Shown here piece after piece: positions 1 through 64,000 of a stretch of DNA of 64,000 bases. The stretch covers positions 1-64,000 of the forward strand of contig CASFYQ010000006.1 of the NCBI GenBank assembly GCA_949298955.1, given 5' to 3'. The notes under the pieces were generated by a model. That model was not told the origin of the DNA. It saw only the letters and a list, made by a program, of their open reading frames with translations, and did no database searches. Numbering within the stretch: the first letter of the stretch is position 1; each line of letters starts with the position of its first letter. The translations under genes were made by a program, and so were the position numbers. This DNA is from an uncultured Bacteroidales bacterium (lineage in GTDB: Bacteria > Bacteroidota > Bacteroidia > Bacteroidales > Barnesiellaceae).

Positions 1-297
1 ATAACCCCCCGCATTTCTTTATATATCCTCTCCCCATACACATCACTCCACCTCCCCGCACACAACACGCATCTCTTTCATCTCTCCACCCACACCACTT
101 CCCCCTACCCACCCGGTTACCCTGCACCATGCCCGAGCGGCCTCAGCCGCGTCTGGTGTGAAAAACATACGTATATGAGGGGAAACTTTCACGAGTTTTT
201 GTATCGACCGGGCAGGACCGTACTATACTTTTTTGATAGAAGCGGTGTGGGGTGTATATATTTCGTTTATCTTTACAGCAGAATAAAGGTTGAGAAT
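1..297. other. Intergenic or flanking DNA, no gene seen
   Basis: No convincing gene was found here. The first ~130 bases are strongly pyrimidine-rich on the + strand, with many CCCC and CTCTC runs, and then the composition becomes normal. An in-frame ATG at 175 would extend the next gene by 41 codons, but the extension looks non-coding. An AAGG-type ribosome site precedes the ATG at 298. Confidence 0.5.
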
Positions 298-1326
298 ATG
301 AATATTTCCCATATAAGGCTTCTAAATCAGCAATTAATAAATTCTCAATTTACCGATGTCCATGAGTTGGTTTCGTGGATGGGTATGTTGCAGGCGCAGG
401 AGTATAAGATGATGCGCTGGGCGGTAGGTATGAGGTTGCGCGAACCTTCGATGCGGGCCTTCCGCGAAGCGTATGATGCGGGTCGGATTGTGCGTACTCA
501 CTTGTTCCGGTGTACCTGGCAGTTGGTGGCGTCGGAGGATTTGGGGTGGATGTTGCCGTTGTGTGCCGAGAAGAACCGGGCTGCTATTCGCGGATATTTG
601 TCTTATTATGGACGTTCTATCAGTGAGCAAGCGTATGAGCGAGCCAACGGGTTGATTTATGAGGCGCTCGTGGGGGAGACGTCGATGTGTAAGGATGCAC
701 TTTTGGCTCGATTGGCCGAGAGAGGTCTTGCCGATGATGTTCACACGATGTCGATTTATTTACGTCGGGCCGAGTTGGAGGGAATTATTTGCAGCGGTAA
801 ACTGGATAACCGGCAGAATACGTATGCCTTGGTCGAGGCGCGGATTCCCCGCAGGGGTGAACTTTTGCGCGAGGAGGCGGTCGCTTTGTTGGCTCGGAGG
901 TATTTCCAAAGTCATTCGCCGGCTACGCTCGATGATTTTGTTTGGTGGACGAATTTGGGTGTGGGTGAGTGCCGTAATGCGGTGGAGGCGATACGTGACG
1001 AACTGGTTGCCGAGTCGGTGGCGGGGATGACCTATTTTATTCATCGTGATTGCAGGTTGAGAGGATATCGACGGCAGACAATCTTGCTGCCGTCGTATGA
1101 TGAGTATCTCATTGGCTATAAGAGCCGCCATCATGTGCTCGACGATGCGTTTCGTCATCGGGCGTACAGCCGTAACGGGTTGTTCTACCCCGTGATTCTT
1201 CACGATGGGCAGGTGGTGGGCAACTGGCACCCCAAGAAAGAGTTCTCTTTTTTCAGGGAGGAGATGCAGCCCGATGTGGCCGATGCGCTGCGGCGTTATC
1301 GGCTATTCCTGGATTCCGACGAGTGA
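298..1326 (+). CDS. Winged-helix DNA-binding protein, AlkZ/YcaQ-like DNA glycosylase family
   Basis: The protein has 342 residues and matches the HTH_42 family of tandem winged-helix proteins, which includes the DNA glycosylases AlkZ and YcaQ. Near residue 33 it carries LQAQEY. This corresponds to the Q-x-Q catalytic-loop motif of AlkZ-type glycosylases (family knowledge). Further on are the typical RTHLFRCTWQLV stretch (about residue 65) and the LLPSYDEYLIGY stretch (about residue 265). The likely role is removal of alkylated or crosslinked bases, but the substrate cannot be read from sequence. I chose the ATG at 298 because an upstream ATG at 175 adds residues with no resemblance to the family. 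The gene is alone on its strand and converges on the membrane-protein pair. Confidence 0.8.
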   Translation: MNISHIRLLNQQLINSQFTDVHELVSWMGMLQAQEYKMMRWAVGMRLREPSMRAFREAYDAGRIVRTHLFRCTWQLVASEDLGWMLPLCAEKNRAAIRGYLSYYGRSISEQAYERANGLIYEALVGETSMCKDALLARLAERGLADDVHTMSIYLRRAELEGIICSGKLDNRQNTYALVEARIPRRGELLREEAVALLARRYFQSHSPATLDDFVWWTNLGVGECRNAVEAIRDELVAESVAGMTYFIHRDCRLRGYRRQTILLPSYDEYLIGYKSRHHVLDDAFRHRAYSRNGLFYPVILHDGQVVGNWHPKKEFSFFREEMQPDVADALRRYRLFLDSDE

Positions 1327-1415
1327 GCCTTATCTACAAAGGCACAAGCGTGAGCATGCTCTTCATTTCCTCTCTGTTATCAGGCTACGCCAGGTGCAGG
1401 AATGGATTTGGGTGA

Positions 1416-2654
1416 TTATGGGGTATTGGGTCGAGGACGGTTTTTCCTTCGGCGTATCAATCGTCCGCAGTAATAGTCGGCACTCAAAAGCAGAGTTATC
1501 GAGCCGATGGCGATAGCCAGGTGTATCCACTTGTCGTTGCTGTTGGCTTCTTGTTCGATGAGTCGGTAGAGGTATGAATAGATTCGGGGTGAAATCGATG
1601 CTCCTTCGTTTTTAATTACATGGCGGGTGACGGATATGTTGAGCAGTATCTCACCCAGGTTGTCGTTGAACCAAAGTGATGGGGCCGAACAGGCTTTCGA
1701 GAGGTCTTGGTCATGGCCATATGGGAGTAGTTCTTTTTGGAGGTCGGAATCGCTCTTTATTGTATCTAAAATCTCGGGAGTGAGATATATGTCGTTTACC
1801 GTAACGTATAGATAGCCGGGGCTTTGTACGGTGATTTTGTTTGTCTTTCCGTTTGCTAATTGTATGATATGGTTGCACGAGTCTTGTTTGCTGTCGTAGC
1901 AGTTTTCTTCGCTCTCGGAGTGGATATGGCAGAGTATAGAGCCGAATCGGGCGTCGTTCTTCTTGTAGATACACAGCGTGTCGAAATCCCCCTCCTTTAT
2001 CGGATAGGCTGTGTTGTTCCAACTGAAATCCAGCTTTTCGTTGTCCCGGTTTCTGTGATATAAATCGGTCACCCGACCGTAGAAGGAACCCGACGCGGTT
2101 ATCTCGATGATGTCGCCGGTCAGTACCTCGACGCCGGTATTGGCCCAGCAGATGGCGGTATTGAACAGAAAGACCGTGTGTTCGCGGCCGCAAGGCTGCT
2201 CCATGGTGATGGCTCCTTTGGAGTTTATGGCGCTGTTCGGGGGGAACAGGAGCACGTTGTTTATCAAGAATGCTATCATCGATACGATAAGTACGATGTA
2301 GATAATAATTATCGAGATGAAGATAATGGCATTGAGACGTGCCGAGGTGCGTTTGCTTTTTCTTTCGCCGGTAAAAATCCAGCATATCATCGAGGCTATC
2401 CAGTAAAAAACTGCGACCAGACACATGAAGCAGGAACCTGTCATGCGGAATACAGCGGTGATAAAGGGAAAGCGTTTGTTCGAATCATATTTCCAGAAAG
2501 GTTTGATTCCCAGCGATTCGTCTCCTTTTATCTCCGGGTTGTTATCTTCGCCCAACAGCTCGGCGAAAAACGATCTGTCAGTGATTTTGACATTTGCCGA
2601 GGTGCCGGTGATAATGCTCCGTTTGATTGTATCTATCAGTGAATTAAGCCCCAT
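1416..2654 (-). CDS. Membrane protein with LecA/PA-IL-like outer domain (paralogue 1)
   Basis: This is a 412-residue protein that I do not recognise as a named family. It has hydrophobic segments at about residues 62-96 and 107-137, a soluble domain at about 140-345, and a last membrane helix at about 378-400 followed by a basic tail. The soluble domain follows the order of conserved blocks in the bacterial lectin LecA: WANTGVEV..GDIIEITASG, then FGSILCHI, then YVTVNDIYLT, then WFNDNLGEILLNI. The Asp of VND and the Thr four residues later match two calcium ligands of LecA, and DN before the last strand matches the Asn pair. About 38 residues are inserted in that calcium loop. The downstream-facing neighbour is a diverged paralogue 6 bases upstream, so the two form an operon. 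The lectin link is inference from motif order. Confidence 0.6.
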   Translation of the reverse strand: MGLNSLIDTIKRSIITGTSANVKITDRSFFAELLGEDNNPEIKGDESLGIKPFWKYDSNKRFPFITAVFRMTGSCFMCLVAVFYWIASMICWIFTGERKSKRTSARLNAIIFISIIIIYIVLIVSMIAFLINNVLLFPPNSAINSKGAITMEQPCGREHTVFLFNTAICWANTGVEVLTGDIIEITASGSFYGRVTDLYHRNRDNEKLDFSWNNTAYPIKEGDFDTLCIYKKNDARFGSILCHIHSESEENCYDSKQDSCNHIIQLANGKTNKITVQSPGYLYVTVNDIYLTPEILDTIKSDSDLQKELLPYGHDQDLSKACSAPSLWFNDNLGEILLNISVTRHVIKNEGASISPRIYSYLYRLIEQEANSNDKWIHLAIAIGSITLLLSADYYCGRLIRRRKNRPRPNTP

Positions 2655-2660
2655 GAGATT

Positions 2661-3713
2661 TTATTTTTTTCTTTCGATGACAATTAGAAAAGAGCCCACG
2701 TTGTCCATAAACCAAGCATCGTAGTAAGTCTCCTTTTTGTAGTAAATCAGTTCGTTTACCAAGGGATATCCATTTTCTTCGCCGGGATATTTTCCCAGTC
2801 TCAATCCTATTTGGCTGTAATCAATCGATTTTGTAGCGAAATAATCATTGTTGAGCTTCTTTAATGAGGCAAGGTCAAGGTGAGTTGTGTCCGACGGAAT
2901 ATTGCGAACCAACTTCATTATCTTTTCCTTAATGGAATCTGTGTGTTGAGAAGATACCTCGATAATCGAGTCGAGATTTTCTTCATACATTTCCTTGATT
3001 GTAGAATCGGTCAAGACAATGTCGTTTACGGCAAAATGGAGTATCCCATCGTGTTTGATCTTCAGTTTCTCCCGACCTTTCCCTATGACCTCGATATTCT
3101 GTTTGTTGTCAAAAAGGGAAATATTATTCTTCGACCACTCGGTACTGTTTTTTTGGTTCTCGGGGGGAACAATCTGCATGAGTAGTTTCCCCTCTTCGCA
3201 GCGATTGTTTATGCGGTATTTGGCTCGCAGCACATCCCGGTGCTCGGTCTTGTTTTGCCCGTCGGTGTCTACCCATTTATCGGAGGGAAGCGAGTTTCTT
3301 TCGGCGTGATCTACCAAGTGATGTATGGCGGTAAACGAAGCCCCCGATGCCCGTATGGTAAGTTCGTCGTTTTCGTGTACTTCGATACCCGAGTTAGCCC
3401 ATAATTCGGCCGTATTGAAGAGCCAGTATATTACCTCTTTGTCTTCGGTTTTCATGATTGTGGCGCCATAGAGATTGGTTTGTATGGCATTGTAGGGGTA
3501 GAAACTTTTAATCGACAGTACGACAAATACGAGTCCGGCAAACAAAACAACGATGATGAAGAAGAGCGAGATTAGAACACGCCACATCATGCGTGGATTT
3601 TTAAGTGTCTCGAACAGTTGCTTGTGCCGTACGATGAGAACCTCTACTTTGGGAGTCTCTTGATTGGTCGATGAATTGTTGTCTGCGGTGTTTTTCGCCT
3701 CTTCTTTTTCCAT
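2661..3713 (-). CDS. Membrane-anchored protein with LecA/PA-IL-like domain (paralogue 2)
   Basis: This 350-residue protein begins with a charged, Asn/Glu-rich cytoplasmic segment. One strong membrane helix follows at about residues 44-70, and the rest is extracytoplasmic. It shares with its neighbour the blocks FNTAELWANSGIEV, ENDELTIRASG, GKLLMQIV, FAVNDIVLT and WFMDNVGSFLIVI, in the same order. VND, the Thr four residues after the Asp, and DN-V-GSF line up with the calcium-site residues of LecA (Asp100, Thr104, Asn107/108). The insertion in that loop is about 100 residues here and contains predicted helix-rich sequence. It lacks the C-terminal helix of paralogue 1. It is the first gene of the pair. 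No function is established. Confidence 0.6.
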   Translation of the reverse strand: MEKEEAKNTADNNSSTNQETPKVEVLIVRHKQLFETLKNPRMMWRVLISLFFIIVVLFAGLVFVVLSIKSFYPYNAIQTNLYGATIMKTEDKEVIYWLFNTAELWANSGIEVHENDELTIRASGASFTAIHHLVDHAERNSLPSDKWVDTDGQNKTEHRDVLRAKYRINNRCEEGKLLMQIVPPENQKNSTEWSKNNISLFDNKQNIEVIGKGREKLKIKHDGILHFAVNDIVLTDSTIKEMYEENLDSIIEVSSQHTDSIKEKIMKLVRNIPSDTTHLDLASLKKLNNDYFATKSIDYSQIGLRLGKYPGEENGYPLVNELIYYKKETYYDAWFMDNVGSFLIVIERKK

Positions 3714-4089
3714 GATAAAATCGAGTAAAGGAAATTGTGTTTTTAGAAATCTTCGTAAATATACAAATAAATATAAATAGTTGTAATTTTTGAGAATATA
3801 AATATGTGCTATTATCAGAGAAAGTCGGTGGGGAAGCGGTTGTCAAGGTAAATAAAAGCATCTTAAAGTGTAGGGGATATTCTTGTTCGGGGGCAGGAAA
3901 TGGATTGGTGTTTCGATTCGTTGTGGTCTTGGGTCGGGTTTGTTAGAGTATTGTTTTTGAGTTGCTCTTGTCTTTTCTGTATAGTATCTAAAAATCTATT
4001 AAATATATTTATTGCGATTGCCTTATCCTGAAAAGATGTTTATATTTAAAAATAAAATGAGAATAATCTGTTTCAAGAGGATAGATGCC
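3714..4089. other. Divergent intergenic region
   Basis: This AT-rich 376-base region lies between the divergent lectin-like pair and namZ, and must hold promoters for both directions. I see no perfect TAnnTTTG box. Near-matches occur at about 3764-3771 on the minus strand and at about 4003-4010 on the plus strand. No small gene is convincing. Confidence 0.4.
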
Positions 4090-5259
4090 ATGAAAAAGCT
4101 ATTTTTATTTTTGTCTCTGCTCGCGTGTGTTTGGGTTGTTGCCCAGGCTAATGATTGCCGTGTGGTGGTAGGGGCCGAGCGCACGTCCGAATACTATCCG
4201 GCACTGGAAGGGCAGCGGGTAGCCGTTTTTTCCAATCATACGGGTATGGTGGGCGACCGCCATCTGGTCGATATGCTGGTGGCCGATGGTGTGAATGTGT
4301 CGATGATTTTTTCGCCGGAACACGGGTTTCGAGGCGACGCCGATGCTGGCGAACATGTGAAGGGTTCGACCGACCCCAAGACCGGTATCAGAATCAGCTC
4401 GTTGTACGATGGCAGGTCGGGCCGTCCGTCGGCCGAGTCGATGCGCACGTTTGATGTATTGCTGGTCGATATTCAAGATGTAGGATTGCGCTACTATACC
4501 TATTATATCTCGATGGTAAAATTGATGGATGCTTGTGCCGAGTTCGGGCGAAAGGTGATAGTGCTCGATCGGCCCAATCCCAACGGGCATTATATCGACG
4601 GGCCTATCCTCGACATGAAGCATAAGTCGGGGGTAGGTTGGTTGCCGGTGCCGGTGGTGCATGGCCTGACGTTGGGCGAGTTGGCCCGCATGGTGAATGG
4701 CGAGCATTGGCTGTCCGAGGGGCGGGAGTGTGACCTTGCGGTGGTGCCCTGTCTGAACTATACGCATCAGACACACTATGTGCTGCCGGTGGCACCATCG
4801 CCCAATCTGCCGAATATGCGGTCGATTTATCTTTATCCTTCGACCTGTTATTTCGAGGCTACGCCGGTGAGTTTGGGGCGGGGTACCGACTGGCCTTTCC
4901 AAGTGTATGGTCACCCCGACATGACGGGATACGATTTTTCGTTTACTCCGCGCAGTGTACCGGGAGCCAAGAATCCGCCGCAGCTGAACAAGACTTGCCA
5001 TGGGGTAGATTTGACGGGACTTACCGACGAGGAGATCTGGGCCCGAGGTATCAATCTCGAGTATATAATCGATGCTTATCGCAACCTTAATTGGGGAGAC
5101 CGGTTCTTTCGCCCCTTTTTCGAGAAACTGATAGGGGTGGATTATGTGCGCAAAATGATTGAGGCGGGCAAGTCGGCCGACGAAATCAAGTCCATGTGGC
5201 GCGACGATGTAGAGCGGTTCAGAGAGCAGCGCCGTCCTTACTTGTTGTATGAAGAGTAA
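4090..5259 (+). CDS. namZ: NamZ-type exo-beta-N-acetylmuramidase (DUF1343)
   Basis: The 389-residue protein has an N-terminal signal peptide (MKKLFLFLSLLACVWVVAQA) and then the DUF1343/NamZ fold through the whole length. Characteristic stretches are VAVFSNHTGMV, IFSPEHGFRG, LLVDIQDVGLRYYTY, VLDRPNPNG and PSPNLPNM. Characterised NamZ enzymes release MurNAc from the non-reducing end of peptidoglycan fragments, and a periplasmic location fits the signal peptide. An in-frame start at 4012 would place 26 extra residues before the signal peptide, so I chose 4090. A sodium:solute symporter follows after 27 bases, which suggests uptake of the product by its partner. Confidence 0.88.
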   Translation: MKKLFLFLSLLACVWVVAQANDCRVVVGAERTSEYYPALEGQRVAVFSNHTGMVGDRHLVDMLVADGVNVSMIFSPEHGFRGDADAGEHVKGSTDPKTGIRISSLYDGRSGRPSAESMRTFDVLLVDIQDVGLRYYTYYISMVKLMDACAEFGRKVIVLDRPNPNGHYIDGPILDMKHKSGVGWLPVPVVHGLTLGELARMVNGEHWLSEGRECDLAVVPCLNYTHQTHYVLPVAPSPNLPNMRSIYLYPSTCYFEATPVSLGRGTDWPFQVYGHPDMTGYDFSFTPRSVPGAKNPPQLNKTCHGVDLTGLTDEEIWARGINLEYIIDAYRNLNWGDRFFRPFFEKLIGVDYVRKMIEAGKSADEIKSMWRDDVERFREQRRPYLLYEE

Positions 5260-5286
5260 TCAACCAACCGTAAAATAGCAGAAGCC

Positions 5287-6741
5287 GTGTCACCAACCGT
5301 TGTCATAATTACCGTTTTCGCTTATTTCGCAATCTTGTTCGGTATCTCTTATGGGGTAGGCCGTCGGGCCGATAATCAAGGTTTTTTTGTCGGGAACCGC
5401 AAGTCTCCGTGGTATGTGGTAGCTTTTGCTATGATCGGGTCGATGATTTCGGGTGTGACCTTCATCTCGGTGCCCGGCATGGTCGCTGCCAGCGGTTTTT
5501 CCTATTTGCAGATGGTACTGGGGTTCATCGTGGGGCAGCTGCTCATTGCTTATGTGCTGGTTCCGTTGTTCTATCGCATGAATTTGGTTTCGATTTACGA
5601 GTATCTCGAGAGTCGGTTCGGTGTCTCCTCCTATCGTACAGGAGCTTGGTTTTTCTTCCTTTCGAAAATGTTGGGGGCAGCCGTGCGGCTGTTTCTGGTT
5701 TGTGTGGTTTTGCAGATGTTGGTCTTCGAGCCTATGAACCTGCCGTTTATTCTGAATGTGGTTTTTACCGTAGGTTTGGTGTGGCTATATACCTTCAAAG
5801 GCGGGGTGAAGTCGCTTATTTGGACCGATACGTTCAAGACGGTTTGTCTTATCGTTTCGGTGGTTCTTTGTATTTATTATATTGCTGTCGGCTTGAATCT
5901 CGATTTGGGAGGCATGTGGCAGACGATACGCGAATCGGAGATGTCGCAGATGTTTTATTTCGACGATGTGAACGACAGGCGTTATTTCTTTAAACAGTTC
6001 CTGGCCGGTGTCTTTACGATGATTGCCATGAACGGCCTCGATCAGGATATGATGCAGCGTAACCTGAGTTGCAAGAATTTCAAGGATTCGCAGAAGAACA
6101 TGATTGCGAGCGGTGTCTCGCAGTTTTTTGTCAACGCTTTGTTTCTGATGCTGGGCGTGCTGCTCTATGTCTATGCTTCCACCGAGGGGATAGCCGTCCC
6201 GCAAAAGAGCGATGAGTTATTCCCGATGATAGCGACGCAGGGTCATTTCCCCTTGATTGTAAGTATCTTGTTTGTGGTAGGGTTCATTTCATCGGCCTAT
6301 TCGGCTGCCGGGTCGGCTCTAACAGCTTTGACCACCTCGTTTACAGTCGATATACTGGGGGTGAGGGGAAAGAGCGAGTCGCAGGTCGTTCGGTTGCGCA
6401 AGCGGGTGCATATGGGCATGGCCGTGCTGATGGGATTGGTGATATTTGTATTCAATCTGCTTAATAATACGAGTGTCATCGATGCCGTTTATACGTTGGC
6501 CAGCTATACCTACGGGCCTATTTTAGGATTGTTTGCATTCGGCATTTTTGTTAAGGCACAGGTGAAAGACCGATATATCCCGCTGGTAGCCCTTGTGTCG
6601 CCGGTACTCTGTTTTGTTTTGGATTGCAATTCACAGTCGTGGTTCGGAGGGTATTCGTTCGGTTACGAACTGCTCATTATGAACGCCCTGTTTACTTTTG
6701 CAGGTCTGTTGTTCCTAACCAAGAAAACGGCAAAAGCATGA
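5287..6741 (+). CDS. Sodium:solute symporter (SSS family)
   Basis: The product is 484 residues with about 13 hydrophobic helices. It is of the sodium:solute symporter family, with the GxGRRADN...FFVGNRKSPWY opening, GSMISGVTFISVPG and YEYLESRFG. The reading frame opens with GTG at 5287, 27 bases after the namZ stop, and there is no better in-frame ATG nearby. The two genes should be co-transcribed. Tannerella forsythia has an inner-membrane MurNAc transporter in its MurNAc catabolic cluster (established knowledge). Transport of MurNAc or a related amino sugar is therefore a reasonable inference here. No murQ or MurNAc kinase lies beside it. Confidence 0.8.
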   Translation: MSPTVVIITVFAYFAILFGISYGVGRRADNQGFFVGNRKSPWYVVAFAMIGSMISGVTFISVPGMVAASGFSYLQMVLGFIVGQLLIAYVLVPLFYRMNLVSIYEYLESRFGVSSYRTGAWFFFLSKMLGAAVRLFLVCVVLQMLVFEPMNLPFILNVVFTVGLVWLYTFKGGVKSLIWTDTFKTVCLIVSVVLCIYYIAVGLNLDLGGMWQTIRESEMSQMFYFDDVNDRRYFFKQFLAGVFTMIAMNGLDQDMMQRNLSCKNFKDSQKNMIASGVSQFFVNALFLMLGVLLYVYASTEGIAVPQKSDELFPMIATQGHFPLIVSILFVVGFISSAYSAAGSALTALTTSFTVDILGVRGKSESQVVRLRKRVHMGMAVLMGLVIFVFNLLNNTSVIDAVYTLASYTYGPILGLFAFGIFVKAQVKDRYIPLVALVSPVLCFVLDCNSQSWFGGYSFGYELLIMNALFTFAGLLFLTKKTAKA

Positions 6742-6832
6742 GTGCAACAGACCGAGGGTATGCCGAGCCTGTGGGACGGCGATTGGGTAGCATTGGGTAG
6801 CGGGTTGCGGCGATATTCTTTTGGCTTGCCGC

Positions 6833-6864
6833 CTTGGATAATCGGGCGAAAAGCTCTACCTTTG
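6833..6864 (+). promoter_or_regulatory. Bacteroidales-type promoter before the His-rich gene
   Basis: TACCTTTG at 6857-6864 is a perfect TAnnTTTG -7 box. CTTG at 6833-6836 is a near-consensus -33 box, with a 20-base spacer. The start codon is 22 bases downstream of the -7 box. Confidence 0.6.
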
Positions 6865-6885
6865 CGGTTCCTTTAAAACGAAAAA

Positions 6886-7233
6886 GTGAACAGATTGCTC
6901 CGTCCCATAGCGAAATATTTGCTGCCTGTATTGTTTATCTCCTATGTAGGCTGCATTTCGTTGTTCTCCCACACCCACGTGGTCAACGGAGTTACTATCG
7001 TACACTCGCACCCCTACAAGCCGGGGGCGGAACATGGGCACACAACGGCCGAATTTCAGCTCATACACACGCTGTCGCATGTCACGATGGGCAAGCCTTC
7101 AATCGGGCTTCAACTCTCGGTTGTGCTGTTTGCTTTTTTCTGCCGGTTGCTCTATCCGCTCGGCCGGTTTTCACGCGTTTCTGCTCCGTGGCGGGCCCAC
7201 GGCCTGCGAGCTCCCCCTGTTTCGATTTTGTAA
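6886..7233 (+). CDS. Small His-rich membrane protein, unknown function
   Basis: This 115-residue protein starts with GTG; an in-frame TAA at 6874 excludes any earlier start. It has an N-terminal hydrophobic segment (LLPVLFISYVGCISLF), then a His-rich stretch (SHTHVVNGVTIVHSHPYKP...HGHTT), then a second hydrophobic segment at about residues 75-92. The spaced histidines suggest metal contact (inference). A TonB-dependent receptor begins 96 bases after it on the same strand, so it may serve that receptor's uptake or sensing. Similar short proteins before receptors are common in Bacteroidales, but I know of no assigned function. Confidence 0.65.
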   Translation: MNRLLRPIAKYLLPVLFISYVGCISLFSHTHVVNGVTIVHSHPYKPGAEHGHTTAEFQLIHTLSHVTMGKPSIGLQLSVVLFAFFCRLLYPLGRFSRVSAPWRAHGLRAPPVSIL

Positions 7234-7329
7234 ATGTTTGTACACGAGTGAGAACGATTGTTGCCCTTTTCTCTGCGATAGCGAGGGGAGGGTGAACCTA
7301 TGTTTCATTATTATACAGAATCGAAAAAA

Positions 7330-9660
7330 ATGAAGAAATTTATCATCATATTTATGATATGCCTGTGGCATATCGGGCTGTCGTATGCCGAAACATCTGC
7401 CGAGGTTTCTGCCGAAGCATCTGCCAAGAAAACACTGGATATTAACCTTGTGGGACATGTGCTCGATAAGGAAACCAAGGAACATTTGCCCTATATTACC
7501 ATTTCGTTGAAAGGTACCACCGTGGGCACGATGACCGATGCTTCGGGACACTATTTCCTGAAAAATCTGCCCGAGGGAGATTTTGTGCTCGAAGCCTCGT
7601 CGGTAGGCTATGAGACCGGGCGCCGCAAGGTGTCGCTGAAAAAGGGTGTGACGCTTGAAATCGATTTCGAACTCGAGCCGAGTACCGTGGCTCTCAACGG
7701 GGTCGTGGTGTCGGCCAACCGTAGCGAGACGACGCGGCAGTTGGCTCCTACGTTGGTTAATGTGTTGAACATAAAGACCTTCGAAAGTACCAACTCCAAC
7801 ACCTTGGCTCAGGGGCTCAATTTTCAGCCGGGAGTGCGGGTCGAAAACGATTGTCAAAACTGCGGCTTCCAACAGGTGCGCATCAACGGGCTCGACGGCC
7901 CATACACGCAGATTCTCATGGATTCGCGGCCCATATTCAGTGCCTTGTCGGGGGTGTATGGGCTGGAACAGATTCCGGCAAACATGATTGAGCGGGTCGA
8001 GGTGATGCGGGGCGGCGGTTCCGCTCTGTTCGGTTCGTCGGCCATTGCGGGAACCATCAACATCATCACCAAGGAGCCGATGCGCAATAGCGGTTCGATA
8101 GCTCATAGCATCACGTCGGTAGGTGGTAGCGGCGATTTCGAGAACAACACCTCGCTCAATGCCTCGCTCGTGACCGACGACAACAAAGCCGGCCTGTATG
8201 TGTTCGGGCAAAACCGCCAGCGTGACGGTTATGACCACGACGGCGACGGGTTTACCGAGTTGCCCGAGCTGAATGCGCAGACTCTGGGAGTACGCTCCTA
8301 CGTGAAAACCAGCAATTACTCCAAACTTACGCTCGAATATCATCACATCAACGAGTATCGTCGGGGAGGAAATCTGCTGAGTCGTCCGCCCCACGAGGCC
8401 GACATCGCCGAGCAACTCGACCACTCGATCAACGGCGGTGGCCTCAATTACAACCTCTTTACTCCTAATGAGAAACATCGTATCAACCTCTATGTTTCGG
8501 CCCAACACATTGCCCGGCAGAGTTACTATGGCACGAAGCAAAATCTCGATGCCTATGGTGAGACCAGCGATTTGACGGTGGTAGCGGGCGGACAGTACAT
8601 ATACAGTTTCGACCGTTGTCTCTTTATGCCGGCCGACCTGACTGCCGGTATCGAGTATAACTATGACAAGTTGCACGACGAAATGAAAGGCTACAATCGA
8701 ACGACCCGCCAGGAGGTGCACATCGAGAGTGCTTTTCTGCAAAACGAATGGAAAAACAAGCGGTGGAGTTTTCTCGTAGGCGGAAGGTTCGACAAGCACA
8801 ACCTCATCGATCATGTCATTTTTAGTCCGCGAGTCAACGTGCGGTTCAATCCTACCTCCGACATCAACCTGCGGGCCAGTTATTCGTCGGGGTTCCGGGC
8901 TCCGCAGACCTATGATGAAGACTTGCATGTGGCTGCCGTGGGCGGCGAGGGAACCATTATACAACAGGCGGCAAACTTGAAAGAGGAGCGGTCGCACAGT
9001 TTGAGCCTTTCGGCCGATATGTATCGCCGGTTCGGAGCCTTCCAGTGCAACTTGTTGCTCGAAGGGTTCTATACCCGCCTCAATGATGTGTTTGTACTCG
9101 AAGAGATTGGGTTCGACCAAACCCACAACGCCAAGGTGAAGGAGCGGCGCAACGGCTCCGGAGCCGAGGTTGCCGGAGTCACTGTCGAAGGCAAGGTGGC
9201 CTATCTCTCGCTCGTTCAGTTGCAAGCCGGTTTCACCTGGCAGCAGAGCCACTATACCCGGCCCGAACGGTGGAGCGAAGACGCATCGGTACCGGCCGAA
9301 CGCCGCATCTTCCGCACTCCCGACTGGTATGGCTATTTCACGGCTACTTATACCCCCGTCAAGCCGTTGAGTATCGCCTTGTCGGGCACTTACACGGGCT
9401 CGATGCTGGTGCAGCACATGAAAGGGTATATTGCCCGAGATGTGGCGGTGACAACTCCCGATTTTTTTGATATGACAGCCAAGGTGTCGTATGATATTCC
9501 GCTTTATAAATACATGACTTTGCAGATTAATGCGGGTGTGCAGAATATTTTCGATGCCTATCAACGGGATTTCGACCAAGGCAAGGAGCGCGATTCGGGC
9601 TATATCTATGGCCCTTCCATGCCTCGCAGCTACTTTGCCGGCATGAAACTTTCGTTTTGA
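7330..9660 (+). CDS. TonB-dependent outer-membrane receptor with N-terminal carboxypeptidase-like domain
   Basis: The 776-residue protein has a signal peptide (MKKFIIIFMICLWHIGLSYA), then a CarboxypepD_reg-like domain at about residues 36-120. A plug domain follows at about 130-250, with VRINGLDGPYTQILMDSRP and GSALFGSSAIAGTINIIT, and the barrel ends in aromatic F. The plug carries DCQNC near residue 175, a possible disulfide or metal-binding pair. I placed the start at 7330 because the signal peptide begins there; an in-frame ATG at 7300 adds ten polar residues. It is not a SusC type, being shorter with no SusD neighbour, so the cargo is more likely a metal complex or cofactor. The His-rich gene upstream points to metal (inference). 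Confidence 0.9.
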   Translation: MKKFIIIFMICLWHIGLSYAETSAEVSAEASAKKTLDINLVGHVLDKETKEHLPYITISLKGTTVGTMTDASGHYFLKNLPEGDFVLEASSVGYETGRRKVSLKKGVTLEIDFELEPSTVALNGVVVSANRSETTRQLAPTLVNVLNIKTFESTNSNTLAQGLNFQPGVRVENDCQNCGFQQVRINGLDGPYTQILMDSRPIFSALSGVYGLEQIPANMIERVEVMRGGGSALFGSSAIAGTINIITKEPMRNSGSIAHSITSVGGSGDFENNTSLNASLVTDDNKAGLYVFGQNRQRDGYDHDGDGFTELPELNAQTLGVRSYVKTSNYSKLTLEYHHINEYRRGGNLLSRPPHEADIAEQLDHSINGGGLNYNLFTPNEKHRINLYVSAQHIARQSYYGTKQNLDAYGETSDLTVVAGGQYIYSFDRCLFMPADLTAGIEYNYDKLHDEMKGYNRTTRQEVHIESAFLQNEWKNKRWSFLVGGRFDKHNLIDHVIFSPRVNVRFNPTSDINLRASYSSGFRAPQTYDEDLHVAAVGGEGTIIQQAANLKEERSHSLSLSADMYRRFGAFQCNLLLEGFYTRLNDVFVLEEIGFDQTHNAKVKERRNGSGAEVAGVTVEGKVAYLSLVQLQAGFTWQQSHYTRPERWSEDASVPAERRIFRTPDWYGYFTATYTPVKPLSIALSGTYTGSMLVQHMKGYIARDVAVTTPDFFDMTAKVSYDIPLYKYMTLQINAGVQNIFDAYQRDFDQGKERDSGYIYGPSMPRSYFAGMKLSF

Positions 9661-9680
9661 GCATTTCCCGCTTCGATAAG

Positions 9681-9715
9681 ACAAGGAGCCACAGCAAACC
9701 GCCGTGGCTCCTTGT
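9681..9715. terminator. Bidirectional hairpin terminator between convergent receptors
   Basis: A perfect 12-base inverted repeat (ACAAGGAGCCAC at 9681-9692 with GTGGCTCCTTGT at 9704-9715) with an 11-base loop sits between the stop codons of the two convergent TonB-receptor genes. Confidence 0.8.
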
Positions 9716-9736
9716 GTATAAAGGTGATAGGAAAAT

Positions 9737-11668
9737 TCAGAAACTCAGGTTTACCCCCGCCATGAATGTAGCGCGAGGCATGGGGTATCCGGCATTGATT
9801 TCATAACGTTGTGCCAGCAGGTTTTCGCCGCGAGCCCACAGGCCGAGCCAGCGGTTTATCCGGAACGACGCGTTGAGGTTCCACAAGACAAACTCCTCGG
9901 TTTGTGCATTGTTGCCCACAGAGGTGTAGAGGTTATCGATATATTGCAGGCCGGTAGAGACCGTCCACCGTTTGTGGGTGTATTGTGCTCCGGCATAGAG
10001 CTTGTGTTCGGGAGCGCCTGTCACGGGATTTTCCATGTGCAGGTAGCTGTAATTGGCTTCGACCGACCAGTGGGAGCCGATGCGGTAGGCCACCTCGGTC
10101 TCCACGCCGCAGTTGTCTATTTCGCCGGTATTCATGTTCAGGGGGGAGGCCCCTTGGCGCGGCACGGTGACGATGAGGTTTTTGCCGTCGATGTAGAAAA
10201 GGTTGATGCCATAGGAGAGATTGCCGTCGAGCAGATGTTGAGCAAAGGCCAGTTCGTAGCTCCACATCGACTCGGGTTTCAAGTCAGGATTTTGGGGAGG
10301 AAACATATACATCTCGCGCAGAATAGGATAGCGAAACCCTTTCGAGGCCGAGGCTTTCAGTTCGATGGCGCGGGGCAGGTGGAATGCCAGTCCGGCTTGC
10401 GGCACCCATTCGGTCCCTACCCGAGAGTGATAGTCGACACGCACCCCGGCATCGAGGGTGAGCCGGCTTCCGAGGTCTTGCCTGAAATCGACGTAGCCGG
10501 CCAGTTCGTCTTCGTGTTTGTCGACCAGGTCGTTTGTCGTGCCCGCCTTCTCGCCGCTCACGGTTTTGTTCCAGGCATGGCCGCCGTAGCGGAACCAGTC
10601 GAAGCCCAGGGTGATGCGGTTGCCCGGGAAGAACCGGGTGCTTTGGTAGAGCGACAGCCCCATCATATTGTCGAACGAGAGGAACCGGCTTTCTTTCGGC
10701 TTTTCGCCTTTCGAGGGGGTATACCCGTCGTTAATCCAGTGATTGCCCCAGTTGTAGAAGAAGCTGGCGGCTCCCGAGGTTTTATCGTATTTGTTCTCTA
10801 CGGCAAAAGAGGTCATACCCCGGGTGATGCTTTGGTCGCCGTCGAGCAGCGGTGCGCTTACCGGTCCCGGATAGGAGGCGTTGAAATGGGTCACGTTGAC
10901 ATCGCCGCGCAGATTCCAGTTGTCGTCGATTTCATAACCCAGTTTGGCATAACCGCCGTATTGTTCGAATCCCATGTCGGAGCGGTGGCCGTCGGTGCGG
11001 TTGTACGAGCCGCTGATAAGGCTCGAAAAACGGCCCTTTCTGATGCGGTTGGTCACCTCGCTTTGCAGGGTGTTGAACGAGCCGTATCCCAGGTTGACGT
11101 TGGTCTTTACCCCCTCTTCGTGCATTTGGCGGGTGACGATGTTGATGACCCCGCCCATGGCATTCGAGCCGTAGAGTACCGAGGCCGGGCCGCGTAATAC
11201 CTCTATCCGTTCGGCCATGAACGACTGGTAGGCGTCGGAGATGGGGTGCCCGAAGATGCCGGCATATTGCGGGTGTCCGTCGATGAGCACCATCAACCGG
11301 CCCGAGCCGCCGCTCAATCCGCGTAAGGCTATACCGCCTGCTGCGCCGTCGGATACACCGTAGCCCATGATGCCTCGCGAGGTGATGAAGAGGCCGGGCA
11401 CTTGCTGGGTGAGTACCGGCAACACCGAGGGTTGCATGCTTTGCTCGATTTCCTCGCGGTCGACGACCGATACGGTGTGGGGCAAATGCCTCACATCGGT
11501 CTCGTTGCGGGTACCGGTGACGACTACCTCGCCGATGCGAATCGGGTCGGAGGGTTTCCCGGCCATAGCCAGAAAAGTGTTGTATGCCAGAGAGTCGATT
11601 TGTGCCGAAACCATTCCGGCGAAACTTAAAAACAGGGATAAAATTTTGATTCTCATTCGTTTGTTCAA
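9737..11668 (-). CDS. TonB-dependent receptor, BtuB/FepA-like size
   Basis: The 643-residue protein has a signal peptide ending near FAGMVSAQ. A TonB-box-like segment follows (IGEVVVTGTRNETDVRHLPHT starts near residue 44). The plug has GIALRGLSGGSGRLMVLIDG and RIEVLRGPASVLYGSNAMGGVINIVTR, and a barrel ends in NLSF. There is no carboxypeptidase-like extension, so it is the plain siderophore/cobalamin type. The substrate is not determinable. It is monocistronic and converges on the other receptor. Confidence 0.88.
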   Translation of the reverse strand: MNKRMRIKILSLFLSFAGMVSAQIDSLAYNTFLAMAGKPSDPIRIGEVVVTGTRNETDVRHLPHTVSVVDREEIEQSMQPSVLPVLTQQVPGLFITSRGIMGYGVSDGAAGGIALRGLSGGSGRLMVLIDGHPQYAGIFGHPISDAYQSFMAERIEVLRGPASVLYGSNAMGGVINIVTRQMHEEGVKTNVNLGYGSFNTLQSEVTNRIRKGRFSSLISGSYNRTDGHRSDMGFEQYGGYAKLGYEIDDNWNLRGDVNVTHFNASYPGPVSAPLLDGDQSITRGMTSFAVENKYDKTSGAASFFYNWGNHWINDGYTPSKGEKPKESRFLSFDNMMGLSLYQSTRFFPGNRITLGFDWFRYGGHAWNKTVSGEKAGTTNDLVDKHEDELAGYVDFRQDLGSRLTLDAGVRVDYHSRVGTEWVPQAGLAFHLPRAIELKASASKGFRYPILREMYMFPPQNPDLKPESMWSYELAFAQHLLDGNLSYGINLFYIDGKNLIVTVPRQGASPLNMNTGEIDNCGVETEVAYRIGSHWSVEANYSYLHMENPVTGAPEHKLYAGAQYTHKRWTVSTGLQYIDNLYTSVGNNAQTEEFVLWNLNASFRINRWLGLWARGENLLAQRYEINAGYPMPRATFMAGVNLSF

Positions 11669-11818
11669 TTCTTCATTTTCGTTTTATGACCGGACTATTG
11701 AGGCGAGATATGTTTGTGAAGATGCTTTGCTCATTTTCACAAGGTAATCCCCGAGGGAACCGATAGCCGGTCTCTCTTTTCTTGTAGGGTTGGATACCGT
11801 TTCTTTTGTGTGATGGTG

Positions 11819-12979
11819 TCAGTAACCAAACCGTTGGGCAGCCCGTTGCATTGACTCGACGATTTTCACGCCGAAGGGACAACGTGTTTCGCAGGCGTGG
11901 CAGGCGACACACTCCGAAGCATGGTGGTCGAGCGCCTTGTAGTGTTCACGCACGGTCTCGGGAATTTCGCCTTGGGCGACCGTCAGGTTATAGAATTTGT
12001 TCACCGAGGCGATGTCGATTTTCGATGTACAGGGAGCGCAGTGGCCGCAATACATGCAGTGGCCTTGCCACGAGAAGCGGTCGAGCCCGGTCATCACCCG
12101 GGTATAGTCGCGCTCTTGGGGAGTGGCTTGGCACCAGGCTACCGCCCGGGCTATCTCGTTGCGGCTCTTGCAACCCACCATCACGGCAGCCACGGCCGGA
12201 CGGGTGAGGGCATATTCGATGGCCTGTACCGGAGTGAAGGCACAGCCGAAGGGTGAGTTCTCCCGGTCGAGCAGGTCGCCGCCGCCGAAGACCTTCATCA
12301 CATCGATGGCCACGCCTTCGCGTTCGCACAAGGCATAGAATTGCTCGCGGGCCGGGTCGATGTTGTGCAGGGTACCGGCGTAGCTTGCCTGGTCGAAGAG
12401 CGTGTCGACATCTTCATTGGGGGGCAGCAGGTCGTAGCAGGGATTGATAGAGAAGAGGATTACGTCGATGAGTCCCGTCTTCACCGCCATGCCGGCCACG
12501 ATGGGGTTGTGGCTGCTCATACCTATGTGACGTATCTTGCCCTCGGCTTTCAGCCGTCGGGCTATCTCGATGATTTCGTGGTCGAACACGGTATGGAAAT
12601 CCTCTTCCGAGTCGACATAGTGAATCATGCCTATATCCACATAGTCGGTGCGCAACTGTTCGAGCAAGGTTTCAAATGATTCGATTGTTTTCTTGGGGTC
12701 GCGGGTGCGCAGATACTGGTCGTTTTCCCAGACGGTACACAAATGCCCTTGTATGACGAAGCGGTCACGGCGGCCTTCGAGCGCTTGCCCGATATGGGTC
12801 CGCAAGTCGGGATTCGACGAGTAGAGGTCGACAAAGTTGATACCTTGTTCGATGGCAAAATCAAAATCGGTTTTCACCTCCTCGGCGCTTTTGTTCATAA
12901 AACCCTCACAGCCGAGGGCGACGGCGCTCACCTGTATCCCGGTGCGGCCTAATGTACGGTATTCCATAAGCGGATTCAA
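11819..12979 (-). CDS. Aldo/keto reductase with C-terminal 4Fe-4S domain (cytoplasmic)
   Basis: The 386-residue protein has an aldo/keto reductase barrel at about residues 1-270, with YRTLGRTGIQVSAVALGCEG at the start. Two cysteine groups follow near the C-terminus: CMYCGHCAPC (about residue 297) and CVACHACETRCPFGV (about 353-367). No signal peptide is present. The start codon overlaps the stop of the previous gene by 4 bases, so translation is probably coupled. It is the third gene of the ferredoxin-aldo/keto reductase operon. The Fe-S domain suggests electrons enter from a ferredoxin-like partner rather than only from NADPH (inference). The substrate is unknown. Confidence 0.88.
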   Translation of the reverse strand: MNPLMEYRTLGRTGIQVSAVALGCEGFMNKSAEEVKTDFDFAIEQGINFVDLYSSNPDLRTHIGQALEGRRDRFVIQGHLCTVWENDQYLRTRDPKKTIESFETLLEQLRTDYVDIGMIHYVDSEEDFHTVFDHEIIEIARRLKAEGKIRHIGMSSHNPIVAGMAVKTGLIDVILFSINPCYDLLPPNEDVDTLFDQASYAGTLHNIDPAREQFYALCEREGVAIDVMKVFGGGDLLDRENSPFGCAFTPVQAIEYALTRPAVAAVMVGCKSRNEIARAVAWCQATPQERDYTRVMTGLDRFSWQGHCMYCGHCAPCTSKIDIASVNKFYNLTVAQGEIPETVREHYKALDHHASECVACHACETRCPFGVKIVESMQRAAQRFGY

Positions 12980-14358
12980 AATTCTTTACCTTGTTTCAAA
13001 TCTTCGACAAAGCGGTCGATGCGATGCAGTTCCTTGGGTATGTCGATGCTTTGCGGGCAATGGTGTATGCACTGTCCGCACCCCACGCAGTGGTTGGCTT
13101 GGCGCAATTTGGGTACGCTGCGGTCATACCCGATGAGGAATGCTCGCCGGGCCTTGCGGTAGTTCTCGTCCTGCGACGAAGCTGGCACGTTGCCTTCGTT
13201 GATGCACTTGTTATAGTGGACGAGAATGGCGGGTATGTCGATGCCGTAGGGGCAAGGCATGCAATATTTGCAGTCGTTGCAGGGAATCGTGGGGTAGCGC
13301 ATCATCAGTTGGGCGGTCTCTTCGAGAAAATCCCGGTCGTTGTCGGTGAGGGGATCGAGGGGCGAATAGGTGCGCAAGTTGTCTTGCAGATGCTCCATGT
13401 AGGTCATGCCGCTCAGCACGGTGAGCACGTCGGGGAAAGAGCCGGCAAAGCGGAAGGCCCATGAGGCCACGCTCAACTCGGGTTTCCGTTGTTTGAGTTT
13501 GGCAGCGATGTGGTCGTGTACGTTCGACAGACGGCCGCCCAGCAGGGGCTCCATGATGATGGCGGGAATGTTGCGCTTTTTCAATTCGGCATAGAGATAC
13601 TCGGCGTTTACGTTGCGTCCCGAAGCGTGGAGCCAGTCGACGTAGTTGAGCTGAATCTGTACAAAGTCCCAGTGGGCAAAATCGTCCATGGCCAGCACCT
13701 CGTCAAAGACATCTTTTGTGCCGTGGAACGAGAAACCCAGGTTGCGGATACGACCTGCCTTGCGCTCCTCGATGAGGAAATCGAGCAGGCCGTTGTCGAT
13801 GTAGCGGGCCCGGAAGGTCTCGATGCCGCCGTTGCCGATGGAGTGGAGCAGGTAGTAGTCGATGTAGTCGACTTGCAGGTCGACAAACGACTTGCGGTAC
13901 ATGGCGATGGAGTTTTCGCGGGTATAGTTGGCAAAATTGGACAATTTGGTGGCGATGAAATATTTGTCGCGCGGATAGCGTTTGAGGGCGATACCGGTCG
14001 CTTTTTCCGAGCCGCCCTGCATGTAGACTGGAGCGGTGTCGAAATAATTCACGCCGTGGGCGATGGCATAGTCGACCAGTTCGTTTACGGCTTCCTGGTC
14101 GATGGTGCTGCTGGTTCCGTCGGACGAAGGGATACTCGGCAGTCGCATCATGCCGTAGCCCAGCAACGACACACGGTCGTGGGTGGTGGGGTTGGTGCGG
14201 TAGGTCATCTGGTCGGTGGGGATTTCGGTCGTTGCCGTGTGAGCCTCTTGCTGCCGGTTTTTACACCCGGGCAGTATGGCGGTCGAGGCGATGGCCGTTC
14301 CGCCCAAGACTTTCAGGAAATTCCTGCGGTCTATATGTTTGTTTTGCTTGTTTTCCAT
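12976..14358 (-). CDS. Tat-exported lipoprotein aldo/keto reductase with two 4Fe-4S motifs
   Basis: The 460-residue protein opens with a twin-arginine signal (DRRNFLKVLGG), a short hydrophobic stretch and a lipobox-like LPGC near residue 32. It thus looks like a folded, cofactor-loaded protein exported by Tat and anchored by lipid. The aldo/keto reductase domain covers about residues 55-345. The C-terminal ferredoxin region has CNDCKYCMPCPYGIDIP and CVGCGQCIHHCPQSIDIP. A periplasmic aldo/keto reductase has little access to NADPH. Electrons could therefore come from the membrane Fe-S protein encoded 19 bases upstream (inference). It overlaps the next gene by 4 bases. tatA/tatC lie 6-7 kb away. 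Confidence 0.85.
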   Translation of the reverse strand: MENKQNKHIDRRNFLKVLGGTAIASTAILPGCKNRQQEAHTATTEIPTDQMTYRTNPTTHDRVSLLGYGMMRLPSIPSSDGTSSTIDQEAVNELVDYAIAHGVNYFDTAPVYMQGGSEKATGIALKRYPRDKYFIATKLSNFANYTRENSIAMYRKSFVDLQVDYIDYYLLHSIGNGGIETFRARYIDNGLLDFLIEERKAGRIRNLGFSFHGTKDVFDEVLAMDDFAHWDFVQIQLNYVDWLHASGRNVNAEYLYAELKKRNIPAIIMEPLLGGRLSNVHDHIAAKLKQRKPELSVASWAFRFAGSFPDVLTVLSGMTYMEHLQDNLRTYSPLDPLTDNDRDFLEETAQLMMRYPTIPCNDCKYCMPCPYGIDIPAILVHYNKCINEGNVPASSQDENYRKARRAFLIGYDRSVPKLRQANHCVGCGQCIHHCPQSIDIPKELHRIDRFVEDLKQGKEF

Positions 14359-14377
14359 TGTCTCCTGTTTTGAAAGG

Positions 14378-15871
14378 TTAGATGATGCGGTGTTTTTGAT
14401 GCCCCTCTACATAGATGGCGCTGAATGGACGGGCCGGGCACAGGTTCTCGCAGGCGCCGCAGCCGATGCAACGCTCGGTGTTGACAACCGGGATTCGGGG
14501 CGAGTCGGCCACGTCGGGGTCCGAGGCGACCATCTGAATGGCTCCCACGGGACAGTGGCGGGCGCAGTTTCCGCAACTCACACCGTCGGTGAGGACGATA
14601 CAGTTGTCTTTCACCCATACGGCATGCCCTATCTGTATGCCCGATTTTTCGGCCAAAGAGGTCAGACGGATAGCGTCAGTGGGACAGACTTCGGCACATT
14701 TCGCACATTCCGGGCGGCAATATCCCCGCTCGTAAGACATTTCGGGTTGCATGAAAGTCATCAACTTGCCCGACGGGCGCAGCACCTGATTGGGACAGTT
14801 CGAGATACACAACTGGCAGGCGGTGCAGTGCTGGGCCAGATGCGAGGCGCTGAGCGAGCCCGGTGGAGTGATGGGGGTGGCACGCTTGGGTATTTTCTTT
14901 TCTTCGATAATCGCGAGGCCTCCGTCGACTTTCATCTCTTGTGCTTTCAGCAGTGCACTCCCTGCCAATACGCCGGTGAGGGTGAGGAATGCCCGGCGCG
15001 ATTCGGCTCCTTTCTCCTCGGTGCCGGTGGCCGGTTTTGTCGGTCGAACGGCCCGGGTGCGAGGCGCGTAGCGTATGGCACCTTGGCGGCATTTGTCAAT
15101 ACAGTCGAAACACGTCACGCAGCGGCTGTAATCGATGGTGTGGTTTTTGGCGTCGATGCACGAAGCCTTGCAGTTGCGGGCACACGACTGGCAGCCGTTG
15201 CATTTGCTTGTATCGATGACAGGGCGGAAGAGCGAGAAGTGCGAAAGCATTCCCAGAGTGGTGCCTACCGGGCAGATGGTGTTGCAATAGGTGCGTCCGT
15301 TGCGCCAGGCCAGCACGACGATGACGGCAAGGGTGATAAGGGCCACGAGGAGCGAGGGGAGGCTTTTGAGCCAAACCTCGGTCGAGTAGAAGGCATAGCT
15401 GTCGAAATGTTCGGCCACGGCAGCGAGCAGGTTGTTCCCCCATCGGTAAACAGGTGCGAACAGATTGGTGGCAATGCGGCCGTAGGCACTGTATGGTGCG
15501 ATGAGGGCGGCCCACGAAGCCAGCCCGGCTACCATTGTGGCGATGAAGATGACCAGCATACCGTAGCGCAGCCACGAAAGGGCCGGCGAGTAGCGGAAGC
15601 GGTTCTTCTTGTGTTTGCCGGCTACCCACGAAACGATGTCCTGAAATACACCCAGCGGGCAGATGACCGAGCAGTAGATGCGGCCGAAGAGCAGGGTGAG
15701 TGCGACGAGCAGAATGATAACACCCGCATTTAAGGCCAGCACGGCCGGGAGAAATTGTATTTTGGCCAGCCAGCCGAACCACAGGTGCAGTGTGCCCGTG
15801 ACGTCGAGGAACAGCAGCGTGATGAGTGCAAAGCAGATAGTTGCTGCAACTATTCTGATTTTTCGTAACAT
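14378..15871 (-). CDS. Membrane polyferredoxin, NapH-like and NapG-like halves fused
   Basis: The N-terminal half of this 497-residue protein has about five membrane helices and two CxxxCP motifs (YCSVICPLG near residue 66, YCNTICPVG near 198), as in NapH/NosR/RdxA membrane ferredoxins. Ferredoxin motifs follow: CNGCQSCARNCKASC and CVTCFDCIDKC. At about residue 292 RRAFLTLTGVLAGSALL resembles a twin-arginine signal and begins a NapG-like part. That part carries CTACQLCISNCP, CAKCAEVCP, CGNCARHCP and CIGCGACENLCP. This suggests one protein carrying electrons from the membrane quinol pool to the periplasmic side. It heads the operon with the two aldo/keto reductases. An operator and a promoter lie upstream at 16098-16166. 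Confidence 0.85.
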   Translation of the reverse strand: MLRKIRIVAATICFALITLLFLDVTGTLHLWFGWLAKIQFLPAVLALNAGVIILLVALTLLFGRIYCSVICPLGVFQDIVSWVAGKHKKNRFRYSPALSWLRYGMLVIFIATMVAGLASWAALIAPYSAYGRIATNLFAPVYRWGNNLLAAVAEHFDSYAFYSTEVWLKSLPSLLVALITLAVIVVLAWRNGRTYCNTICPVGTTLGMLSHFSLFRPVIDTSKCNGCQSCARNCKASCIDAKNHTIDYSRCVTCFDCIDKCRQGAIRYAPRTRAVRPTKPATGTEEKGAESRRAFLTLTGVLAGSALLKAQEMKVDGGLAIIEEKKIPKRATPITPPGSLSASHLAQHCTACQLCISNCPNQVLRPSGKLMTFMQPEMSYERGYCRPECAKCAEVCPTDAIRLTSLAEKSGIQIGHAVWVKDNCIVLTDGVSCGNCARHCPVGAIQMVASDPDVADSPRIPVVNTERCIGCGACENLCPARPFSAIYVEGHQKHRII

Positions 15872-15910
15872 AGAAGTTTGTTTTTACTGTTAAATTGATG
15901 TGTCGGAATC

Positions 15911-15929
15911 ATTTTTCATGATGAAAAAT
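15911..15929. repeat. 19-base palindrome in the leader of the ferredoxin operon
   Basis: ATTTTTCAT, a central G and ATGAAAAAT form a perfect inverted repeat with 9-base arms, 40-58 bases upstream of the ferredoxin start codon. It could be a repressor site or an mRNA structure near the ribosome site. No regulator can be assigned. Confidence 0.5.
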
Positions 15930-16097
15930 CACCTACGAAAATACAAAAGATTTTATATTTCGGGAGCCTGTGGCTCGGAAAAAGCTCATTTGCCGGCTGT
16001 TTTTTTACGATTGTCGAGTCCTCTCTCTTTCCCGCTTTGCCGACGTGCCGCATGGCTGTCCTTTCGCATGGTATGGCAGAGGCTCTTTATCCGGATA

Positions 16098-16128
16098 CAA
16101 AGATAGCAGAGGCCGGTACACCGTAAAA
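16098..16128 (-). promoter_or_regulatory. Predicted promoter of the ferredoxin-aldo/keto reductase operon
   Basis: Read on the minus strand, 16105-16098 is TATCTTTG, a perfect TAnnTTTG -7 box. TTTT at 16128-16125 is a weak -33 box, 19 bases upstream. A weak -33 with an adjacent operator is what an activator-dependent promoter looks like. Confidence 0.6.
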
Positions 16129-16134
16129 GAGACA

Positions 16135-16166
16135 GATTACAGATAGTTGTACCTATATTACAGATT
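16135..16166. promoter_or_regulatory. AraC-type operator candidate, copy 1
   Basis: The 32-base block begins GATTACAGATAG and ends TTACAGATT. It contains ATTACAGAT twice as a direct repeat with 21-base period, two helical turns, as expected for AraC-family sites. It matches the block at 17645-17676 at 26 of 32 positions. It starts 29 bases upstream of the -7 box of the minus-strand promoter, the same distance as at copy 2. It also lies 67 bases before the NUDIX start. Confidence 0.65.
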
Positions 16167-16232
16167 ATATTTAGATGTCCTTATACTTTGATGCAGGTCT
16201 TATGCGTTTATTTTTTATAAGAAATATTTGTC

Positions 16233-16865
16233 ATGAGTACTCAATCCAACGAATCGCCCATGTGGCTCGACTGGGCAAAGGAATTGCAATTTATCGCTCA
16301 AGCGGGATTGGCTTATTCTAAAGACCCTTTTGATTTGGAGCGTTTCCAGCGCATACGGGAAATCTCGGCCGAGATTGTGAGCCGCCATACCGGACTGCCC
16401 TATGAGCAGGTGGCGCATCTGTTTTGTCGTGAAACAGGGTTTCAAACTCCCAAGCTCGATACTCGGGCCGCTGTTTTTGAGGGAGAAAAGATTTTGCTGG
16501 TCGAGGAGCGCGACGGGACTTGGTCGTTACCCGGAGGGTGGGTCGATGTGAACCAAACCCTCAAAACCAATACGGAGAAAGAGGTCCTCGAAGAGGCGGG
16601 TCTCGAGGTAGAGGTGGTGCGCTTGTTGGCCTTGCAGGATCGAAATCTTCATAACAAGCCTCCCTATGCCTACAACGTGTGCAAAGCGTTTTTCCTCTGT
16701 CGGGCCAAACAAGGTGCTTTCCGCCCCAATTCCGAGACTTTGGGGAGCGCTTATTTTGCCCTCGACGAGCTGCCGATTCTCTCGGAAGACAAGGTTACCC
16801 GCGAGCAGATAGCCCTCTGTTTCGAGGCCGCCCGGGACGAGAATTGGGTGGTGCCTTTTGATTGA
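16233..16865 (+). CDS. NUDIX hydrolase, ADP-ribose pyrophosphatase-like
   Basis: The 210-residue protein has an N-terminal NUDIX_N helical domain at about residues 8-65 (WAKELQFIAQAGLAYSKDPFD...RYxRIREI-like). A NUDIX fold follows at about 68-200. The NUDIX box is readable as GGWVDVNQTLKTN then EKEVLEEAGL. Two consensus positions are altered: the first Glu of Gx5E is Gln, and the Arg of REUxEE is Lys. The EE pair that binds metal is intact, so activity is plausible. The likely substrate class is nucleoside diphosphates linked to sugars. It is divergent from the ferredoxin operon and shares its control region. Confidence 0.85.
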   Translation: MSTQSNESPMWLDWAKELQFIAQAGLAYSKDPFDLERFQRIREISAEIVSRHTGLPYEQVAHLFCRETGFQTPKLDTRAAVFEGEKILLVEERDGTWSLPGGWVDVNQTLKTNTEKEVLEEAGLEVEVVRLLALQDRNLHNKPPYAYNVCKAFFLCRAKQGAFRPNSETLGSAYFALDELPILSEDKVTREQIALCFEAARDENWVVPFD

Positions 16866-16950
16866 ATACGATTTTAGCGCATAAATTTTTCCGAAGGGAC
16901 AAACTCGATGTCCATAGCGAAATGGCTTTGTGCCTGTTGGGTATATGAAA

Positions 16951-16988
16951 GGTCTGAGCCTGTGGATTTCAGTCCGCAGGTTCAGACC
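16951..16988. terminator. Hairpin between convergent NUDIX and flavodoxin genes
   Basis: GGTCTGA/TCAGACC outer arms and CCTG/CAGG inner arms form an imperfect stem of about 14 pairs between the two convergent stops. ATAAAAAAAC follows on the + side and TTTCATAT on the - side. Confidence 0.6.
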
Positions 16989-17016
16989 ATAAAAAAACAG
17001 GGGTATGCTACTCATT

Positions 17017-17571
17017 CTATTTGAGTAAGTCGAGTTTTTGTAACCATTTGTCGACAATCGTGCGGCAGTTCCCGGTCGAGCTGTCGCGCATGGAGAGGCC
17101 GTCGAGGAAACGGGCTCCGGGACACAACTTTTTGAGGTCGGCGATGGCATGGCCGAAACCACCTCCGCCGTGGGTCATAAAGGGGATAATGGTCTTCCCG
17201 TTGAAATCGTAGCCCGTCAGAAACGAGGCTACGGGCGGTGCTACGGTGCTCCACCAGTTGGGCGAGCCCACGAAGACAACGTCGTAGGAATCGAAATCTC
17301 TCACCCGGTTTTTCAGGGCGGGGTGTTGCCCGGCATTGATTTCGCGTTTGGCCACATCGAGCAGTGAATTGTAGTCGGTAGGGTAGTCCTTTTGCGGGAC
17401 AATTTCGAAGAGGTCGGCCCCGACAGCTTTGGCTATCTCGGTGGCTACGGTGCGGGTGTTGCCACTGTGCGAAAAGTAGGCGACAAGTACTTTCTGCCCT
17501 TTTTCCCGGTTTTGGGCGGGTGTGGCGATGCAAGTAAACATGAGCATGGCTAAAACAATTTTGTGAATCAT
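17017..17571 (-). CDS. Exported flavodoxin-fold protein
   Basis: The 184-residue protein has a signal peptide (MIHKIVLAMLMFTCIATPAQ) and then a flavodoxin domain. The FMN phosphate loop is SHSGNTRTVA near residue 35-44. GSPNWWSTVAPPV and FMTHGGGGFGHA supply the isoalloxazine loops. The start at 17571 fits the signal peptide; 13 further in-frame codons upstream run into the promoter. Export is odd for an electron carrier, but it matches the neighbouring periplasmic aldo/keto reductase, for which it might be a partner (inference). The predicted promoter and operator are at 17608-17676, and the AraC regulator is divergent. Confidence 0.87.
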   Translation of the reverse strand: MIHKIVLAMLMFTCIATPAQNREKGQKVLVAYFSHSGNTRTVATEIAKAVGADLFEIVPQKDYPTDYNSLLDVAKREINAGQHPALKNRVRDFDSYDVVFVGSPNWWSTVAPPVASFLTGYDFNGKTIIPFMTHGGGGFGHAIADLKKLCPGARFLDGLSMRDSSTGNCRTIVDKWLQKLDLLK

Positions 17572-17607
17572 AAGAGTTTGTTTTCTTGTGTTTGAATTTC
17601 TCAACAG

Positions 17608-17615
17608 CAAAATTA
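17608..17615 (-). promoter_or_regulatory. Predicted -7 box of the flavodoxin promoter
   Basis: On the minus strand 17615-17608 reads TAATTTTG, a perfect TAnnTTTG. No TTTG is found 19-21 bases upstream, which suggests activator dependence. The start codon is 36 bases downstream. Confidence 0.55.
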
Positions 17616-17644
17616 CGCTTTCCGATAGCCTGCTGTCGTATATC

Positions 17645-17676
17645 GATTACGGATAGGTGTACCATTTTTACCGATT
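17645..17676. promoter_or_regulatory. AraC-type operator candidate, copy 2
   Basis: GATTACGGATAG...TTTACCGATT is the partner of the block at 16135-16166 (26 of 32 bases equal). It has the same internal 21-base direct repeat (ATTACGGAT and TTTACCGAT). It starts 29 bases from the flavodoxin -7 box, exactly as copy 1 does from its own -7 box. It also lies 37 bases before the -7 box of the divergent araC-type gene, so autoregulation is possible. Confidence 0.65.
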
Positions 17677-17713
17677 GGAGACCTCGGGCAGTCGAGGGTA
17701 TTGCGAATTGTAT

Positions 17714-17721
17714 TAACTTTG
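17714..17721 (+). promoter_or_regulatory. Predicted -7 box of the AraC-type regulator gene
   Basis: TAACTTTG is a perfect Bacteroidales -7 box, 66 bases before the chosen start codon. No clear -33 box is seen. Confidence 0.5.
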
Positions 17722-17787
17722 TGACACAACGGCCGATGGAGGCGGGATCCTCTGCCGACTGTCGCAAGAGATGTGAAACTAAAACGA

Positions 17788-18690
17788 ATGGCTATGGACG
17801 AGATTCTGAAACTGGATCATATCTTCCAGTACAACGATATGATGGGACAGGAGACTTTACACCCGCTGGTGAGTGTGGTTGATTTTTCGAAATGCAGCCC
17901 CATACCCTATCGCTTGCAACGGTATGGCTTCTACGCTGTTTTTTTGAAAGATGTCAAGTGCGGCGATATACGCTACGGACGCAACTACTACGACTATCAG
18001 GAGGGTACGCTCGTTTTTGTGGCTCCGGGTCAGGTAGTGGGTATTGTCAACAACGGCGAATATTTCCAGCCCAAAGGGTGGGCATTGCTTTTCCATGCCG
18101 ATTTGATACGGGGCACGTCGTTGGCCCGCGAGATGAAACACTATTCGTTCTTTTCCTATGAGTCGAACGAGGCACTGCATCTCTCGGAGCAGGAGCGCAA
18201 GGTGGTGCTCGACTGTTTCCATAACATCGAATCGGAATTGCATCACGCCGTTGACAAACACAGCAAAACCCTTATCGTGGCCAATATCGAGCTGTTTCTC
18301 AATTATTGCGTGCGTTTTTATGACCGGCAGTTTATTACTCGCAGCCATGTGAACAAGGATATTCTCACCCGATTTGAAAATTTGTTGAACGACTATTTTG
18401 GGTCCGACAAGCCGCAGACCGTCGGGCTGCCGTCGGTACAGTATTGTGCCGAGATGCTGCACCTCTCGCCCAACTATTTCGGTGACCTCATTAAGAAGGA
18501 GACCGGCAGCACGGCACAAGAACATATTCAGGCCAAACTGATAGGGGTAGCCAAGGAGCGTATCTTCGACACCTCGCTCTCGGTGAGCGAGATTGCCTAT
18601 GGATTGGGATTCAAATATCCGCAGCATTTCAGCCGTCTGTTCAAGCAGAAGGTGGGTATGACTCCCAACGAATACCGTTCGCAAAATTGA
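17788..18690 (+). CDS. AraC-family transcriptional regulator
   Basis: The protein is 300 residues from the ATG at 17788; an ATG two codons later and a GTG at 17773 are alternatives. The N-terminal part (about 10-180) is a cupin-like sensor domain with the DYQEGTLVFVAPGQV signature. The C-terminal part has two helix-turn-helix motifs, around SVQYCAEMLHLSPNYFGDLIKKETG and SVSEIAYGLGFKYPQHFSRLFKQ, ending GMTPNEYR. It is divergent from the flavodoxin. The paired operators at 16135 and 17645 make it the prime candidate for control of flavodoxin and the ferredoxin-aldo/keto reductase operon. The inducer is unknown, and an electrophile or redox signal would fit. Confidence 0.88.
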   Translation: MAMDEILKLDHIFQYNDMMGQETLHPLVSVVDFSKCSPIPYRLQRYGFYAVFLKDVKCGDIRYGRNYYDYQEGTLVFVAPGQVVGIVNNGEYFQPKGWALLFHADLIRGTSLAREMKHYSFFSYESNEALHLSEQERKVVLDCFHNIESELHHAVDKHSKTLIVANIELFLNYCVRFYDRQFITRSHVNKDILTRFENLLNDYFGSDKPQTVGLPSVQYCAEMLHLSPNYFGDLIKKETGSTAQEHIQAKLIGVAKERIFDTSLSVSEIAYGLGFKYPQHFSRLFKQKVGMTPNEYRSQN

Positions 18691-18826
18691 ACGGGGTTGC
18701 CCTCTCCCTCGGGACATTTCTGTCGCTGCCGTTTTTTGTAGCTTTCGCCTTTGACCGATATATTGCTTCAAGTATAAATAAGTTTAAAGCCGGGGAAGGA
18801 CGCGGCCGCAAAGGCTGAATATGCTG

Positions 18827-18834
18827 TAAATTTG
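18827..18834 (+). promoter_or_regulatory. Predicted -7 box upstream of the membrane/kinase fusion
   Basis: TAAATTTG is a perfect -7 box, 23 bases before the ATG at 18858, so the leader would be only about 17 bases. No TTTG -33 box is visible. Confidence 0.5.
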
Positions 18835-18857
18835 CAGCCGGATTGAAATATTTGCAC

Positions 18858-20195
18858 ATGAATGAGAAGAGGAGCAAGGCAGAGTGGCTGCGACGCTATG
18901 CCAGTTTTGTGGTTATTCTTTTTGTAATTGCCTTCGGTACATCGTTGTCTATACGAGCCAACTTGGGTTCTTCGCCCATTTCGGCCCCGCCCTATATCCT
19001 GTCGTTAATCCCGGGTATGCGCCTTACTATGGGGCAACTCACCATGTGCATGCACGTTTTCTTTATTGCGATTCAAGTGTTGTTGCTGCGCAAAAATTTC
19101 GAGAAACGGCAATATACCCAGATTTTGGTCTCGTTCCTCTTCGGCTTCTATACCGACCTTACGATGTGGATGACCGGTTTCCTGCAAATCCCGTTCGATA
19201 CCGAGCCTCTCATCGGTTATCCGTTGCGATTTATCGAGTTGCTCATCGGCGGAGCCATTTTGGCATTCGGTATTGCCTGTGAGGTACGTTGCGACTCGCT
19301 CATGCTGGCCGGCGAAGGCATGCCGTTGGCCATCTCGAAATTTTTGAAGAAAGATTTCGGCAAGGTAAAGATTTGTACCGATACGTCGCTGGTGTGTATC
19401 GGCATCCTCTTCATGTTTGTCTATTTCGGCCACTGGGATTGGCAGATGGTGGGTGTGGGTACCTTGGTCTCGATGTTTTATGTGGGCTTTATGGTACGGG
19501 TCTTTACTCCGCACATCGGGTGGCTTGACAAGATATTTATTCCCAAGTCTGTCCGGCAGGCAGCCCGGCCTGAGGCAGGCGACACCTGGGGCGGCCACCG
19601 GGTTGTCACCATCGCCCGCATGTATGGAAGCGGTGGCAATGCCGTAGGCGAGGCTGTGGCCCGTCGGCTGGGGTGTCCCTGTTACAATCGTCAGATTATC
19701 GATAGGACTGCTTGCCAGATGGGCTATTCGACCGACTTTGTGGCCGAGACCGAACAGAACCTCTCGACCGGCCGCCTGTGGGAGTTGATATTCTCCGATA
19801 GCGGTATTCCCGCCTCGATGAACCCCTCGAAAGAAGATGCCATCTATGTGAGCCAAAGCCGCACCATTCGCGAACTGGCGCACCAAGGGCCGTGCGTCAT
19901 TATCGGGAGATTGGGCAACTGGATTTTGCGTGACGACCCTCATGTGTTGCGGGTATTCATCACATCGGGGCGAGACTTTGCCGTGAGGCAGATAGCCGAA
20001 AAACTCCACCTCTCGGACGAGGAGGCCGCTCGTAAAATCGAGCGGGTGAATACCGGCCGGGCCAATCATTATCGGCATTACACCGGCCGCTCGTGGACCG
20101 ATATTGCCGGCTACGACTTGGTAATCAATACCGAATGCACCGGTATCGACGGCGCTGTCGATATGATTTTGCGCGCAGCTAAAAATATCGGGTAG
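18858..20195 (+). CDS. YczE-like membrane domain fused to a cytidylate-kinase-like domain
   Basis: The 445-residue protein has two parts. Residues ~12-225 have about five membrane helices and match the YczE/YitT-like integral membrane proteins (GTSLSIRANLGSSPISAPPY). Residues ~243-440 are a cytidylate-kinase-like P-loop domain. The loop is RMYGSGGNAVGEAVARRLG, where GSGG replaces the usual GxGKS/T, as in the Cytidylate_kin2 family. YNRQIIDR, VIIGRLGN and RDFAVRQIAEKL follow. A TTG at 18843 is also in frame, but the ATG fits better. The kinase part would face the cytoplasm, and its substrate is unknown. The gene is monocistronic and converges on tatC. Confidence 0.8.
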   Translation: MNEKRSKAEWLRRYASFVVILFVIAFGTSLSIRANLGSSPISAPPYILSLIPGMRLTMGQLTMCMHVFFIAIQVLLLRKNFEKRQYTQILVSFLFGFYTDLTMWMTGFLQIPFDTEPLIGYPLRFIELLIGGAILAFGIACEVRCDSLMLAGEGMPLAISKFLKKDFGKVKICTDTSLVCIGILFMFVYFGHWDWQMVGVGTLVSMFYVGFMVRVFTPHIGWLDKIFIPKSVRQAARPEAGDTWGGHRVVTIARMYGSGGNAVGEAVARRLGCPCYNRQIIDRTACQMGYSTDFVAETEQNLSTGRLWELIFSDSGIPASMNPSKEDAIYVSQSRTIRELAHQGPCVIIGRLGNWILRDDPHVLRVFITSGRDFAVRQIAEKLHLSDEEAARKIERVNTGRANHYRHYTGRSWTDIAGYDLVINTECTGIDGAVDMILRAAKNIG

Positions 20196-20282
20196 AGGGC
20201 TGGGGCTTTCTTCCCGGTCTTGCGACGAGGCGGAAGATTTCCCCGCACGCAGTATGTTTTGCTTTATTTTAATCGGATAAGA

Positions 20283-21119
20283 TTATTGCCGAGGCGCTGT
20301 TTCGGTAGCATCGTTGTCATCGTCATTTTTTTGAGTCGGTTTCACCACCCAGGCACTCATCTCGTAGAGTGCATAGAGGGGAACGAACACCACCGAGAGG
20401 GTGAAAGGATCGCTCGACGGAGTGATGAAGGCGGCCAGGATAAGCAGTATGATGATGGCGTGGCGACGGTAGGTCTTGAAGAATTGCCGCGTGATGAGCC
20501 CCATGTTCGAGAGCAGCCAGCAGAGGAGCGGCAGTTCGAATACGAGCCCCATGATAAAATTGAGGGTGAGAAAATTGTTCATGTAGGAGTCGAGCGAAAT
20601 CTGGTTGGGAATCATTTCGCTCACCTGATACTCGGCCAGGAACCGCAGGGTGAGGGGGAATACCAGAAAATAGCCGACGGCGATACCGATAAAAAACATG
20701 ATGTTCCCGGCCAGAAAGGCGCCGCGGGCGTGCTGCTTCTCGCCGGCATAAAGCCCCGGGCTGATGAACGTCCACAGTTGGTAGATGACATAGGGGAAAG
20801 CCACCAGCAGGGCTATCCACATGGAGGTACTCATGTGGATAAAGAACTGGGAGGCCAACTGTATGTTGATGAGTTTTACCTCGAACCGGTCGTTGCAGAA
20901 ATCGGGCAATATGGCAGCGTGCTGGTTAAGCTCGCACAGCCATCGGTACAACACGAAATCGGAACGGCAGGGGGCCAGAATGATACTGTCGAAAATGTAG
21001 GGCATGAGCGAGAAGAAGACGATGGCCAGCAGGACAATGGCGGCGAAAGAGCGCAAGATGACCTTTCGCAAGTCGGCGACGTGCTCCCAAAAACTCATCT
21101 CTTTCAATTCATTACTCAT
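20283..21119 (-). CDS. tatC: Sec-independent protein translocase subunit TatC
   Basis: The 278-residue protein has six membrane helices. Its N-terminus, MSFWEHVADLRKVILRS, has the conserved E and LR used for twin-arginine recognition. Other TatC stretches are QLWTFISPGLYAGEK and FELPLLCWLLSNMGLI, and the C-terminus has FITPSSDP. It is longer than E. coli TatC because of an insert in the first periplasmic loop (about residues 50-90). tatA lies 99 bases upstream on the same strand, so the two likely form an operon. The aldo/keto reductase at 12976-14358 is an obvious substrate. Confidence 0.95.
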   Translation of the reverse strand: MSNELKEMSFWEHVADLRKVILRSFAAIVLLAIVFFSLMPYIFDSIILAPCRSDFVLYRWLCELNQHAAILPDFCNDRFEVKLINIQLASQFFIHMSTSMWIALLVAFPYVIYQLWTFISPGLYAGEKQHARGAFLAGNIMFFIGIAVGYFLVFPLTLRFLAEYQVSEMIPNQISLDSYMNNFLTLNFIMGLVFELPLLCWLLSNMGLITRQFFKTYRRHAIIILLILAAFITPSSDPFTLSVVFVPLYALYEMSAWVVKPTQKNDDDNDATETAPRQ

Positions 21120-21218
21120 GGAAATACAGCGGCTTTACCTGCGGGGACAACTCCCGCACGATAATGACAAAGTCGGGTTCTCTCAGGCATATCCCATCGG
21201 GAAAGCCGGGACAGCAGG

Positions 21219-21458
21219 TTATTGTTGTTGCTCTTTGTTTTGTTTCGGCTTGTTGTTGTCGGTCGAGGTCGGAGTGTCTATCTCCTCTTCGATTTCGTTT
21301 ATGCCCTTTTTGAAGCTGCGCACGCCTTTCCCGATACCGTGCATCAGTTCGGGAATCTTTTTACCGCCGAATAAAAGCAAAAATATAATCAGGATTATAA
21401 TTATTTCGGTCGTTCCCAAGTTACCAAAAAGCAGCAATATTGCAGAGAGTGTATTCAT
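21219..21458 (-). CDS. tatA: Twin-arginine translocase subunit TatA
   Basis: The 79-residue protein has a short outer segment and one membrane helix ([21 protein letters not shown]). The FGxKKIPEL hinge, an amphipathic helix ([20 protein letters not shown]) and a polar Gln/Asn-rich tail follow. There is no separate TatB, so this is a minimal TatAC system, as is usual in Bacteroidota. It precedes tatC. Confidence 0.93.
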
Positions 21459-21672
21459 TTTGTGTGTCTGTTAGATATTTGAGGAACAAAATAAGAAAGA
21501 ATATTTGTATAATACAACAAATCCGTATCAAAATTGATTAACGCGCCATCGCCAAAGTCCATTCAGTCGCAGAGGTAGATTGCCTTTGGGTGTAATTCAT
21601 AACTCTATAAGGCCGCATAAGCCTTTCATTGCGATTATTTCCCGGGTTAAAAAAGATATTGATTTGTAAAAG

Positions 21673-21703
21673 TTTGCTGTTACTGATAAAATGATTAACT
21701 TTG
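21673..21703 (+). promoter_or_regulatory. Consensus Bacteroidales promoter of fabD
   Basis: TTTG at 21673-21676, a 19-base spacer and TAACTTTG at 21696-21703 give a perfect -33/-7 match. The fabD start codon is 49 bases after the -7 box. Confidence 0.85.
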
Positions 21704-21751
21704 CAGCAATTTTGGAATAAGGAAAAATTTCCGTAATTAAAAACAATAGAA

Positions 21752-22639
21752 ATGAAAGCATTTGTATTTCCCGGACAAGGGGCACAATTCGTAGGTATGG
21801 GTAAAGACCTCTACGAGAATAACCCCGTAGCCAAAGAGATGTTCGATAAGGCCAACGAGATATTGGGCTTCAATATCACCGACCTCATGTTTAACGGTAC
21901 CGATGAGGACCTGCGTCAAACCAAGGTTACTCAGCCGGCTATCTTCCTGCACTCGGTAATCCTGGCCAAGACGATGGGCGATGATTTCAATCCCGACATG
22001 GTGGCCGGTCATTCGCTGGGCGAGTTTTCGGCTTTGGTCGCTGCCGGAGCCCTCTCGTTTGAGGACGGTTTGCGTCTGGTTTCGGCTCGTGCCCAAGCCA
22101 TGCAGAAGGCTTGCGAAAAGACTCCTTCGACGATGGCAGCCATCATTGCCCTGCCGGATGCGAAAGTAGAAGAAATCTGCGCATCGGTAGCAGCCGAAGG
22201 CGAAGTTTGTGTAGCCGCCAACTACAACTGCCCGGGACAGATTGTGATTTCGGGAAGCATTGAAGGCATCAACAAGGCTTGCGAATTGATGAAAGCCGCC
22301 GGAGCCAAACGTGCCCTCCCGCTGAAAGTGGGCGGAGCCTTCCACTCGCCGCTGATGGAGCCTGCCCGTGCCGAGTTGGCCGACGCTATCGCTCATACCG
22401 ATTTCCACACGCCCAAGTGCCCCGTTTATCAGAACGTGAACGCTCAACCGCAGACCGACCCCGAGGAGATTAAGAAAAACCTCATCGCTCAGTTGACGGC
22501 TCCCGTACGTTGGACGCAATCGGTTCAAAACATGATTGCTGCCGGTGCCGATACTTTCGTAGAGGTAGGTCCCGGTGCCGTGCTGCAAGGCTTGGTGAAG
22601 AAAATTTCGTCGGAAGTAGCTACTTCGGGCGTACAGTAA
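21752..22639 (+). CDS. fabD: Malonyl-CoA:ACP transacylase
   Basis: The 295-residue protein has FPGQGAQFVGMG at the start. The nucleophile elbow GHSLGEFSAL lies near residue 86-95, and GAFHSPLMEPA contains the catalytic His near residue 196. It loads malonyl groups onto acyl carrier protein for fatty acid synthesis in the cytoplasm. Length is normal. It is monocistronic, with a consensus promoter before it and a strong terminator after it. Confidence 0.96.
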   Translation: MKAFVFPGQGAQFVGMGKDLYENNPVAKEMFDKANEILGFNITDLMFNGTDEDLRQTKVTQPAIFLHSVILAKTMGDDFNPDMVAGHSLGEFSALVAAGALSFEDGLRLVSARAQAMQKACEKTPSTMAAIIALPDAKVEEICASVAAEGEVCVAANYNCPGQIVISGSIEGINKACELMKAAGAKRALPLKVGGAFHSPLMEPARAELADAIAHTDFHTPKCPVYQNVNAQPQTDPEEIKKNLIAQLTAPVRWTQSVQNMIAAGADTFVEVGPGAVLQGLVKKISSEVATSGVQ

Positions 22640-22661
22640 AGATAACGAATTGAGATTGACG

Positions 22662-22700
22662 AGAGGCGATGACCCGCAGGGGTTGTCGCCTCTTTTTTTT
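22662..22700 (+). terminator. Intrinsic terminator of fabD
   Basis: A 14-pair stem (AGAGGCGATGACCC with GGGTTGTCGCCTCT, two G-T pairs) and a 4-base loop are followed at once by eight T. Confidence 0.9.
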
Positions 22701-22939
22701 GAGGGGGGAGGAGGGGGAGAAAGACAAAACGTGATGGGGGAGGGCCGCCGGTGCGACGGCGGGATATGCCGATGGGCTGTGTCGTCTGGGGCCGTTCGGT
22801 CTGATGGCGGGGGCTGTCTCTCCCTTTGAGGCTGGATTATTCCTGGATGGTATGACTCGTCTCTATAAGATAAGGGATTGAGGAAGAAAAATCCTCGAAA
22901 AAAATGAGTTTCATTAAGGTTGTGTGTTGTAGATTTTGT

Positions 22940-22947
22940 TACATTTG
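22940..22947 (+). promoter_or_regulatory. Predicted -7 box of the AT-rich two-gene unit
   Basis: TACATTTG is a perfect TAnnTTTG box, 64 bases before the first gene. No good -33 box is seen. Confidence 0.45.
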
Positions 22948-23011
22948 CAATGTCTTTTGCTTAAGAATATCATTGATTAATAGAACTTTATAAATAAAAA
23001 TAGGAATATAA

Positions 23012-23599
23012 ATGCAAACATTACAAAGATTGAGAAACACTCTTAATGAGTTTACACCTGGAAATTCTGTAAGTGAACTTACAAAGCAATTTGAAAGTAT
23101 TGCAGAAGTCGTATTTAATGGTCGTTTTGTTGTAAATGAGAGCTATGAAATCTATCCTGTAGAGATAGAATTTTATTTCCATGACGAAGAAAATGGTATT
23201 ATCATAGAGCCGCAGATGTATCATGTAGGAGCTTTGCCTTATTTCCCAATAGGATCTATCTGTCCTAATAGATCAGGTGTTGATATCACCTTTGAACGAG
23301 AAGGAAAATATCGAGCCTCATTTCTCATAAGGGGATATATCTATAAATCACTTGTCGAGAATGGAGACCCTTATATAAATAGGGATATGAAAAAATCAAC
23401 GGCATTTAAACCTCAATATTTGTGGGAAGATTTATTTGGTAATGCTTCAATATTGGATAAGGGGCTATTTATTACTTGGGTAGATAATGCAGATTATAAA
23501 AAGATAAAAATGAAATCTTCACCGAGAGTAAATATTCATAAGATTGAAGGAGAGTCCGAAGATAGAATGTGGCGATTTACCAATCTTGATGCGATATAA
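23012..23599 (+). CDS. Conserved-looking hypothetical protein in AT-rich island
   Basis: I do not recognise this 195-residue protein with confidence. It has no signal peptide or membrane helix. The central part has YPVEIEFYFHDEENG, then YHVGALPYFPIGSICPNRSGVDITF and YRASFLIRGYI. These suggest a compact alpha/beta domain. The arrangement loosely recalls methylpurine-DNA glycosylase-like proteins, but that is only a hunch. Codon use is strongly AT-rich compared with both flanks. The gene ends one base before the start codon of the deiminase-like gene, so the pair is certainly one transcript. No toxin or defence motif could be identified. Confidence 0.6.
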   Translation: MQTLQRLRNTLNEFTPGNSVSELTKQFESIAEVVFNGRFVVNESYEIYPVEIEFYFHDEENGIIIEPQMYHVGALPYFPIGSICPNRSGVDITFEREGKYRASFLIRGYIYKSLVENGDPYINRDMKKSTAFKPQYLWEDLFGNASILDKGLFITWVDNADYKKIKMKSSPRVNIHKIEGESEDRMWRFTNLDAI

Positions 23600-23600
23600 G

Positions 23601-24464
23601 ATGACGATTGTAAAACCGATAAGAGACTATGTGTTTTTTTCAGAGAATCTGAAAAGATATTATCCGAAAGTTTATAATGAACTGGATAATATATTGTCGA
23701 GTCATCAAGTATTTCATGACGTACTAAAAGGTACTGCCGATTATTGGTGCAGAGATTATATGCCGGTTCAGGTGTATGGGAATAATTTCGTACAATTCCG
23801 ATATCACCCCGATTATTTGGAGGGATTGCGGGATTATGAGACTCCGACGTCTGTCTCTGTAGGTTTAGCGGAGAAATGGAAATTGTTTCCCATAAATATA
23901 AAGCAGTCGCCTATTGTTGCTGATGGTGGAAATTTCACTTTTGCTACAATCAAAAAAGGGAGAGGTTTTACGCCTGTAGTTATAATGACGGAGAAAATAT
24001 TTGTTGAAAATCCTGACATGGAAAGAGATAATATTATTTCTCAATTAGAAAGCCTATTCCCTAATTATAAACTACTGTTTTTGCCATGGGATCGTGAAGA
24101 TACATGTGGCCACACAGATGGAATTGTGCATGCTGTTGGGAATAATAAGATATTGGTGAATCTTAACGTTTACCCCGATGATGTGGCTACAAAGATGAGG
24201 TCCATTTTGGAATCATGTTTCAAAGTAATAGACTTGGAACTAAGTGATTATCACGATATGAGTTGGGCATATATAAATATGATTCAGACTCATAATGTAA
24301 TTATTGTTCCAGGTTTGGGAACCTCGACCGATGAGGAGGCGCTGATACATATTAGAAAACTGTTTCCTGAATATAAAGACAGAATCTATCAAATACAGAT
24401 GCCTTCAATCGTTAAGCGGGGTGGGGCATTGAATTGTCTCTCGTGGACTTTTTCTTATTATTAA
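23601..24464 (+). CDS. Agmatine/peptidylarginine deiminase-family protein (PAD_porph fold)
   Basis: The 287-residue protein carries the guanidine-modifying catalytic set. WCRDYMPV lies near residue 49, and VADGGNF near 108 contributes the first acidic pair. DTCGHTDG (about 168-175) contributes His and Asp, and GGALNCLSW near the C-terminus contributes the Cys nucleophile. It is shorter than typical agmatine deiminases (about 340 residues), and its N-terminus lacks their usual opening. There is no signal peptide, unlike secreted Porphyromonas PAD. The start at 23601 follows the upstream stop by one base; a longer reading from 23544 would overlap that gene. Substrate could be agmatine, free arginine or a protein; sequence alone cannot decide. 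Confidence 0.8.
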   Translation: MTIVKPIRDYVFFSENLKRYYPKVYNELDNILSSHQVFHDVLKGTADYWCRDYMPVQVYGNNFVQFRYHPDYLEGLRDYETPTSVSVGLAEKWKLFPINIKQSPIVADGGNFTFATIKKGRGFTPVVIMTEKIFVENPDMERDNIISQLESLFPNYKLLFLPWDREDTCGHTDGIVHAVGNNKILVNLNVYPDDVATKMRSILESCFKVIDLELSDYHDMSWAYINMIQTHNVIIVPGLGTSTDEEALIHIRKLFPEYKDRIYQIQMPSIVKRGGALNCLSWTFSYY

Positions 24465-24518
24465 AATAATATTTCTTTATTAGGCGTTTGTTTTGTGTCG
24501 GGTCCATTCCTTTTTTCG

Positions 24519-24526
24519 TATCTTTG
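24519..24526 (+). promoter_or_regulatory. Predicted -7 box upstream of the mgtC-like gene
   Basis: TATCTTTG is a perfect -7 box. TTTG at 24492-24495 is a possible -33 box with a 23-base spacer, longer than usual. The start codon is 20 bases downstream. Confidence 0.5.
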
Positions 24527-24545
24527 TAAAAGAAAAAAGCGAGAT

Positions 24546-25262
24546 ATGGATATCATCGATGATTTTCTGAAAACTATTTCGGATACAGAGGTGACTACAA
24601 CCTCGGCCATATTCAAACTGGCGTTGAGCTTGTTGCTGGGCGGTATCGTCGGCTTCGAGAGGAAGCGCAAGGGGCAGGTGGCCGGAGCCCGCACGTTTGC
24701 GCTCATCTCTATGGGGGCGACGCTGGCGATGATCGTGTCGATTTACATTCCGCAAGTCTATTTGGGATTGAAAAACGGTGACCCCGGCCGGGTGGCTGCG
24801 CAGGTGATTACAGGCGTGGGGTTCCTGGGTGCCGGTGCCATAATCCAGACCAAGGGCTCGGTGCGGGGCTTGACCACCGCTGCGGGCATCTGGATGGTTG
24901 CCGCCCTGGGGCTGGCCGTGGGGGTGGGTCTCTACTGGATTGCCATTCTCTCGACGGTACTTATCCTTTTTACCTTGGTGATTCTCGAGCAGTATGAACG
25001 GCATGCCAAACTCGATTGGGAGGGCCACATCATTCATTTGCGGACTAATGAGATTGTCGAGGAGCTGGACCAATACAAGCAGTTGCTGGGCGAGTATAAC
25101 ATTTCGTTGCACAATGTACTGATTGAGTATGACTACACGGCGCAGAGAACCGATTTGAAATTTGTCGTGCTCACTCGCTCCACGACCGATTTCGTTTCGC
25201 TTTTTGCCCGTATGCGCAGCCTTTATCGAACCGAATATGTTTCTCTTCAAAACGAAATTTGA
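24546..25262 (+). CDS. MgtC/SapB-family inner-membrane protein
   Basis: The 238-residue protein has the MgtC membrane domain at about residues 20-150, with LLLGGIVGFERKRKGQVAGARTF-type opening, ITGVGFLGAGAI and VRGLTTAAGIW. A cytoplasmic ACT-like C-terminal domain follows (about 155-235). MgtC proteins affect magnesium or phosphate homeostasis and membrane ATPase activity, but the role of this member is unknown. I chose the ATG at 24546, 20 bases after a -7 box. The antiporter gene begins 2 bases after its stop, and the pairing suggests shared ion homeostasis. Confidence 0.87.
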   Translation: MDIIDDFLKTISDTEVTTTSAIFKLALSLLLGGIVGFERKRKGQVAGARTFALISMGATLAMIVSIYIPQVYLGLKNGDPGRVAAQVITGVGFLGAGAIIQTKGSVRGLTTAAGIWMVAALGLAVGVGLYWIAILSTVLILFTLVILEQYERHAKLDWEGHIIHLRTNEIVEELDQYKQLLGEYNISLHNVLIEYDYTAQRTDLKFVVLTRSTTDFVSLFARMRSLYRTEYVSLQNEI

Positions 25263-25264
25263 TT

Positions 25265-27508
25265 ATGGGATTGGATTCTCTCATTACCGATTTGGCTCTC
25301 ATCTTGATTGTAGCCGGGGTAGTGACCCTGCTGTTTAAGAAGCTGAAACAGCCCGTTGTCTTGGGATATATTGTGGCCGGTTTTCTGGTGGGGCCCAATT
25401 TTGTTTTTTTCCCTACGATTGTCGACGAGGGCGACATCGACCTGTGGGCCGAGTTGGGTATTATCGTCCTTCTTTTCTCGCTGGGATTGGAGTTTAGTTT
25501 CAAGAAATTGTTTAAGGTAGGTTCATCGGCGGTGATTACGGCTCTGGTGGTCGTCGCGGGTATGATGTTTGCCGGTTACGGAGCCGGGCGTCTGTTGCAT
25601 TTCACCTATCTCGACAGTATCTTTTTGGGAGCCATGCTCTCCATGTCGTCTACCACGATTATCATCAAGGCTTTCACCGATTTGAATCTGCGGAAGAAAG
25701 CTTTTGCCAGTTTGGTATTCGGGGTGCTTATTGTCGAGGATCTCTTTGCAGTGGTGATGATGGTGATACTCTCGTCGATTGCGGTAAAGAATACTTTCGA
25801 GGGGGCTGCACTGGTCGAGAGCGTGGCCAAGTTGCTGTTTTTCCTCATCATTTGGTTTGTCGTGGGCATTTTGGTGCTGCCGCTCATTTTGAAGAAAGCC
25901 CGCCGTTTTTTGAATGAAGAGACTTTGCTGGTAATCTCGATGGGGCTTTGCCTGGGTATGGTGGTATTGGCCAACTATGCCGGTTTCTCGTCGGCATTGG
26001 GAGCCTTTGTCATGGGTTCGATTTTGGCGGGAACCAACGAGGCTGAACGCATCGAGAAGGTGGTTTCGCCGGTAAAAGACCTTTTTGGCGCCATCTTTTT
26101 CGTCTCGGTGGGTATGTTGGTTAGCCCCGATGCGTTGAGCCAGTATGCACTGCCCATTTGTCTGCTGTCGCTGGTGGTTATTGTGGGGCAGATTTTCTTC
26201 GGTACGGTGGGTATGCTGGCCTCGGGGCAGTCGCTTAGGATTTCGATGCAGTCGGGATTCAGTCTCTCTCAAATCGGAGAGTTTGCCTTTATCATTGCCT
26301 CGCTGGGCATGTCGTTGAACGTGATAGATAAGTTTCTTTATCCCATCGTGGTGGCCGTGTCGGTCATCACCACGTTTCTTACTCCCTACTGCATACGGCT
26401 GGCCGACCCGGCTTATGGCTGGATAGAACGGCATTTGCCCGAGAAATGGCTCGCAGCTATCGACCGTTACAGCCAAAGTCAGACCGAGATAAAACCCCAC
26501 AAAGCTGTGTGGAAAGAGGCTCTTGTACAATATGTGTGGCGTGTCGTGCTCTATTCGGCCATCATTGTGGCCATCATTCTCATCTCCAAGTCGTGGTTCA
26601 TGCCTCTTATGCTCGATATACTGCCCGGCTGGGGTCGGCTCATTGCTGCCGGGATAACGTTGGTGGTGATGTCGCCTTTCCTGTGGGCGCTCATGGTCAA
26701 GGAGGTGAAAGTGTCGCTTATCAGGAAACTGGGAGAGGGACGGGCCAACCGGGTTCCGCTCACGCTGATGATTGTTTTTCGCATCTTGCTGGCCCTCTTC
26801 TTTGTCATCTACTACCTATCGACTGTACACTCGCAGCGTACCGGCGTGTTACTGGGGGTGGGCATATTCATTGTTGTGCTCATACTCCTGTCGAAGCGCA
26901 TTCAAAAACAGTTTATGCGCATCGAGACCATCTTTATGGATAATCTCAATGAGCGGGAATTGCGCAAGACCGGCCGCAACACGAGCTTGGTGAGCGATAT
27001 GCACCTGGCCTATATGGACGTCGATGCCAACTGTCCCTTTGCCGGACGCCGCCTCATGGACTCGAACCTGCGCAAGGAGTATGGGGTAAACGTGGTGAGT
27101 ATCCAGCGCGGGACGAAACGCATCAACATACCCAAGGGAGAGACCCGTATTTTCCCCGGTGACACGATAGGCGTGATTGGTACCGATGACCAGATACAAT
27201 CGTTGCTTACTGTCGTCGAGGGGAGCTTTTCGAACGACGACGAGAGCGAAACTCGCGAGGTTATCTTCACTCATGTGCTGGTGCCCGACGATTCTCCCTT
27301 GATTGGGCAGACCAGTTCGTCGCTGAATATCCGTAATAAGAACAACTGTCTCATTGTGGGTATCGAGCGGGCCGACGGCACCTTCCATCAGCCCGACGGG
27401 CAGGTACGTTTCGAGGCGCACGATGTCATTTGGCTGGCCGGTGAGCCCGACAACATCAAGCAGTTGACTCGCGAAAAGATTATGAACAATTCAATACAAC
27501 ATACATAA
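25265..27508 (+). CDS. Kef-type potassium/proton antiporter with two RCK_C domains
   Basis: The 747-residue protein has a CPA2 sodium-hydrogen exchanger domain of about 12 helices (residues ~5-390). Included are LGYIVAGFLVGPN, ELGIIVLLFSLGLEFSF and a second block FSLSQIGEFAFIIASLG. Three or four further helices lie at about 425-555. Two TrkA-C/RCK_C domains follow (about 585-655 and 665-740). No complete nucleotide-binding RCK_N domain is seen, so it is not a standard KefB or KefC. The start at 25265 is 2 bases after the mgtC-like stop. It probably exports potassium or another cation in exchange for protons. Confidence 0.87.
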   Translation: MGLDSLITDLALILIVAGVVTLLFKKLKQPVVLGYIVAGFLVGPNFVFFPTIVDEGDIDLWAELGIIVLLFSLGLEFSFKKLFKVGSSAVITALVVVAGMMFAGYGAGRLLHFTYLDSIFLGAMLSMSSTTIIIKAFTDLNLRKKAFASLVFGVLIVEDLFAVVMMVILSSIAVKNTFEGAALVESVAKLLFFLIIWFVVGILVLPLILKKARRFLNEETLLVISMGLCLGMVVLANYAGFSSALGAFVMGSILAGTNEAERIEKVVSPVKDLFGAIFFVSVGMLVSPDALSQYALPICLLSLVVIVGQIFFGTVGMLASGQSLRISMQSGFSLSQIGEFAFIIASLGMSLNVIDKFLYPIVVAVSVITTFLTPYCIRLADPAYGWIERHLPEKWLAAIDRYSQSQTEIKPHKAVWKEALVQYVWRVVLYSAIIVAIILISKSWFMPLMLDILPGWGRLIAAGITLVVMSPFLWALMVKEVKVSLIRKLGEGRANRVPLTLMIVFRILLALFFVIYYLSTVHSQRTGVLLGVGIFIVVLILLSKRIQKQFMRIETIFMDNLNERELRKTGRNTSLVSDMHLAYMDVDANCPFAGRRLMDSNLRKEYGVNVVSIQRGTKRINIPKGETRIFPGDTIGVIGTDDQIQSLLTVVEGSFSNDDESETREVIFTHVLVPDDSPLIGQTSSSLNIRNKNNCLIVGIERADGTFHQPDGQVRFEAHDVIWLAGEPDNIKQLTREKIMNNSIQHT

Positions 27509-27520
27509 AGACCTACGATT

Positions 27521-29044
27521 ATGCAGGAAAAGATTATTATTCTCGATTTCGGATCTCAGTACACTCAGCTTATTGCCCGCCGCTTGCGGGAGCTGAATAC
27601 CTACTGCGAAATCTTACCCTACAACAAGTTTCCTTATGGCGAAGAGGGCATCAAGGGTGTGATTCTTTCGGGGAGTCCCTATTCGGTGAACGACCCCAAT
27701 GCGCTCTTTGTCGATTTGAGCCGTATCCGCGGAGTCTATCCCGTGCTTGGCGTTTGTTATGGAGCACAGTTCCTGGCTCACACCTCGGGCGGGAAGGTCG
27801 AATCGGCCGATACCCGCGAGTATGGGCGAGCCAACTTGGCCTGGCACGATGATAGCGATCCGCTCGTGCGCGGCATGCGCGAAAACTCTACGGTGTGGAT
27901 GTCGCACGGCGACTCCATCACGGTCATTCCTCCTTCGTTCAAGCTCGTGGCCAGCACCCACGAGGTGAAGACTGCCGCCTTCCACATCGAGGGCGAGCCT
28001 ACCTGGGGTGTGCAGTTCCACCCCGAGGTGTATCACAGCGAAGACGGTACCCTGTTGCTCACCAATTTCGTGCGCGACATCTGCCACTGCGACATGGATT
28101 GGACCCCCGCCTCGTTTATCGAACATACGGTAGTCGAGCTGCAAGCCAAGCTGGGCGACGACAAAGTGGTGTTGGCCCTCTCGGGTGGTGTCGACTCGAC
28201 CGTAGCCGCCGTGTTGCTCAACAAGGCTATCGGCAGCCGACTCACCTGTATCTTTGTCGATAACGGACTGCTGCGCAAAAACGAGTTCGAGAGCGTTCTC
28301 GCCAACTACAAAGATATGGGGCTTAATGTGCTGGGCATCGATGCCAAAGCATATTTCTACGAACAGCTCAAAGGCGTGACCGACCCCGAGAAAAAACGCA
28401 AAATCATCGGCAAGGGTTTCATCGACATCTTCGACCGCGAGGCCCACAAGCTCACCGACATCAAGTGGCTGGCCCAAGGCACCATCTATCCCGACGTAAT
28501 CGAGTCGCTCTCGATTACCGGCATGACCATCAAGTCGCACCATAACGTGGGTGGTCTGCCCGAGAAGATGAACCTGAAACTGGTCGAACCCTTGCGCCTG
28601 CTCTTCAAAGACGAGGTGCGCCGTGTAGGCCGTGAGTTGGGTATCAGCAACCGGCTCATCGGGCGTCACCCCTTCCCCGGTCCCGGTCTGGGTGTGCGTA
28701 TTCTGGGCGACATCACTCCCGAGAAGGTGCGCATTCTGCAAGATGCCGACCACATCTTTATCCAGGGTCTTATCGACAACGACCTCTACGACAAGGTATG
28801 GCAGGCCGGCGTGGTGTTGCTGCCGGTACAGTCGGTAGGCGTGATGGGCGACGAGCGCACCTACGAGCGTGCCGTGGCCTTGCGTGCCGTGCTCTCGACC
28901 GACGGCATGACGGCCGACTGGGCTCGTCTGCCCTACGAGTTCCTGGCCAAGGTGTCGAACGACATCATCAACAAGGTGCGCGGCGTGAACCGCGTAGTCT
29001 ACGACATCAGCTCCAAACCGCCTTCGACCATCGAGTGGGAGTAA
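27521..29044 (+). CDS. guaA: GMP synthase (glutamine-hydrolysing)
   Basis: The 507-residue protein has a class I glutamine amidotransferase domain (Cys in GVCYGAQ near residue 79, [10 protein letters not shown] near 167). The ATP-pyrophosphatase domain has the PP-loop LSGGVDST near residue 225, and the dimerisation C-terminus ends KPPSTIEWE. It converts XMP to GMP. It begins 12 bases after the antiporter gene, so it may be transcribed with it, an association without an obvious functional reason. Length is standard. Confidence 0.97.
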
Positions 29045-29088
29045 AAGCCGGGCAGCTGCTTCCGCAGTAGAATTTACTTGAAATAAGG

Positions 29089-29124
29089 ACGGGACCGATT
29101 TCCTTGCTGGAATCGGCCCCGTTT
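29089..29124 (+). terminator. Terminator of guaA
   Basis: ACGGG-CCGATTTCC pairs with GGAATCGG-CCCCGT across a 5-base loop, with one mismatch, and TTTCATTT follows. It separates guaA from the convergent glycan locus. Confidence 0.8.
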
Positions 29125-29147
29125 CATTTATGAAGAAAGATTGAATT

Positions 29148-31403
29148 TTATTTCTTCTCGGTGAGGACGAACCGGATAGTCCCGGCATCGACCAGGTCGG
29201 CGTGTGAGATGAAGCGCCCTTTGTGCTTCTTGCCGTTGATCTCGATGTGGTCTACATAGATAGCCTCGGCCGAGGGGCGCTCGCACTCGATGACCAGTGT
29301 CTCGTGTTTGTAGTAACGCGGGTCGAGATGCAAGGTGATGCGGTCGAATGTGGGGGCTGTGAGTGTGTAGCGGGGGATACCCGGGCAGTCGGGGTAGAAG
29401 CCCATCATGCTGAATACCGCCCAGGCCGACATGGTACCGGTGTCGTCGTTGCCGGGAATCCCGTCGGGCTGGTTCTTGAAATGTTTCTTCAAGAGCGTGT
29501 TCACCAGCGAGTCGGTGCGCCACTCTTGTCCCTTGACTTGTGCGAAGAGGTAGGGGTAGGTGATGTCGGGTTCGTTGGCGGGGTCATAGAGGTTTTCGTC
29601 GAAGACCTTGCGCAACTTGTCGGCAAATTTCTTTTCGCCTCCCATGATTCGTTTCAGCCCGTCGATGTCGTGCGGAATATAGAACGTGTAGTTCCAGGCG
29701 TTACCCTCGTGGAACCCGGGTGAAGGCTCGAAATTGATTCCCTGCATGGGGTCGAAGGGGGAGTAGAACTTGCCGTCGGGCAAGATGGGACGCAGCGTGC
29801 CATACTCCTTGCAGTAGTAGCGTTTGTAGCCCAGCGAGCGTTTGGCAAACACTTTGGCATCGTCCTTGTAGCCCAAGTCGGCGGCAAAGCGCGAGAGGGC
29901 AAAGTCGGACAGATAGTATTCGAGAGCGTGCGATACCGAGTTGTCGAACTGTTCACGCAGGGGTACGTAGCCCAAAGCCAGATAGTCGTCGTTGTCGGTA
30001 CGCAGGATATTTTCGCTGCTCGGGGCCGTGGCCGATTTCACCATGGCCTGGTAGGCAGTTTCGGCATCGAATCCTTTCAATCCGCGCAGCCAGGTGTCGG
30101 CGAGCATGATGGTCGCCGGGTCGCCCGACATGGTGAGGGTCTCGTTGCCGTAGAGTTCCCAGCGGGGCAGCCAGCCGCACTCGTTGTACATATCGATGAG
30201 CGTCTGTGTCATGTCGAGCTGCATCTGCGGGTAGACGAGCGTGAAGAAGGGGTGCACGTTGCGGAAAGTGTCCCACAACGAGAATACAGTATAGCGGTCG
30301 TGGGGCGTGGTAAGTATCTGCTGGCTCTCCATGGCGGGATATTGACCATTGACGTCTTGCAGAATGTTGGGGTGAATGAGCATGTGATAGAGTGCCGTGT
30401 AGAAAATGGTTTTCTGCTCGTCGGTGCCTCCCTCGACCTCGACATGCGACAAGATGTCGTTCCATTGCCGGCGGGCATCGTGTACCACTTGGTCGAAGCG
30501 GAATCCCTGTTGCTCGCTATCGAGATTCTCGCGGGCGTTGGCCGTGCTGACGAACGACACGCCTATCTGTACCTGTATCTGCTCGCCCGGCTGGGTGTTG
30601 TAGGTGAAATAGACGCCTATGTCGTCGCCTGACATCTCTTTGGTGTAGCGCGAGTAGATTTTGTATTTCCCGTTGTCGGGGTCCCACTCGGCCTCTACGC
30701 CGGTCATGGGGCGTTGCTTTTTCCAGTAGCCCGATTGCTGGGGTTTTTTGTCGACTCGTATCACAAAGTAGATGGGGAACACACCTTGGCGGTTGTAGTA
30801 GCAGAAACCGCCCAGCAGTTTGCTTCCTTCGTATTCGGTGTCGCTCACTTTGCGCACGGTGGCTCCGCTCTCATTGGTGAGGCCTTCGCCCAGGTTGAGG
30901 AGTATGTGGCTCTCGCCTCCGGGGTAAGTGAAACGGGCTATGGAACTGCGCATCGTGGCACTCACCTCGGTGTCGATACCGTAGCGGGTGAGGCGGTTGG
31001 CATAGTAGCCGGGGTGAGCTTCTTCCATCGTGTACTCGCTGCCGTATTGTTTGTAGTCGACACACAACTCGCCGTTGGTGGGCATGAGCAGCAGGGAGCC
31101 CAGGTCGGGGCATCCCACGCCGCTGAGGTTCACGTGCGAGAAGCCGGTGAAGAAGCGGTTGTGATATTCATAGGGCGTGGACCACCAGCGGGCATCCTTG
31201 TCGTAGACGTTGAGGTCGGAACCCATCACGTTGAAGGGGGTAACCGACATCAGACCGTTGGGGCAGATAGCCCCGGGATTGGTGGTGCCGAAATTGGTGG
31301 TACCGATAAAGGGGTTTATATAAGCGACAGGCTCGCCTGCCCCTGCCGGGACCGACGAGACTGTCATTAAAATTGAAGCAATGATGAGATTGCGAATGTT
31401 CAT
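29148..31403 (-). CDS. GH92 alpha-mannosidase, exported
   Basis: The 751-residue protein has a signal peptide ending near VPAGAGEP, then the GH92 fold. [11 protein letters not shown] opens the mature protein. [12 protein letters not shown] and [21 protein letters not shown] mark the (alpha/alpha) barrel. [10 protein letters not shown] near residue 566 carries the acid Glu, and [11 protein letters not shown] near 653 the base Asp. GH92 enzymes are calcium-dependent exo-alpha-mannosidases of N-glycans. The reading frame extends upstream to 31757, but that would overlap most of the GH130 gene. The ATG at 31403 overlaps the GH130 stop by 4 bases. It is the last gene of the locus. Confidence 0.95.
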
Positions 31404-32365
31404 AGTATGGAGTTGTTTTTTGTAAATTCGATGATTTCCGAAATGTATCCGAAAGCCATGCCTACTACCGTGTCGGCGGCGCCATAGTAAACGGCTACGC
31501 GGTCGCCGTCGGTGAGGGCCGCACAGGGGAATACCACGTTGGGCACATCGCCTTGCAGCTCGTAGGGAGCGGCGGGAGCCAGCAGGTAGGGACGTGTGCG
31601 GTAGAGCACCTTCGAGGGGTCGTCCTTGTCGAGCAGAGCGGCCCCCATCGAGTAGCGAAATCCGTTGCAGGTGGTGATTACGCCGTGATAGAAGAGCAGC
31701 CACCCTTCGTCGGTGAGAATGGGGATAGGCCCGGCTCCTATCTTGGTGCATTGCCAAGCGCTCTCGGGGAACGGGGTCGGCGAGAGCACGTGACGGTGCT
31801 CGCCCCAGAATTTCATGTCGGGACTATAACTGATATAGATGTCGCCGAAAGGTGTGTGGCCGCTGTCGCTGGGACGGCTCAACAGGGCATATTTGCCGTT
31901 GATTTTCTGGGGGAAGAGCACACCGTTGCGGTTGAAAGGCAGCAAGGCGTTCTCGCATTGGAAGAACTCTTTGAAATCGAAAGTGTAGCCTACGCCGATG
32001 GTGGGGCCGTAGTAGCCGTTGCACCAGGTAATCCAGTAGCGGTCTTCAATCCAGGTGACACGCGGGTCGTATTTGTATTCCGACTCAATCATCTCGGTGT
32101 TACCCGGTTTGAACTTGATGGGTTCATGCTCGATTTCCCAGTGGATACCGTCTTTGCTGAAACCGGCAAAGATATTCATCTGTACGGCGCGGTTGTCGCA
32201 GCGGAACACACCGGCAAAGCCGTCGCCAAAGGGTACTACGGCACTGTTGAAGATACTGTTCGATGTAGGGATATGGTAACGACCAATCACCGGGTTTTGC
32301 GAGTAACGCCACATGACCTCCGTGCAGCCGGCCGGACGGTCTTCCCAAGGCATGTTTTTTGTCAT
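31400..32365 (-). CDS. GH130 beta-1,4-mannosyl-N-acetylglucosamine phosphorylase
   Basis: The 321-residue protein has no signal peptide, so it is cytoplasmic. It closely follows the characterised gut enzyme UhgbMP and Bacteroides relatives, as far as I recall their sequence: PWEERPAGC-like start, [62 protein letters not shown] and [11 protein letters not shown]. That subgroup phosphorolyses Man-beta-1,4-GlcNAc, the N-glycan core disaccharide, to mannose-1-phosphate and GlcNAc. The gene lies between the MFS carrier and a GH92, the expected place for the final step of N-glycan use. Confidence 0.93.
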
Positions 32366-32440
32366 ATTGTTTTTCCTTTTTGTGTTAGTAATTTTGCTGA
32401 CTAAAATAGGTATTTAAATCGACATGGCCATGGGGCTACG

Positions 32441-33769
32441 CTATTTTTCCTTCGTTTTTTTCGAGTCGTCGTAGGTAAATGGGATAAAGTAGGTAATCAG
32501 CAGCGACGGTATTGTGGCCAGCAGCACGTAGATAAAGAATTTTTCATAGCCCAGCCAGTCGCTGAAGAAGCCGCTCATCATTCCCGGCAGCATGACGCCC
32601 AAATTCATGATACCCGAAGCGAAAGCATAGTGCGACATTTGATGCTTGCCCGGGGCGATTTGTTGCATCATAAAGAGGGTGAGGCCCACGAATCCGAATC
32701 CGTAGCCGAAATACTCGGTGATGATTCCGGCTCCTATTATATAGAGGTTTTCGGGCTGGAACACGGCCAGCAGCGTATAGGCTACAAACGGGAAATTGAA
32801 CACGCAGCAGAGCGAGAAGAGCGTCTTTTTCAATCCCCGGCGCGACACATAAATGCCGGCCAACAGCGACCCCAGCACGAAAGCGGCCGAGCCGAATACG
32901 CCGTTGAGCGTGCCTATCTCGGTGAGCGAGAGGCCCAAACCGCCTATGTCGCGCGAGGAGCGGAGAAACAGGGGCGCTATCTTCATGATAAATCCTTCGG
33001 CAAATCGGTAGAGAATGATGAAGCAGATGTAATAGACGATGTGTTTCTTGGTGAAGAAATTCTTGATAACCTCCCATAACTCTCTCATTACATCGGCACT
33101 CGACCTTTTTTCGTTGGATTGCACTTGCGTGCAGGGCAGAGCTTTCGAGTGGTAAAGTCCCAGTACCAGCAGCAGAGCCGAAATGATGATAAAGATAATC
33201 ATCCAGGCCTCTTTATAGGCCGGTATGTTCTGTTGGATAGAGGCACCTTCGATGGCTCCGAAATGCTCGGCCAACATACCGGCTATGGCTACCAGCCCCC
33301 CGTTAGCTACCAGCTTGGCAATATTGTAGAAGGCTCCTTGCACCCCGATGTATTTGGCTTGGTCTTCGGGCGAGAGCTCGGCCATATACACGCCGTCGCA
33401 GGCGATGTCGTGTGTGGCTCCGCTCAGAGCGATGACTGCCATTGTCGAGATACTGATAGCAAAGAAATAATCGAATTTCAGCGAAAATGCTACGATACCG
33501 AAGAGTAGTCCGCTGAGCAACTGGGTGACCACGACGAAAAATTTCTTGGTGCGGTACATCTCCAAAAAGGGGCTCCAAAGAAATTTCAAAGTCCAGGGCA
33601 ACATGATGATTGATGTCCAAAAGGCAATTTGCGTATCGGATATTCCTAAGTCTTTGAACATGAACGTCGATACGAGATTTACCGCAATGAAAGGCAATCC
33701 CATGGCGAAATAGACTGTGGGAACCCATTTGATAGGATTGTTCGATTTTACTTGGCTATCCTTCTTCAT
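32441..33769 (-). CDS. MFS transporter of the N-glycan locus
   Basis: The 442-residue protein has 12 predicted membrane helices and resembles AmpG-like or Bacteroidales oligosaccharide MFS carriers. Recognisable stretches are PTVYFAMGLPFIAVN, FWTSIIMLPWTLKFLWSPFLE and GATHDIACDGVYMAEL. The start MKKDSQ at 33769 was chosen; the frame continues 36 codons upstream into the GH20 gene but without a plausible protein. From the neighbouring GH130 I infer it carries Man-beta-1,4-GlcNAc or a close relative across the inner membrane. Confidence 0.87.
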   Translation of the reverse strand: MKKDSQVKSNNPIKWVPTVYFAMGLPFIAVNLVSTFMFKDLGISDTQIAFWTSIIMLPWTLKFLWSPFLEMYRTKKFFVVVTQLLSGLLFGIVAFSLKFDYFFAISISTMAVIALSGATHDIACDGVYMAELSPEDQAKYIGVQGAFYNIAKLVANGGLVAIAGMLAEHFGAIEGASIQQNIPAYKEAWMIIFIIISALLLVLGLYHSKALPCTQVQSNEKRSSADVMRELWEVIKNFFTKKHIVYYICFIILYRFAEGFIMKIAPLFLRSSRDIGGLGLSLTEIGTLNGVFGSAAFVLGSLLAGIYVSRRGLKKTLFSLCCVFNFPFVAYTLLAVFQPENLYIIGAGIITEYFGYGFGFVGLTLFMMQQIAPGKHQMSHYAFASGIMNLGVMLPGMMSGFFSDWLGYEKFFIYVLLATIPSLLITYFIPFTYDDSKKTKEK

Positions 33770-33803
33770 TTTTTTGTTTCTATATGGCTTTTGAGTATCT
33801 CTG

Positions 33804-35873
33804 TTATCTGATGATGATTTCGTCGGTGAAGAGCCAGCCTCCGTCGATACCGTTCGATTGTGCCTGATACCGCACATAGCGGGCCGTGGTGTTGCCTTCC
33901 CAACCGAAGGTCTTGAATTGGAGTGTCTCTACCTCGGGCGAGATGTCGTTACCCACGGTGGCGAGGGTTTCGTAGTTCTCCCCGTCGGTCGAAGCCGAGA
34001 TGATAACCTGCTTGGGCAACCACACATAGGGGCCTTTCAGTTGCAGGAACTCGGCATTTACCTCCCGGATAGCCGTCTCGCTACCCAAGTCGACAGTCAC
34101 ATCGATGTCGCTGTTGAGAAATCCCTGCCAGCGGTCGTCGTTGTACATCCACCCGCCGCGCACGCCGTCGACAAGGCTTTGGTCGCCTTGTGCCGCATAT
34201 TGTTTGCTATATGGGGTGGCATAGGTTACCGTCTTGTTCAGGGCCAGATGCTCGACAGGTCGCAACGACTCGGGTTTGTCGCCCACCTCCTTGTCGAGGG
34301 GGAAGGGGTTGTAGCCTTGGTTACGCAGGTAGTTTACAGCGTGAAGTGCCCGGGCGTGGAAACTCTCCCAGTCTTTTGCCTCGGCCGGGCTCCAACCGGT
34401 TTCGGCCAGAGCCAGGATGCGGGGGTATATCATGTATTCGGCGTGTTCGGGGGTAGGAATATATTCGGTCCATACATTCCCCTGCAAGCCTTGGATAAGG
34501 GAGGCTTCCTCGGTGGTGAGCGAGTCGGGCACAGGCTCGAACGAATAGGCTTTCTCGAGCGTGAGGTATCCGCCTATGGACATCGGCTGGGTGTTGGGTG
34601 CATCCTGATAGGCATCGAGATAGCAATATTTGCCGGGAGTCATAATGGTTTGGTTGCCGGCTTTCACGGCTTGGATGCCACCCTCTTCGCCGCGCCACGA
34701 CATGACTGTGGCGGTGGGAGTGAGTCCGCCTTCGATAATTTCGTCCCAGCCGATAATCTTACGGCCGTGCTCGTTGAGGAAACGTTCGATGCGGTGTATC
34801 ATGTAGCTCTGCAACTCCTCGACCGAGGCCAGGTTTTCGTCGGCCATACGTTTTTGGCAGCGAGGACATTGGCGCCAACTGTTCTTGGCAGCTTCGTCGC
34901 CGCCGATGTGGATATACTCTGAGGGGAAGAGGTCGATGACCTCGAGCAACACGTTTTCGAGGAACTCGAAAGTCTTTTCGGTACCTACGCAGAAATCGGC
35001 ATTGACATAGGGTTTACCCGAGCAGGAGAGCTCGGGGTAGGTAGCCAGCACTTCTTCGGAGTGTCCCGGCATCTCGATTTCGGGAATGATGGTGATGTGG
35101 CGCTCGGCCGCATAGGCTACCACCTCGCGAATGTCGTCCTGGGTGTAATATCCGCCTACGGCACGCGGGTCGTTCTGGTCGCAGTAGGTGCGGCCGCCGG
35201 TCCACCACTCGTTGAGAATTTCGAAAGGCCGCCAGGCCGCAAACGAGGTGAGACGGGGATATTTTTTGATTTCGATACGCCACCCGGCTCCGTCGGTGAG
35301 GTGCCAGTGGAAGCGGTTCAACTTGAAATAGGCCATGGCGTCGAGTTGCTTTTTCACAAACTCCTTGTCGAAGAAATGGCGCGACACGTCGAGATGCAGG
35401 CCCCGGTAGGGGAATCGGGGCGAGTCGTCGATGGTCACGGCCGGAAGGCTCTTGCCATCGCCGTTGTTGAGCAGTTGCAGCAGGGTCTGCACGCCGTAGA
35501 AGAGACCTGCCTCGGTGCTGGCCGAGAGGCGCACACCCTTCTTGTCGATTTCGAGGCGATACCCTTCGGCATCGGGTACGAGGGTTGTGTCGCAGAGGGT
35601 CAGCTCGATACCTTTGGTTCCTGTGGCCTCATCGGCAAAGGAAATCCGGCCGAGAGCCGTCCCTTCGAGGTAATGGGCCAGCGCTTGCTTGCTCTCGGGC
35701 GAGAGTTGGGTGTAGAAGCGGGTCTCGGGCGAAAGTTCGAAAGTCCCCCGATGATGCTCTACCGACCGGGGCATGGGTATGAGGTCGAGCTCCCGGGACT
35801 CGCTGCAAGAACTTATGCCAAACATCAGGAGTCCCGAAAAGAGGACTATGTGGAATATATTGCGTTTTTTCAT
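33804..35873 (-). CDS. GH20 beta-N-acetylhexosaminidase lipoprotein with C-terminal F5/8 type C domain
   Basis: The 689-residue protein has a lipoprotein signal (MFGISSC). A GH20b alpha/beta domain covers about residues 30-140. The GH20 barrel (about 145-500) carries the catalytic pair in HIGGDEAAKNSW near residue 320. A discoidin (F5/8 type C) domain covers about 555-689, ending WLFTDEIIIR. It removes terminal beta-linked GlcNAc or GalNAc. Outer-membrane attachment is expected from the lipobox. A second GH20 follows 15 bases upstream, with only moderate similarity, so the two probably differ in linkage. Confidence 0.94.
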   Translation of the reverse strand: MKKRNIFHIVLFSGLLMFGISSCSESRELDLIPMPRSVEHHRGTFELSPETRFYTQLSPESKQALAHYLEGTALGRISFADEATGTKGIELTLCDTTLVPDAEGYRLEIDKKGVRLSASTEAGLFYGVQTLLQLLNNGDGKSLPAVTIDDSPRFPYRGLHLDVSRHFFDKEFVKKQLDAMAYFKLNRFHWHLTDGAGWRIEIKKYPRLTSFAAWRPFEILNEWWTGGRTYCDQNDPRAVGGYYTQDDIREVVAYAAERHITIIPEIEMPGHSEEVLATYPELSCSGKPYVNADFCVGTEKTFEFLENVLLEVIDLFPSEYIHIGGDEAAKNSWRQCPRCQKRMADENLASVEELQSYMIHRIERFLNEHGRKIIGWDEIIEGGLTPTATVMSWRGEEGGIQAVKAGNQTIMTPGKYCYLDAYQDAPNTQPMSIGGYLTLEKAYSFEPVPDSLTTEEASLIQGLQGNVWTEYIPTPEHAEYMIYPRILALAETGWSPAEAKDWESFHARALHAVNYLRNQGYNPFPLDKEVGDKPESLRPVEHLALNKTVTYATPYSKQYAAQGDQSLVDGVRGGWMYNDDRWQGFLNSDIDVTVDLGSETAIREVNAEFLQLKGPYVWLPKQVIISASTDGENYETLATVGNDISPEVETLQFKTFGWEGNTTARYVRYQAQSNGIDGGWLFTDEIIIR

Positions 35874-35888
35874 GTGTGTGCGGTGTGA

Positions 35889-38228
35889 TTAGTTGATGGA
35901 AATTTCGTCGACAAAGAGCCAGCCTTTTTCTCCACGGGCTCCATGCCAGTCGGGTATCGTGCCGGTGGTCTCGACAACAACCCGTATCTTCGAGGCGGGA
36001 ACCGAGGGGAACTCGCAGGTGTATTGGCGCACACCGTCGGCATCTTGTTTGGGGGCTACGGGAATGTCGAGGTTACCAATTTCGGTCATGGGGTTGTCGC
36101 CGTCGGCGGCATAGACTGTGATTTTTGTCGGCGGGAAGATGTACTCGGAGTATTGCACGAGCGATCCTATTTTTACGCTGCTTACCGATTGGGTGTCGCC
36201 CAGGTCGATGGTGGCATCGAGCGGAGTGTCGATAAATCCTAACCAGCAGCCGTTGCTGAAATTGAAATCACCTTGTATACCGTCGGTCAGCACCGAGGCG
36301 CCGGCAAAGGTATATTTCTCGCTGGGAGCATCTTTGAGCTCGGCCAGTTGCCCGGTGGCCAGGTTGAATGAGAAGGGGCGCACCAATGTGCGGGTTTCGA
36401 CCTGGTCGCGCACGACGATGGCTTTCAGGGTACAGCTGTCTTCGTCGCTGCTTATCTTGATGGGGCCTGTATAGCGGGTGCTGGCCGTGGTAGGTTCGGT
36501 CCCGTCGAGGGTGTAGTAGATGGGGGCGTCGCCCTGGGTGCGCAAGGTGGCTTCTATGCAGCCTTTGCTGTCGTTTACCCGGTATTCGCCTTCTACCTCG
36601 AAGAGGTGTTTGGCGTAGTTGAGCCCCATGACGTTATATATCGAGAGGATATGACCGATATGGTTGAGGAACCGGTCGTAGTCTTTGTTCTCTACTTGAT
36701 CCCATTGTACCTCGCTCAGGGCGGCGAGTCGGGGGAGAATCATGTATTCGAGGTGTTCGGGAGTAACGATATACTCGGTCCATACGTTGGCCTGGGTTCC
36801 CAGAATGAGCTTGGCCTCTTCGTCGGTGAGACCTTCGGGGACGGGATTGAAATCGTAAACCATGTCTACGGGATTATAACCGCCGATGGCCAATGGTTCG
36901 CTTTGGGTATCGCGCGACTGGTAGTAGTCGAAATAGAGGGGCGATGTGGGTGTCATAATGGCATCGTGACCCTGTTTGGCCGCTTCGACACCACCGCCGG
37001 TGCCGCGCCACGACATTACGGTAGCGTGGGTCGAGAGTCCGCCTTCGAGAATTTCGTCCCACCCAATCATTTCACGGCCGTGCTCGTTGAGGAATTTTTC
37101 CACTCGTTCGGTCGTGTAGCCTTGCAGGTAGTGTTCGGCTTTGCCGTGTTCGTCGTCTTTGAGACCCAGTTTCTTGATGCGAGCCTGGCAAGCCGGACAT
37201 TTTTCCCAGCGTATTTTGGGGCATTCGTCGCCACCGATGTGAATGTATTTCGAGGGGAAGATATCCATCACTTCGAGCAGTACGCCCTCGATGAAATCGA
37301 AGGTCTTGTCTTTGCCCACACAGAGCACGTCGTCGCGGATACCCCATTGGCCCGATACCTCATAGGGGCCGCCGGTGCAACCCAGCTCGGGGTAGGAGGC
37401 CAAAGCTGCCATCATGTGGCCGGGCAGGTCTATTTCGGGGATAATCGTGATGCCCAGGTCGGCGGCAAATTTCACGATGTCGCGCAGTTCGTCCTGGGTA
37501 TAGAAGCCTCCGTAGGGAGTGGTGTCGTAGTTGTCCCACTCCTTGGCAATCATGGTTTTGTTGCGGATACTGCCTACCTCGGTGAGGCGGGGATATTTTT
37601 TGATTTCGATACGCCAGCCCTGGTCGTCGGAGAGGTGCCAGTGCAGGGTGTTGAGTTTGTGCACGGCCATGACGTTGAGCATGCGTTTCATTTCGTCGAG
37701 GGTGAAGAAATGGCGCGCTACGTCGATGTGCAGGCCTCGATAGCCGAAGCGTGGAGCGTCGTCGATAGAGGCGCAGGGTACCGACCAGTTTTCGTCGGGA
37801 GCCGCAACCTCGCCATAGACGGCTGCCGGGAGCAACTGTTTCACGGTTTGCAGTGCGAAGCGCGTACCGTTGGGAGTGGCGGCAGTAATTTCGATTTTGT
37901 TTTTATTGATGTGGAGTTTGTAAGCCTCGTCGGCCATCTCGGGGTCGAGTTTTACGACAATATCGCCCGAGTTTTCCTTTTCGGTGAATGCCAATTCCAA
38001 GCCGCTGGTTTTCTGAAATTGCTCGGCAAACAGCCTCAGAGCTTCGGCGGTTTCGTCTCCGCACTCGGGTGCGACAAATATTTTTGTGCCGTTGTCGAAT
38101 GAGAATCTACCCGGCATCTGCTCGATGTGGTTGGGGTAGGGTATCAGTTCATAGCGGTTTTCTTCGCTTTGGCAAGAGAGCAAGGTTATTACCGATGCCA
38201 AGAAGAGATAACAATTTAGCTTTTTCAT
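35889..38228 (-). CDS. GH20 beta-N-acetylhexosaminidase lipoprotein with Ig-like and F5/8 type C domains
   Basis: The 779-residue protein has a lipobox (TLLSC) followed by QSEEN, an acidic stretch that might serve as surface-export signal. GH20b covers about residues 25-150 and the GH20 barrel about 155-510, with HIGGDECPKIRW near residue 331. A chitobiase-C-like domain lies at about 545-620 (YYTLDGTEPT), and an F5/8 type C domain to the C-terminus. It is the larger of the two hexosaminidases in the locus. Start and lipoprotein signal agree. Confidence 0.94.
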   Translation of the reverse strand: MKKLNCYLFLASVITLLSCQSEENRYELIPYPNHIEQMPGRFSFDNGTKIFVAPECGDETAEALRLFAEQFQKTSGLELAFTEKENSGDIVVKLDPEMADEAYKLHINKNKIEITAATPNGTRFALQTVKQLLPAAVYGEVAAPDENWSVPCASIDDAPRFGYRGLHIDVARHFFTLDEMKRMLNVMAVHKLNTLHWHLSDDQGWRIEIKKYPRLTEVGSIRNKTMIAKEWDNYDTTPYGGFYTQDELRDIVKFAADLGITIIPEIDLPGHMMAALASYPELGCTGGPYEVSGQWGIRDDVLCVGKDKTFDFIEGVLLEVMDIFPSKYIHIGGDECPKIRWEKCPACQARIKKLGLKDDEHGKAEHYLQGYTTERVEKFLNEHGREMIGWDEILEGGLSTHATVMSWRGTGGGVEAAKQGHDAIMTPTSPLYFDYYQSRDTQSEPLAIGGYNPVDMVYDFNPVPEGLTDEEAKLILGTQANVWTEYIVTPEHLEYMILPRLAALSEVQWDQVENKDYDRFLNHIGHILSIYNVMGLNYAKHLFEVEGEYRVNDSKGCIEATLRTQGDAPIYYTLDGTEPTTASTRYTGPIKISSDEDSCTLKAIVVRDQVETRTLVRPFSFNLATGQLAELKDAPSEKYTFAGASVLTDGIQGDFNFSNGCWLGFIDTPLDATIDLGDTQSVSSVKIGSLVQYSEYIFPPTKITVYAADGDNPMTEIGNLDIPVAPKQDADGVRQYTCEFPSVPASKIRVVVETTGTIPDWHGARGEKGWLFVDEISIN

Positions 38229-38271
38229 ACAGGGTGAAAGTTATGTGTGATGATTAGGATACGGTTTTGTA

Positions 38272-40542
38272 CTATTGTTTCAAGGGGGTATTGCCCATGT
38301 CGACAATGATGCGGCCACCCTTCATAATATCGCTGTGCATGAAGAAGGGCGATTCGAGCAGGATATTGTCGAGGCGGATACTTTGTATGTACTTGTTGGT
38401 GCGTGAGTTGTTGTTGGCTACAATCTCAAATTTCTTGCCGTTCGACAGATTGATGGTTACCTTGTCGAAGAGGGGGCGTCCCACCGAGTAGATGGGCGAG
38501 CCGGGGCATACCTGATAGAAGCCCATGGCGTTGAGTATATACCAGGCCGACATTTGGCCGCAGTCCTCGTTGCCCGAGAGTCCGTTGGGGTTGTTGAAAT
38601 ATTGGGTATTGAGAATTGTATCGATGAGTTGTTGCGTCTTCCACGACTGATTCACATAGTTGTAGAGGTGAACGATGTGGTGGCTGGGCTCGTTGCCATG
38701 GGCATATTGCCCGATGAGGCCCGAGATGTCGGACGAAACGAGCGGGCCCTCGATTTTCGAATCGGCCACGAAGAGCGAGTCGAGCCGGTCGATAAATTGT
38801 TCCTGTCCGCCCATCAGCGCGATAAGGCCGTCGATGTCGTGGGGGGCAAACCAGGTCCATTGCCAGGCGGTACCTTCGCAGTAGTCGTCGTTGCGGTGGT
38901 TCGACGAACGGGGGTTAAAGGGCGAGTGCCACTTGCCGTTGAGGTCTTTGCCGCGCATGAAGCGGGATTGGGAGTCGTAGTAGTTGACATACGACTGGGC
39001 GAGGCTTTTGTAATGCTCGTAGGTGGTGGTGTCGCCTATGGCCTGGGCCAGCTGGGCGATACACCAGTCGTTGTAGGCATATTCGAGGCCTTTGGCTACC
39101 GATTCGTTCTCTTTCTCGAAGGGGATATAGCCGATTTTGTTTTTGTAGTATTTCGAGATGGGCACCAGTCCGTTGACCATGCGGCTCGATGCGACGATTC
39201 CCGTCGTGTCGTATACCGAGCTTCTCACACAGGCTTCGAGCAGTTCGCGACCGTCGATTTTGTCGAATCCTTTCATATAGGCGTCGACGATGACCGGCAC
39301 GGCATGGTAACCAATCATGGTGGCGGTGTAGTTACCGGCCAGTTCCCACATGGGCAGGATACCGCCTTCGTGGTATTTCTCCATGAGCGACATGACCAGC
39401 TTGTCGTTCAGCTCGGGTTTGATGATGGTGAGCAGGGGGTGCAGGGCTCTGAACGTGTCCCACAGGGAGTATACGGTGTAAATCTCTTTACCCGGTTTGG
39501 TCTGGTGTATCATTTGGTCGAGTCCGCGATAGCGCCCGTCGGCATCGGAGAAGAGGCTGGGGTGTATGGCGGTGTGGTAGAGAGCCGTGTAGAAAATCTG
39601 TTTTTGAGTTTCGTTGTCGGTTTCGATTTCGATGGTACCCAAATAGTCGTTCCAGGCGTTTTTGGCTTGCATGGCGATGCTGTCGAAATCCCAATGGGGT
39701 ATTTCGCTTTCGACATTACGACGGGCCCCGTCGATGTCGACGGCCGATATACCCACCTTCACGAGCACCTCTTCGTCTTGTTTCGTCGCAAATTGGAGCA
39801 GGGCTTTTTTCTGTTCCAGTTTATAAGGTTTGCCGTTGCGCACGATGTCGATTACCGTGTCGACAATGTGGCAGGTAAAAGGTTTGGAAAATTTCATATA
39901 GAAGCCGATGGCCTGGTTCTCGGCCCAGCCCCGGGTACGTTTCCAGCCTACGATTTCGGTGTCGCTCAGGGTATTGAGCTTCATGTCGAGATTCTCTTGT
40001 CCTTGCAGACTGTAATCGAGGTCTACGATGAAACCGGCCTCTTGGCTCTCGGGGAAGCGGTAGCGGTGCATCGCTGCCCGATCGGTGGCTGTCAGTTCGG
40101 CTTTGACCTGATAGCGGTCGAGCATGACCGAGTAGTATCCCGGAGTCGCTTCTTCGCGGTTGTGCGAGAAGGGCGAGGCATAGGCCGTGCATTGGCTGTC
40201 GGGGCCCGGATAATTATACTCTTGTTTCCCTACGGTGGGCATCAGCAGTATGTCGCCATAGTCGCCGCAGCCGGTACCGCTCAGGTGGGTGTGGGAGAAG
40301 CCGTTGATAGTGCTGTCGGAATAGTGATACCCCGAGCAGGCATCCCACTCATAGATGCGGGTGTCGGGGCTTGGTTGTATCATGCCGTGAGGCACTACTG
40401 CACCGGGGAAAGTGTGTCCGTGACCTCCTGTTCCGATAAACGGATTCACAAAATCGGAATATTGTAACCGGGATTCCGACGAGGGGGAACAGCCTGCGAA
40501 GAAGAGCAGCCCCAGTCCCAACCAAAGCGTAGTTTGTTTCAT
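38272..40542 (-). CDS. GH92 alpha-mannosidase lipoprotein
   Basis: The 756-residue protein has a lipobox (LFFAGC). GH92 landmarks are FVNPFIGTGGHGHTFPGAV, FSHTHLSGTGCGDYGD, LWDTFRALHPLL and GGILPMWELAGN. The acid-Glu region EGTAWQWTWF lies near residue 557, and the base region GNEDCGQMSAW near 660. In the base region the second residue of the first DD pair is E-D rather than D-D, a variation seen between GH92 subfamilies. It differs clearly from the exported GH92 at 29148-31403. The two likely split alpha-1,2 from other alpha-mannose linkages (inference). Confidence 0.94.
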   Translation of the reverse strand: MKQTTLWLGLGLLFFAGCSPSSESRLQYSDFVNPFIGTGGHGHTFPGAVVPHGMIQPSPDTRIYEWDACSGYHYSDSTINGFSHTHLSGTGCGDYGDILLMPTVGKQEYNYPGPDSQCTAYASPFSHNREEATPGYYSVMLDRYQVKAELTATDRAAMHRYRFPESQEAGFIVDLDYSLQGQENLDMKLNTLSDTEIVGWKRTRGWAENQAIGFYMKFSKPFTCHIVDTVIDIVRNGKPYKLEQKKALLQFATKQDEEVLVKVGISAVDIDGARRNVESEIPHWDFDSIAMQAKNAWNDYLGTIEIETDNETQKQIFYTALYHTAIHPSLFSDADGRYRGLDQMIHQTKPGKEIYTVYSLWDTFRALHPLLTIIKPELNDKLVMSLMEKYHEGGILPMWELAGNYTATMIGYHAVPVIVDAYMKGFDKIDGRELLEACVRSSVYDTTGIVASSRMVNGLVPISKYYKNKIGYIPFEKENESVAKGLEYAYNDWCIAQLAQAIGDTTTYEHYKSLAQSYVNYYDSQSRFMRGKDLNGKWHSPFNPRSSNHRNDDYCEGTAWQWTWFAPHDIDGLIALMGGQEQFIDRLDSLFVADSKIEGPLVSSDISGLIGQYAHGNEPSHHIVHLYNYVNQSWKTQQLIDTILNTQYFNNPNGLSGNEDCGQMSAWYILNAMGFYQVCPGSPIYSVGRPLFDKVTINLSNGKKFEIVANNNSRTNKYIQSIRLDNILLESPFFMHSDIMKGGRIIVDMGNTPLKQ

Positions 40543-40602
40543 GTTTTTAGTTTATAGGTGTTTGTGTTTTTTCTTGTTTGTTATAAATATATAACTCAAA
40601 AT

Positions 40603-43600
40603 TTACCAGATTATTTTGTGGGTCGTGCAATTTTGTTCGTTATCGATTATTTGCACGATGATGAATCGGGGCATCGACGGGCCGAGTTCCATCTCGAATG
40701 CGGGTGTGTTCGGGGTGAGGCGGGCGATGGTTCTTCCGCTTAGGTCATACAGGGTCATGCTCTTAATGGAGCTATCGGCTTGTATGCACAAACGGTTGCC
40801 TCGGGTGTAGATTTGCGTACCCATGCACGCTTGCCCGATGGCCGATATGTTGTCCGGCTCTTCTACATAGGGGGTACCGCAGGGGAGTATCTCGTACAGG
40901 TCGGGGATATTATTTTCGTTCCACTCGATTTTCACGCCGGTGACCAACTCCATTTCGCGGGTGTCGATGATGGTGCAGGGCGCGTCGAGGTGTCCCGTTT
41001 CGACCCATTCGGAGCCGTCGTCGACATAAATGGCGGGAAGCTCGTAGCGGCTGTCGAAAGTGGTATTGTGATATATTTCGATCGACTCGATGGTGATGTT
41101 CTCGACAAAGCGGTGTTCGATGTATCCTGCCGTCGTGGCCAGATAGCCGGTGGTGAGATCTTTGTCGGCAAGGACATTGATTTTTTCACCGTTTTGGTTG
41201 GTGGTCGCCGACTCTTTCGAGGCGCCCTCCGATTTAAATTCGGCCACTTGCAGCCAGTAGTTGCCCGAAACGCTGCGAATGACGAAGCGCACATATTTGG
41301 CCGATTGGCCGTTGGCGTTGCAAATGAACGAGAGGGACGAGTCGAGGTCGCCGGCGGTAAACTCGGCCACCCGGCTCCACGAGCTGTTGTCGTTCGAGAG
41401 TTCTATGGCTGCCGTTCCCGAGATTTGGTCGTTCTCGGTGAATGTGATTTTTATTTCGTACTGTGCTTGCGACGAGGGGTAGGTGAGGAGAATGTATTGC
41501 CCCACGGCTTGTGCGTTGTCGCTCCAGAAGAAAGTCGACGGGTTGTTGTCGGTGACATTCTCGATGGAATAGGTTTCATAGGTACCCATGTTGGTCGACA
41601 CAGAGGGGGTGCCGCTTGTGGCCGTGAAGAGGCATGTCCCCGACAGCCGGTCGGCTCCCGGAGCAATATGGGCCCCGGAGGTGTTCTTGATGCGTATGTA
41701 AGCGGCCCTTTGTTCGTTCAGGGGCAGTTGCACGGTGCTCCACTGTTTGCCGTTTTCCGAGATTTGTACCTCGATGCCCGAGGCGAAATCGGAGGCTTCA
41801 ACATCGATTTTTTCGAGGTTCCCGAAATAGATGCCCACATACTCGCCGTTGCCGAGGGTGAGGTCGTTCAGTCCGCTCAGGGTAAAGCGGGTGGCCTCTA
41901 CCGACAGTTCTACCTCTTGCAGCCCTTCGATGTTGGTGATTACCTGCGGGGTATCTTTTTCGGGCCATACTCCGGGCACGCGGTTACCGATTTTCTCGAC
42001 GAGGAAATCGGTAAAGGGGCGCAGGTGGCTGTCGCCCGGCATGACCTCGTAGAATTGTTCGTTGGTCGTGGTACCGTAGCCTTCGAGGGCGCTCACGAGG
42101 TATGCCGAGTCGGTGCTCATGCCTGTATATAGATTTTTTACTCTCAGGTACTTTTCCCACCCTTCGGCTCGTGACATGGTGCCGTCGTTCGCGAGCAGGT
42201 CGAGCGCATCGACGGCTATGGTGCTTATGGTTTTGAGCTTGGCGTTCCAGCAGCGTATATCCTCATACATGAGCCGGTAGTCGCGATGTTCGCTCTCTTT
42301 GAGAGTCTCGATGTAGGAACAGGCCTCTTTGAGGGCTTCGAGTTCGGTGCGCAGTTGTGCGGTTTCGGAGGGGAGTGTTTCGCCTCCGAAATTCTCCATG
42401 AAGCCGTCGTAGAGGGCAATCACGTCGTCGTCCTCGACCAGCGTGTTGGAGAACCGGGCAAAGCATTTGAGGGCTTCGGCCGTTTGGGTGTCGTCCGGTT
42501 GTGCGAGGCGGGAGAAGACGGCTTCCCAGTTTGCGTGCACGTCGAAAGCGTTGGGGTTCCAACTGTAATCGGCAGCTCCGAAGAGGGCTACCTTAGAGGC
42601 CTGGGCCTGGTTCATGGGGTTGAGTATGAGTCCGTTGAGGGTGCTTATTCCGCCAGAGTTCTCGATAGTCCAGTGGGTGGTGAGCTCGCGCATGTAGATG
42701 CGGTCGTCGTGGTCGTCGTTCACGGGGTTGTTCCACCACATGACAGGGTTGCGGCCCACGCGGCTGGCCATGTCGTTAATCGACGAGGCTCGAACGTTGG
42801 AGAAGCAGTCGTAACCGGTGAAGGCAATGACTACCTCGCTGTCGACGTTTTTGAGGTCTCGCAGCGTATAGGAGCTCGAATAGTTGAGGGCGTAGGCGGT
42901 GGGGACGAAAAACAGGGGGGCTATTTGGTCGTCGGGGTCGTCGGTTGTGAACCGTTCGCGCAGTTTTTTTTGAGTCTGGTCGGCCAGATAGGCTTGCATA
43001 CTGCCGCTGGGGGTATAGGTCATGTCGTCGATGAAGACCCCGAAGCCTCGCACGCCGAGGTTGTAGAGGTGCTCGAATTTGGTCATGAGGGCGTCGATTC
43101 CCTGGTCCATGAGCGATTGGCTGCTGAAACTGATGCCATTTTGCAGGCCGGGGTGAGCGGCCCAGATGAAATCGACATGGCAGGCTTTGGCCGCTTCGGT
43201 CATTGTTTTGAGGTCGTCCTGGGTAATCATGCCGAAGAAGCGTTGTTGCTCGGTGAGCGAGGTCGGGTAGTCGTTGCGCCAGTTGCCCAAGTGATAGGGA
43301 TCTGATTTAGGACCGTAGACAAAGACGTTGAGCTTGAAGCGTTTGCAAAACTCAAAGAGGCTGATGCGGTTTTCGACCGAATAGGGGTGCCCGTAGAATC
43401 CCTCTACGATACCGCGATATTGTGTGTATGAATAGTCTTCGAACGTAATTTGGCGGACATCGTTCCCGCCGGCTTGCTCAAACACTTGTTCGAGCGTGGC
43501 AAAGGCATAGTATTCCGAACCTTTGCCGTCACCCAGGACGACGATGTCGCCACCGGAGTGGTTGTGGTTGATTTGCAGCAGATAGGGGTCGAACTTGTTG

Positions 43601-43944
43601 TTGCCCGCCTCGAATACGTCGAGGGGCAGGTTGTGGTCGGCAGCATAGCGGGCGGCCGCACCGTCCGAACCGTTCACTCCCAGATAGAGGTTGGTCGAGG
43701 TTTGTGATGCCTCGTCGGAGTAGGCGATTTCATATCCTGCTTTTTCCAGCACCTCCTGCATGCGGTTGCGGCTCACGGTGCCTATGTTGCTTTCGCAGAT
43801 GACATTGACCGAGTTGGAAAGTTGGACCGAGGTTTCTTCCTCTACGACTTTTTGAGGGGTGGGGTATATGGTATAGGTTTGTGCCCGGCCGCACAGAATG
43901 ATACTTGAAATAAATAAGCTGAGCAGGGTAAATATGTTTCTCAT
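40603..43944 (-). CDS. GH84 beta-N-acetylglucosaminidase with two F5/8-type modules and a possible T9SS-like tail
   Basis: The 1113-residue protein has a signal peptide, then a GH20b-like domain (about 22-150). The GH84 catalytic domain (about 160-450) has EGFYGHPYSVENRI and the catalytic Asp pair in GVFIDDM near residue 305. A helical domain follows, then discoidin-like modules at about 780-900 and 925-1020. The final ~75 residues (MTLYDLSGRTIARL...FIIVQIIDNEQNCTTHKIIW) look like a diverged type IX sorting domain. GH84 enzymes use substrate-assisted hydrolysis of beta-GlcNAc. In this locus it would trim GlcNAc, perhaps from branched glycans. Terminator and gap upstream suggest it may have its own start. 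Confidence 0.92.
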   Translation of the reverse strand: MRNIFTLLSLFISSIILCGRAQTYTIYPTPQKVVEEETSVQLSNSVNVICESNIGTVSRNRMQEVLEKAGYEIAYSDEASQTSTNLYLGVNGSDGAAARYAADHNLPLDVFEAGNNKFDPYLLQINHNHSGGDIVVLGDGKGSEYYAFATLEQVFEQAGGNDVRQITFEDYSYTQYRGIVEGFYGHPYSVENRISLFEFCKRFKLNVFVYGPKSDPYHLGNWRNDYPTSLTEQQRFFGMITQDDLKTMTEAAKACHVDFIWAAHPGLQNGISFSSQSLMDQGIDALMTKFEHLYNLGVRGFGVFIDDMTYTPSGSMQAYLADQTQKKLRERFTTDDPDDQIAPLFFVPTAYALNYSSSYTLRDLKNVDSEVVIAFTGYDCFSNVRASSINDMASRVGRNPVMWWNNPVNDDHDDRIYMRELTTHWTIENSGGISTLNGLILNPMNQAQASKVALFGAADYSWNPNAFDVHANWEAVFSRLAQPDDTQTAEALKCFARFSNTLVEDDDVIALYDGFMENFGGETLPSETAQLRTELEALKEACSYIETLKESEHRDYRLMYEDIRCWNAKLKTISTIAVDALDLLANDGTMSRAEGWEKYLRVKNLYTGMSTDSAYLVSALEGYGTTTNEQFYEVMPGDSHLRPFTDFLVEKIGNRVPGVWPEKDTPQVITNIEGLQEVELSVEATRFTLSGLNDLTLGNGEYVGIYFGNLEKIDVEASDFASGIEVQISENGKQWSTVQLPLNEQRAAYIRIKNTSGAHIAPGADRLSGTCLFTATSGTPSVSTNMGTYETYSIENVTDNNPSTFFWSDNAQAVGQYILLTYPSSQAQYEIKITFTENDQISGTAAIELSNDNSSWSRVAEFTAGDLDSSLSFICNANGQSAKYVRFVIRSVSGNYWLQVAEFKSEGASKESATTNQNGEKINVLADKDLTTGYLATTAGYIEHRFVENITIESIEIYHNTTFDSRYELPAIYVDDGSEWVETGHLDAPCTIIDTREMELVTGVKIEWNENNIPDLYEILPCGTPYVEEPDNISAIGQACMGTQIYTRGNRLCIQADSSIKSMTLYDLSGRTIARLTPNTPAFEMELGPSMPRFIIVQIIDNEQNCTTHKIIW

Positions 43945-44096
43945 CGCAAAAAGAGTTTTGTACAGGTTGTTATGTTTTTCTATGGTGAATGCCGGTTGGA
44001 GTTGTAACAGTGTGTAGAGTGTATCTTGTGTTTGTTTATGCGTGGAGCTTGCCGCTTGTAGAGTTTCTCTCTTGAAACTTTCTGTTTGGTTTGAAA

Positions 44097-44133
44097 ATCA
44101 CCCCGTGCTCGTGAGAGCCGGGCACGGGGTGAT
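44097..44133 (-). terminator. Hairpin after the LamG surface-protein gene
   Basis: The 12-base arms ATCACCCCGTGC (44097-44108) and GCACGGGGTGAT (44122-44133) pair perfectly. TTTTC follows on the minus strand. It lies between the LamG gene and GH84 and may only attenuate, since the locus continues. Confidence 0.75.
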
Positions 44134-44144
44134 GTAACAGGCAA

Positions 44145-46187
44145 TTATTTTCTGAAACGGATAATCGAGTGATTGCCGTCAATCGAAATCTTGGCCAGAT
44201 AGATACCCGAGGGTAAGTTGGACAGGTTGGCGGCCGGTTCGGCAGTCTCGGCAACGGCGCTACCCAGCAGATTGTAGATAACGGCAGTTGCGCCTTCGGG
44301 CATATAAAGCGTGTTGTTGCTGAAATAGATAGATTCGGCAGCGACTTCTTCGATGCCGGTAGTCGGCGAGAAGGTTACATTTACCGCAATATCGCTTGTC
44401 CCTACTTGGATAGGATCGGTAATTTCGTTTAGCGGAGTTCCGTCTACCGTGATAGCATCGATTTTGTACGTTTCACCTTGGTTCACGGCATACAGGTTGC
44501 TGTATGTCTTTACCGTAGCAGGCGATTCGGCAAGAGCTACGCCATAGCGTTGCAGTTCATAAGCTGCATTTTCTTCGGCCGGAGTATTGTAAGTAACATT
44601 TACCGTTTCACGGCTGTTGGTCATTTGAACGGCAGTAGCCAAGGGGAAATTCTGGTTGGAGAGTGCTCCATTCTTACGATAGTAGGCATCGATGTCGCCG
44701 GCCAGATTTTCAACCGTCGTTTCGGAAGCCGACTCGGGGCGGTAGTAAGCTACCAGACCGTCGGGGATTTCGTTGAAGCCGTACATCGAGGCTTTGATTT
44801 CCTCGGGAGTAAGCGAGCGGTTCCAGAGCTGAACCTCTTCTACTTTCGAGGCCATTTGGTTGTATTTCGAGTCTCCGATGGCAAAGTCGCAAGCATCGTA
44901 GAGCAGAGCCAAACCACCTTGGCCTACTTCTTGCGAAATAGCCTCTTCACCGTTTTTGTACACTTTGAAGGTGTTGCCGTTGTTGCTGGTTACCAAGGTG
45001 ATGAAGGCAAATTCGCCGGGATAGAATGTGGTTGTTTCCGATACGGCAGGAGCCGTTGCTCCGGGGCAGGCGGTTGAGCTGCCATCCCAGATACGATACC
45101 ATACGGCCAGTTTTCCATCTTGTACGCCTATGCCATACGAGCCTTCGACAGACCATGTAATGCTGTTCTGTACGTGGCCCATGAATACACCGTTGTAGCC
45201 CATCGGTGAAACCCATGCCGAGAAGGTGTAGTTGCGCGGACGTTGGTCGCTCGATACTTGGTCCCGCTCGGTGTTGTGGTCACCCAGCACGGTGTCGCTG
45301 AATCGTATTTGAGCCTCCTCTGCGCCATAGCCGGGTGCGGTCATCAACATGGCCTCGCCCTCGGTAGCCAAGGTCTGAAATTCGGCAGTAAAGGTGGCAG
45401 CGGCGGTTACCGAGTATGTGGATTTGGGATAGATTTCGCCATCTTTTTTTACCGATACCAATTCGTAGCCGCTTTGGGGAGTTGCAGTTATGGTCAAGAT
45501 AGTGCCTTCTGAAATTTCGTCACCCGATGTAATAGCGGTTTCTCCATTCTTTACCGTTAACGTTCCGTTCTCGGGGGTGTTGAAGTTAATGGCATACCGT
45601 GCAATCTCCGATTGTACGGTAATCTTTACGTCGTAGTATGTACCCTCGGAGTATGTGCCATTGTAGGTGGGATTGGCAGAATCGGTTGAGGGAGCATCTC
45701 CAAAGAACATCATACGAAACAGGTAGACGGTACCCTCTTCGGCTGATGCAGGGACAGTGATACTGGGCAAAGTCCCGGAGGGTTGCTTTGTGGTATTGTC
45801 TTCTACGAATACCGTTACGCCATTGTCTGCGTTTTCAAATCCCGCATTTCCTGGATTGCCACAGTATATGAGGCGCGTCATCTCCTTCGTTTCATTTGCA
45901 TCGCTAAACACGGCAAATTTTCCCCACCAAGTATTGATGTTGATGGTAAATTCGACTGTGGCTCCGGGAGCTACCAGCAGTTCCTGGGCAATTTTTCCAA
46001 TAGGAGTTTTGGGGATTGAAATCTTGGTCAGATCTTCCAATGCACCCGATGTGCTGAATGATACAATGTTTCCTACGTTTCCTTCTTTGGGATAGGTAGG
46101 AGCTTCATACCCTTCGAGAGGGTTCTGGGCATTAACTATGGCTCCACCCAGTAGAGTTGCAAGTAATAAGAGATAAAATTTCTTCAT
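44145..46187 (-). CDS. LamG-domain surface protein with T9SS C-terminal domain
   Basis: The 680-residue protein has a signal peptide (MKKFYLLLLATLLGGAIVNA). The first ~190 residues form a beta-rich domain, followed by a repeat-like module at about 190-270 (GTLTVKNGETAI...ITATPQSGYELVSVK). A LamG/concanavalin-like domain lies at about 290-480 (YTFSAWVSPMGYNG...VEEVQLWNRSLTPEEI). The last ~70 residues end GIYLAKISIDGNHSIIRFRK, the pattern of a type IX secretion sorting domain. No glycosidase domain is visible, so it may be a non-catalytic glycan-binding protein of the locus. The start at 46187 matches the signal peptide; 17 upstream codons were rejected. Confidence 0.8.
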   Translation of the reverse strand: MKKFYLLLLATLLGGAIVNAQNPLEGYEAPTYPKEGNVGNIVSFSTSGALEDLTKISIPKTPIGKIAQELLVAPGATVEFTININTWWGKFAVFSDANETKEMTRLIYCGNPGNAGFENADNGVTVFVEDNTTKQPSGTLPSITVPASAEEGTVYLFRMMFFGDAPSTDSANPTYNGTYSEGTYYDVKITVQSEIARYAINFNTPENGTLTVKNGETAITSGDEISEGTILTITATPQSGYELVSVKKDGEIYPKSTYSVTAAATFTAEFQTLATEGEAMLMTAPGYGAEEAQIRFSDTVLGDHNTERDQVSSDQRPRNYTFSAWVSPMGYNGVFMGHVQNSITWSVEGSYGIGVQDGKLAVWYRIWDGSSTACPGATAPAVSETTTFYPGEFAFITLVTSNNGNTFKVYKNGEEAISQEVGQGGLALLYDACDFAIGDSKYNQMASKVEEVQLWNRSLTPEEIKASMYGFNEIPDGLVAYYRPESASETTVENLAGDIDAYYRKNGALSNQNFPLATAVQMTNSRETVNVTYNTPAEENAAYELQRYGVALAESPATVKTYSNLYAVNQGETYKIDAITVDGTPLNEITDPIQVGTSDIAVNVTFSPTTGIEEVAAESIYFSNNTLYMPEGATAVIYNLLGSAVAETAEPAANLSNLPSGIYLAKISIDGNHSIIRFRK

Positions 46188-46225
46188 AAGATATTGATAA
46201 TTAAATGAAAATGATTTATGGAATG

Positions 46226-46258
46226 AAATCCACCGCACGAATTTCGTGCGGTGGATTT
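46226..46258 (-). terminator. Hairpin after the GH85 gene
   Basis: The arms AAATCCACCGCACGA and TCGTGCGGTGGATTT are perfect 15-base complements with a 3-base loop, located 19 bases after the GH85 stop on the minus strand. Confidence 0.8.
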
Positions 46259-46277
46259 GAAGTTTACATTTATCCGA

Positions 46278-49200
46278 TTACTCGGCTACCACTTTGAACG
46301 TTTTCACGCGTTTGTTGTCTTTCGAAACCACTACGTAGTAAACACCTTTTTCGCCATTGACGGTGAGCGTGCAGATTTCACCGGCCATAGCCTCGTGTTT
46401 GCGGGTAGTTACCAGACGGCCTTGTGCATCGAATATGTCGATTACATAGTTGCCGGTGGCAGCAAATTGCAGGTTCACATTGTCGATGAAGGGGTTGGGA
46501 TATACGGTGAGGTTGTTCACCAGATTATCCTCAACGGCATCGGGCAGAACCACCACGATGTATTCGTCTTTGGTCATCACGTCCTCACCCCAGCCATTAG
46601 CCAGTGTAAGCGTTACGCTGTATTTGCCGTCCTTGTTGAAAGTAACCGTAGCCTCGTCGCCGTCGTTGCTTACCTGGGCATCGGGCACGGTAAAGGTCGA
46701 TGTGGTGGTGATGGGCAGTGTACCCGACATGGCGGGGTTACCCTCTACGTTGATGTTGGCCGGCATGAGATTCTCTTCGTTGAGCGAAGTGTTTTCACCA
46801 CCGGCACCTCTGACTTCAACATAGGCTGCCTTGTTGGTCGTCGAGAGCAAACCTTTGTTTTCAAAGGTCTTGTCGGCCTCGTTGTAGTTGTCGCTTTCGA
46901 ACGTCCAGTAACCTTTCAGTTCGGCCGGGATCGTCTTGCCGTCGTAACCCTTCATGGCTTCTACCACTTCTTCTTCGTTCAGAGCTTTGTGCCAAACCTG
47001 TACATCGTCGATGACTCCGGTGAATCCCGATTTGTACACGCGCGAACCGCCGATGTAGATAGGACAGTCGCCACCGATGTAGGAGTTTTTCGTAGCGTTG
47101 TCATCGGCTATTTTCTTACCGTTGAAATAGATGGCTTGAGCGTGTCCGTCGAACGTGATGAGGATGTGCGTCCATTGACCTTCGGTCAGGCCGTAAGACT
47201 CACCACCGAACAGGAGTCTGTCGGTGCAGCAGTTCAAGTTGGGAATCTCGTGCTTGTTGTTGTTGCCGTTGAACGAGTTTTTGGCTTCGTTGTTGTACAT
47301 CGTGTACGATACGATGTTGTTCCCCAAAATCTTTTTGCCTTGTCCGTTGTATGTCTCGGGCCAGATGTCTACCCAGATAGCGCCCCAGTTGTTGTTGGGC
47401 CAGCCGATATCCATGTTGCGTTGGTTGATGAGGCCGATACCATATTTGGCATGAGAGAATTTTTCGGGTTTGATCCACATACCTATCGAGTAGGTGTTTT
47501 GTGTGTTGGGCAAGAACTCGGCCGGGATACGGAACATGTAGGGGTCTTCTACCTGCAAGCCGCGCGATACGGTACCTTCGCCTTTCTTACCGGTATAGCT
47601 CAGGGTGACGGGCTCGCCGTTGTCGGTCAGCGTGATGTTGGTCTCCGAAGCGGTGAAATCTTCGATCGAGGGGATAGCACCCGTGCTCTCGGGCGAGATT
47701 TGTACATAGCCGCGGTACATGAGCTCGGTCAAATCGCCCTTGGTAACCTTTACGTCGTAGTAGCCCTCTTCTTCGAGCGAGGTCGTGAACGAACGTCCTC
47801 CATCTTGGAATGCGACAGCGTTACCGCCGGTAACTGCGTTGTAAATCTCCCAAGTCATGGGTTCTTCCTGGTTGGGGTCGATGAGCGAGAGGGTGAACTC
47901 TTCGCCGGCTTTGATTACCGGTTTGTCGCATTGGATACCGTCGACCAGGGTCAGAGGGGTAGTCAGGTAGCTGGTCCAGGTGATTTCGCTCTTGGTCTTT
48001 CCATCGGGAGCTACGGCACATACACCCACGCGGTAGTCGGTTACCTCGTTGTTGGTCGATACGGGAGCGCCCACTACATAGTGAGCCCACGACGAGGTGG
48101 TACCGCAGAGGATAGGTTCTTCGCCTTCGGCCTGTACATATACCTCGAAATACCAGGTGTCTACGTCTTCGTTATAGACGGGGATAGAGGGATCGGCATC
48201 GTTTTTGGGCGATTCGCAGTCCCAGCTGAACTTGAAGTCGAGGGCGTTGTAGGTACGTTTCTTCAAGATGTTTTCTTCGTCGGTGGTGATTTTCGGTTGA
48301 ACCGGAGTGAATGTTTCGGTCGGGATAATCGCCATTTCGCCGATGAGGATTTCGTAAGTAGACGGTGTATTCTCAAATTTGAGACCGATGAGAGCTACGT
48401 TGCCGTTCATGCCGATTTCGGAAGCTTTGGCCGAGATGGTGGTCCATTCGCCTTCCTTGGCACCGGTGATGTCGCAAGTGTGCAACGTGTTTTCGCTGCC
48501 TACGAACGACCAGAAGAGCTTCATGTGGGTATCGGTACCGTTTTTCAGTTTGATGGTCATCGAAACGGCATCGTCTTCCGATACGTTGAAGTTGGTCTTG
48601 AACAGGCGAACGTTCGATACGGTCGTGGCACCGTTGAATTTCAGGGCCGAACCTCCATACCAGGCATCGTCGAAAGTAAAGCCGCCCTCGATACCGTCTT
48701 CGGGTACGTTCTTGTTGTCGTCGGTAATCCACCAGCGCCAGGTAGGCAGATAGTCTTGTACACCTACGTTGAACCATTTGTTGGGGAAAGTCACTTCACC
48801 TTTTTCGTAGAACGATTTACCGTTACCCAGGCAGAAGCGGGTTACGAAGGGGAGCTCTTGCAGCACGCTTCGTGCCGGCAAAAATTCGGCGATACCGTGG
48901 AATCGCTCCATGGCAGCTTCGCTCGAGCTGGTAATGCCGTTGGCTACGGCCGGACGTTTGGCCGGGTTGCGGTAACCGCCCGAGAATACCTGCTCTTGTT
49001 TTTCGAGGTAGCAGGCTTGTACGGCTTCGTCGCCCGAACCGAACTCCGACGAGTTCTGGTAAATCATGTTGGTGGTGTGGTTACCCCAGAAAGCGATAGA
49101 CATTTTGGTGTTTTTCAGCGTCGTCCACGAGCCACGGCCCAGCCAGTTGCCCTGAATGTCATAACCGGCATAGAGGGTATAGGGGTTGGCTCCGATCTCT

Positions 49201-50063
49201 TCGGCAACCGATACCGACTGGCTGGCATAGCCGCTCCAGCTGTAATTGAGCATATACATATCGACCACTTGCTTGCCGTTTTTCCACAACCAGTCCGATT
49301 TGGATTTGTTGAAATCCGAGCCGAGGTTCATATAACCGTCGTTGGTGTTGGTTCCATACCAGTATACGTGGAACTGCCAGTCAATCGACTCGGCATACTC
49401 GCGGCATTGCGAGAAGAAATCTTGCAGGTCCGAAGCATTGGGCACGGTACCCTCGGGGTTGATACCTACACCGTCGAGACCGTAGTAGCGCAGGAATTTC
49501 ACGAATTTTTCAACCCATTTGAATTGTCCGCCGTCTTTCTCGACGAGCATATTCACACTATTGTTCGACTCGGTGTTGTCACCACCCCAAGAGTCGAAGA
49601 ACACGAGACCGCCACTGTTGGCCACACCGTTGCGGTGGGTTACGTCGCTGTATGCTCCCGGCACGCGTACCCAGGGCAACGACCAGCCGCCTTGCGAGTC
49701 TACATAGGACCACATGCTGAAGTTATCGCCGTCGAACACATAGCGGGGCAGCGATTGCCAGTAGGTATCGGAGATACCCATGGGAGTCCACATACAGAAT
49801 TTGCGATCCTGGGTCATGGTGGGATCTACCTGTGTGGCAGTGTTTACAAAGCGCTCTTTCATGGGAACGCGCGCGATGTAGAAATTCTCGTCTTCCGAGA
49901 GGGGAGTACCCGGTTCCCATTCTCTGAAATATTCGGAGAACGGTTTGGATTTTCCGTCATCGAAAGGCATCACGTAAGAATCGTGTGTCGGCACGTTTTG
50001 GGCATAGCTTCCCACCACGGCGGCACAAGCGAACACGGAAAGTAGTAATTTCGGTGCTTTCAT
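46278..50063 (-). CDS. GH85 endo-beta-N-acetylglucosaminidase with LamG and T9SS sorting domains
   Basis: The 1261-residue protein has a signal peptide ending GSYAQ. The GH85 catalytic domain spans about residues 30-420, with GGLVFFDSWGGDN and the catalytic N-x-E in DGVGINPEG near residue 201. Further beta domains follow, then a LamG-like domain at about 850-1080 (YSIGMWIKPEKF...VIDDVQVWHKALNEEEV). A PKD-like segment ends near 1175, and the last ~75 residues form a T9SS type A sorting domain (LTVYPNPFIDNVNLQF...VKTFKVVAE). GH85 cuts between the two core GlcNAc residues of N-glycans. The sorting domain predicts a cell-surface enzyme delivered by type IX secretion. It follows susD directly. Confidence 0.94.
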   Translation of the reverse strand: MKAPKLLLSVFACAAVVGSYAQNVPTHDSYVMPFDDGKSKPFSEYFREWEPGTPLSEDENFYIARVPMKERFVNTATQVDPTMTQDRKFCMWTPMGISDTYWQSLPRYVFDGDNFSMWSYVDSQGGWSLPWVRVPGAYSDVTHRNGVANSGGLVFFDSWGGDNTESNNSVNMLVEKDGGQFKWVEKFVKFLRYYGLDGVGINPEGTVPNASDLQDFFSQCREYAESIDWQFHVYWYGTNTNDGYMNLGSDFNKSKSDWLWKNGKQVVDMYMLNYSWSGYASQSVSVAEEIGANPYTLYAGYDIQGNWLGRGSWTTLKNTKMSIAFWGNHTTNMIYQNSSEFGSGDEAVQACYLEKQEQVFSGGYRNPAKRPAVANGITSSSEAAMERFHGIAEFLPARSVLQELPFVTRFCLGNGKSFYEKGEVTFPNKWFNVGVQDYLPTWRWWITDDNKNVPEDGIEGGFTFDDAWYGGSALKFNGATTVSNVRLFKTNFNVSEDDAVSMTIKLKNGTDTHMKLFWSFVGSENTLHTCDITGAKEGEWTTISAKASEIGMNGNVALIGLKFENTPSTYEILIGEMAIIPTETFTPVQPKITTDEENILKKRTYNALDFKFSWDCESPKNDADPSIPVYNEDVDTWYFEVYVQAEGEEPILCGTTSSWAHYVVGAPVSTNNEVTDYRVGVCAVAPDGKTKSEITWTSYLTTPLTLVDGIQCDKPVIKAGEEFTLSLIDPNQEEPMTWEIYNAVTGGNAVAFQDGGRSFTTSLEEEGYYDVKVTKGDLTELMYRGYVQISPESTGAIPSIEDFTASETNITLTDNGEPVTLSYTGKKGEGTVSRGLQVEDPYMFRIPAEFLPNTQNTYSIGMWIKPEKFSHAKYGIGLINQRNMDIGWPNNNWGAIWVDIWPETYNGQGKKILGNNIVSYTMYNNEAKNSFNGNNNKHEIPNLNCCTDRLLFGGESYGLTEGQWTHILITFDGHAQAIYFNGKKIADDNATKNSYIGGDCPIYIGGSRVYKSGFTGVIDDVQVWHKALNEEEVVEAMKGYDGKTIPAELKGYWTFESDNYNEADKTFENKGLLSTTNKAAYVEVRGAGGENTSLNEENLMPANINVEGNPAMSGTLPITTTSTFTVPDAQVSNDGDEATVTFNKDGKYSVTLTLANGWGEDVMTKDEYIVVVLPDAVEDNLVNNLTVYPNPFIDNVNLQFAATGNYVIDIFDAQGRLVTTRKHEAMAGEICTLTVNGEKGVYYVVVSKDNKRVKTFKVVAE

Positions 50064-50124
50064 GTTTTTGGTTTTTTAGTTAAATAATAGAATCTCAAAA
50101 AGTTGTTTTATTTGTGGTAGAATA

Positions 50125-50158
50125 GGAGAGACCGCAGCCGGTGAGCCGCAGCCTCTCC
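50125..50158 (-). terminator. Possible hairpin between susD and GH85
   Basis: GGAGAG and CTCTCC form outer arms, and CGG/CCG an inner stem, just after the susD stop. The stem is imperfect, so it may act as an attenuator or mRNA stabiliser. Confidence 0.45.
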
Positions 50159-50169
50159 GTTGTTACAGA

Positions 50170-51870
50170 TTAGTTCCCGATAGCCTCGGTTTCCCAGCGG
50201 CGGTTGTCGCCCAGTCCGGCGGGGTCTTCAACGTCCCACCACAGGTAGGTACGCATCAGGTTGCCTCCGCCCAGAGCCTCGATACCCGATGTGTTGACAT
50301 CTTGGGCAGCGGCGGCGTCGGTCATGTTCCAGGGGATACGGCGAATCATACGGCCGTTGCCGAGCGAGCCGTCACCGATGTCGTTGACGGGGAAGATGCG
50401 GGGATAGCCCGTGCGGCGCAGGTCGTTCCAGGCTTCGAGACCCATGGGGAACTGGGCCAGCCATTTCTGGGTGATGATTTTTTCGAGCTTCGTCTTGTTG
50501 TCGTCGCTGTTGTTGAGTTTCACACCCACGGTTATCAGACCGGCCTTGTTGTTGCGCTCGTTGTGCGGGTCGACATAGTCGATTGAGGTATCGGCCGATT
50601 CGAGGTTCCAATAGTCTTTGAACTCCTGGTCGGTCTGTGCAATGCTATAGTCGCTGAACATGGCGGCTACACCTCTCAGATAGCTCGTCGAGAGCGAACC
50701 TCCGATGTTCCAGCGCAGAGCGGCTTCGGCTTGGAGGAAATAACGCTCGGAGAGCTTGAAGATGGCCAGCGGGAAGTTGGCGAATGCACTCGATACGCCC
50801 GAGTATTTGGTGTATTGGTTGTTGTCGTCGCGCGGAGTAAGCTGTATACCGGCCGGCACACCCACGATATCGCTACCTGTGGCCATGGTCACTTCGCCAT
50901 TTTCGTTGCGGATATCGCCGCTGTTCTTGTCGAAAATCTTGTCCATGAAGGGGACTTTGAGCCGCTTCATGATGTTTTCGCACGAGGCGTTTACACGGGT
51001 GTCGTTCCACAAAATCGAGATGAAGGCCAGCGGGTGGTTGGTACCGTTGATGGCCATCGTATTGTATTCGATGTTCTTCTCGATGAGACCGTCGTTGATA
51101 GCGGCTTCGGCTTCGGCTTTGGCCCGGTCGGGGTCGACGTTGCTCATGCGCATGGCCATACGCAGACGGATTGTGTTGGAGAATTGACGCCAGGTTTCTA
51201 CGCTACCGCATATCTTGTCGTATTGAGCCAGAATCGCATTGATGGAATCCTGATGCTCCTTCGGGGTGTTGTTGAAATCTTTCAGAATTTGACCGGCATC
51301 TTTGAGGTTGACAAAGAGCGAGTCGTAAATCTGATCCATGGGCTCGTAGGTTACGGGCGGCTCCTGTACGTCGTTCTTGTAGTCGGTCCAGGGGAAGGGG
51401 CCGTAGATGTCGGAGAGCTCGAGAGCCGAGAAACAGTACATGATGTTACACATGGCTCCGATTTCTTTCAGATTGAGCTGTGAGGCCGACCGCATAACGG
51501 GCAGAGCGGCTTGGGCTACCAGGAAGAAGCTGGCTTTGGGGCCGTCGCAATAATCGGCAAAATAGCGGTAGGTCGAGGGCAGGTTACCGCTGAAATTCTG
51601 GGTACCGGCCATGTAACCGGCATAGTTGTCGATGTGGATATTGAACTGCACTTGATAGATGTGAGCTCCGTTTGCGGCACCCACGTCGTGCATTTTCTCC
51701 TGGGCCGTCAGGAACATACCGGCGGCTTGTTCGTAGGTCTCGGCAGTGGAGAGGTCGCCCGAACCCACTTCGATATTCGAGTTGAGGTCGTCGAGCAGAG
51801 GGTCGCCGCAACCTGTCATGATGAGGGCAGCGGCCAAAGCAAATACGGTTGAATATACTGTTTTTTTCAT
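50170..51870 (-). CDS. SusD/RagB-family glycan-binding lipoprotein
   Basis: The 566-residue protein has a lipoprotein signal ending MTGCGD. The SusD fold follows: ALELSDIYGPFPWTDYK in the SusD-like region, FPLAIFKLSERYFLQAEAALR near residue 380, and KLEKIITQKWLAQFPMGLEAWNDLRRTGYPR in the RagB C-terminal region. I prefer the ATG at 51870, which follows an AAAGG ribosome-site-like sequence, to the ATG five codons earlier. It is the lid of the SusCD import pair and should bind N-glycan oligosaccharides. Confidence 0.94.
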   Translation of the reverse strand: MKKTVYSTVFALAAALIMTGCGDPLLDDLNSNIEVGSGDLSTAETYEQAAGMFLTAQEKMHDVGAANGAHIYQVQFNIHIDNYAGYMAGTQNFSGNLPSTYRYFADYCDGPKASFFLVAQAALPVMRSASQLNLKEIGAMCNIMYCFSALELSDIYGPFPWTDYKNDVQEPPVTYEPMDQIYDSLFVNLKDAGQILKDFNNTPKEHQDSINAILAQYDKICGSVETWRQFSNTIRLRMAMRMSNVDPDRAKAEAEAAINDGLIEKNIEYNTMAINGTNHPLAFISILWNDTRVNASCENIMKRLKVPFMDKIFDKNSGDIRNENGEVTMATGSDIVGVPAGIQLTPRDDNNQYTKYSGVSSAFANFPLAIFKLSERYFLQAEAALRWNIGGSLSTSYLRGVAAMFSDYSIAQTDQEFKDYWNLESADTSIDYVDPHNERNNKAGLITVGVKLNNSDDNKTKLEKIITQKWLAQFPMGLEAWNDLRRTGYPRIFPVNDIGDGSLGNGRMIRRIPWNMTDAAAAQDVNTSGIEALGGGNLMRTYLWWDVEDPAGLGDNRRWETEAIGN

Positions 51871-51884
51871 GATGTTACCTTTCA

Positions 51885-54800
51885 TTAGAATGATGCTTTA
51901 AGTGAGATACCGAATGAGCGGGTCGTCGGCATGCTGAAAATATCGACGTTACCCAGGGCATTTTGTGTACTCAACGACGTATCGGGGTCGATGGGAGCGT
52001 CGAGGTAGAGGAAGAAGAGGTTACGGGCGTTGGCCGAAACCGTGAGGTTCTTGCTCGGGCCGAAGAGGTTGCGGAACGTATAGGCCAGCGAGATTTCGCG
52101 CAGACGGAAATTGGTGGCGTCGTATACATAGTTGCGACCTACGGGCGAACCGCCGCCGATGGTCTGGTAGTATTGGTCTACGGGTACCAGCTGGTCGGTG
52201 CCGGGGATATACATGGCGGGCTTGGTTACAGCGCCGTCGGCCGAGGTCCAGTAGAGGTTGTTGGCTACGGCATAGTCGCGGGCGTCGGCCGTGCGTTGCG
52301 AGGTACCGAAATAGTCGAGGTAAGCCTCGGTGAAGGAGATGACTTTACCGCCCACTTTACCGTCGATGAGGAAATAGAACGAGAAATCCTTGTAGTTGAA
52401 GGTGTTGGCCCAACCCAGGGTGTGCTTGGCATTCATGTTGCCCAGGTATTCGGTAGCCTGTCCGTTGAGTTTGAACGGAGCACCCGTGTTCGGGTCGATT
52501 ACGATTTCGCCCGTTATATCGTCGCGCATGAAATCTACGGCATAGAGGTCGCCATAGGAGCCGCCTTCTTCGAATTTGATTTTCAGACCGCTGAGGTTAC
52601 CCATGTCGATTTCGTGGATATATTTCTGTCCGTTCTGTTTGCGGGCTACGGTGAGAATCTTGTTGTCGTTGTAGGCGTAGTTGAAATTGGTAATCCAGCT
52701 GAAATCGTTGTTGGGGGCAAAGATATACGATGCTGTCAACTCGATACCTTGGTTGCGCACTTTACCACCGTTGATGTAGATTTCTTTACCGGCGGCGCCT
52801 TCGTATTTCATGAACTGGTTTTTCATGATGGCGTTGTAGTAGGTGGCTTGCAAGGAGATGGAGCGGTCGAGGAGGCTGATGTCGAATCCGGCCTCGAACG
52901 ACTGGGTCGTCTCGGGTTTGGGATCCTTGAAATTGATGATGGCACTGCTGATGTATGCACCGGTGGCCGGGTTGCGCGAAGCCGAAGCCAGGAACAGGTT
53001 GTTGGGAATCGAGTTACCTACCTCGGAGTAGGAGGCGCGGAGTTTCAATTCGTTGATTTGCTCGGGCAAGGTGAGCAGCTTGTTCATTTGTGCCGAGGCA
53101 CCGGCCGAATAGTAGGCAAAGTGGGGATCCATGTCGCGGAACTGCGTGAAGGCGCGGTACCAGTCGTCGCGGTAGCTACCCTCGATGGTTACCTTGTCTT
53201 GCCAGGTTACCTGAGCGGTGGCGAAGATGGCGCGTTCCCAGTTTTTGGTGGTGAGGCCACCGTAGTTCTCGCTGCTGTTGAGATAGATGTCGGAGAGCAC
53301 GAACTGGTTGCACGAGAGGTCTTCGGTATAGGGGGCACCCGACTTGGCGATGGGCGTAATCATCCATTGGTCATACGACGAGTTCATCATGCTACCGCCG
53401 GCATTGACACCGATGGTGAAATCTTGTATCTGCTTGTTGTAGCTCAACATGAAATCGCCGTAGAAATCGCTCGATTTGGTGTGGTCGAGAATGAGGCGAC
53501 CGCGGTCGATCATCTCGGCGTTACCCCAAGTCGTGGCATATTGACGGTTCTCGTCGTTGCGCTCGTTGTAGTCGTATTTGATACGGGCTTGCAGGTTGAG
53601 GTCGGGGATAATCTGCCAGTTGGCGGTGATGCTGCCGAAGGTGCGGTTGATAACCTCTTCGCTGGTCATGCGGTTGATCAGCCACCAGGGGTTGTTGAGG
53701 TTGATGGCGTCGCTGTACCACACTTGCTTGCCGTAGGTGGCGTCGGAGAGGGTCGAGGTTTTTCCCGATTGGATAACCGAGATGGGCAGACCGTCGGATC
53801 CGGTTTGCGATACGATGTAGCTGTAAGCATTGGATTGCCAGGTAGCACTGGGATCGTAGTAGTTCTTGCGATACCAGTTCATATCGAGGTTACGCGGCGA
53901 GGTGTAGAGTTGGTAGATGGGGTTGAAGAAGGTACCGCCGGAGGGACGGTTTTTGGTCTTCTGGTTGATGTAGTTGGCCGAGATGTCGATTTTGAGTTTG
54001 TCCTTGAAGAACGAGAAGCTCTGACGCAAGGAGACATTGTGACGCTCGAACTTGTTGGTCTCGACGATACCGTTGGCCGTTGTATTTCCGTAGGAGAAAT
54101 AGGTTTGTGCTACTTTCGTACCGCCGCTCAGCGAAATCGAGTTGTTGAAATTGGTACCCAGCTGATAGAAATCGCTGATGTTGTAGGCGTTGCGGGTGAG
54201 GTGATAGGGCGAGTAGGCGGTATCGTAATACTCGTTGCCGAGGGTGTTCATGCGTTGTCCCCAGCTGTTGGAGTTCATCGAGAATCCGTTTTCGGCCGAG
54301 CCCGACATTTGTGCGCCGTACACGCTTTGTATTTTGGGCAATTTGAGCGGGGTTTCGAAGGTGGTGCTGCTCGACACGTCGATGCGGATTTGACCCTCTT
54401 TACCTTTCTTGGTGGTAATCATAAGTACACCGTTCGAAGCGGCACTACCGTACAGGGCAGCCGAGTTGGCGCCTTTCAGCACGGTAATCGACTCGATGTC
54501 GTCGGGGTTGAGTTGCGAGAGAGCGTCGCTACCCTCTTTCGAACCGTCGACCATCATGGTGGCACCGCCGCCGTCCATATCCATCTGTCCGGCTACATTG
54601 TTTTGCATGGGCACACCGTCGATAACGATAAGGGGCGAGTTGTTACCCAGCATGGAGGCGTTACCACGCAACAGGATTTTCGAGGCACCGCCGGCACCAC
54701 CCGAGTTGGGCGTGATGACCAAACCGGCGCTCTTGCCTTGCAGCGAGTTGATGAGGTTGGCCTCTTTGGCACGGGTCAGCTCGTCGCCGCCTACGGTTTG

Positions 54801-55469
54801 GGTCGAGTAGGAAAGGGTCTCTTCCTTACGGGCAATACCCATGGCGGTAACGACAACCTCGTCGAGCAGCTTGGTGTTGTCTTGCATCACGACATTGATT
54901 TTGTCTTTGCCGTTGATGGATTGTTTCATTGTTTGATAGCCGATGTAGGAAAATTCCAGCTCGTTGCTTCCGGCCGGAACCTTAATCGAGTAGTTACCGT
55001 CGATATCGGTGGCGGTGGCTACGTTTGTGCCGGTTACCTTTACCGTCAAGCCGATGAGGCTTTCGCCCGAGGCGTCGGTCACGTTACCGGTTACGATTCG
55101 CGTGTCGCCGGTACTTTGAGCGGCAGCTGTTCCTTTGGCGGCTTTGGGTTGCTCTTGGGCAGCGCTTCTTTTCGACAGCATGATGTTGGGATTCTGTATC
55201 GAATAGGATACATCGGTTCCCTTGAACATGATGTCGAGAATCTCGCCGACGGTTTTGTCTTTAACGTTAAGATTTACTTTCCGCTGAGTGTCTACTTGTG
55301 TGTTGATGACAAAGAGACATTTCGCTTCTTTCTCAATTTTTTTGAGAACCTCTTCTACCGGAGTATTCACTTCGGTTAGAGAAATGCGTGAATACGCATC
55401 GGCACTGGCTTCGAATGCGCAAGTCAGTGCAAAAGCCATAATAAGAGCTTTTAAACTTTTTCTGTACAT
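51885..55469 (-). CDS. SusC-family TonB-dependent glycan importer with N-terminal STN domain
   Basis: The 1194-residue protein has a signal peptide (ALTCAFEASADA), then an STN (secretin/TonB short N-terminal) domain at about residues 30-105. A CarboxypepD_reg-like domain follows at about 128-210 (VTGNVTDASGESLIGLTVKV). The plug has ILLRGNASMLGNNSPLIVIDGVPM and SITVLKGANSAALYGSAASNGVLMITTKKG, and a barrel ends SFGISLKASF. The STN domain is the part that contacts a FecR anti-sigma factor, so binding of the glycan can signal to the nucleus of the locus, FecR and sigma, encoded directly upstream. Substrate is inferred from the enzymes: N-glycan fragments. Confidence 0.95.
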   Translation of the reverse strand: MYRKSLKALIMAFALTCAFEASADAYSRISLTEVNTPVEEVLKKIEKEAKCLFVINTQVDTQRKVNLNVKDKTVGEILDIMFKGTDVSYSIQNPNIMLSKRSAAQEQPKAAKGTAAAQSTGDTRIVTGNVTDASGESLIGLTVKVTGTNVATATDIDGNYSIKVPAGSNELEFSYIGYQTMKQSINGKDKINVVMQDNTKLLDEVVVTAMGIARKEETLSYSTQTVGGDELTRAKEANLINSLQGKSAGLVITPNSGGAGGASKILLRGNASMLGNNSPLIVIDGVPMQNNVAGQMDMDGGGATMMVDGSKEGSDALSQLNPDDIESITVLKGANSAALYGSAASNGVLMITTKKGKEGQIRIDVSSSTTFETPLKLPKIQSVYGAQMSGSAENGFSMNSNSWGQRMNTLGNEYYDTAYSPYHLTRNAYNISDFYQLGTNFNNSISLSGGTKVAQTYFSYGNTTANGIVETNKFERHNVSLRQSFSFFKDKLKIDISANYINQKTKNRPSGGTFFNPIYQLYTSPRNLDMNWYRKNYYDPSATWQSNAYSYIVSQTGSDGLPISVIQSGKTSTLSDATYGKQVWYSDAINLNNPWWLINRMTSEEVINRTFGSITANWQIIPDLNLQARIKYDYNERNDENRQYATTWGNAEMIDRGRLILDHTKSSDFYGDFMLSYNKQIQDFTIGVNAGGSMMNSSYDQWMITPIAKSGAPYTEDLSCNQFVLSDIYLNSSENYGGLTTKNWERAIFATAQVTWQDKVTIEGSYRDDWYRAFTQFRDMDPHFAYYSAGASAQMNKLLTLPEQINELKLRASYSEVGNSIPNNLFLASASRNPATGAYISSAIINFKDPKPETTQSFEAGFDISLLDRSISLQATYYNAIMKNQFMKYEGAAGKEIYINGGKVRNQGIELTASYIFAPNNDFSWITNFNYAYNDNKILTVARKQNGQKYIHEIDMGNLSGLKIKFEEGGSYGDLYAVDFMRDDITGEIVIDPNTGAPFKLNGQATEYLGNMNAKHTLGWANTFNYKDFSFYFLIDGKVGGKVISFTEAYLDYFGTSQRTADARDYAVANNLYWTSADGAVTKPAMYIPGTDQLVPVDQYYQTIGGGSPVGRNYVYDATNFRLREISLAYTFRNLFGPSKNLTVSANARNLFFLYLDAPIDPDTSLSTQNALGNVDIFSMPTTRSFGISLKASF

Positions 55470-55570
55470 ACGTGTGTTTATGGGTATTCAACAGGTTTGA
55501 ATAAAAAAATACTTTGTTTTAGCGTGTTGGTATTAAAATAATGGTTCTACTTTGTCATAGGCATGAAAGG

Positions 55571-56503
55571 TTATTTATGTTTTGCTGTTATTAAAATGGT
55601 ATTGAACTCTTTGTTCCACTTGAAATCGAAATCAAAGTCGTGTTGCAGGGCTTGCAATGCGTGTTGCACACCGTTGTAGCGATAGAATTTGCCGGTGTAG
55701 CGCTCGGTGCTTTTGATTTCTTGGTCGATACTTATTTTTACGCCGAAGCATTTTTCAAAGCCTTCCATCAGCTCGTCGAATGGCTTGTCTTTGAAATAGT
55801 AGATGCCGTTTTTCCACAATTCGGTTTCGAGCGAGCGGATAACCGATTGCTTAAATTCCCCGTCTTTGAACTGGGCCCGATATCCTGGTTTGAGTGTGGC
55901 GCTTTTGTCGCCCGACGATATTTTTACCGACCCTTCGATAAGGGAAACCATAAAGTCTTTCTCTTCGCTGTTCGACGACAGGTAGAACTTGGTTCCCAAC
56001 ACTTTTACCTGCCCGTTGGGGGTGTTGATGATAAAGGGGCGCCAGCGGTTGTGCGCTACTTCGAGATAGGCTTCGCCTTCGATTTCGATACTGCGTTGCA
56101 GCCCCAGGAACGACGACGGATATTTGATGGTCGACTCGGCGTTGAGCCATACTTTGGTGCCGTCGGGCAGGAGCAGGGTGTTGCTGTTGCCGGCGGGCAC
56201 GGACAGCGAGTAGATGGGGACGATGCGGTCGCCCATCGTGAAGCAGAAAGAGCCGAAGGCCACGGCCAGCAGCAAAATGACTACCGAGGCAATGCGCAGC
56301 AGTTGTATGCGGTAGTGGCGGCGAAAATCGTATTGGGTGTGCCGGATAGAGTCGGTCGACAATAAAAGAGCATTATATATGTTGCGTTCCCGACAAAATT
56401 CTTTCAGGTTCTCGGGCGAAGCCTGAACCCAGGCCACAACCTCCTTGCGTTCCTCTTCGGTGGCACAGTTATTGAAATATTTATATAATGTCTCTATTTT
56501 CAT
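55571..56503 (-). CDS. FecR-family anti-sigma factor
   Basis: The 310-residue protein has a cytoplasmic sigma-binding region (residues 1-65, LYKYFNNCATEEERKEVVAWV) and one membrane helix (about 70-92). The periplasmic FecR domain has LSVPAGNSNTLLLPDGTKVWLNAEST near residue 100-125. A DUF4974 C-terminal domain follows (about 235-305, FKDKPFDELMEGFEKCFGV). It should hold the sigma factor until the STN domain of the SusC protein signals substrate. Gene order is sigma, FecR, SusC, all minus strand. Confidence 0.93.
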   Translation of the reverse strand: MKIETLYKYFNNCATEEERKEVVAWVQASPENLKEFCRERNIYNALLLSTDSIRHTQYDFRRHYRIQLLRIASVVILLLAVAFGSFCFTMGDRIVPIYSLSVPAGNSNTLLLPDGTKVWLNAESTIKYPSSFLGLQRSIEIEGEAYLEVAHNRWRPFIINTPNGQVKVLGTKFYLSSNSEEKDFMVSLIEGSVKISSGDKSATLKPGYRAQFKDGEFKQSVIRSLETELWKNGIYYFKDKPFDELMEGFEKCFGVKISIDQEIKSTERYTGKFYRYNGVQHALQALQHDFDFDFKWNKEFNTILITAKHK

Positions 56504-56652
56504 ACATTATATAAACCTGATAGATGTTGGAATCCCTAGTGATAAAATAAAGTTTTTTGATAAAAAGTATTTTAGACAGGTTTAAACAGGGTTAAATATG
56601 AGGCTCCTTTGCGATGGACACGAGTTGTTTTTTGTGTTTTCGTTTTTGGCTC

Positions 56653-57195
56653 TTAGAGGTAGTCTTTCAGATTTTTGCGCAGCATGTTCAGACTTTTTGA
56701 AATGTGAAACTCCACGCCTTTCACCGATATGCCGAAATTCTCGGCGATGGCCTTGTAGCTTTTTTGTTCGATATATCTTTCGTAGAAAATTTCACGGGTG
56801 CGGTTGGGCAGGGCTTCGATGGTTTCGTTTACGATGGTTTCGATTTCGTTGGTGAAGAGGGCCGAGGGGTCGCAATCTTTTAGTGAAGATATGTTGAGTT
56901 CGATTTCGCCGATGAGGTGCTGGTACAGCTCGTCGTTTTTTTTCAGGAGATTTTTGCGCTCTTCGAGCATATCGATGCATCGGTTGCGGATAATGGTGAA
57001 GATGTATCCCTTTATGTTGGTGGCCCGGAAGGTTTCCTTGTCTTTGTTCTCCCAATATTGGATATAAGCTTCCATGACTACGTCTTCGGCGTCTTGCATA
57101 TTGCCCAGATAGGAGTATGCAAATTGGATAAATCCATTTTTAGAGCTCCTAAAAATGGTGGTAAAATCGTTGTTGTCGTGCGTAATCGGTGCCAT
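56653..57195 (-). CDS. ECF sigma-70 factor of the N-glycan locus
   Basis: The 180-residue protein has region 2 at about residues 15-85 (FIQFAYSYLGNMQDAEDVVMEAYIQYW). Region 4 lies at about 120-175 (LPNRTREIFYERYIEQKSYKAIAENFGISVKGVEFHISKSL). It is a Bacteroidales ECF factor of the kind paired with FecR/SusC to control host-glycan loci. It is the first gene of the minus-strand locus. A 149-base gap separates it from fecR. Confidence 0.93.
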   Translation of the reverse strand: MAPITHDNNDFTTIFRSSKNGFIQFAYSYLGNMQDAEDVVMEAYIQYWENKDKETFRATNIKGYIFTIIRNRCIDMLEERKNLLKKNDELYQHLIGEIELNISSLKDCDPSALFTNEIETIVNETIEALPNRTREIFYERYIEQKSYKAIAENFGISVKGVEFHISKSLNMLRKNLKDYL

Positions 57196-57595
57196 TCAAC
57201 ATTGAAATAATCAAAATCAATACACCTCTTGAAAGGGTATTAAGTATCGACTTGTGCTTTTCGTGTTTTCTTTCGCAATGATATTTAGATTGTTAAACGT
57301 GCCTCTCTGAAAGAAAATACGGTGCTAATATAATAATATTATAAGATAAAAAAGAAAAGCGTGTGAAAAAAATTTTTTTTTCAAAAAAGTTCAATAAATC
57401 GGCTGTCGGTGGGGAGTTGAGGCGTAACAAAGACAAACACGGCCATTATTGGGCATTGACCACGAAGGGTAGAGAAACGGGGTAGAGTGATTCGGGTGTC
57501 GGCCGAAGGTTTGTCCGAGAAACCGCGTCGTCGGAGGGAAAAGAGTTGTGCGATTCTCTAAAAAGAAATTTCAAGTACATTCTGTTATAATCGCA

Positions 57596-57611
57596 CAAAT
57601 TATATAATTTG
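57596..57611. repeat. Perfect 16-base AT-rich palindrome
   Basis: CAAATTATATAATTTG reads the same on both strands and lies about 400 bases upstream of the sigma gene. Its half-sites resemble a -7 box with one extra base. It may be a regulator site or chance in AT-rich DNA. Confidence 0.4.
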
Positions 57612-57652
57612 TTGAGGCGAAAATATGAGAGGGAAGAGACTCCCAATAAAAA

Positions 57653-57695
57653 AAGGAGAAAGAGTGAAACTCAAACAGTTCCACTCCTTCTCCTT
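57653..57695 (-). terminator. Intrinsic terminator of dnaK
   Basis: AAGGAGAAAGAGTG pairs with CACTCCTTCTCCTT with one mismatch around a 15-base loop. TTTTTATT follows on the minus strand. Confidence 0.85.
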
Positions 57696-57725
57696 ATGGA
57701 TTGTTTATCGGTTGTTTGCCGATAC

Positions 57726-59633
57726 TTATTTCACTTCTTCGAAATCTACGTCGGTCACGTCTTTGCCGTTGTTTCCGCCTTGTTGTGCATCGGCTCCCGG
57801 TTGGGCCTGTTGAGCACCGGCCTGTTGTTGAGCCTGAGCGTTGTACAAGTCTTGGGCAGCGGCTTGCAGCACGTTGTTCAACTCGGTCGAAGCAGCATCG
57901 ATACCGGCGATATCCTGAGCCTTGTGAGCCTCTTTCAGTTTGCCCAAAGCCGATTCGATAGCACTCTTCTTGTCAGCCGGGAGCTTGTCGCCCATCTCTT
58001 TGAGCTGCTTTTCGGTTTGGAAGATGAGGGCATCGGCGTGGTTCAGTTTGTCGATACGCTCTTTCTCTTTGGCATCGTTTTCGGCGTTGGCGGCAGCCTC
58101 GTCTTTCATACGTTTGATTTCGGCGTCGGTCAAGCCGCTCGAAGCCTCGATACGGATACTCTGCTCTTTGCCGGTACCTTTATCTTTGGCCGATACGTTG
58201 AGGATACCGTTGGCATCGATATCGAATGTAACCTCGATTTGAGGTACGCCACGCATGGCAGCGGGGATTCCGTCGAGGTGGAATTTGCCGATGGTCTTGT
58301 TGTCCTTGGCCATGGGGCGCTCGCCTTGCAGCACGTGGATTTCGACCGAAGGCTGGTTGTCGACAGCCGTCGAGAAGATTTCCGATTTGCGGGTAGGAAT
58401 GGTGGTGTTGGCCTCAATCAGTTTGGTCATCACGCCACCCAGCGTTTCGATACCCAGCGACAGCGGAGTCACGTCGAGCAGCAGCACGTCTTTTACATCG
58501 CCCGTCAATACGGCACCTTGTATGGCAGCACCCACGGCAACTACCTCGTCGGGGTTCACTCCCTTCGAAGGGGTCTTGCCGAAGAATTTTTCAACGATAG
58601 CCTGTATGGCGGGGATACGTGTCGAACCACCCACGAGGATTACCTCGTCGATATCCGATGCACTCAGGCCGGCGTCTTGCAAAGCCTTGCGGCAAGGCTC
58701 GATGGTAGCTTGGATAAGGCTGTCGCTCAGTTGCTCGAATTTAGCACGGGTCAGCGTCTTAACCAAGTGTTTGGGCACACCGTTTACCGGCATGATATAC
58801 GGCAGGTTGATTTCGGTCGAGGTCGAGCTTGAAAGTTCGATTTTGGCCTTTTCGGCAGCCTCTTTCAACCGTTGCAGAGCCATCGGGTCTTCGCGCAGGT
58901 CTACACCCTCGTCGTTTTTGAACTCGTTGGCCAGCCAGTCGATAATCACGTGGTCGAAATCATCGCCACCCAGGTGGGTATCACCATTGGTCGATTTTAC
59001 TTCAAACACGCCGTCGCCCAATTCCAGGATAGAGATATCGAACGTACCGCCACCCAGGTCGAATACGGCGATTTTCATATCTTTGTTGGCCTTGTCCAGA
59101 CCGTAGGCCAAAGCGGCAGCCGTAGGTTCGTTGACGATACGGCGCACATTCAGTCCGGCAATTTCGCCGGCCTCTTTCGTTGCCTGACGTTGCGAGTCGT
59201 TAAAGTAGGCAGGAACCGTGATGACGGCATCGGTTACTTCCTGACCCAGATAGTCTTCGGCTGTTTTTTTCATCTTTTGCAGAATCATGGCCGAGATTTC
59301 TTGCGGCGAGTAGAGACGACCGTCGATGTCGACACGGGGCGTGTTGTTGTCGCTGCGCACCACTTTATAAGGCACGCGGGCAATTTCGTTGCCCACTTGG
59401 TCGAACGTTTCGCCCATGAAACGCTTGATTGAGAAAATCGTTCTCGTCGGGTTGGTGATGGCCTGACGTTTGGCGGGTTCGCCCACTTTACGTTCGCCAC
59501 CATCTACGAATGCCACAATCGAAGGGGTCGTGCGACGGCCCTCGCTGTTGGCGATTACTACCGGCTCGGCGCCTTCCATTACGGCGACACACGAGTTGGT
59601 TGTTCCTAAGTCAATACCAATAATCTTTCCCAT
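57726..59633 (-). CDS. dnaK: Chaperone DnaK (Hsp70)
   Basis: The 635-residue protein begins [21 protein letters not shown] and has the Hsp70 ATPase signatures [15 protein letters not shown] (about 190-204) and [14 protein letters not shown] (about 333-346). The substrate-binding domain has [17 protein letters not shown]. The C-terminal tail, rich in Gln, Ala and Gly, ends [11 protein letters not shown]. Length is standard. It stands alone, without dnaJ or grpE beside it. I found no CIRCE element or clear heat-shock promoter upstream. Confidence 0.98.
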
Positions 59634-59990
59634 AGTTATATTCTTTTTTATTTGTTATTCGATAGAGTTAATTGTCTGCCGCCCTTTCGAGCGACACCCA
59701 TGTTATTCAAATGCCATGCCAAAAAACGAGCTTTGCAAAAATGTTTTTTTTGTCAGTCTTTTCTTGTGCCCGTCGGATATTCGTGTCAGTAATGCTGTCG
59801 ATTTGTCATATCGGCGTGGCGCTTGTTCGGCCTCTAAGGAAAACAACGGCAAAAGCCAAAAGGTTGGTCGTGCCGTGCTTATTTTCGCCGATTTATTTCG
59901 TTATTAAACCGAAATAACGTAAATTTGCCCGTCTTATAACAGGTAAGAATCAGATGTCTAAAAGTATAAGTTAACTAAATACTAATTATT
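59634..59990. other. Divergent region between dnaK and the methylmalonyl-CoA operon
   Basis: This 357-base region contains the + strand promoter at 59896-59927. A minus-strand dnaK promoter must be here, but no perfect TAnnTTTG is seen for it. No gene is evident. Confidence 0.5.
59896..59927 (+). promoter_or_regulatory. Promoter of the methylmalonyl-CoA decarboxylase operon
   Basis: TAAATTTG at 59920-59927 is a perfect -7 box. TTTC at 59896-59899 is a near -33 box with a 20-base spacer. The first start codon is 63 bases downstream. Confidence 0.65.
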
Positions 59991-60404
59991 ATGAACATTT
60001 CTCACATTGAACATTTAGGAATTGCTGTGAAGAGTCTCGAAGAAGCTATTCCTTATTATGAAAACATTTTAGGTCTTAAATGTTATTCTATCGAAGAGGT
60101 GGCCGACCAAAAGGTGAAAACCGCTTTCTTCAAAGTAGGGCAGACCAAAATCGAGCTGTTGGAGCCGACAAGCGAAGACAGCACTATTGCCAAGTTCATA
60201 GAGAAACGCGGCGAGGGTATCCATCACATGGCATTCGCCATCGCAGACGGTGTAGCCAATGCATTGGCCGAGGTCGAAGCTAAGGGTGTGCGCCTCATCG
60301 ATAAAGCCCCCCGCAAAGGTGCCGAAGGTCTCAATATCGCTTTCCTTCACCCCAAATCGACTTGTAGCGTGTTAACCGAACTTTGTGAAGATCCTAATAA
60401 ATAA
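59991..60404 (+). CDS. mce: Methylmalonyl-CoA epimerase
   Basis: The 137-residue protein is of the glyoxalase/VOC fold. [21 protein letters not shown] carries the first metal His. [28 protein letters not shown] and a C-terminal Glu-containing strand give the other metal ligands. It interconverts the methylmalonyl-CoA epimers so that the decarboxylase can use the product of the mutase. It is the first gene of a five-gene operon; mmdA starts 6 bases later. Confidence 0.96.
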
Positions 60405-60410
60405 AAAAAT

Positions 60411-61964
60411 ATGAGCAATCAACTTGTAAAAGTACAGGAGCTGATCGAGCTGCGCGCTCAGGCTCGCTTGGGTGGTGGACAGAAAGCCATCGATAAACAA
60501 CACGAGAAAGGCAAATACACAGCCCGTGAGCGCATCGCGCAACTCCTCGACGAAGGTAGTTTCGAAGAGTTGGATATGTTTGTTCGACACAGATGTACCA
60601 ATTTCGGGCAAGAGAAGAAATCGTTTTTGGGCGACGGCGTCGTAACCGGTTACGGTACAATCGAAGGCCGTCTCGTTTATGTATTTGCCCAGGATTTCAC
60701 CGTATTTGGCGGTTCTCTGTCCGAGACGATGGCCTTGAAAATCTGCAAGGTCATGGATATGGCCATGAAGATGGGTGCTCCCTGCATCGGCTTGAACGAC
60801 TCGGGAGGTGCTCGCATTCAGGAGGGTATCAACGCGTTGGCCGGTTATGCCGAGATTTTCCAGCGTAACATCATGGCATCGGGTGTGATTCCCCAAATTT
60901 CGGCTATTCTCGGGCCTTGCGCCGGTGGTGCCGTATATTCGCCTGCTTTGACCGATTTCACGATTATGGCCAAAGGTATCTCCTACATGTTCCTTACCGG
61001 CCCGAAAGTGGTAAAGACCGTAACTGGCGAAGACGTTACCCAGGAGGCCCTCGGCGGTGCCGAAGTTCACTCGGTTAAATCGGGTGTAGCTCACTTTGCT
61101 GCCGAAAACGGCGAAGAGGCACTGGCTATTATTCGCAAGCTCATCAGCTATATCCCTCAAAACAACCTCGAAGAGGCTCCCCTCGTTCCCTGCAACGACC
61201 CCATCGACCGTCTCGAAGACTCGCTCAACGAGATTATCCCCGATAGCCCCAACCGTCCTTATGACATGTATGAGGTAATTGGTGCCATCATCGACAACGG
61301 CGAGTTCCTCGAAATCCAACGCGATTACGCCAAGAACATCATCATCGGTTTCGCCCGCTTCAACGGACAGTCGGTAGGTATCGTAGCCAACCAGCCCAAA
61401 TACCTGGCCGGTGTGCTCGACAGCAACGCTTCGCGCAAGGCCGCCCGTTTCGTTCGCTTCTGCGACGCCTTCAACATTCCTATCGTCAGCCTCGTCGACG
61501 TGCCGGGATTCTTGCCGGGTACGGGACAAGAATACAACGGTGTGATTCTGCACGGTGCCAAACTGCTTTACGCCTACGGCGAAGCTACGGTGCCCAAAGT
61601 CACCATCACACTGCGCAAGTCCTATGGCGGTTCGCACATCGTGATGAGCTGTAAACAACTGCGTGGCGACATGAACTACGCTTGGCCTACTGCCGAAATC
61701 GCCGTAATGGGTGGTGCCGGTGCCGTAGAGGTGCTCTATGCCAAAGAAGCCAAAGAGGCCGAAGACCCCGCCAAGTTCATGGCCGAGAAAGAAGCCGAGT
61801 ATACCAAACTGTTTGCCAATCCTTACAATGCAGCCAAGTATGGTTATATCGACGACGTAATCGAACCTCGCAACACGCGTTTCCGCATCATTCGTGCCTT
61901 GCAACAGTTGCAGACTAAGAAATTAACCAATCCGGCTAAAAAGCACGGTAATATTCCTTTGTAA
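60411..61964 (+). CDS. mmdA: Methylmalonyl-CoA decarboxylase alpha subunit (carboxyltransferase)
   Basis: The 517-residue protein is of the acyl-CoA carboxylase beta-chain family. It has two crotonase-like halves: [18 protein letters not shown] and [16 protein letters not shown] in the first, [17 protein letters not shown] and [10 protein letters not shown] in the second. It transfers the carboxyl group of methylmalonyl-CoA to the biotin carrier. Propionyl-CoA carboxylase has the same fold, but no biotin carboxylase gene is near, and the membrane OadB/OadG-type subunits follow. The decarboxylase direction, yielding propionyl-CoA and sodium export, is therefore favoured. Confidence 0.93.
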
Positions 61965-61984
61965 TACATTTAAAGTATAAAACG

Positions 61985-62899
61985 ATGAATAAAAAAATTT
62001 TAGGGATATTCCTGTTCGCTGCCTTCATGGTATCGTCGGTATGGGCACAGGGAAGGAAAGGCTTGCGTATCAACGAGGTGCTGGTGACCAACGAAAACAA
62101 CTATCAGGACGACTACGGCTGTCAGTCGGCCTGGATAGAGATTTTCAATACCACCTTTGGTACCGTCGATGTGCGCAGTTGCTACTTGACCAACGACAAG
62201 AACAATCCCAAGAAATATCCTATTCCCAAGGGCGATGTTCTCACCGAGATGCCGCCTCGGCAACATGTGCTTTTCTGGGCCGACGGCAAGCCTAACAGGG
62301 GAACATTCCACGTGAATTTTACGCTCGACCCCGACAAAGACAACTGGATTGGTCTCTACGATTCCAACGGCCGTGACCTCATCGACTCGGTGACGGTTCC
62401 GGCAGGGATTCCCACCGACCACTCCTATGCCCGCTACGAAGACGGTGTGGGCCATTGGGTAATCAAGGGCGGAAACGAGCAGTCGGGCTATGTAACGCCG
62501 AGTACCAACAACATTACGCTCGACAAGAATGTGAAAATCGATATGTTTACCGAGCACGATCCCTTCGGGGTGGGTATGGCAATCATGGCCATGGCTATCG
62601 TATTTGCCGGTTTGTTGCTGCTCTACCTGTTGTTCCGTCTTATCGGGCAAATCTCGGTTCTCATCAAGAAGCGCAATGCTATGCGAGTACATGGTATTTC
62701 CGATAAAGAAGAGGCCAAGGAGAAAGGCTTCGGCCGCGAGGCGGGCGAGGTATATGCCGCTATCGCCATGGCTCTGTACCAGCATCTCGAAGCCCACGAC
62801 GTAGAAGACACAATCCTCACCATCAACAAGGTGAAGAAAGCCTACTCGCCTTGGAACTCCAAGATTTATTCGCTGCGTGAAATTCCCTCTAAAAAGTAA
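61985..62899 (+). CDS. Lamin-tail domain fused to OadG-type sodium-pump subunit
   Basis: The 304-residue protein has a signal peptide (MNKKILGIFLFAAFMVSSVWAQ). A lamin-tail-like beta domain covers about residues 27-160 (LRINEVLVTNENNYQDDYG, SAWIEIFNT, YLTNDKNNP). One membrane helix lies at about 195-220 (AIMAMAIVFAGLLLLYLLF), as in OadG/MmdD gamma/delta subunits. The cytoplasmic tail (GREAGEVYAAIAMALYQHLE) is the part typical of that family. The helix position and operon place identify it as the small pump subunit. The exported lamin-tail part is an addition of unknown use. Confidence 0.85.
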   Translation: MNKKILGIFLFAAFMVSSVWAQGRKGLRINEVLVTNENNYQDDYGCQSAWIEIFNTTFGTVDVRSCYLTNDKNNPKKYPIPKGDVLTEMPPRQHVLFWADGKPNRGTFHVNFTLDPDKDNWIGLYDSNGRDLIDSVTVPAGIPTDHSYARYEDGVGHWVIKGGNEQSGYVTPSTNNITLDKNVKIDMFTEHDPFGVGMAIMAMAIVFAGLLLLYLLFRLIGQISVLIKKRNAMRVHGISDKEEAKEKGFGREAGEVYAAIAMALYQHLEAHDVEDTILTINKVKKAYSPWNSKIYSLREIPSKK

Positions 62900-62926
62900 T
62901 CCCCCAAAAAACGATTAAACAAACTT

Positions 62927-63355
62927 ATGAAAGAGTATAAGTATAAAATCAACGGTAACCTCTATAAGGTTTCTGTTGGCGAAATTGAGAAAAACATTGC
63001 CCATGTCGAGGTGAACGGTACTACTTACAAAGTACAGATGGAAGAGGCTGCTCCTGTAAAGGTTTCTACGCCCAAGCCCTCGTCGGCTCCGCGTACTGCT
63101 ACGGGTGAGCCCGTTATAGCCAAACCCACTGTCAACTCGGGTGCCGACGCCGTGAAATCGCCGTTGCCCGGTGTTGTAAACGATATCTTGGTGAAAGTTG
63201 GCGATACGGTGAGCGCAGGCCAGGCCGTGCTTATCCTGGAAGCCATGAAGATGGAAAACAACATCAACGCCATCAAGAGCGGTAAAGTGACGGCCATCAA
63301 AGTAAATAAAGGTGATTCGGTACTCGAAGGAACCGAACTTATCATAATTGAGTAA
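62927..63355 (+). CDS. mmdC: Biotin carboxyl carrier subunit of methylmalonyl-CoA decarboxylase
   Basis: The 142-residue protein has an N-terminal small beta domain, a Pro/Ala-rich linker (about residues 45-72) and a C-terminal biotinyl domain. The biotin site is EAMKMENNINA near residue 106, with Lys as acceptor. It carries CO2 from the alpha subunit to the membrane beta subunit. It lies between the OadG-type gene and the beta-subunit gene, 5 bases before the latter. Confidence 0.94.
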   Translation: MKEYKYKINGNLYKVSVGEIEKNIAHVEVNGTTYKVQMEEAAPVKVSTPKPSSAPRTATGEPVIAKPTVNSGADAVKSPLPGVVNDILVKVGDTVSAGQAVLILEAMKMENNINAIKSGKVTAIKVNKGDSVLEGTELIIIE

Positions 63356-63360
63356 GACTA

Positions 63361-64000
63361 TGGGATTTATAGATTTCTTAGGAGATAACTTAGTCCAGTT
63401 CTGGGAGTATACCGGCTTTGCCAACTGTACCCTCCCGCACCTGGCTATGATTGTGGTGGGCTTGTTCTTTATCTATTTGGCGATAAAGAAAAATTTCGAG
63501 CCCATGTTGCTGGTACCCATCGGTTTCGGTATTCTTATCGGGAATATTCCTTTTAAAATCGATGCCGGTCTCGAGGTTGGTATTTATGAAGAAGGTTCGG
63601 TGCTCAATATCCTCTATCAGGGAGTGAGTGCCGGTTGGTATCCCCCGTTGGTATTTTTGGGCATTGGTGCCATGACCGATTTTTCGTCGCTTATCGCCAA
63701 CCCCAAACTGATGCTGGTGGGTGCTGCTGCCCAGTTCGGTATCTTCGGGGCCTATATGGTCGCCTTGGCTCTCGGGTTTACCCCCGACCAAGCCGGTGCC
63801 ATTGCCATCATCGGTGGAGCCGACGGCCCTACGGCCATCTTCCTTTCGTCGAAATTGGCTCCTAACCTCATGGGTGCCATAGCCGTTTCGGCTTACTCGT
63901 ATATGGCACTTGTCCCGGTAATCCAGCCGCCTATCATGCGTTTGATGACCACGAAAAAGGAGCGTGTAATTCGTATGAAACCGGCGCGTGCCGTTTCGCA
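63361..64000 (+). CDS. mmdB: Methylmalonyl-CoA/oxaloacetate decarboxylase beta subunit (partial, cut by window end)
   Basis: The frame is open from the ATG at 63361 to the window edge, giving 213 codons of a protein usually about 380-430 residues long. It begins MGFIDFLGDN, has several membrane helices and carries the OadB signatures PIGFGILIGNIP and IIGGADGPTAIFLSSKLAPN. The Asp in GGADGPTAIF is the residue linked to sodium coupling in the family. It decarboxylates carboxybiotin and exports sodium. It completes the operon in the expected order. Confidence 0.94.

Follow-up and report, generated by a model that had tools for sequence, protein, structure and literature searches.

In Escherichia coli, AraC recognizes araI1-I2 through two 17-bp half-sites, which form a direct repeat with a 21-bp period and abut the upstream element of the promoter. 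AraC-type dimers on 21-bp direct repeats are a kind of system that is already known. The HTCS regulators of Bacteroides that carry an AraC-type output likewise have direct repeats, at an average distance of 21 bp (PMC3878776). Another AraC-type regulator of E. coli, YqhC, is the activator of yqhD and dkgA (PMC6115493, PMC8262776), and no operator for it is described in PMC8262776.

We studied a 64-kb stretch of a Bacteroidales genome (the window), in which two similar intergenic blocks lie upstream of redox genes. On the evidence of the sequence, we consider it highly probable that the blocks serve as operators for the AraC-family product of the gene at 17788, which would activate the ferredoxin-aldo/keto reductase (Fd-AKR) operon, the flavodoxin gene and an operon behind a third site, and would sense a carbonyl or redox compound. 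The genes concerned are as follows.

17788..18690, plus strand: AraC-family regulator, 300 aa, with a predicted cupin/dimerization domain and HTH_18 (Pfam and structure model)
14378..15871, minus strand: NapH/NapG-related membrane polyferredoxin, encoded by the first gene of the Fd-AKR operon
12976..14358, minus strand: aldo/keto reductase with a 4Fe-4S domain and a Tat-type, lipobox-containing N-terminus (MENKQNKHIDRRNFLKVLGG...LPGC)
11819..12979, minus strand: aldo/keto reductase with a C-terminal 4Fe-4S domain
9737..11668, minus strand: TonB-dependent receptor (Pfam), possible distal member of the operon
17017..17571, minus strand: Flavodoxin_4 protein with a predicted signal peptide, 184 aa from its ATG (Pfam 3.5e-33 on the frame 17020-17610)

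We compared the protein and its sites with the systems named above. The C-terminal double HTH domain matched HTH_18 above the cut-off (Pfam E=9e-20), while Pfam returned HTH families only and no match for the N-terminal domain. In an AlphaFold model (pLDDT 86), the regulatory domain with its dimerization helices resembled those of RhaR (TM_t 0.72) and AraC (TM_t about 0.62), and the N-terminal domain is predicted from this to have the cupin-type ligand and dimerization fold of the AraC/XylS family. By the model, RhaR would be the closest solved regulatory-domain fold; however, RhaR and RhaS regulate sugars, and sequence identity in this domain is 8-12%. The predicted dimer with a cupin-like N-terminal domain, the half-site length, the period and the promoter-abutting site are all as in AraC, whereas the half-site sequence and the targets are different, the promoters are of the -33/-7 rather than the -35/-10 type, and the ligand is very probably another one. 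YqhC and the 17788 protein are both AraC-type regulators adjoining aldehyde/carbonyl reductase genes, as identified here by homology, and a DkgA-like aldo/keto reductase and an Fe-ADH are among the predicted targets, as with YqhC. The present system, however, belongs to another phylum, and its targets include flavodoxin, polyferredoxin and Fe-S aldo/keto reductase genes. A YqhC-type N-terminal domain was not found in the 17788 protein: its NCBIfam matches lay far below the cut-off and none was YqhC, and Pfam gave none. With the HTCS regulators it shares the phylum, the AraC-type HTH and direct repeats about 21 bp apart. Those regulators, though, are histidine kinase-receiver fusions for polysaccharide loci, whereas here a one-component protein is predicted to exert redox/carbonyl control; fused sensor kinase or receiver domains were absent from its 300 aa, which had HTH matches only. 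In a search of the open-access literature we found no description of this regulator, its operator or its regulon.

Inspection of the sequence placed block 1 at 16135-16166 (GATTACAGATAGTTGTACCTATATTACAGATT) and block 2 at 17645-17676 (GATTACGGATAGGTGTACCATTTTTACCGATT). The earlier note had counted 26 identical positions out of 32 and a direct repeat with a 21-bp period in each block, and both observations were correct to the base (ATTACAGAT twice, and ATTACGGAT with TTTACCGAT, respectively). The sequence of its 32-base block stood, but not the extent: the conserved operator reaches 7 bases further left, to about 37-39 bp, and includes a left TATAC box that the shorter block lacked.

16128..16166, minus strand: AraC-type operator 1 (predicted), facing the Fd-AKR operon, supported by genus conservation and the out-of-genus matrix; half-sites at 16129-16145 and 16150-16166, minus strand
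17638..17676, minus strand: AraC-type operator 2 (predicted), between the flavodoxin gene and the AraC gene, supported by conservation and the matrix; half-sites at 17639-17655 and 17660-17676, minus strand

Site model R1 gave E=1.5e-8 for operator 1 and E=2.9e-9 for operator 2, which are rough values for two of its own training sequences. A degenerate pattern matched the window twice and 100 dinucleotide shuffles not at all, a partly circular comparison in that the pattern was derived from the sites; with up to 2 mismatches allowed, it found just these two places in the whole genome (G000). A further match at 59976 on contig 1, with 3 mismatches and within a reading frame, was rejected as probably a chance occurrence. 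Because the degenerate pattern came from the sites themselves, a stronger test was a non-circular matrix derived from 75 out-of-genus sites, all upstream of homologous AraC genes. This matrix scored 39.0 at 17638 and 17.5 at 16128, with no further score above 8 in the window and none above 8 in ten Markov-simulated windows.

The blocks were then sought at orthologous loci, a check that the earlier note had proposed, and they proved to be conserved genus-wide, both before the Fd-AKR operon and before the flavodoxin gene. The genus set comprised nine Bacteroidales genomes, including that of the window (2.54 Mb, Barnesiella-like). Eight of the nine carried a site with zero mismatches and the ninth a site with one, and in all nine a site lay upstream of the Fd-AKR operon and/or the flavodoxin gene (the operon in eight genomes, the flavodoxin gene in eight loci compared). 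Within the genus the 39-bp site was 83% identical, whereas the linker reached 37% and the right flank 32-36%, and CAAAnnTA stood at exactly 29 bases in 21 of 28 genus sites. In other genera the site also precedes Fd-AKR or flavodoxin orthologs, in identical orientation and mostly with an identical linker. Moreover, in one genus genome (G007, locus L051) the flavodoxin gene and the Fd-AKR operon form a single cluster behind a single site, facing the AraC gene; judged from the gene order, this is a natural rearrangement joining both targets. Similarly, flavodoxin and Fd-AKR genes are clustered and face the AraC gene in an uncultured Bacteroides (L121), and flavodoxin adjoins polyferredoxin genes in G076 as well as in L121.

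Across the phylum, we examined the best 80 of at least 593 homologs of the regulator, with gene calls in the retrieved loci that were mechanical and in some cases in the wrong frame. Among these 80, relatives of 64-74% identity occur in Bacteroides, Parabacteroides, Alistipes, Paludibacter, Mucilaginibacter, Pedobacter, Chitinophaga, Flavobacterium, Chryseobacterium, Rufibacter and others, and in 79 of the 80 loci the AraC gene is preceded by a matching operator, usually 50-70 bp (about 60) from the start of the gene. The logo of these loci reads kTATACnnATTACkGnTTTnncTACCAnTATTACTGAT, flanked by a CAAA box (a minus-strand -7) 22 bp to the left and by TAnTTTTG (a plus-strand -7) 36 bp to the right. 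The self-similarity of the matrix is maximal at a shift of 21 bp. From this and the logo, the operator therefore consists of two 17-bp half-sites, TAYAC-nn-ATTACnGAT, in direct repeat with a 21-bp period, that is, about two helical turns apart as in the AraC/XylS family. In the divergent -7 box, CAAA is conserved at 81-90% per base. A phylum consensus pattern found 20 matches in 14 of 297 genomes, and the reversed control pattern 0 in the same 297. Tandem operators about 60 bp apart were also seen upstream of flavodoxin-Fd operons in L177 and L180 (G189 and G086), as variants with TATAC in place of TACC in the second half-site.

We examined the promoters that the operators face, together with that of the AraC gene.

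16098..16105, minus strand: TATCTTTG, -7 box serving the Fd-AKR operon; 22 bp separate it from the 39-bp operator and 29 bp from the block
17608..17615, minus strand: TAATTTTG, -7 box serving the flavodoxin gene; 22 bp separate it from the operator
17714..17721, plus strand: -7 box TAACTTTG of the AraC gene, the third such box, 37 bp from operator 2

Reading the sequence, we found the TAnnTTTG box exactly 29 bases from the block at both target promoters, as had been claimed, and inspection agreed that the -33 boxes are poor, a TTTG-like -33 element being absent from both. A missing -33 is what is expected of activator-dependent promoters. The TATAC end of the operator lies 22 bp from the target -7 box, a distance that puts the expected -33 position against the operator, and since no -33 element is present there, the geometry would be that of activators which contact the polymerase beside the promoter. 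The direction of control is thus inferred from the position of the site only. The same operators could serve a regulator that mainly represses the target genes and itself: divergent promoters flank a site, AraC-family proteins commonly regulate their own genes, and the constant 36-37 bp that separate site and AraC promoter throughout the phylum are compatible with either sign. We regard this as improbable, because the targets lack a -33 element and the site ends where one is expected, the usual position of an activator, and because the genus comparison found the operator-to-(-7) linker constant in length and not in sequence. At the AraC gene itself, the operator stands 36-37 bp from the gene's own -7 box in 58 of 79 phylum loci, a fixed distance that suggests autoregulation, probably, and of either sign.

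As to which protein binds the sites, one of the nine HTH_18 proteins encoded in the window's genome belongs to this subfamily; its locus bears a site and the other eight HTH_18 loci bear none. Regulator and site co-occurred with Fisher p=4e-16 in 297 genomes of the phylum and with p=1e-20 in 247 genomes of the order; this association is partly trivial, in that one site adjoins the regulator gene itself, and sites in that position account for much of the phylum figure. In a less trivial comparison, among 27 Fd-operon orthologs from other genera, the regulator was present in 9 of 9 with a site versus 10 of 18 without one (p=0.026). It might be argued that a different AraC paralog binds the sites, given that there are nine HTH_18 proteins to choose from and that six genus genomes retain sites in the absence of a 90% ortholog. 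Those six genomes, however, carry a homolog of 57-59% identity with identical recognition-helix residues, in most cases with its own, weaker site, and by its sequence this homolog is inferred to serve as their regulator. With a single subfamily member in the window's genome, no site at the other eight loci, and only this subfamily found travelling with the site across the phylum, binding by another paralog is quite unlikely. That the two blocks are merely alike by chance, as AT-rich intergenic stretches, is hardly credible: conservation, the out-of-genus matrix, the reversed control, the shuffles and the co-occurrence all refute it.

Binding by the 17788 protein is thus the preferred reading. 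It had been claimed that the regulator gene adjoins one of the sites, which it does, and that the three transcription units form one redox regulon. The single regulon is supported by conservation, by co-occurrence and by the sole subfamily member, but its description needed refining: it extends to at least one further operon beyond the window, and "redox" is better worded as carbonyl/redox. Membership of the Fd operon varies, because in 10 of 19 regulator-bearing genomes of the order the best Fd-operon ortholog has no site upstream.

The additional site lies outside the window at 170067-170097 of contig 6 (L329), with E=1.4e-4 under the site model, a rough value for a sequence that was not used in training. 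It has a 22-bp linker to a CAAAAATA box, as at the other two, and precedes an operon encoding an alpha/beta hydrolase together with a hexapeptide transferase. Sites of this type were also found in G004 (L331, both genes) and G005 (L330, hydrolase), and in the 80 phylum loci all 6 homologs of the hydrolase gene and all 4 of the transferase gene stood in the operon divergent from the AraC gene. Aldo/keto reductases were present in the operon divergent from the AraC gene in 47 of 75 loci, as the first recognised gene in 31. The divergent operons of these 75 loci also contained cupins (28), DUF4440 proteins (24), carboxymuconolactone decarboxylases (15) and flavodoxins (10), while fewer held SDRs, alcohol dehydrogenases or molybdenum aldehyde oxidases. 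Gene families of this kind suggest that the regulon serves to reduce or remove carbonyls and compounds resembling quinones. An exported redox regulon was considered and rejected: a crude hydrophobicity test put signal peptides at 44% in the divergent operons and likewise at 44% in neighbouring genes. For the flavodoxin gene, ATG 17571 is more likely the start than TTG 17610, because the latter sits at the promoter; the start of the G007 ortholog agrees. The TonB-dependent receptor adjoins the Fd-AKR operon in most genus genomes, with a 12-bp gap in G007, and its substrate may be linked to the signal of the regulon. Such a receptor recurs downstream of aldo/keto reductase genes, and also near an AraC-linked operon elsewhere (e.g. 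L087).

Two neighbouring genes were assessed as further targets.

16233-16865: NUDIX hydrolase (Nudix_N domain); most genus genomes, not all, have it divergent to the Fd-AKR operon
18858-20195: DUF6198 membrane domain fused to a cytidylate kinase-like domain; the upstream sequence is conserved around TATAAATAAGTTTAAAGCCGG

The NUDIX gene shares the intergenic region near 16.1 kb with the Fd-AKR operon, and in most genus genomes the site lies in this shared region. Site 1 could then serve mainly the NUDIX gene and stand upstream of the operon only incidentally. Yet in G003 (L067) the site stays at the Fd operon with the NUDIX gene several kb away, the distance to the NUDIX-side TATACTTT element varies whereas that to the Fd -7 box is constant, and the recurrent operon families of the phylum are of other kinds. 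We therefore give this explanation very little weight; the Fd-AKR operon remains the likely target, and the NUDIX gene is probably not one. The 18858 gene adjoins the flavodoxin site in genomes without the AraC gene, but it was rejected as a target: towards this gene the site has no -7 box at the conserved spacing, and the sequence upstream of the gene is itself conserved.

Based on this arrangement, we propose that a dimer of the 17788 protein occupies both half-sites on one face of the DNA, that the proximal half-site would substitute for the missing -33 element, and that the bound dimer would activate the Fd-AKR operon, the flavodoxin gene and the hydrolase-hexapeptide transferase operon. 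As the signal, we consider a reactive carbonyl or a redox-active compound most likely, with the cupin-like N-terminal domain as its putative sensor. All of 81 homologs retain Cys58, Cys143 and Cys174 are 96% conserved, and thiol-based sensing through these residues is possible. Going further, and tentatively, an ancient one-component regulator of Bacteroidota might sense reactive carbonyls or other electrophiles covalently via Cys58 (with Cys143 and Cys174) and, standing in for the -33 element at a constant spacing, induce a modular detoxification regulon, as a counterpart of YqhC of separate origin; we put this forward as a doubtful but conceivable extension.

Bacteroidota dominate the gut and many soils. 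To our knowledge, operators have been defined for few one-component activators of this phylum other than those of sugar metabolism. In the present case, phylum-wide conservation fixes the operator, its half-sites, the distance to two promoters and the likely regulator. The finding would offer a ready system for the study of activator action at the unusual -33/-7 promoters of Bacteroidota, and it predicts genes that would respond to a common carbonyl or redox stress.

Follow-up and report, generated by a model that had tools for sequence, protein, structure and literature searches.

A putative AraC-type operator at a fixed promoter distance precedes reductase and other detoxification genes across the Bacteroidota

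Two similar 32-base blocks in the genome of an uncultured Bacteroidales bacterium are, with a probability that we put at about 0.82, the operators of an AraC-family regulator encoded beside one of them. The regulator would act as a tandem-dimer activator of a flavodoxin gene, of an operon coding for a ferredoxin protein and two aldo/keto reductases (AKRs), and of a hydrolase unit, and would also regulate its own gene (araC). Both blocks lie in the window, the 64,000-nucleotide stretch of DNA that was analysed (Table 1). Block 1 (16135-16166) is GATTACAGATAGTTGTACCTATATTACAGATT and block 2 (17645-17676) is GATTACGGATAGGTGTACCATTTTTACCGATT. They are identical at 26 of 32 positions, with a chance probability of about 8e-5 by a binomial estimate that covers the two intergenic regions; no other ungapped alignment to either block in the whole window exceeds 20 of 32. 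TTACVGAT is repeated at a 21-bp period in both, and the gap from block to minus-strand -7 box is 29 bases in each case. The initial annotation had reported this agreement, the 21-base direct repeat and the 29-base distance to a perfect TAnnTTTG, and direct reading of the DNA bore out all three. Across the 2.54-Mb genome, the pattern TTACVGAT-N11..13-TTACVGAT occurs twice, in blocks 1 and 2, while the reversed control pattern occurs 0 times. The conserved element exceeds 32 bp, with a TGTATA extension on the promoter side of the blocks that reads TGTCTC at block 1.

Table 1. Features of the araC, flavodoxin and ferredoxin/AKR region, in window coordinates.
Feature	Position	Strand	Basis
Second aldo/keto reductase, C-terminal ferredoxin domain	11819..12979	-	Pfam E 5e-17
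Aldo/keto reductase, C-terminal ferredoxin domain, Tat-type signal (RRNFLK)	12976..14358	-	Pfam Aldo_ket_red E 1.5e-35, Fer4; signal read from sequence
NapH/NapG-like membrane polyferredoxin	14378..15871	-	NCBIfam NapH/MauN subfamily E 3e-24, below cut-off; multiple Fer4
Proximal promoter-like element TATTTTCG	15936..15943	-	Alignment: all nine Barnesiella genomes; TATTTTTG in G029
-7 box TATCTTTG, distal AraC-type promoter of ferredoxin/AKR operon	16105-16098	-	Direct reading; kept in orthologous leader alignment
Operator 1, upstream of ferredoxin/AKR operon	16129..16166	-	R1 match; orthologous sites in 7/8 other Barnesiella genomes and G029
Flavodoxin (Flavodoxin_4), N-terminal signal sequence, predicted regulated gene	17017..17571	-	Pfam E 3.5e-33
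-7 box TAATTTTG, flavodoxin promoter	17615-17608	-	Direct reading; AnnTTTG at same offset in 59/74 loci
Operator 2, araC-flavodoxin intergenic	17639..17676	-	Tandem half-sites CGGTAAAAATGGTA / CCGTAATCGATATA; R1 match; kept in 74/80 phylum loci
-7 box TAACTTTG, araC promoter	17714..17721	+	Direct reading; 67 bases from operator TTAC start
AraC-family regulator, cupin-type sensor and double HTH	17788..18690	+	Pfam HTH_18 E 9e-20; AlphaFold model

A 75-position operator profile (R1) was built from 45 loci, none of them in the window; they include the locus of a close relative (L040), an uncultured Barnesiella whose AraC protein is 92% identical to the window's and the best match found, and the source genome is accordingly called Barnesiella here. 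R1 scored operator 2 at 46.1 bits (E 2e-13) and operator 1 at 23.6 bits (E 2e-6). Elsewhere in the window the best score is 5.7 bits, and the profile picks exactly the two sites of the initial annotation. Regulon calls were made with R1 alone because the repeat pattern at three mismatches hardly beats its reversed control (17 versus 13). Three weaker pattern matches were rejected as further sites: C1:59976 and C11:1085 fall within coding genes, and C3:124476 has no downstream gene on its strand.

We examined 80 loci of named Bacteroidota that encode regulators 64-92% identical. In 74 of the 80 the operator stands before the orthologous araC; its orientation never varies, and its distance to the start codon is mostly 92-104 bp. 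These loci come from the Bacteroidales, Chitinophagales, Sphingobacteriales, Cytophagales, and Flavobacteriales. Lack of conservation at orthologous loci had been proposed as a refutation, and the sites turned out to be kept far beyond the genus. Relatives of the regulator were confirmed at 582 or more Bacteroidota loci. In an operator-anchored alignment of the loci, the divergent strand has AATCAGTAATAnTGGTAnnnAAnnCnGTAATCTGTATA, followed after about 24 unconserved bases by AnnTTTG. The half-sites, CAGTAAT..TGGTA and CnGTAAT..TATA, have a 21-bp period and so fit the expectation for a pair of AraC monomers, each with two HTHs. No description of the operator or the regulon was found in open-access papers. 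This is a known kind of regulator with a new regulon and a wide distribution, and we propose that the operator serves as an AraC-type switch across the phylum.

The distance between operator and promoter is also fixed. At the divergent promoters, AnnTTTG is found at one exact offset in 59 of 74 loci, compared with a mean of 0.1 per other offset. The TAnnTTTG of araC itself is at offset 66 or 67 in 58 of 74, with 67 in the window. Both target promoters of the window have a perfect TAnnTTTG, the Bacteroidetes housekeeping -7 box. Their -33 boxes had been described as poor, and the same holds phylum-wide, with no conserved -33 box (TTTG) between operator and -7 box and with columns 39-60 of the aligned promoters nearly devoid of information. 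A sigma-70 scan gave matches at chance level. With the -7 box taken to be centred at -7, the operator would extend from about -72 to -35, a placement that would suit an AraC-type activator substituting for the -33 box. A possible rule for activator-dependent Bacteroidota promoters is an operator ending at about -35 followed by TAnnTTTG, with no -33 box.

The gene at 17788 had been assigned to the AraC family, and both its HTH_18 match (E 9e-20) and its fold agree. Its ATG start codon is at 17788 or 17794. Pfam matches to the 297-aa protein are to the HTH alone. Its AlphaFold model (pLDDT 86.5) matches the RhaR sensor domain with Z 15.8 over 156 residues and AraC with Z about 12, and the C-terminal part matches the DNA-binding domains of MarA, SoxS, and AraC with Z about 12-14. 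A double HTH, an N-terminal cupin sensor/dimerisation domain, and tandem half-sites 21 bp apart by the promoter place it with the AraC-like subgroup of the AraC/XylS family. The recognition helices (L-S-x-N-Y-F-G-D and Y-P-Q-H-F-x-R-x-F-K) are nearly invariant in 86 orthologues. The genome encodes one regulator of this clade, the next AraC-family protein having E 2e-14, and a whole-genome scan found no R1 match beside the other AraC-type proteins detected in it. A cysteine redox switch via C140 and C171 was rejected, since some orthologues have other residues at these positions. Of the 86 orthologues, 85 have a Cys at 55-56 (residue 55 in the window's regulator). It is a possible electrophile-sensing residue but no more than a lead, because the model places it in a sensor-domain loop of low confidence. 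Downstream of araC, 18861-20195 encodes a DUF6198 membrane domain fused to a cytidylate-kinase-like domain (Cytidylate_kin2 E 5e-45).

Outside the window, the genome has a third strong R1 site (E 1.2e-8) at about 170 kb on the contig, upstream of an alpha/beta hydrolase gene followed by an O-acetyltransferase-like gene. From these matches we infer that the regulon of this genome comprises araC, the flavodoxin gene, the ferredoxin-AKR-AKR operon, and the hydrolase/acetyltransferase operon. The initial annotation had joined the three transcription units of the window into one regulon; the conserved sites support this grouping, though not as a complete set, with at least one further operon to be added. 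In four Barnesiella genomes (L146, L141, L148, and L156) the hydrolase promoters retain the operator and share a degenerate distal box, AACCnAGATT-like in place of CAGTAAT.

Four of the eight other Barnesiella genomes (G001, G002, G007, and G008) have the flavodoxin site; in G003, the gene opposite the araC operator encodes an FMN reductase, and a flavodoxin gene comes next. Sites are unlinked to araC in G001, G002, G008, and G029, and regulation there would therefore be in trans. We compared 119 genomes of the order: sites away from araC are present in 11 of the 22 that encode the regulator and in 3 of the 97 in which it was not detected (Fisher p 2e-7). We limited the test to such sites, as the p of 2e-12 obtained with all sites is partly circular, the araC-adjacent ones having trained the profile. 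Several related species encode at least two regulator paralogues with the same operator type, so a one-to-one pairing of regulator and site is clear just in single-copy genomes, including this one.

The operator recurs before the same gene families. In 38 of 64 phylum loci the divergent gene encodes an AKR. The remaining divergent genes code for SDR, Fe- and Zn-alcohol dehydrogenases, carboxylesterases, flavodoxin, CMD, and ABM proteins; in the window the divergent gene is the flavodoxin. Order-wide targets include flavodoxin, FMN reductase, CMD/cupin, and hydrolase genes. As the targets are AKRs, flavodoxin/FMN reductases, alcohol dehydrogenases, and CMD/AhpD-like, cupin, and ABM proteins, the inducer is most likely a reactive carbonyl, a quinone, or a similar electrophile. 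The initial annotation had spoken of a redox regulon. The regulon stands, but the label is too general for targets that are, phylum-wide, mainly carbonyl- and electrophile-handling enzymes, and "carbonyl/electrophile detoxification" fits better. It is somewhat unlikely that the inducer is instead a sugar, an aromatic acid, or another metabolite, with the reductases being catabolic. The sensor domain does fit the folds of the sugar-sensing RhaR, AraC, and BgaR best, but a shared fold is uninformative on the ligand. The identified operator-linked genes encode enzymes without sugar transporters or kinases, and AKR, flavodoxin, FMN reductase, Fe-ADH, SDR, CMD, and ABM make up a detoxification mix.

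How the regulator might work can be outlined from the operator and its placement. The protein encoded at 17788-18690 would bind both blocks, as a dimer on two tandem half-sites 21 bp apart with two helix-turn-helices per half-site. In the promoter direction, the half-site consensus is CAGTAATAnTGGTA...CnGTAATCTGTATA. Bound at about -72 to -35, it would recruit RNA polymerase to a TAnnTTTG promoter with no -33 element. The single araC-flavodoxin operator is also at a fixed spacing from the araC -7 box and could thus provide autoregulation. Autorepression predicts the same fixed spacing, and the regulator could be a repressor or a pure autoregulator here, with activation left to something else. 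We regard this as improbable because the target operators are upstream of the -7 box and abut a -33 region without a conserved box, which is activator placement, and because targets unlinked to araC show the identical arrangement. Activation thus remains our preferred reading. Against the explanation as a whole stand the weaker score of site 1 (23.6 bits), its lack of TGTATA, its loss in G007, and the presence of a site in three genomes in which no regulator was detected.

Site 1 is nevertheless kept before the ferredoxin/AKR operon in seven of the eight other Barnesiella genomes, and outside the family in G029. In an Alistipes genome (L041), araC and the ferredoxin-AKR operon are immediate divergent neighbours, separated by the operator and TAATTTTG. 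It is very improbable that the divergent Nudix gene (16233-16865), and not the ferredoxin/AKR operon, is the target of block 1: the block is 68 bp before the Nudix ATG and Nudix adjoins the site in G000, G001, G002, G006, and G008, but the site persists before the ferredoxin operon with no Nudix nearby in G003, G029, and L041, and the fixed -7 spacing is found on the ferredoxin side alone, the Nudix side having no TAnnTTTG at the araC-side offset.

Taking operator 1 as belonging to the ferredoxin/AKR operon, a leader of about 220 nt follows the AraC-type promoter, and it matched no Rfam family. A proximal element lies about 65 nt before the ORF, with the perfect form TATTTTTG in G029. G007 has lost operator 1 at this operon and retains the proximal element TATTTTCG. 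Since the element is conserved even there, transcription of the operon probably starts from two promoters, of which the AraC-type one would be under the regulator's control. The element is strongly conserved together with its flanks (AAAAATCTTTGcGTATTTTCGTAGGTGATTTT), and in the window it is followed by an inverted repeat, ATTTTTCAT-C-ATGAAAAAT; this region may bind a second regulator. In G007 (L028), a close relative, the Nudix gene is missing along with operator 1, and the space between flavodoxin and the ferredoxin operon is instead occupied by a CMD-family-like gene.

The NapH-like protein and the first AKR look like an electron path from quinol to the periplasm that supplies an exported aldo/keto reductase. 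The NapH-like protein resembles a NapH-NapG fusion with an internal RRAFLTLTG, and in the AKR (12976..14358) a lipobox-like LPGC accompanies the Tat-type signal. On the minus strand at 20283-21458, about 1.6 kb past the end of araC and near this operon, are ORFs that resemble tatC and tatA in sequence. A tentative wider picture is of an undescribed, phylum-wide electrophile-stress regulon that combines one AraC-type sensor, a rigid promoter geometry, and detoxifying reductases. In gut lineages it would include a Tat-exported ferredoxin-AKR that reduces carbonyls in the periplasm with menaquinol electrons delivered by the NapH/NapG-like membrane protein. The regulator itself suggests a route by which reactive carbonyls or quinones might be sensed in gut Bacteroidales. 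The Bacteroidota are a phylum with few stress regulons of defined sites; for a one-component AraC regulator at several hundred loci or more, the operator, the promoter geometry, and the listed targets can now be put to the test.

Like E. coli AraC at araBAD and RhaR/RhaS, the regulator has a cupin dimerisation/sensor domain and a double HTH. The tandem half-sites of E. coli araI1-araI2 are 21 bp apart by the promoter, the same arrangement as here. Operator sequence, TAnnTTTG promoter type, and regulon set the present system apart from AraC and RhaR/RhaS. The Bacteroides HTCS with an AraC-type domain have predicted tandem direct-repeat sites 21 bp apart on average (PMC3878776), an architecture shared by the operator described here. 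Unlike these HTCS, the regulator is a one-component protein whose sensor is a cupin domain and which has no kinase, receiver, or periplasmic sensor domains, and its predicted targets are for detoxification rather than for polysaccharides. In E. coli, the AraC-family activator YqhC is divergent from the aldehyde reductase genes yqhD-dkgA, which encode an Fe-ADH and an AKR (PMC8262776). AKR genes are likewise linked to the operator here, with an Fe-ADH in two loci (L053 and L173). The regulator is not a YqhC orthologue, because the DNA-binding domain alone aligns (26% over 80 residues, E 6e-6); no similarity to the YqhC sensor domain was detectable, hmmsearch aligning only profile positions 212-291, the HTH region. 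By analogy, the regulator would work as YqhC does, as an AraC-type activator divergent from reductases.
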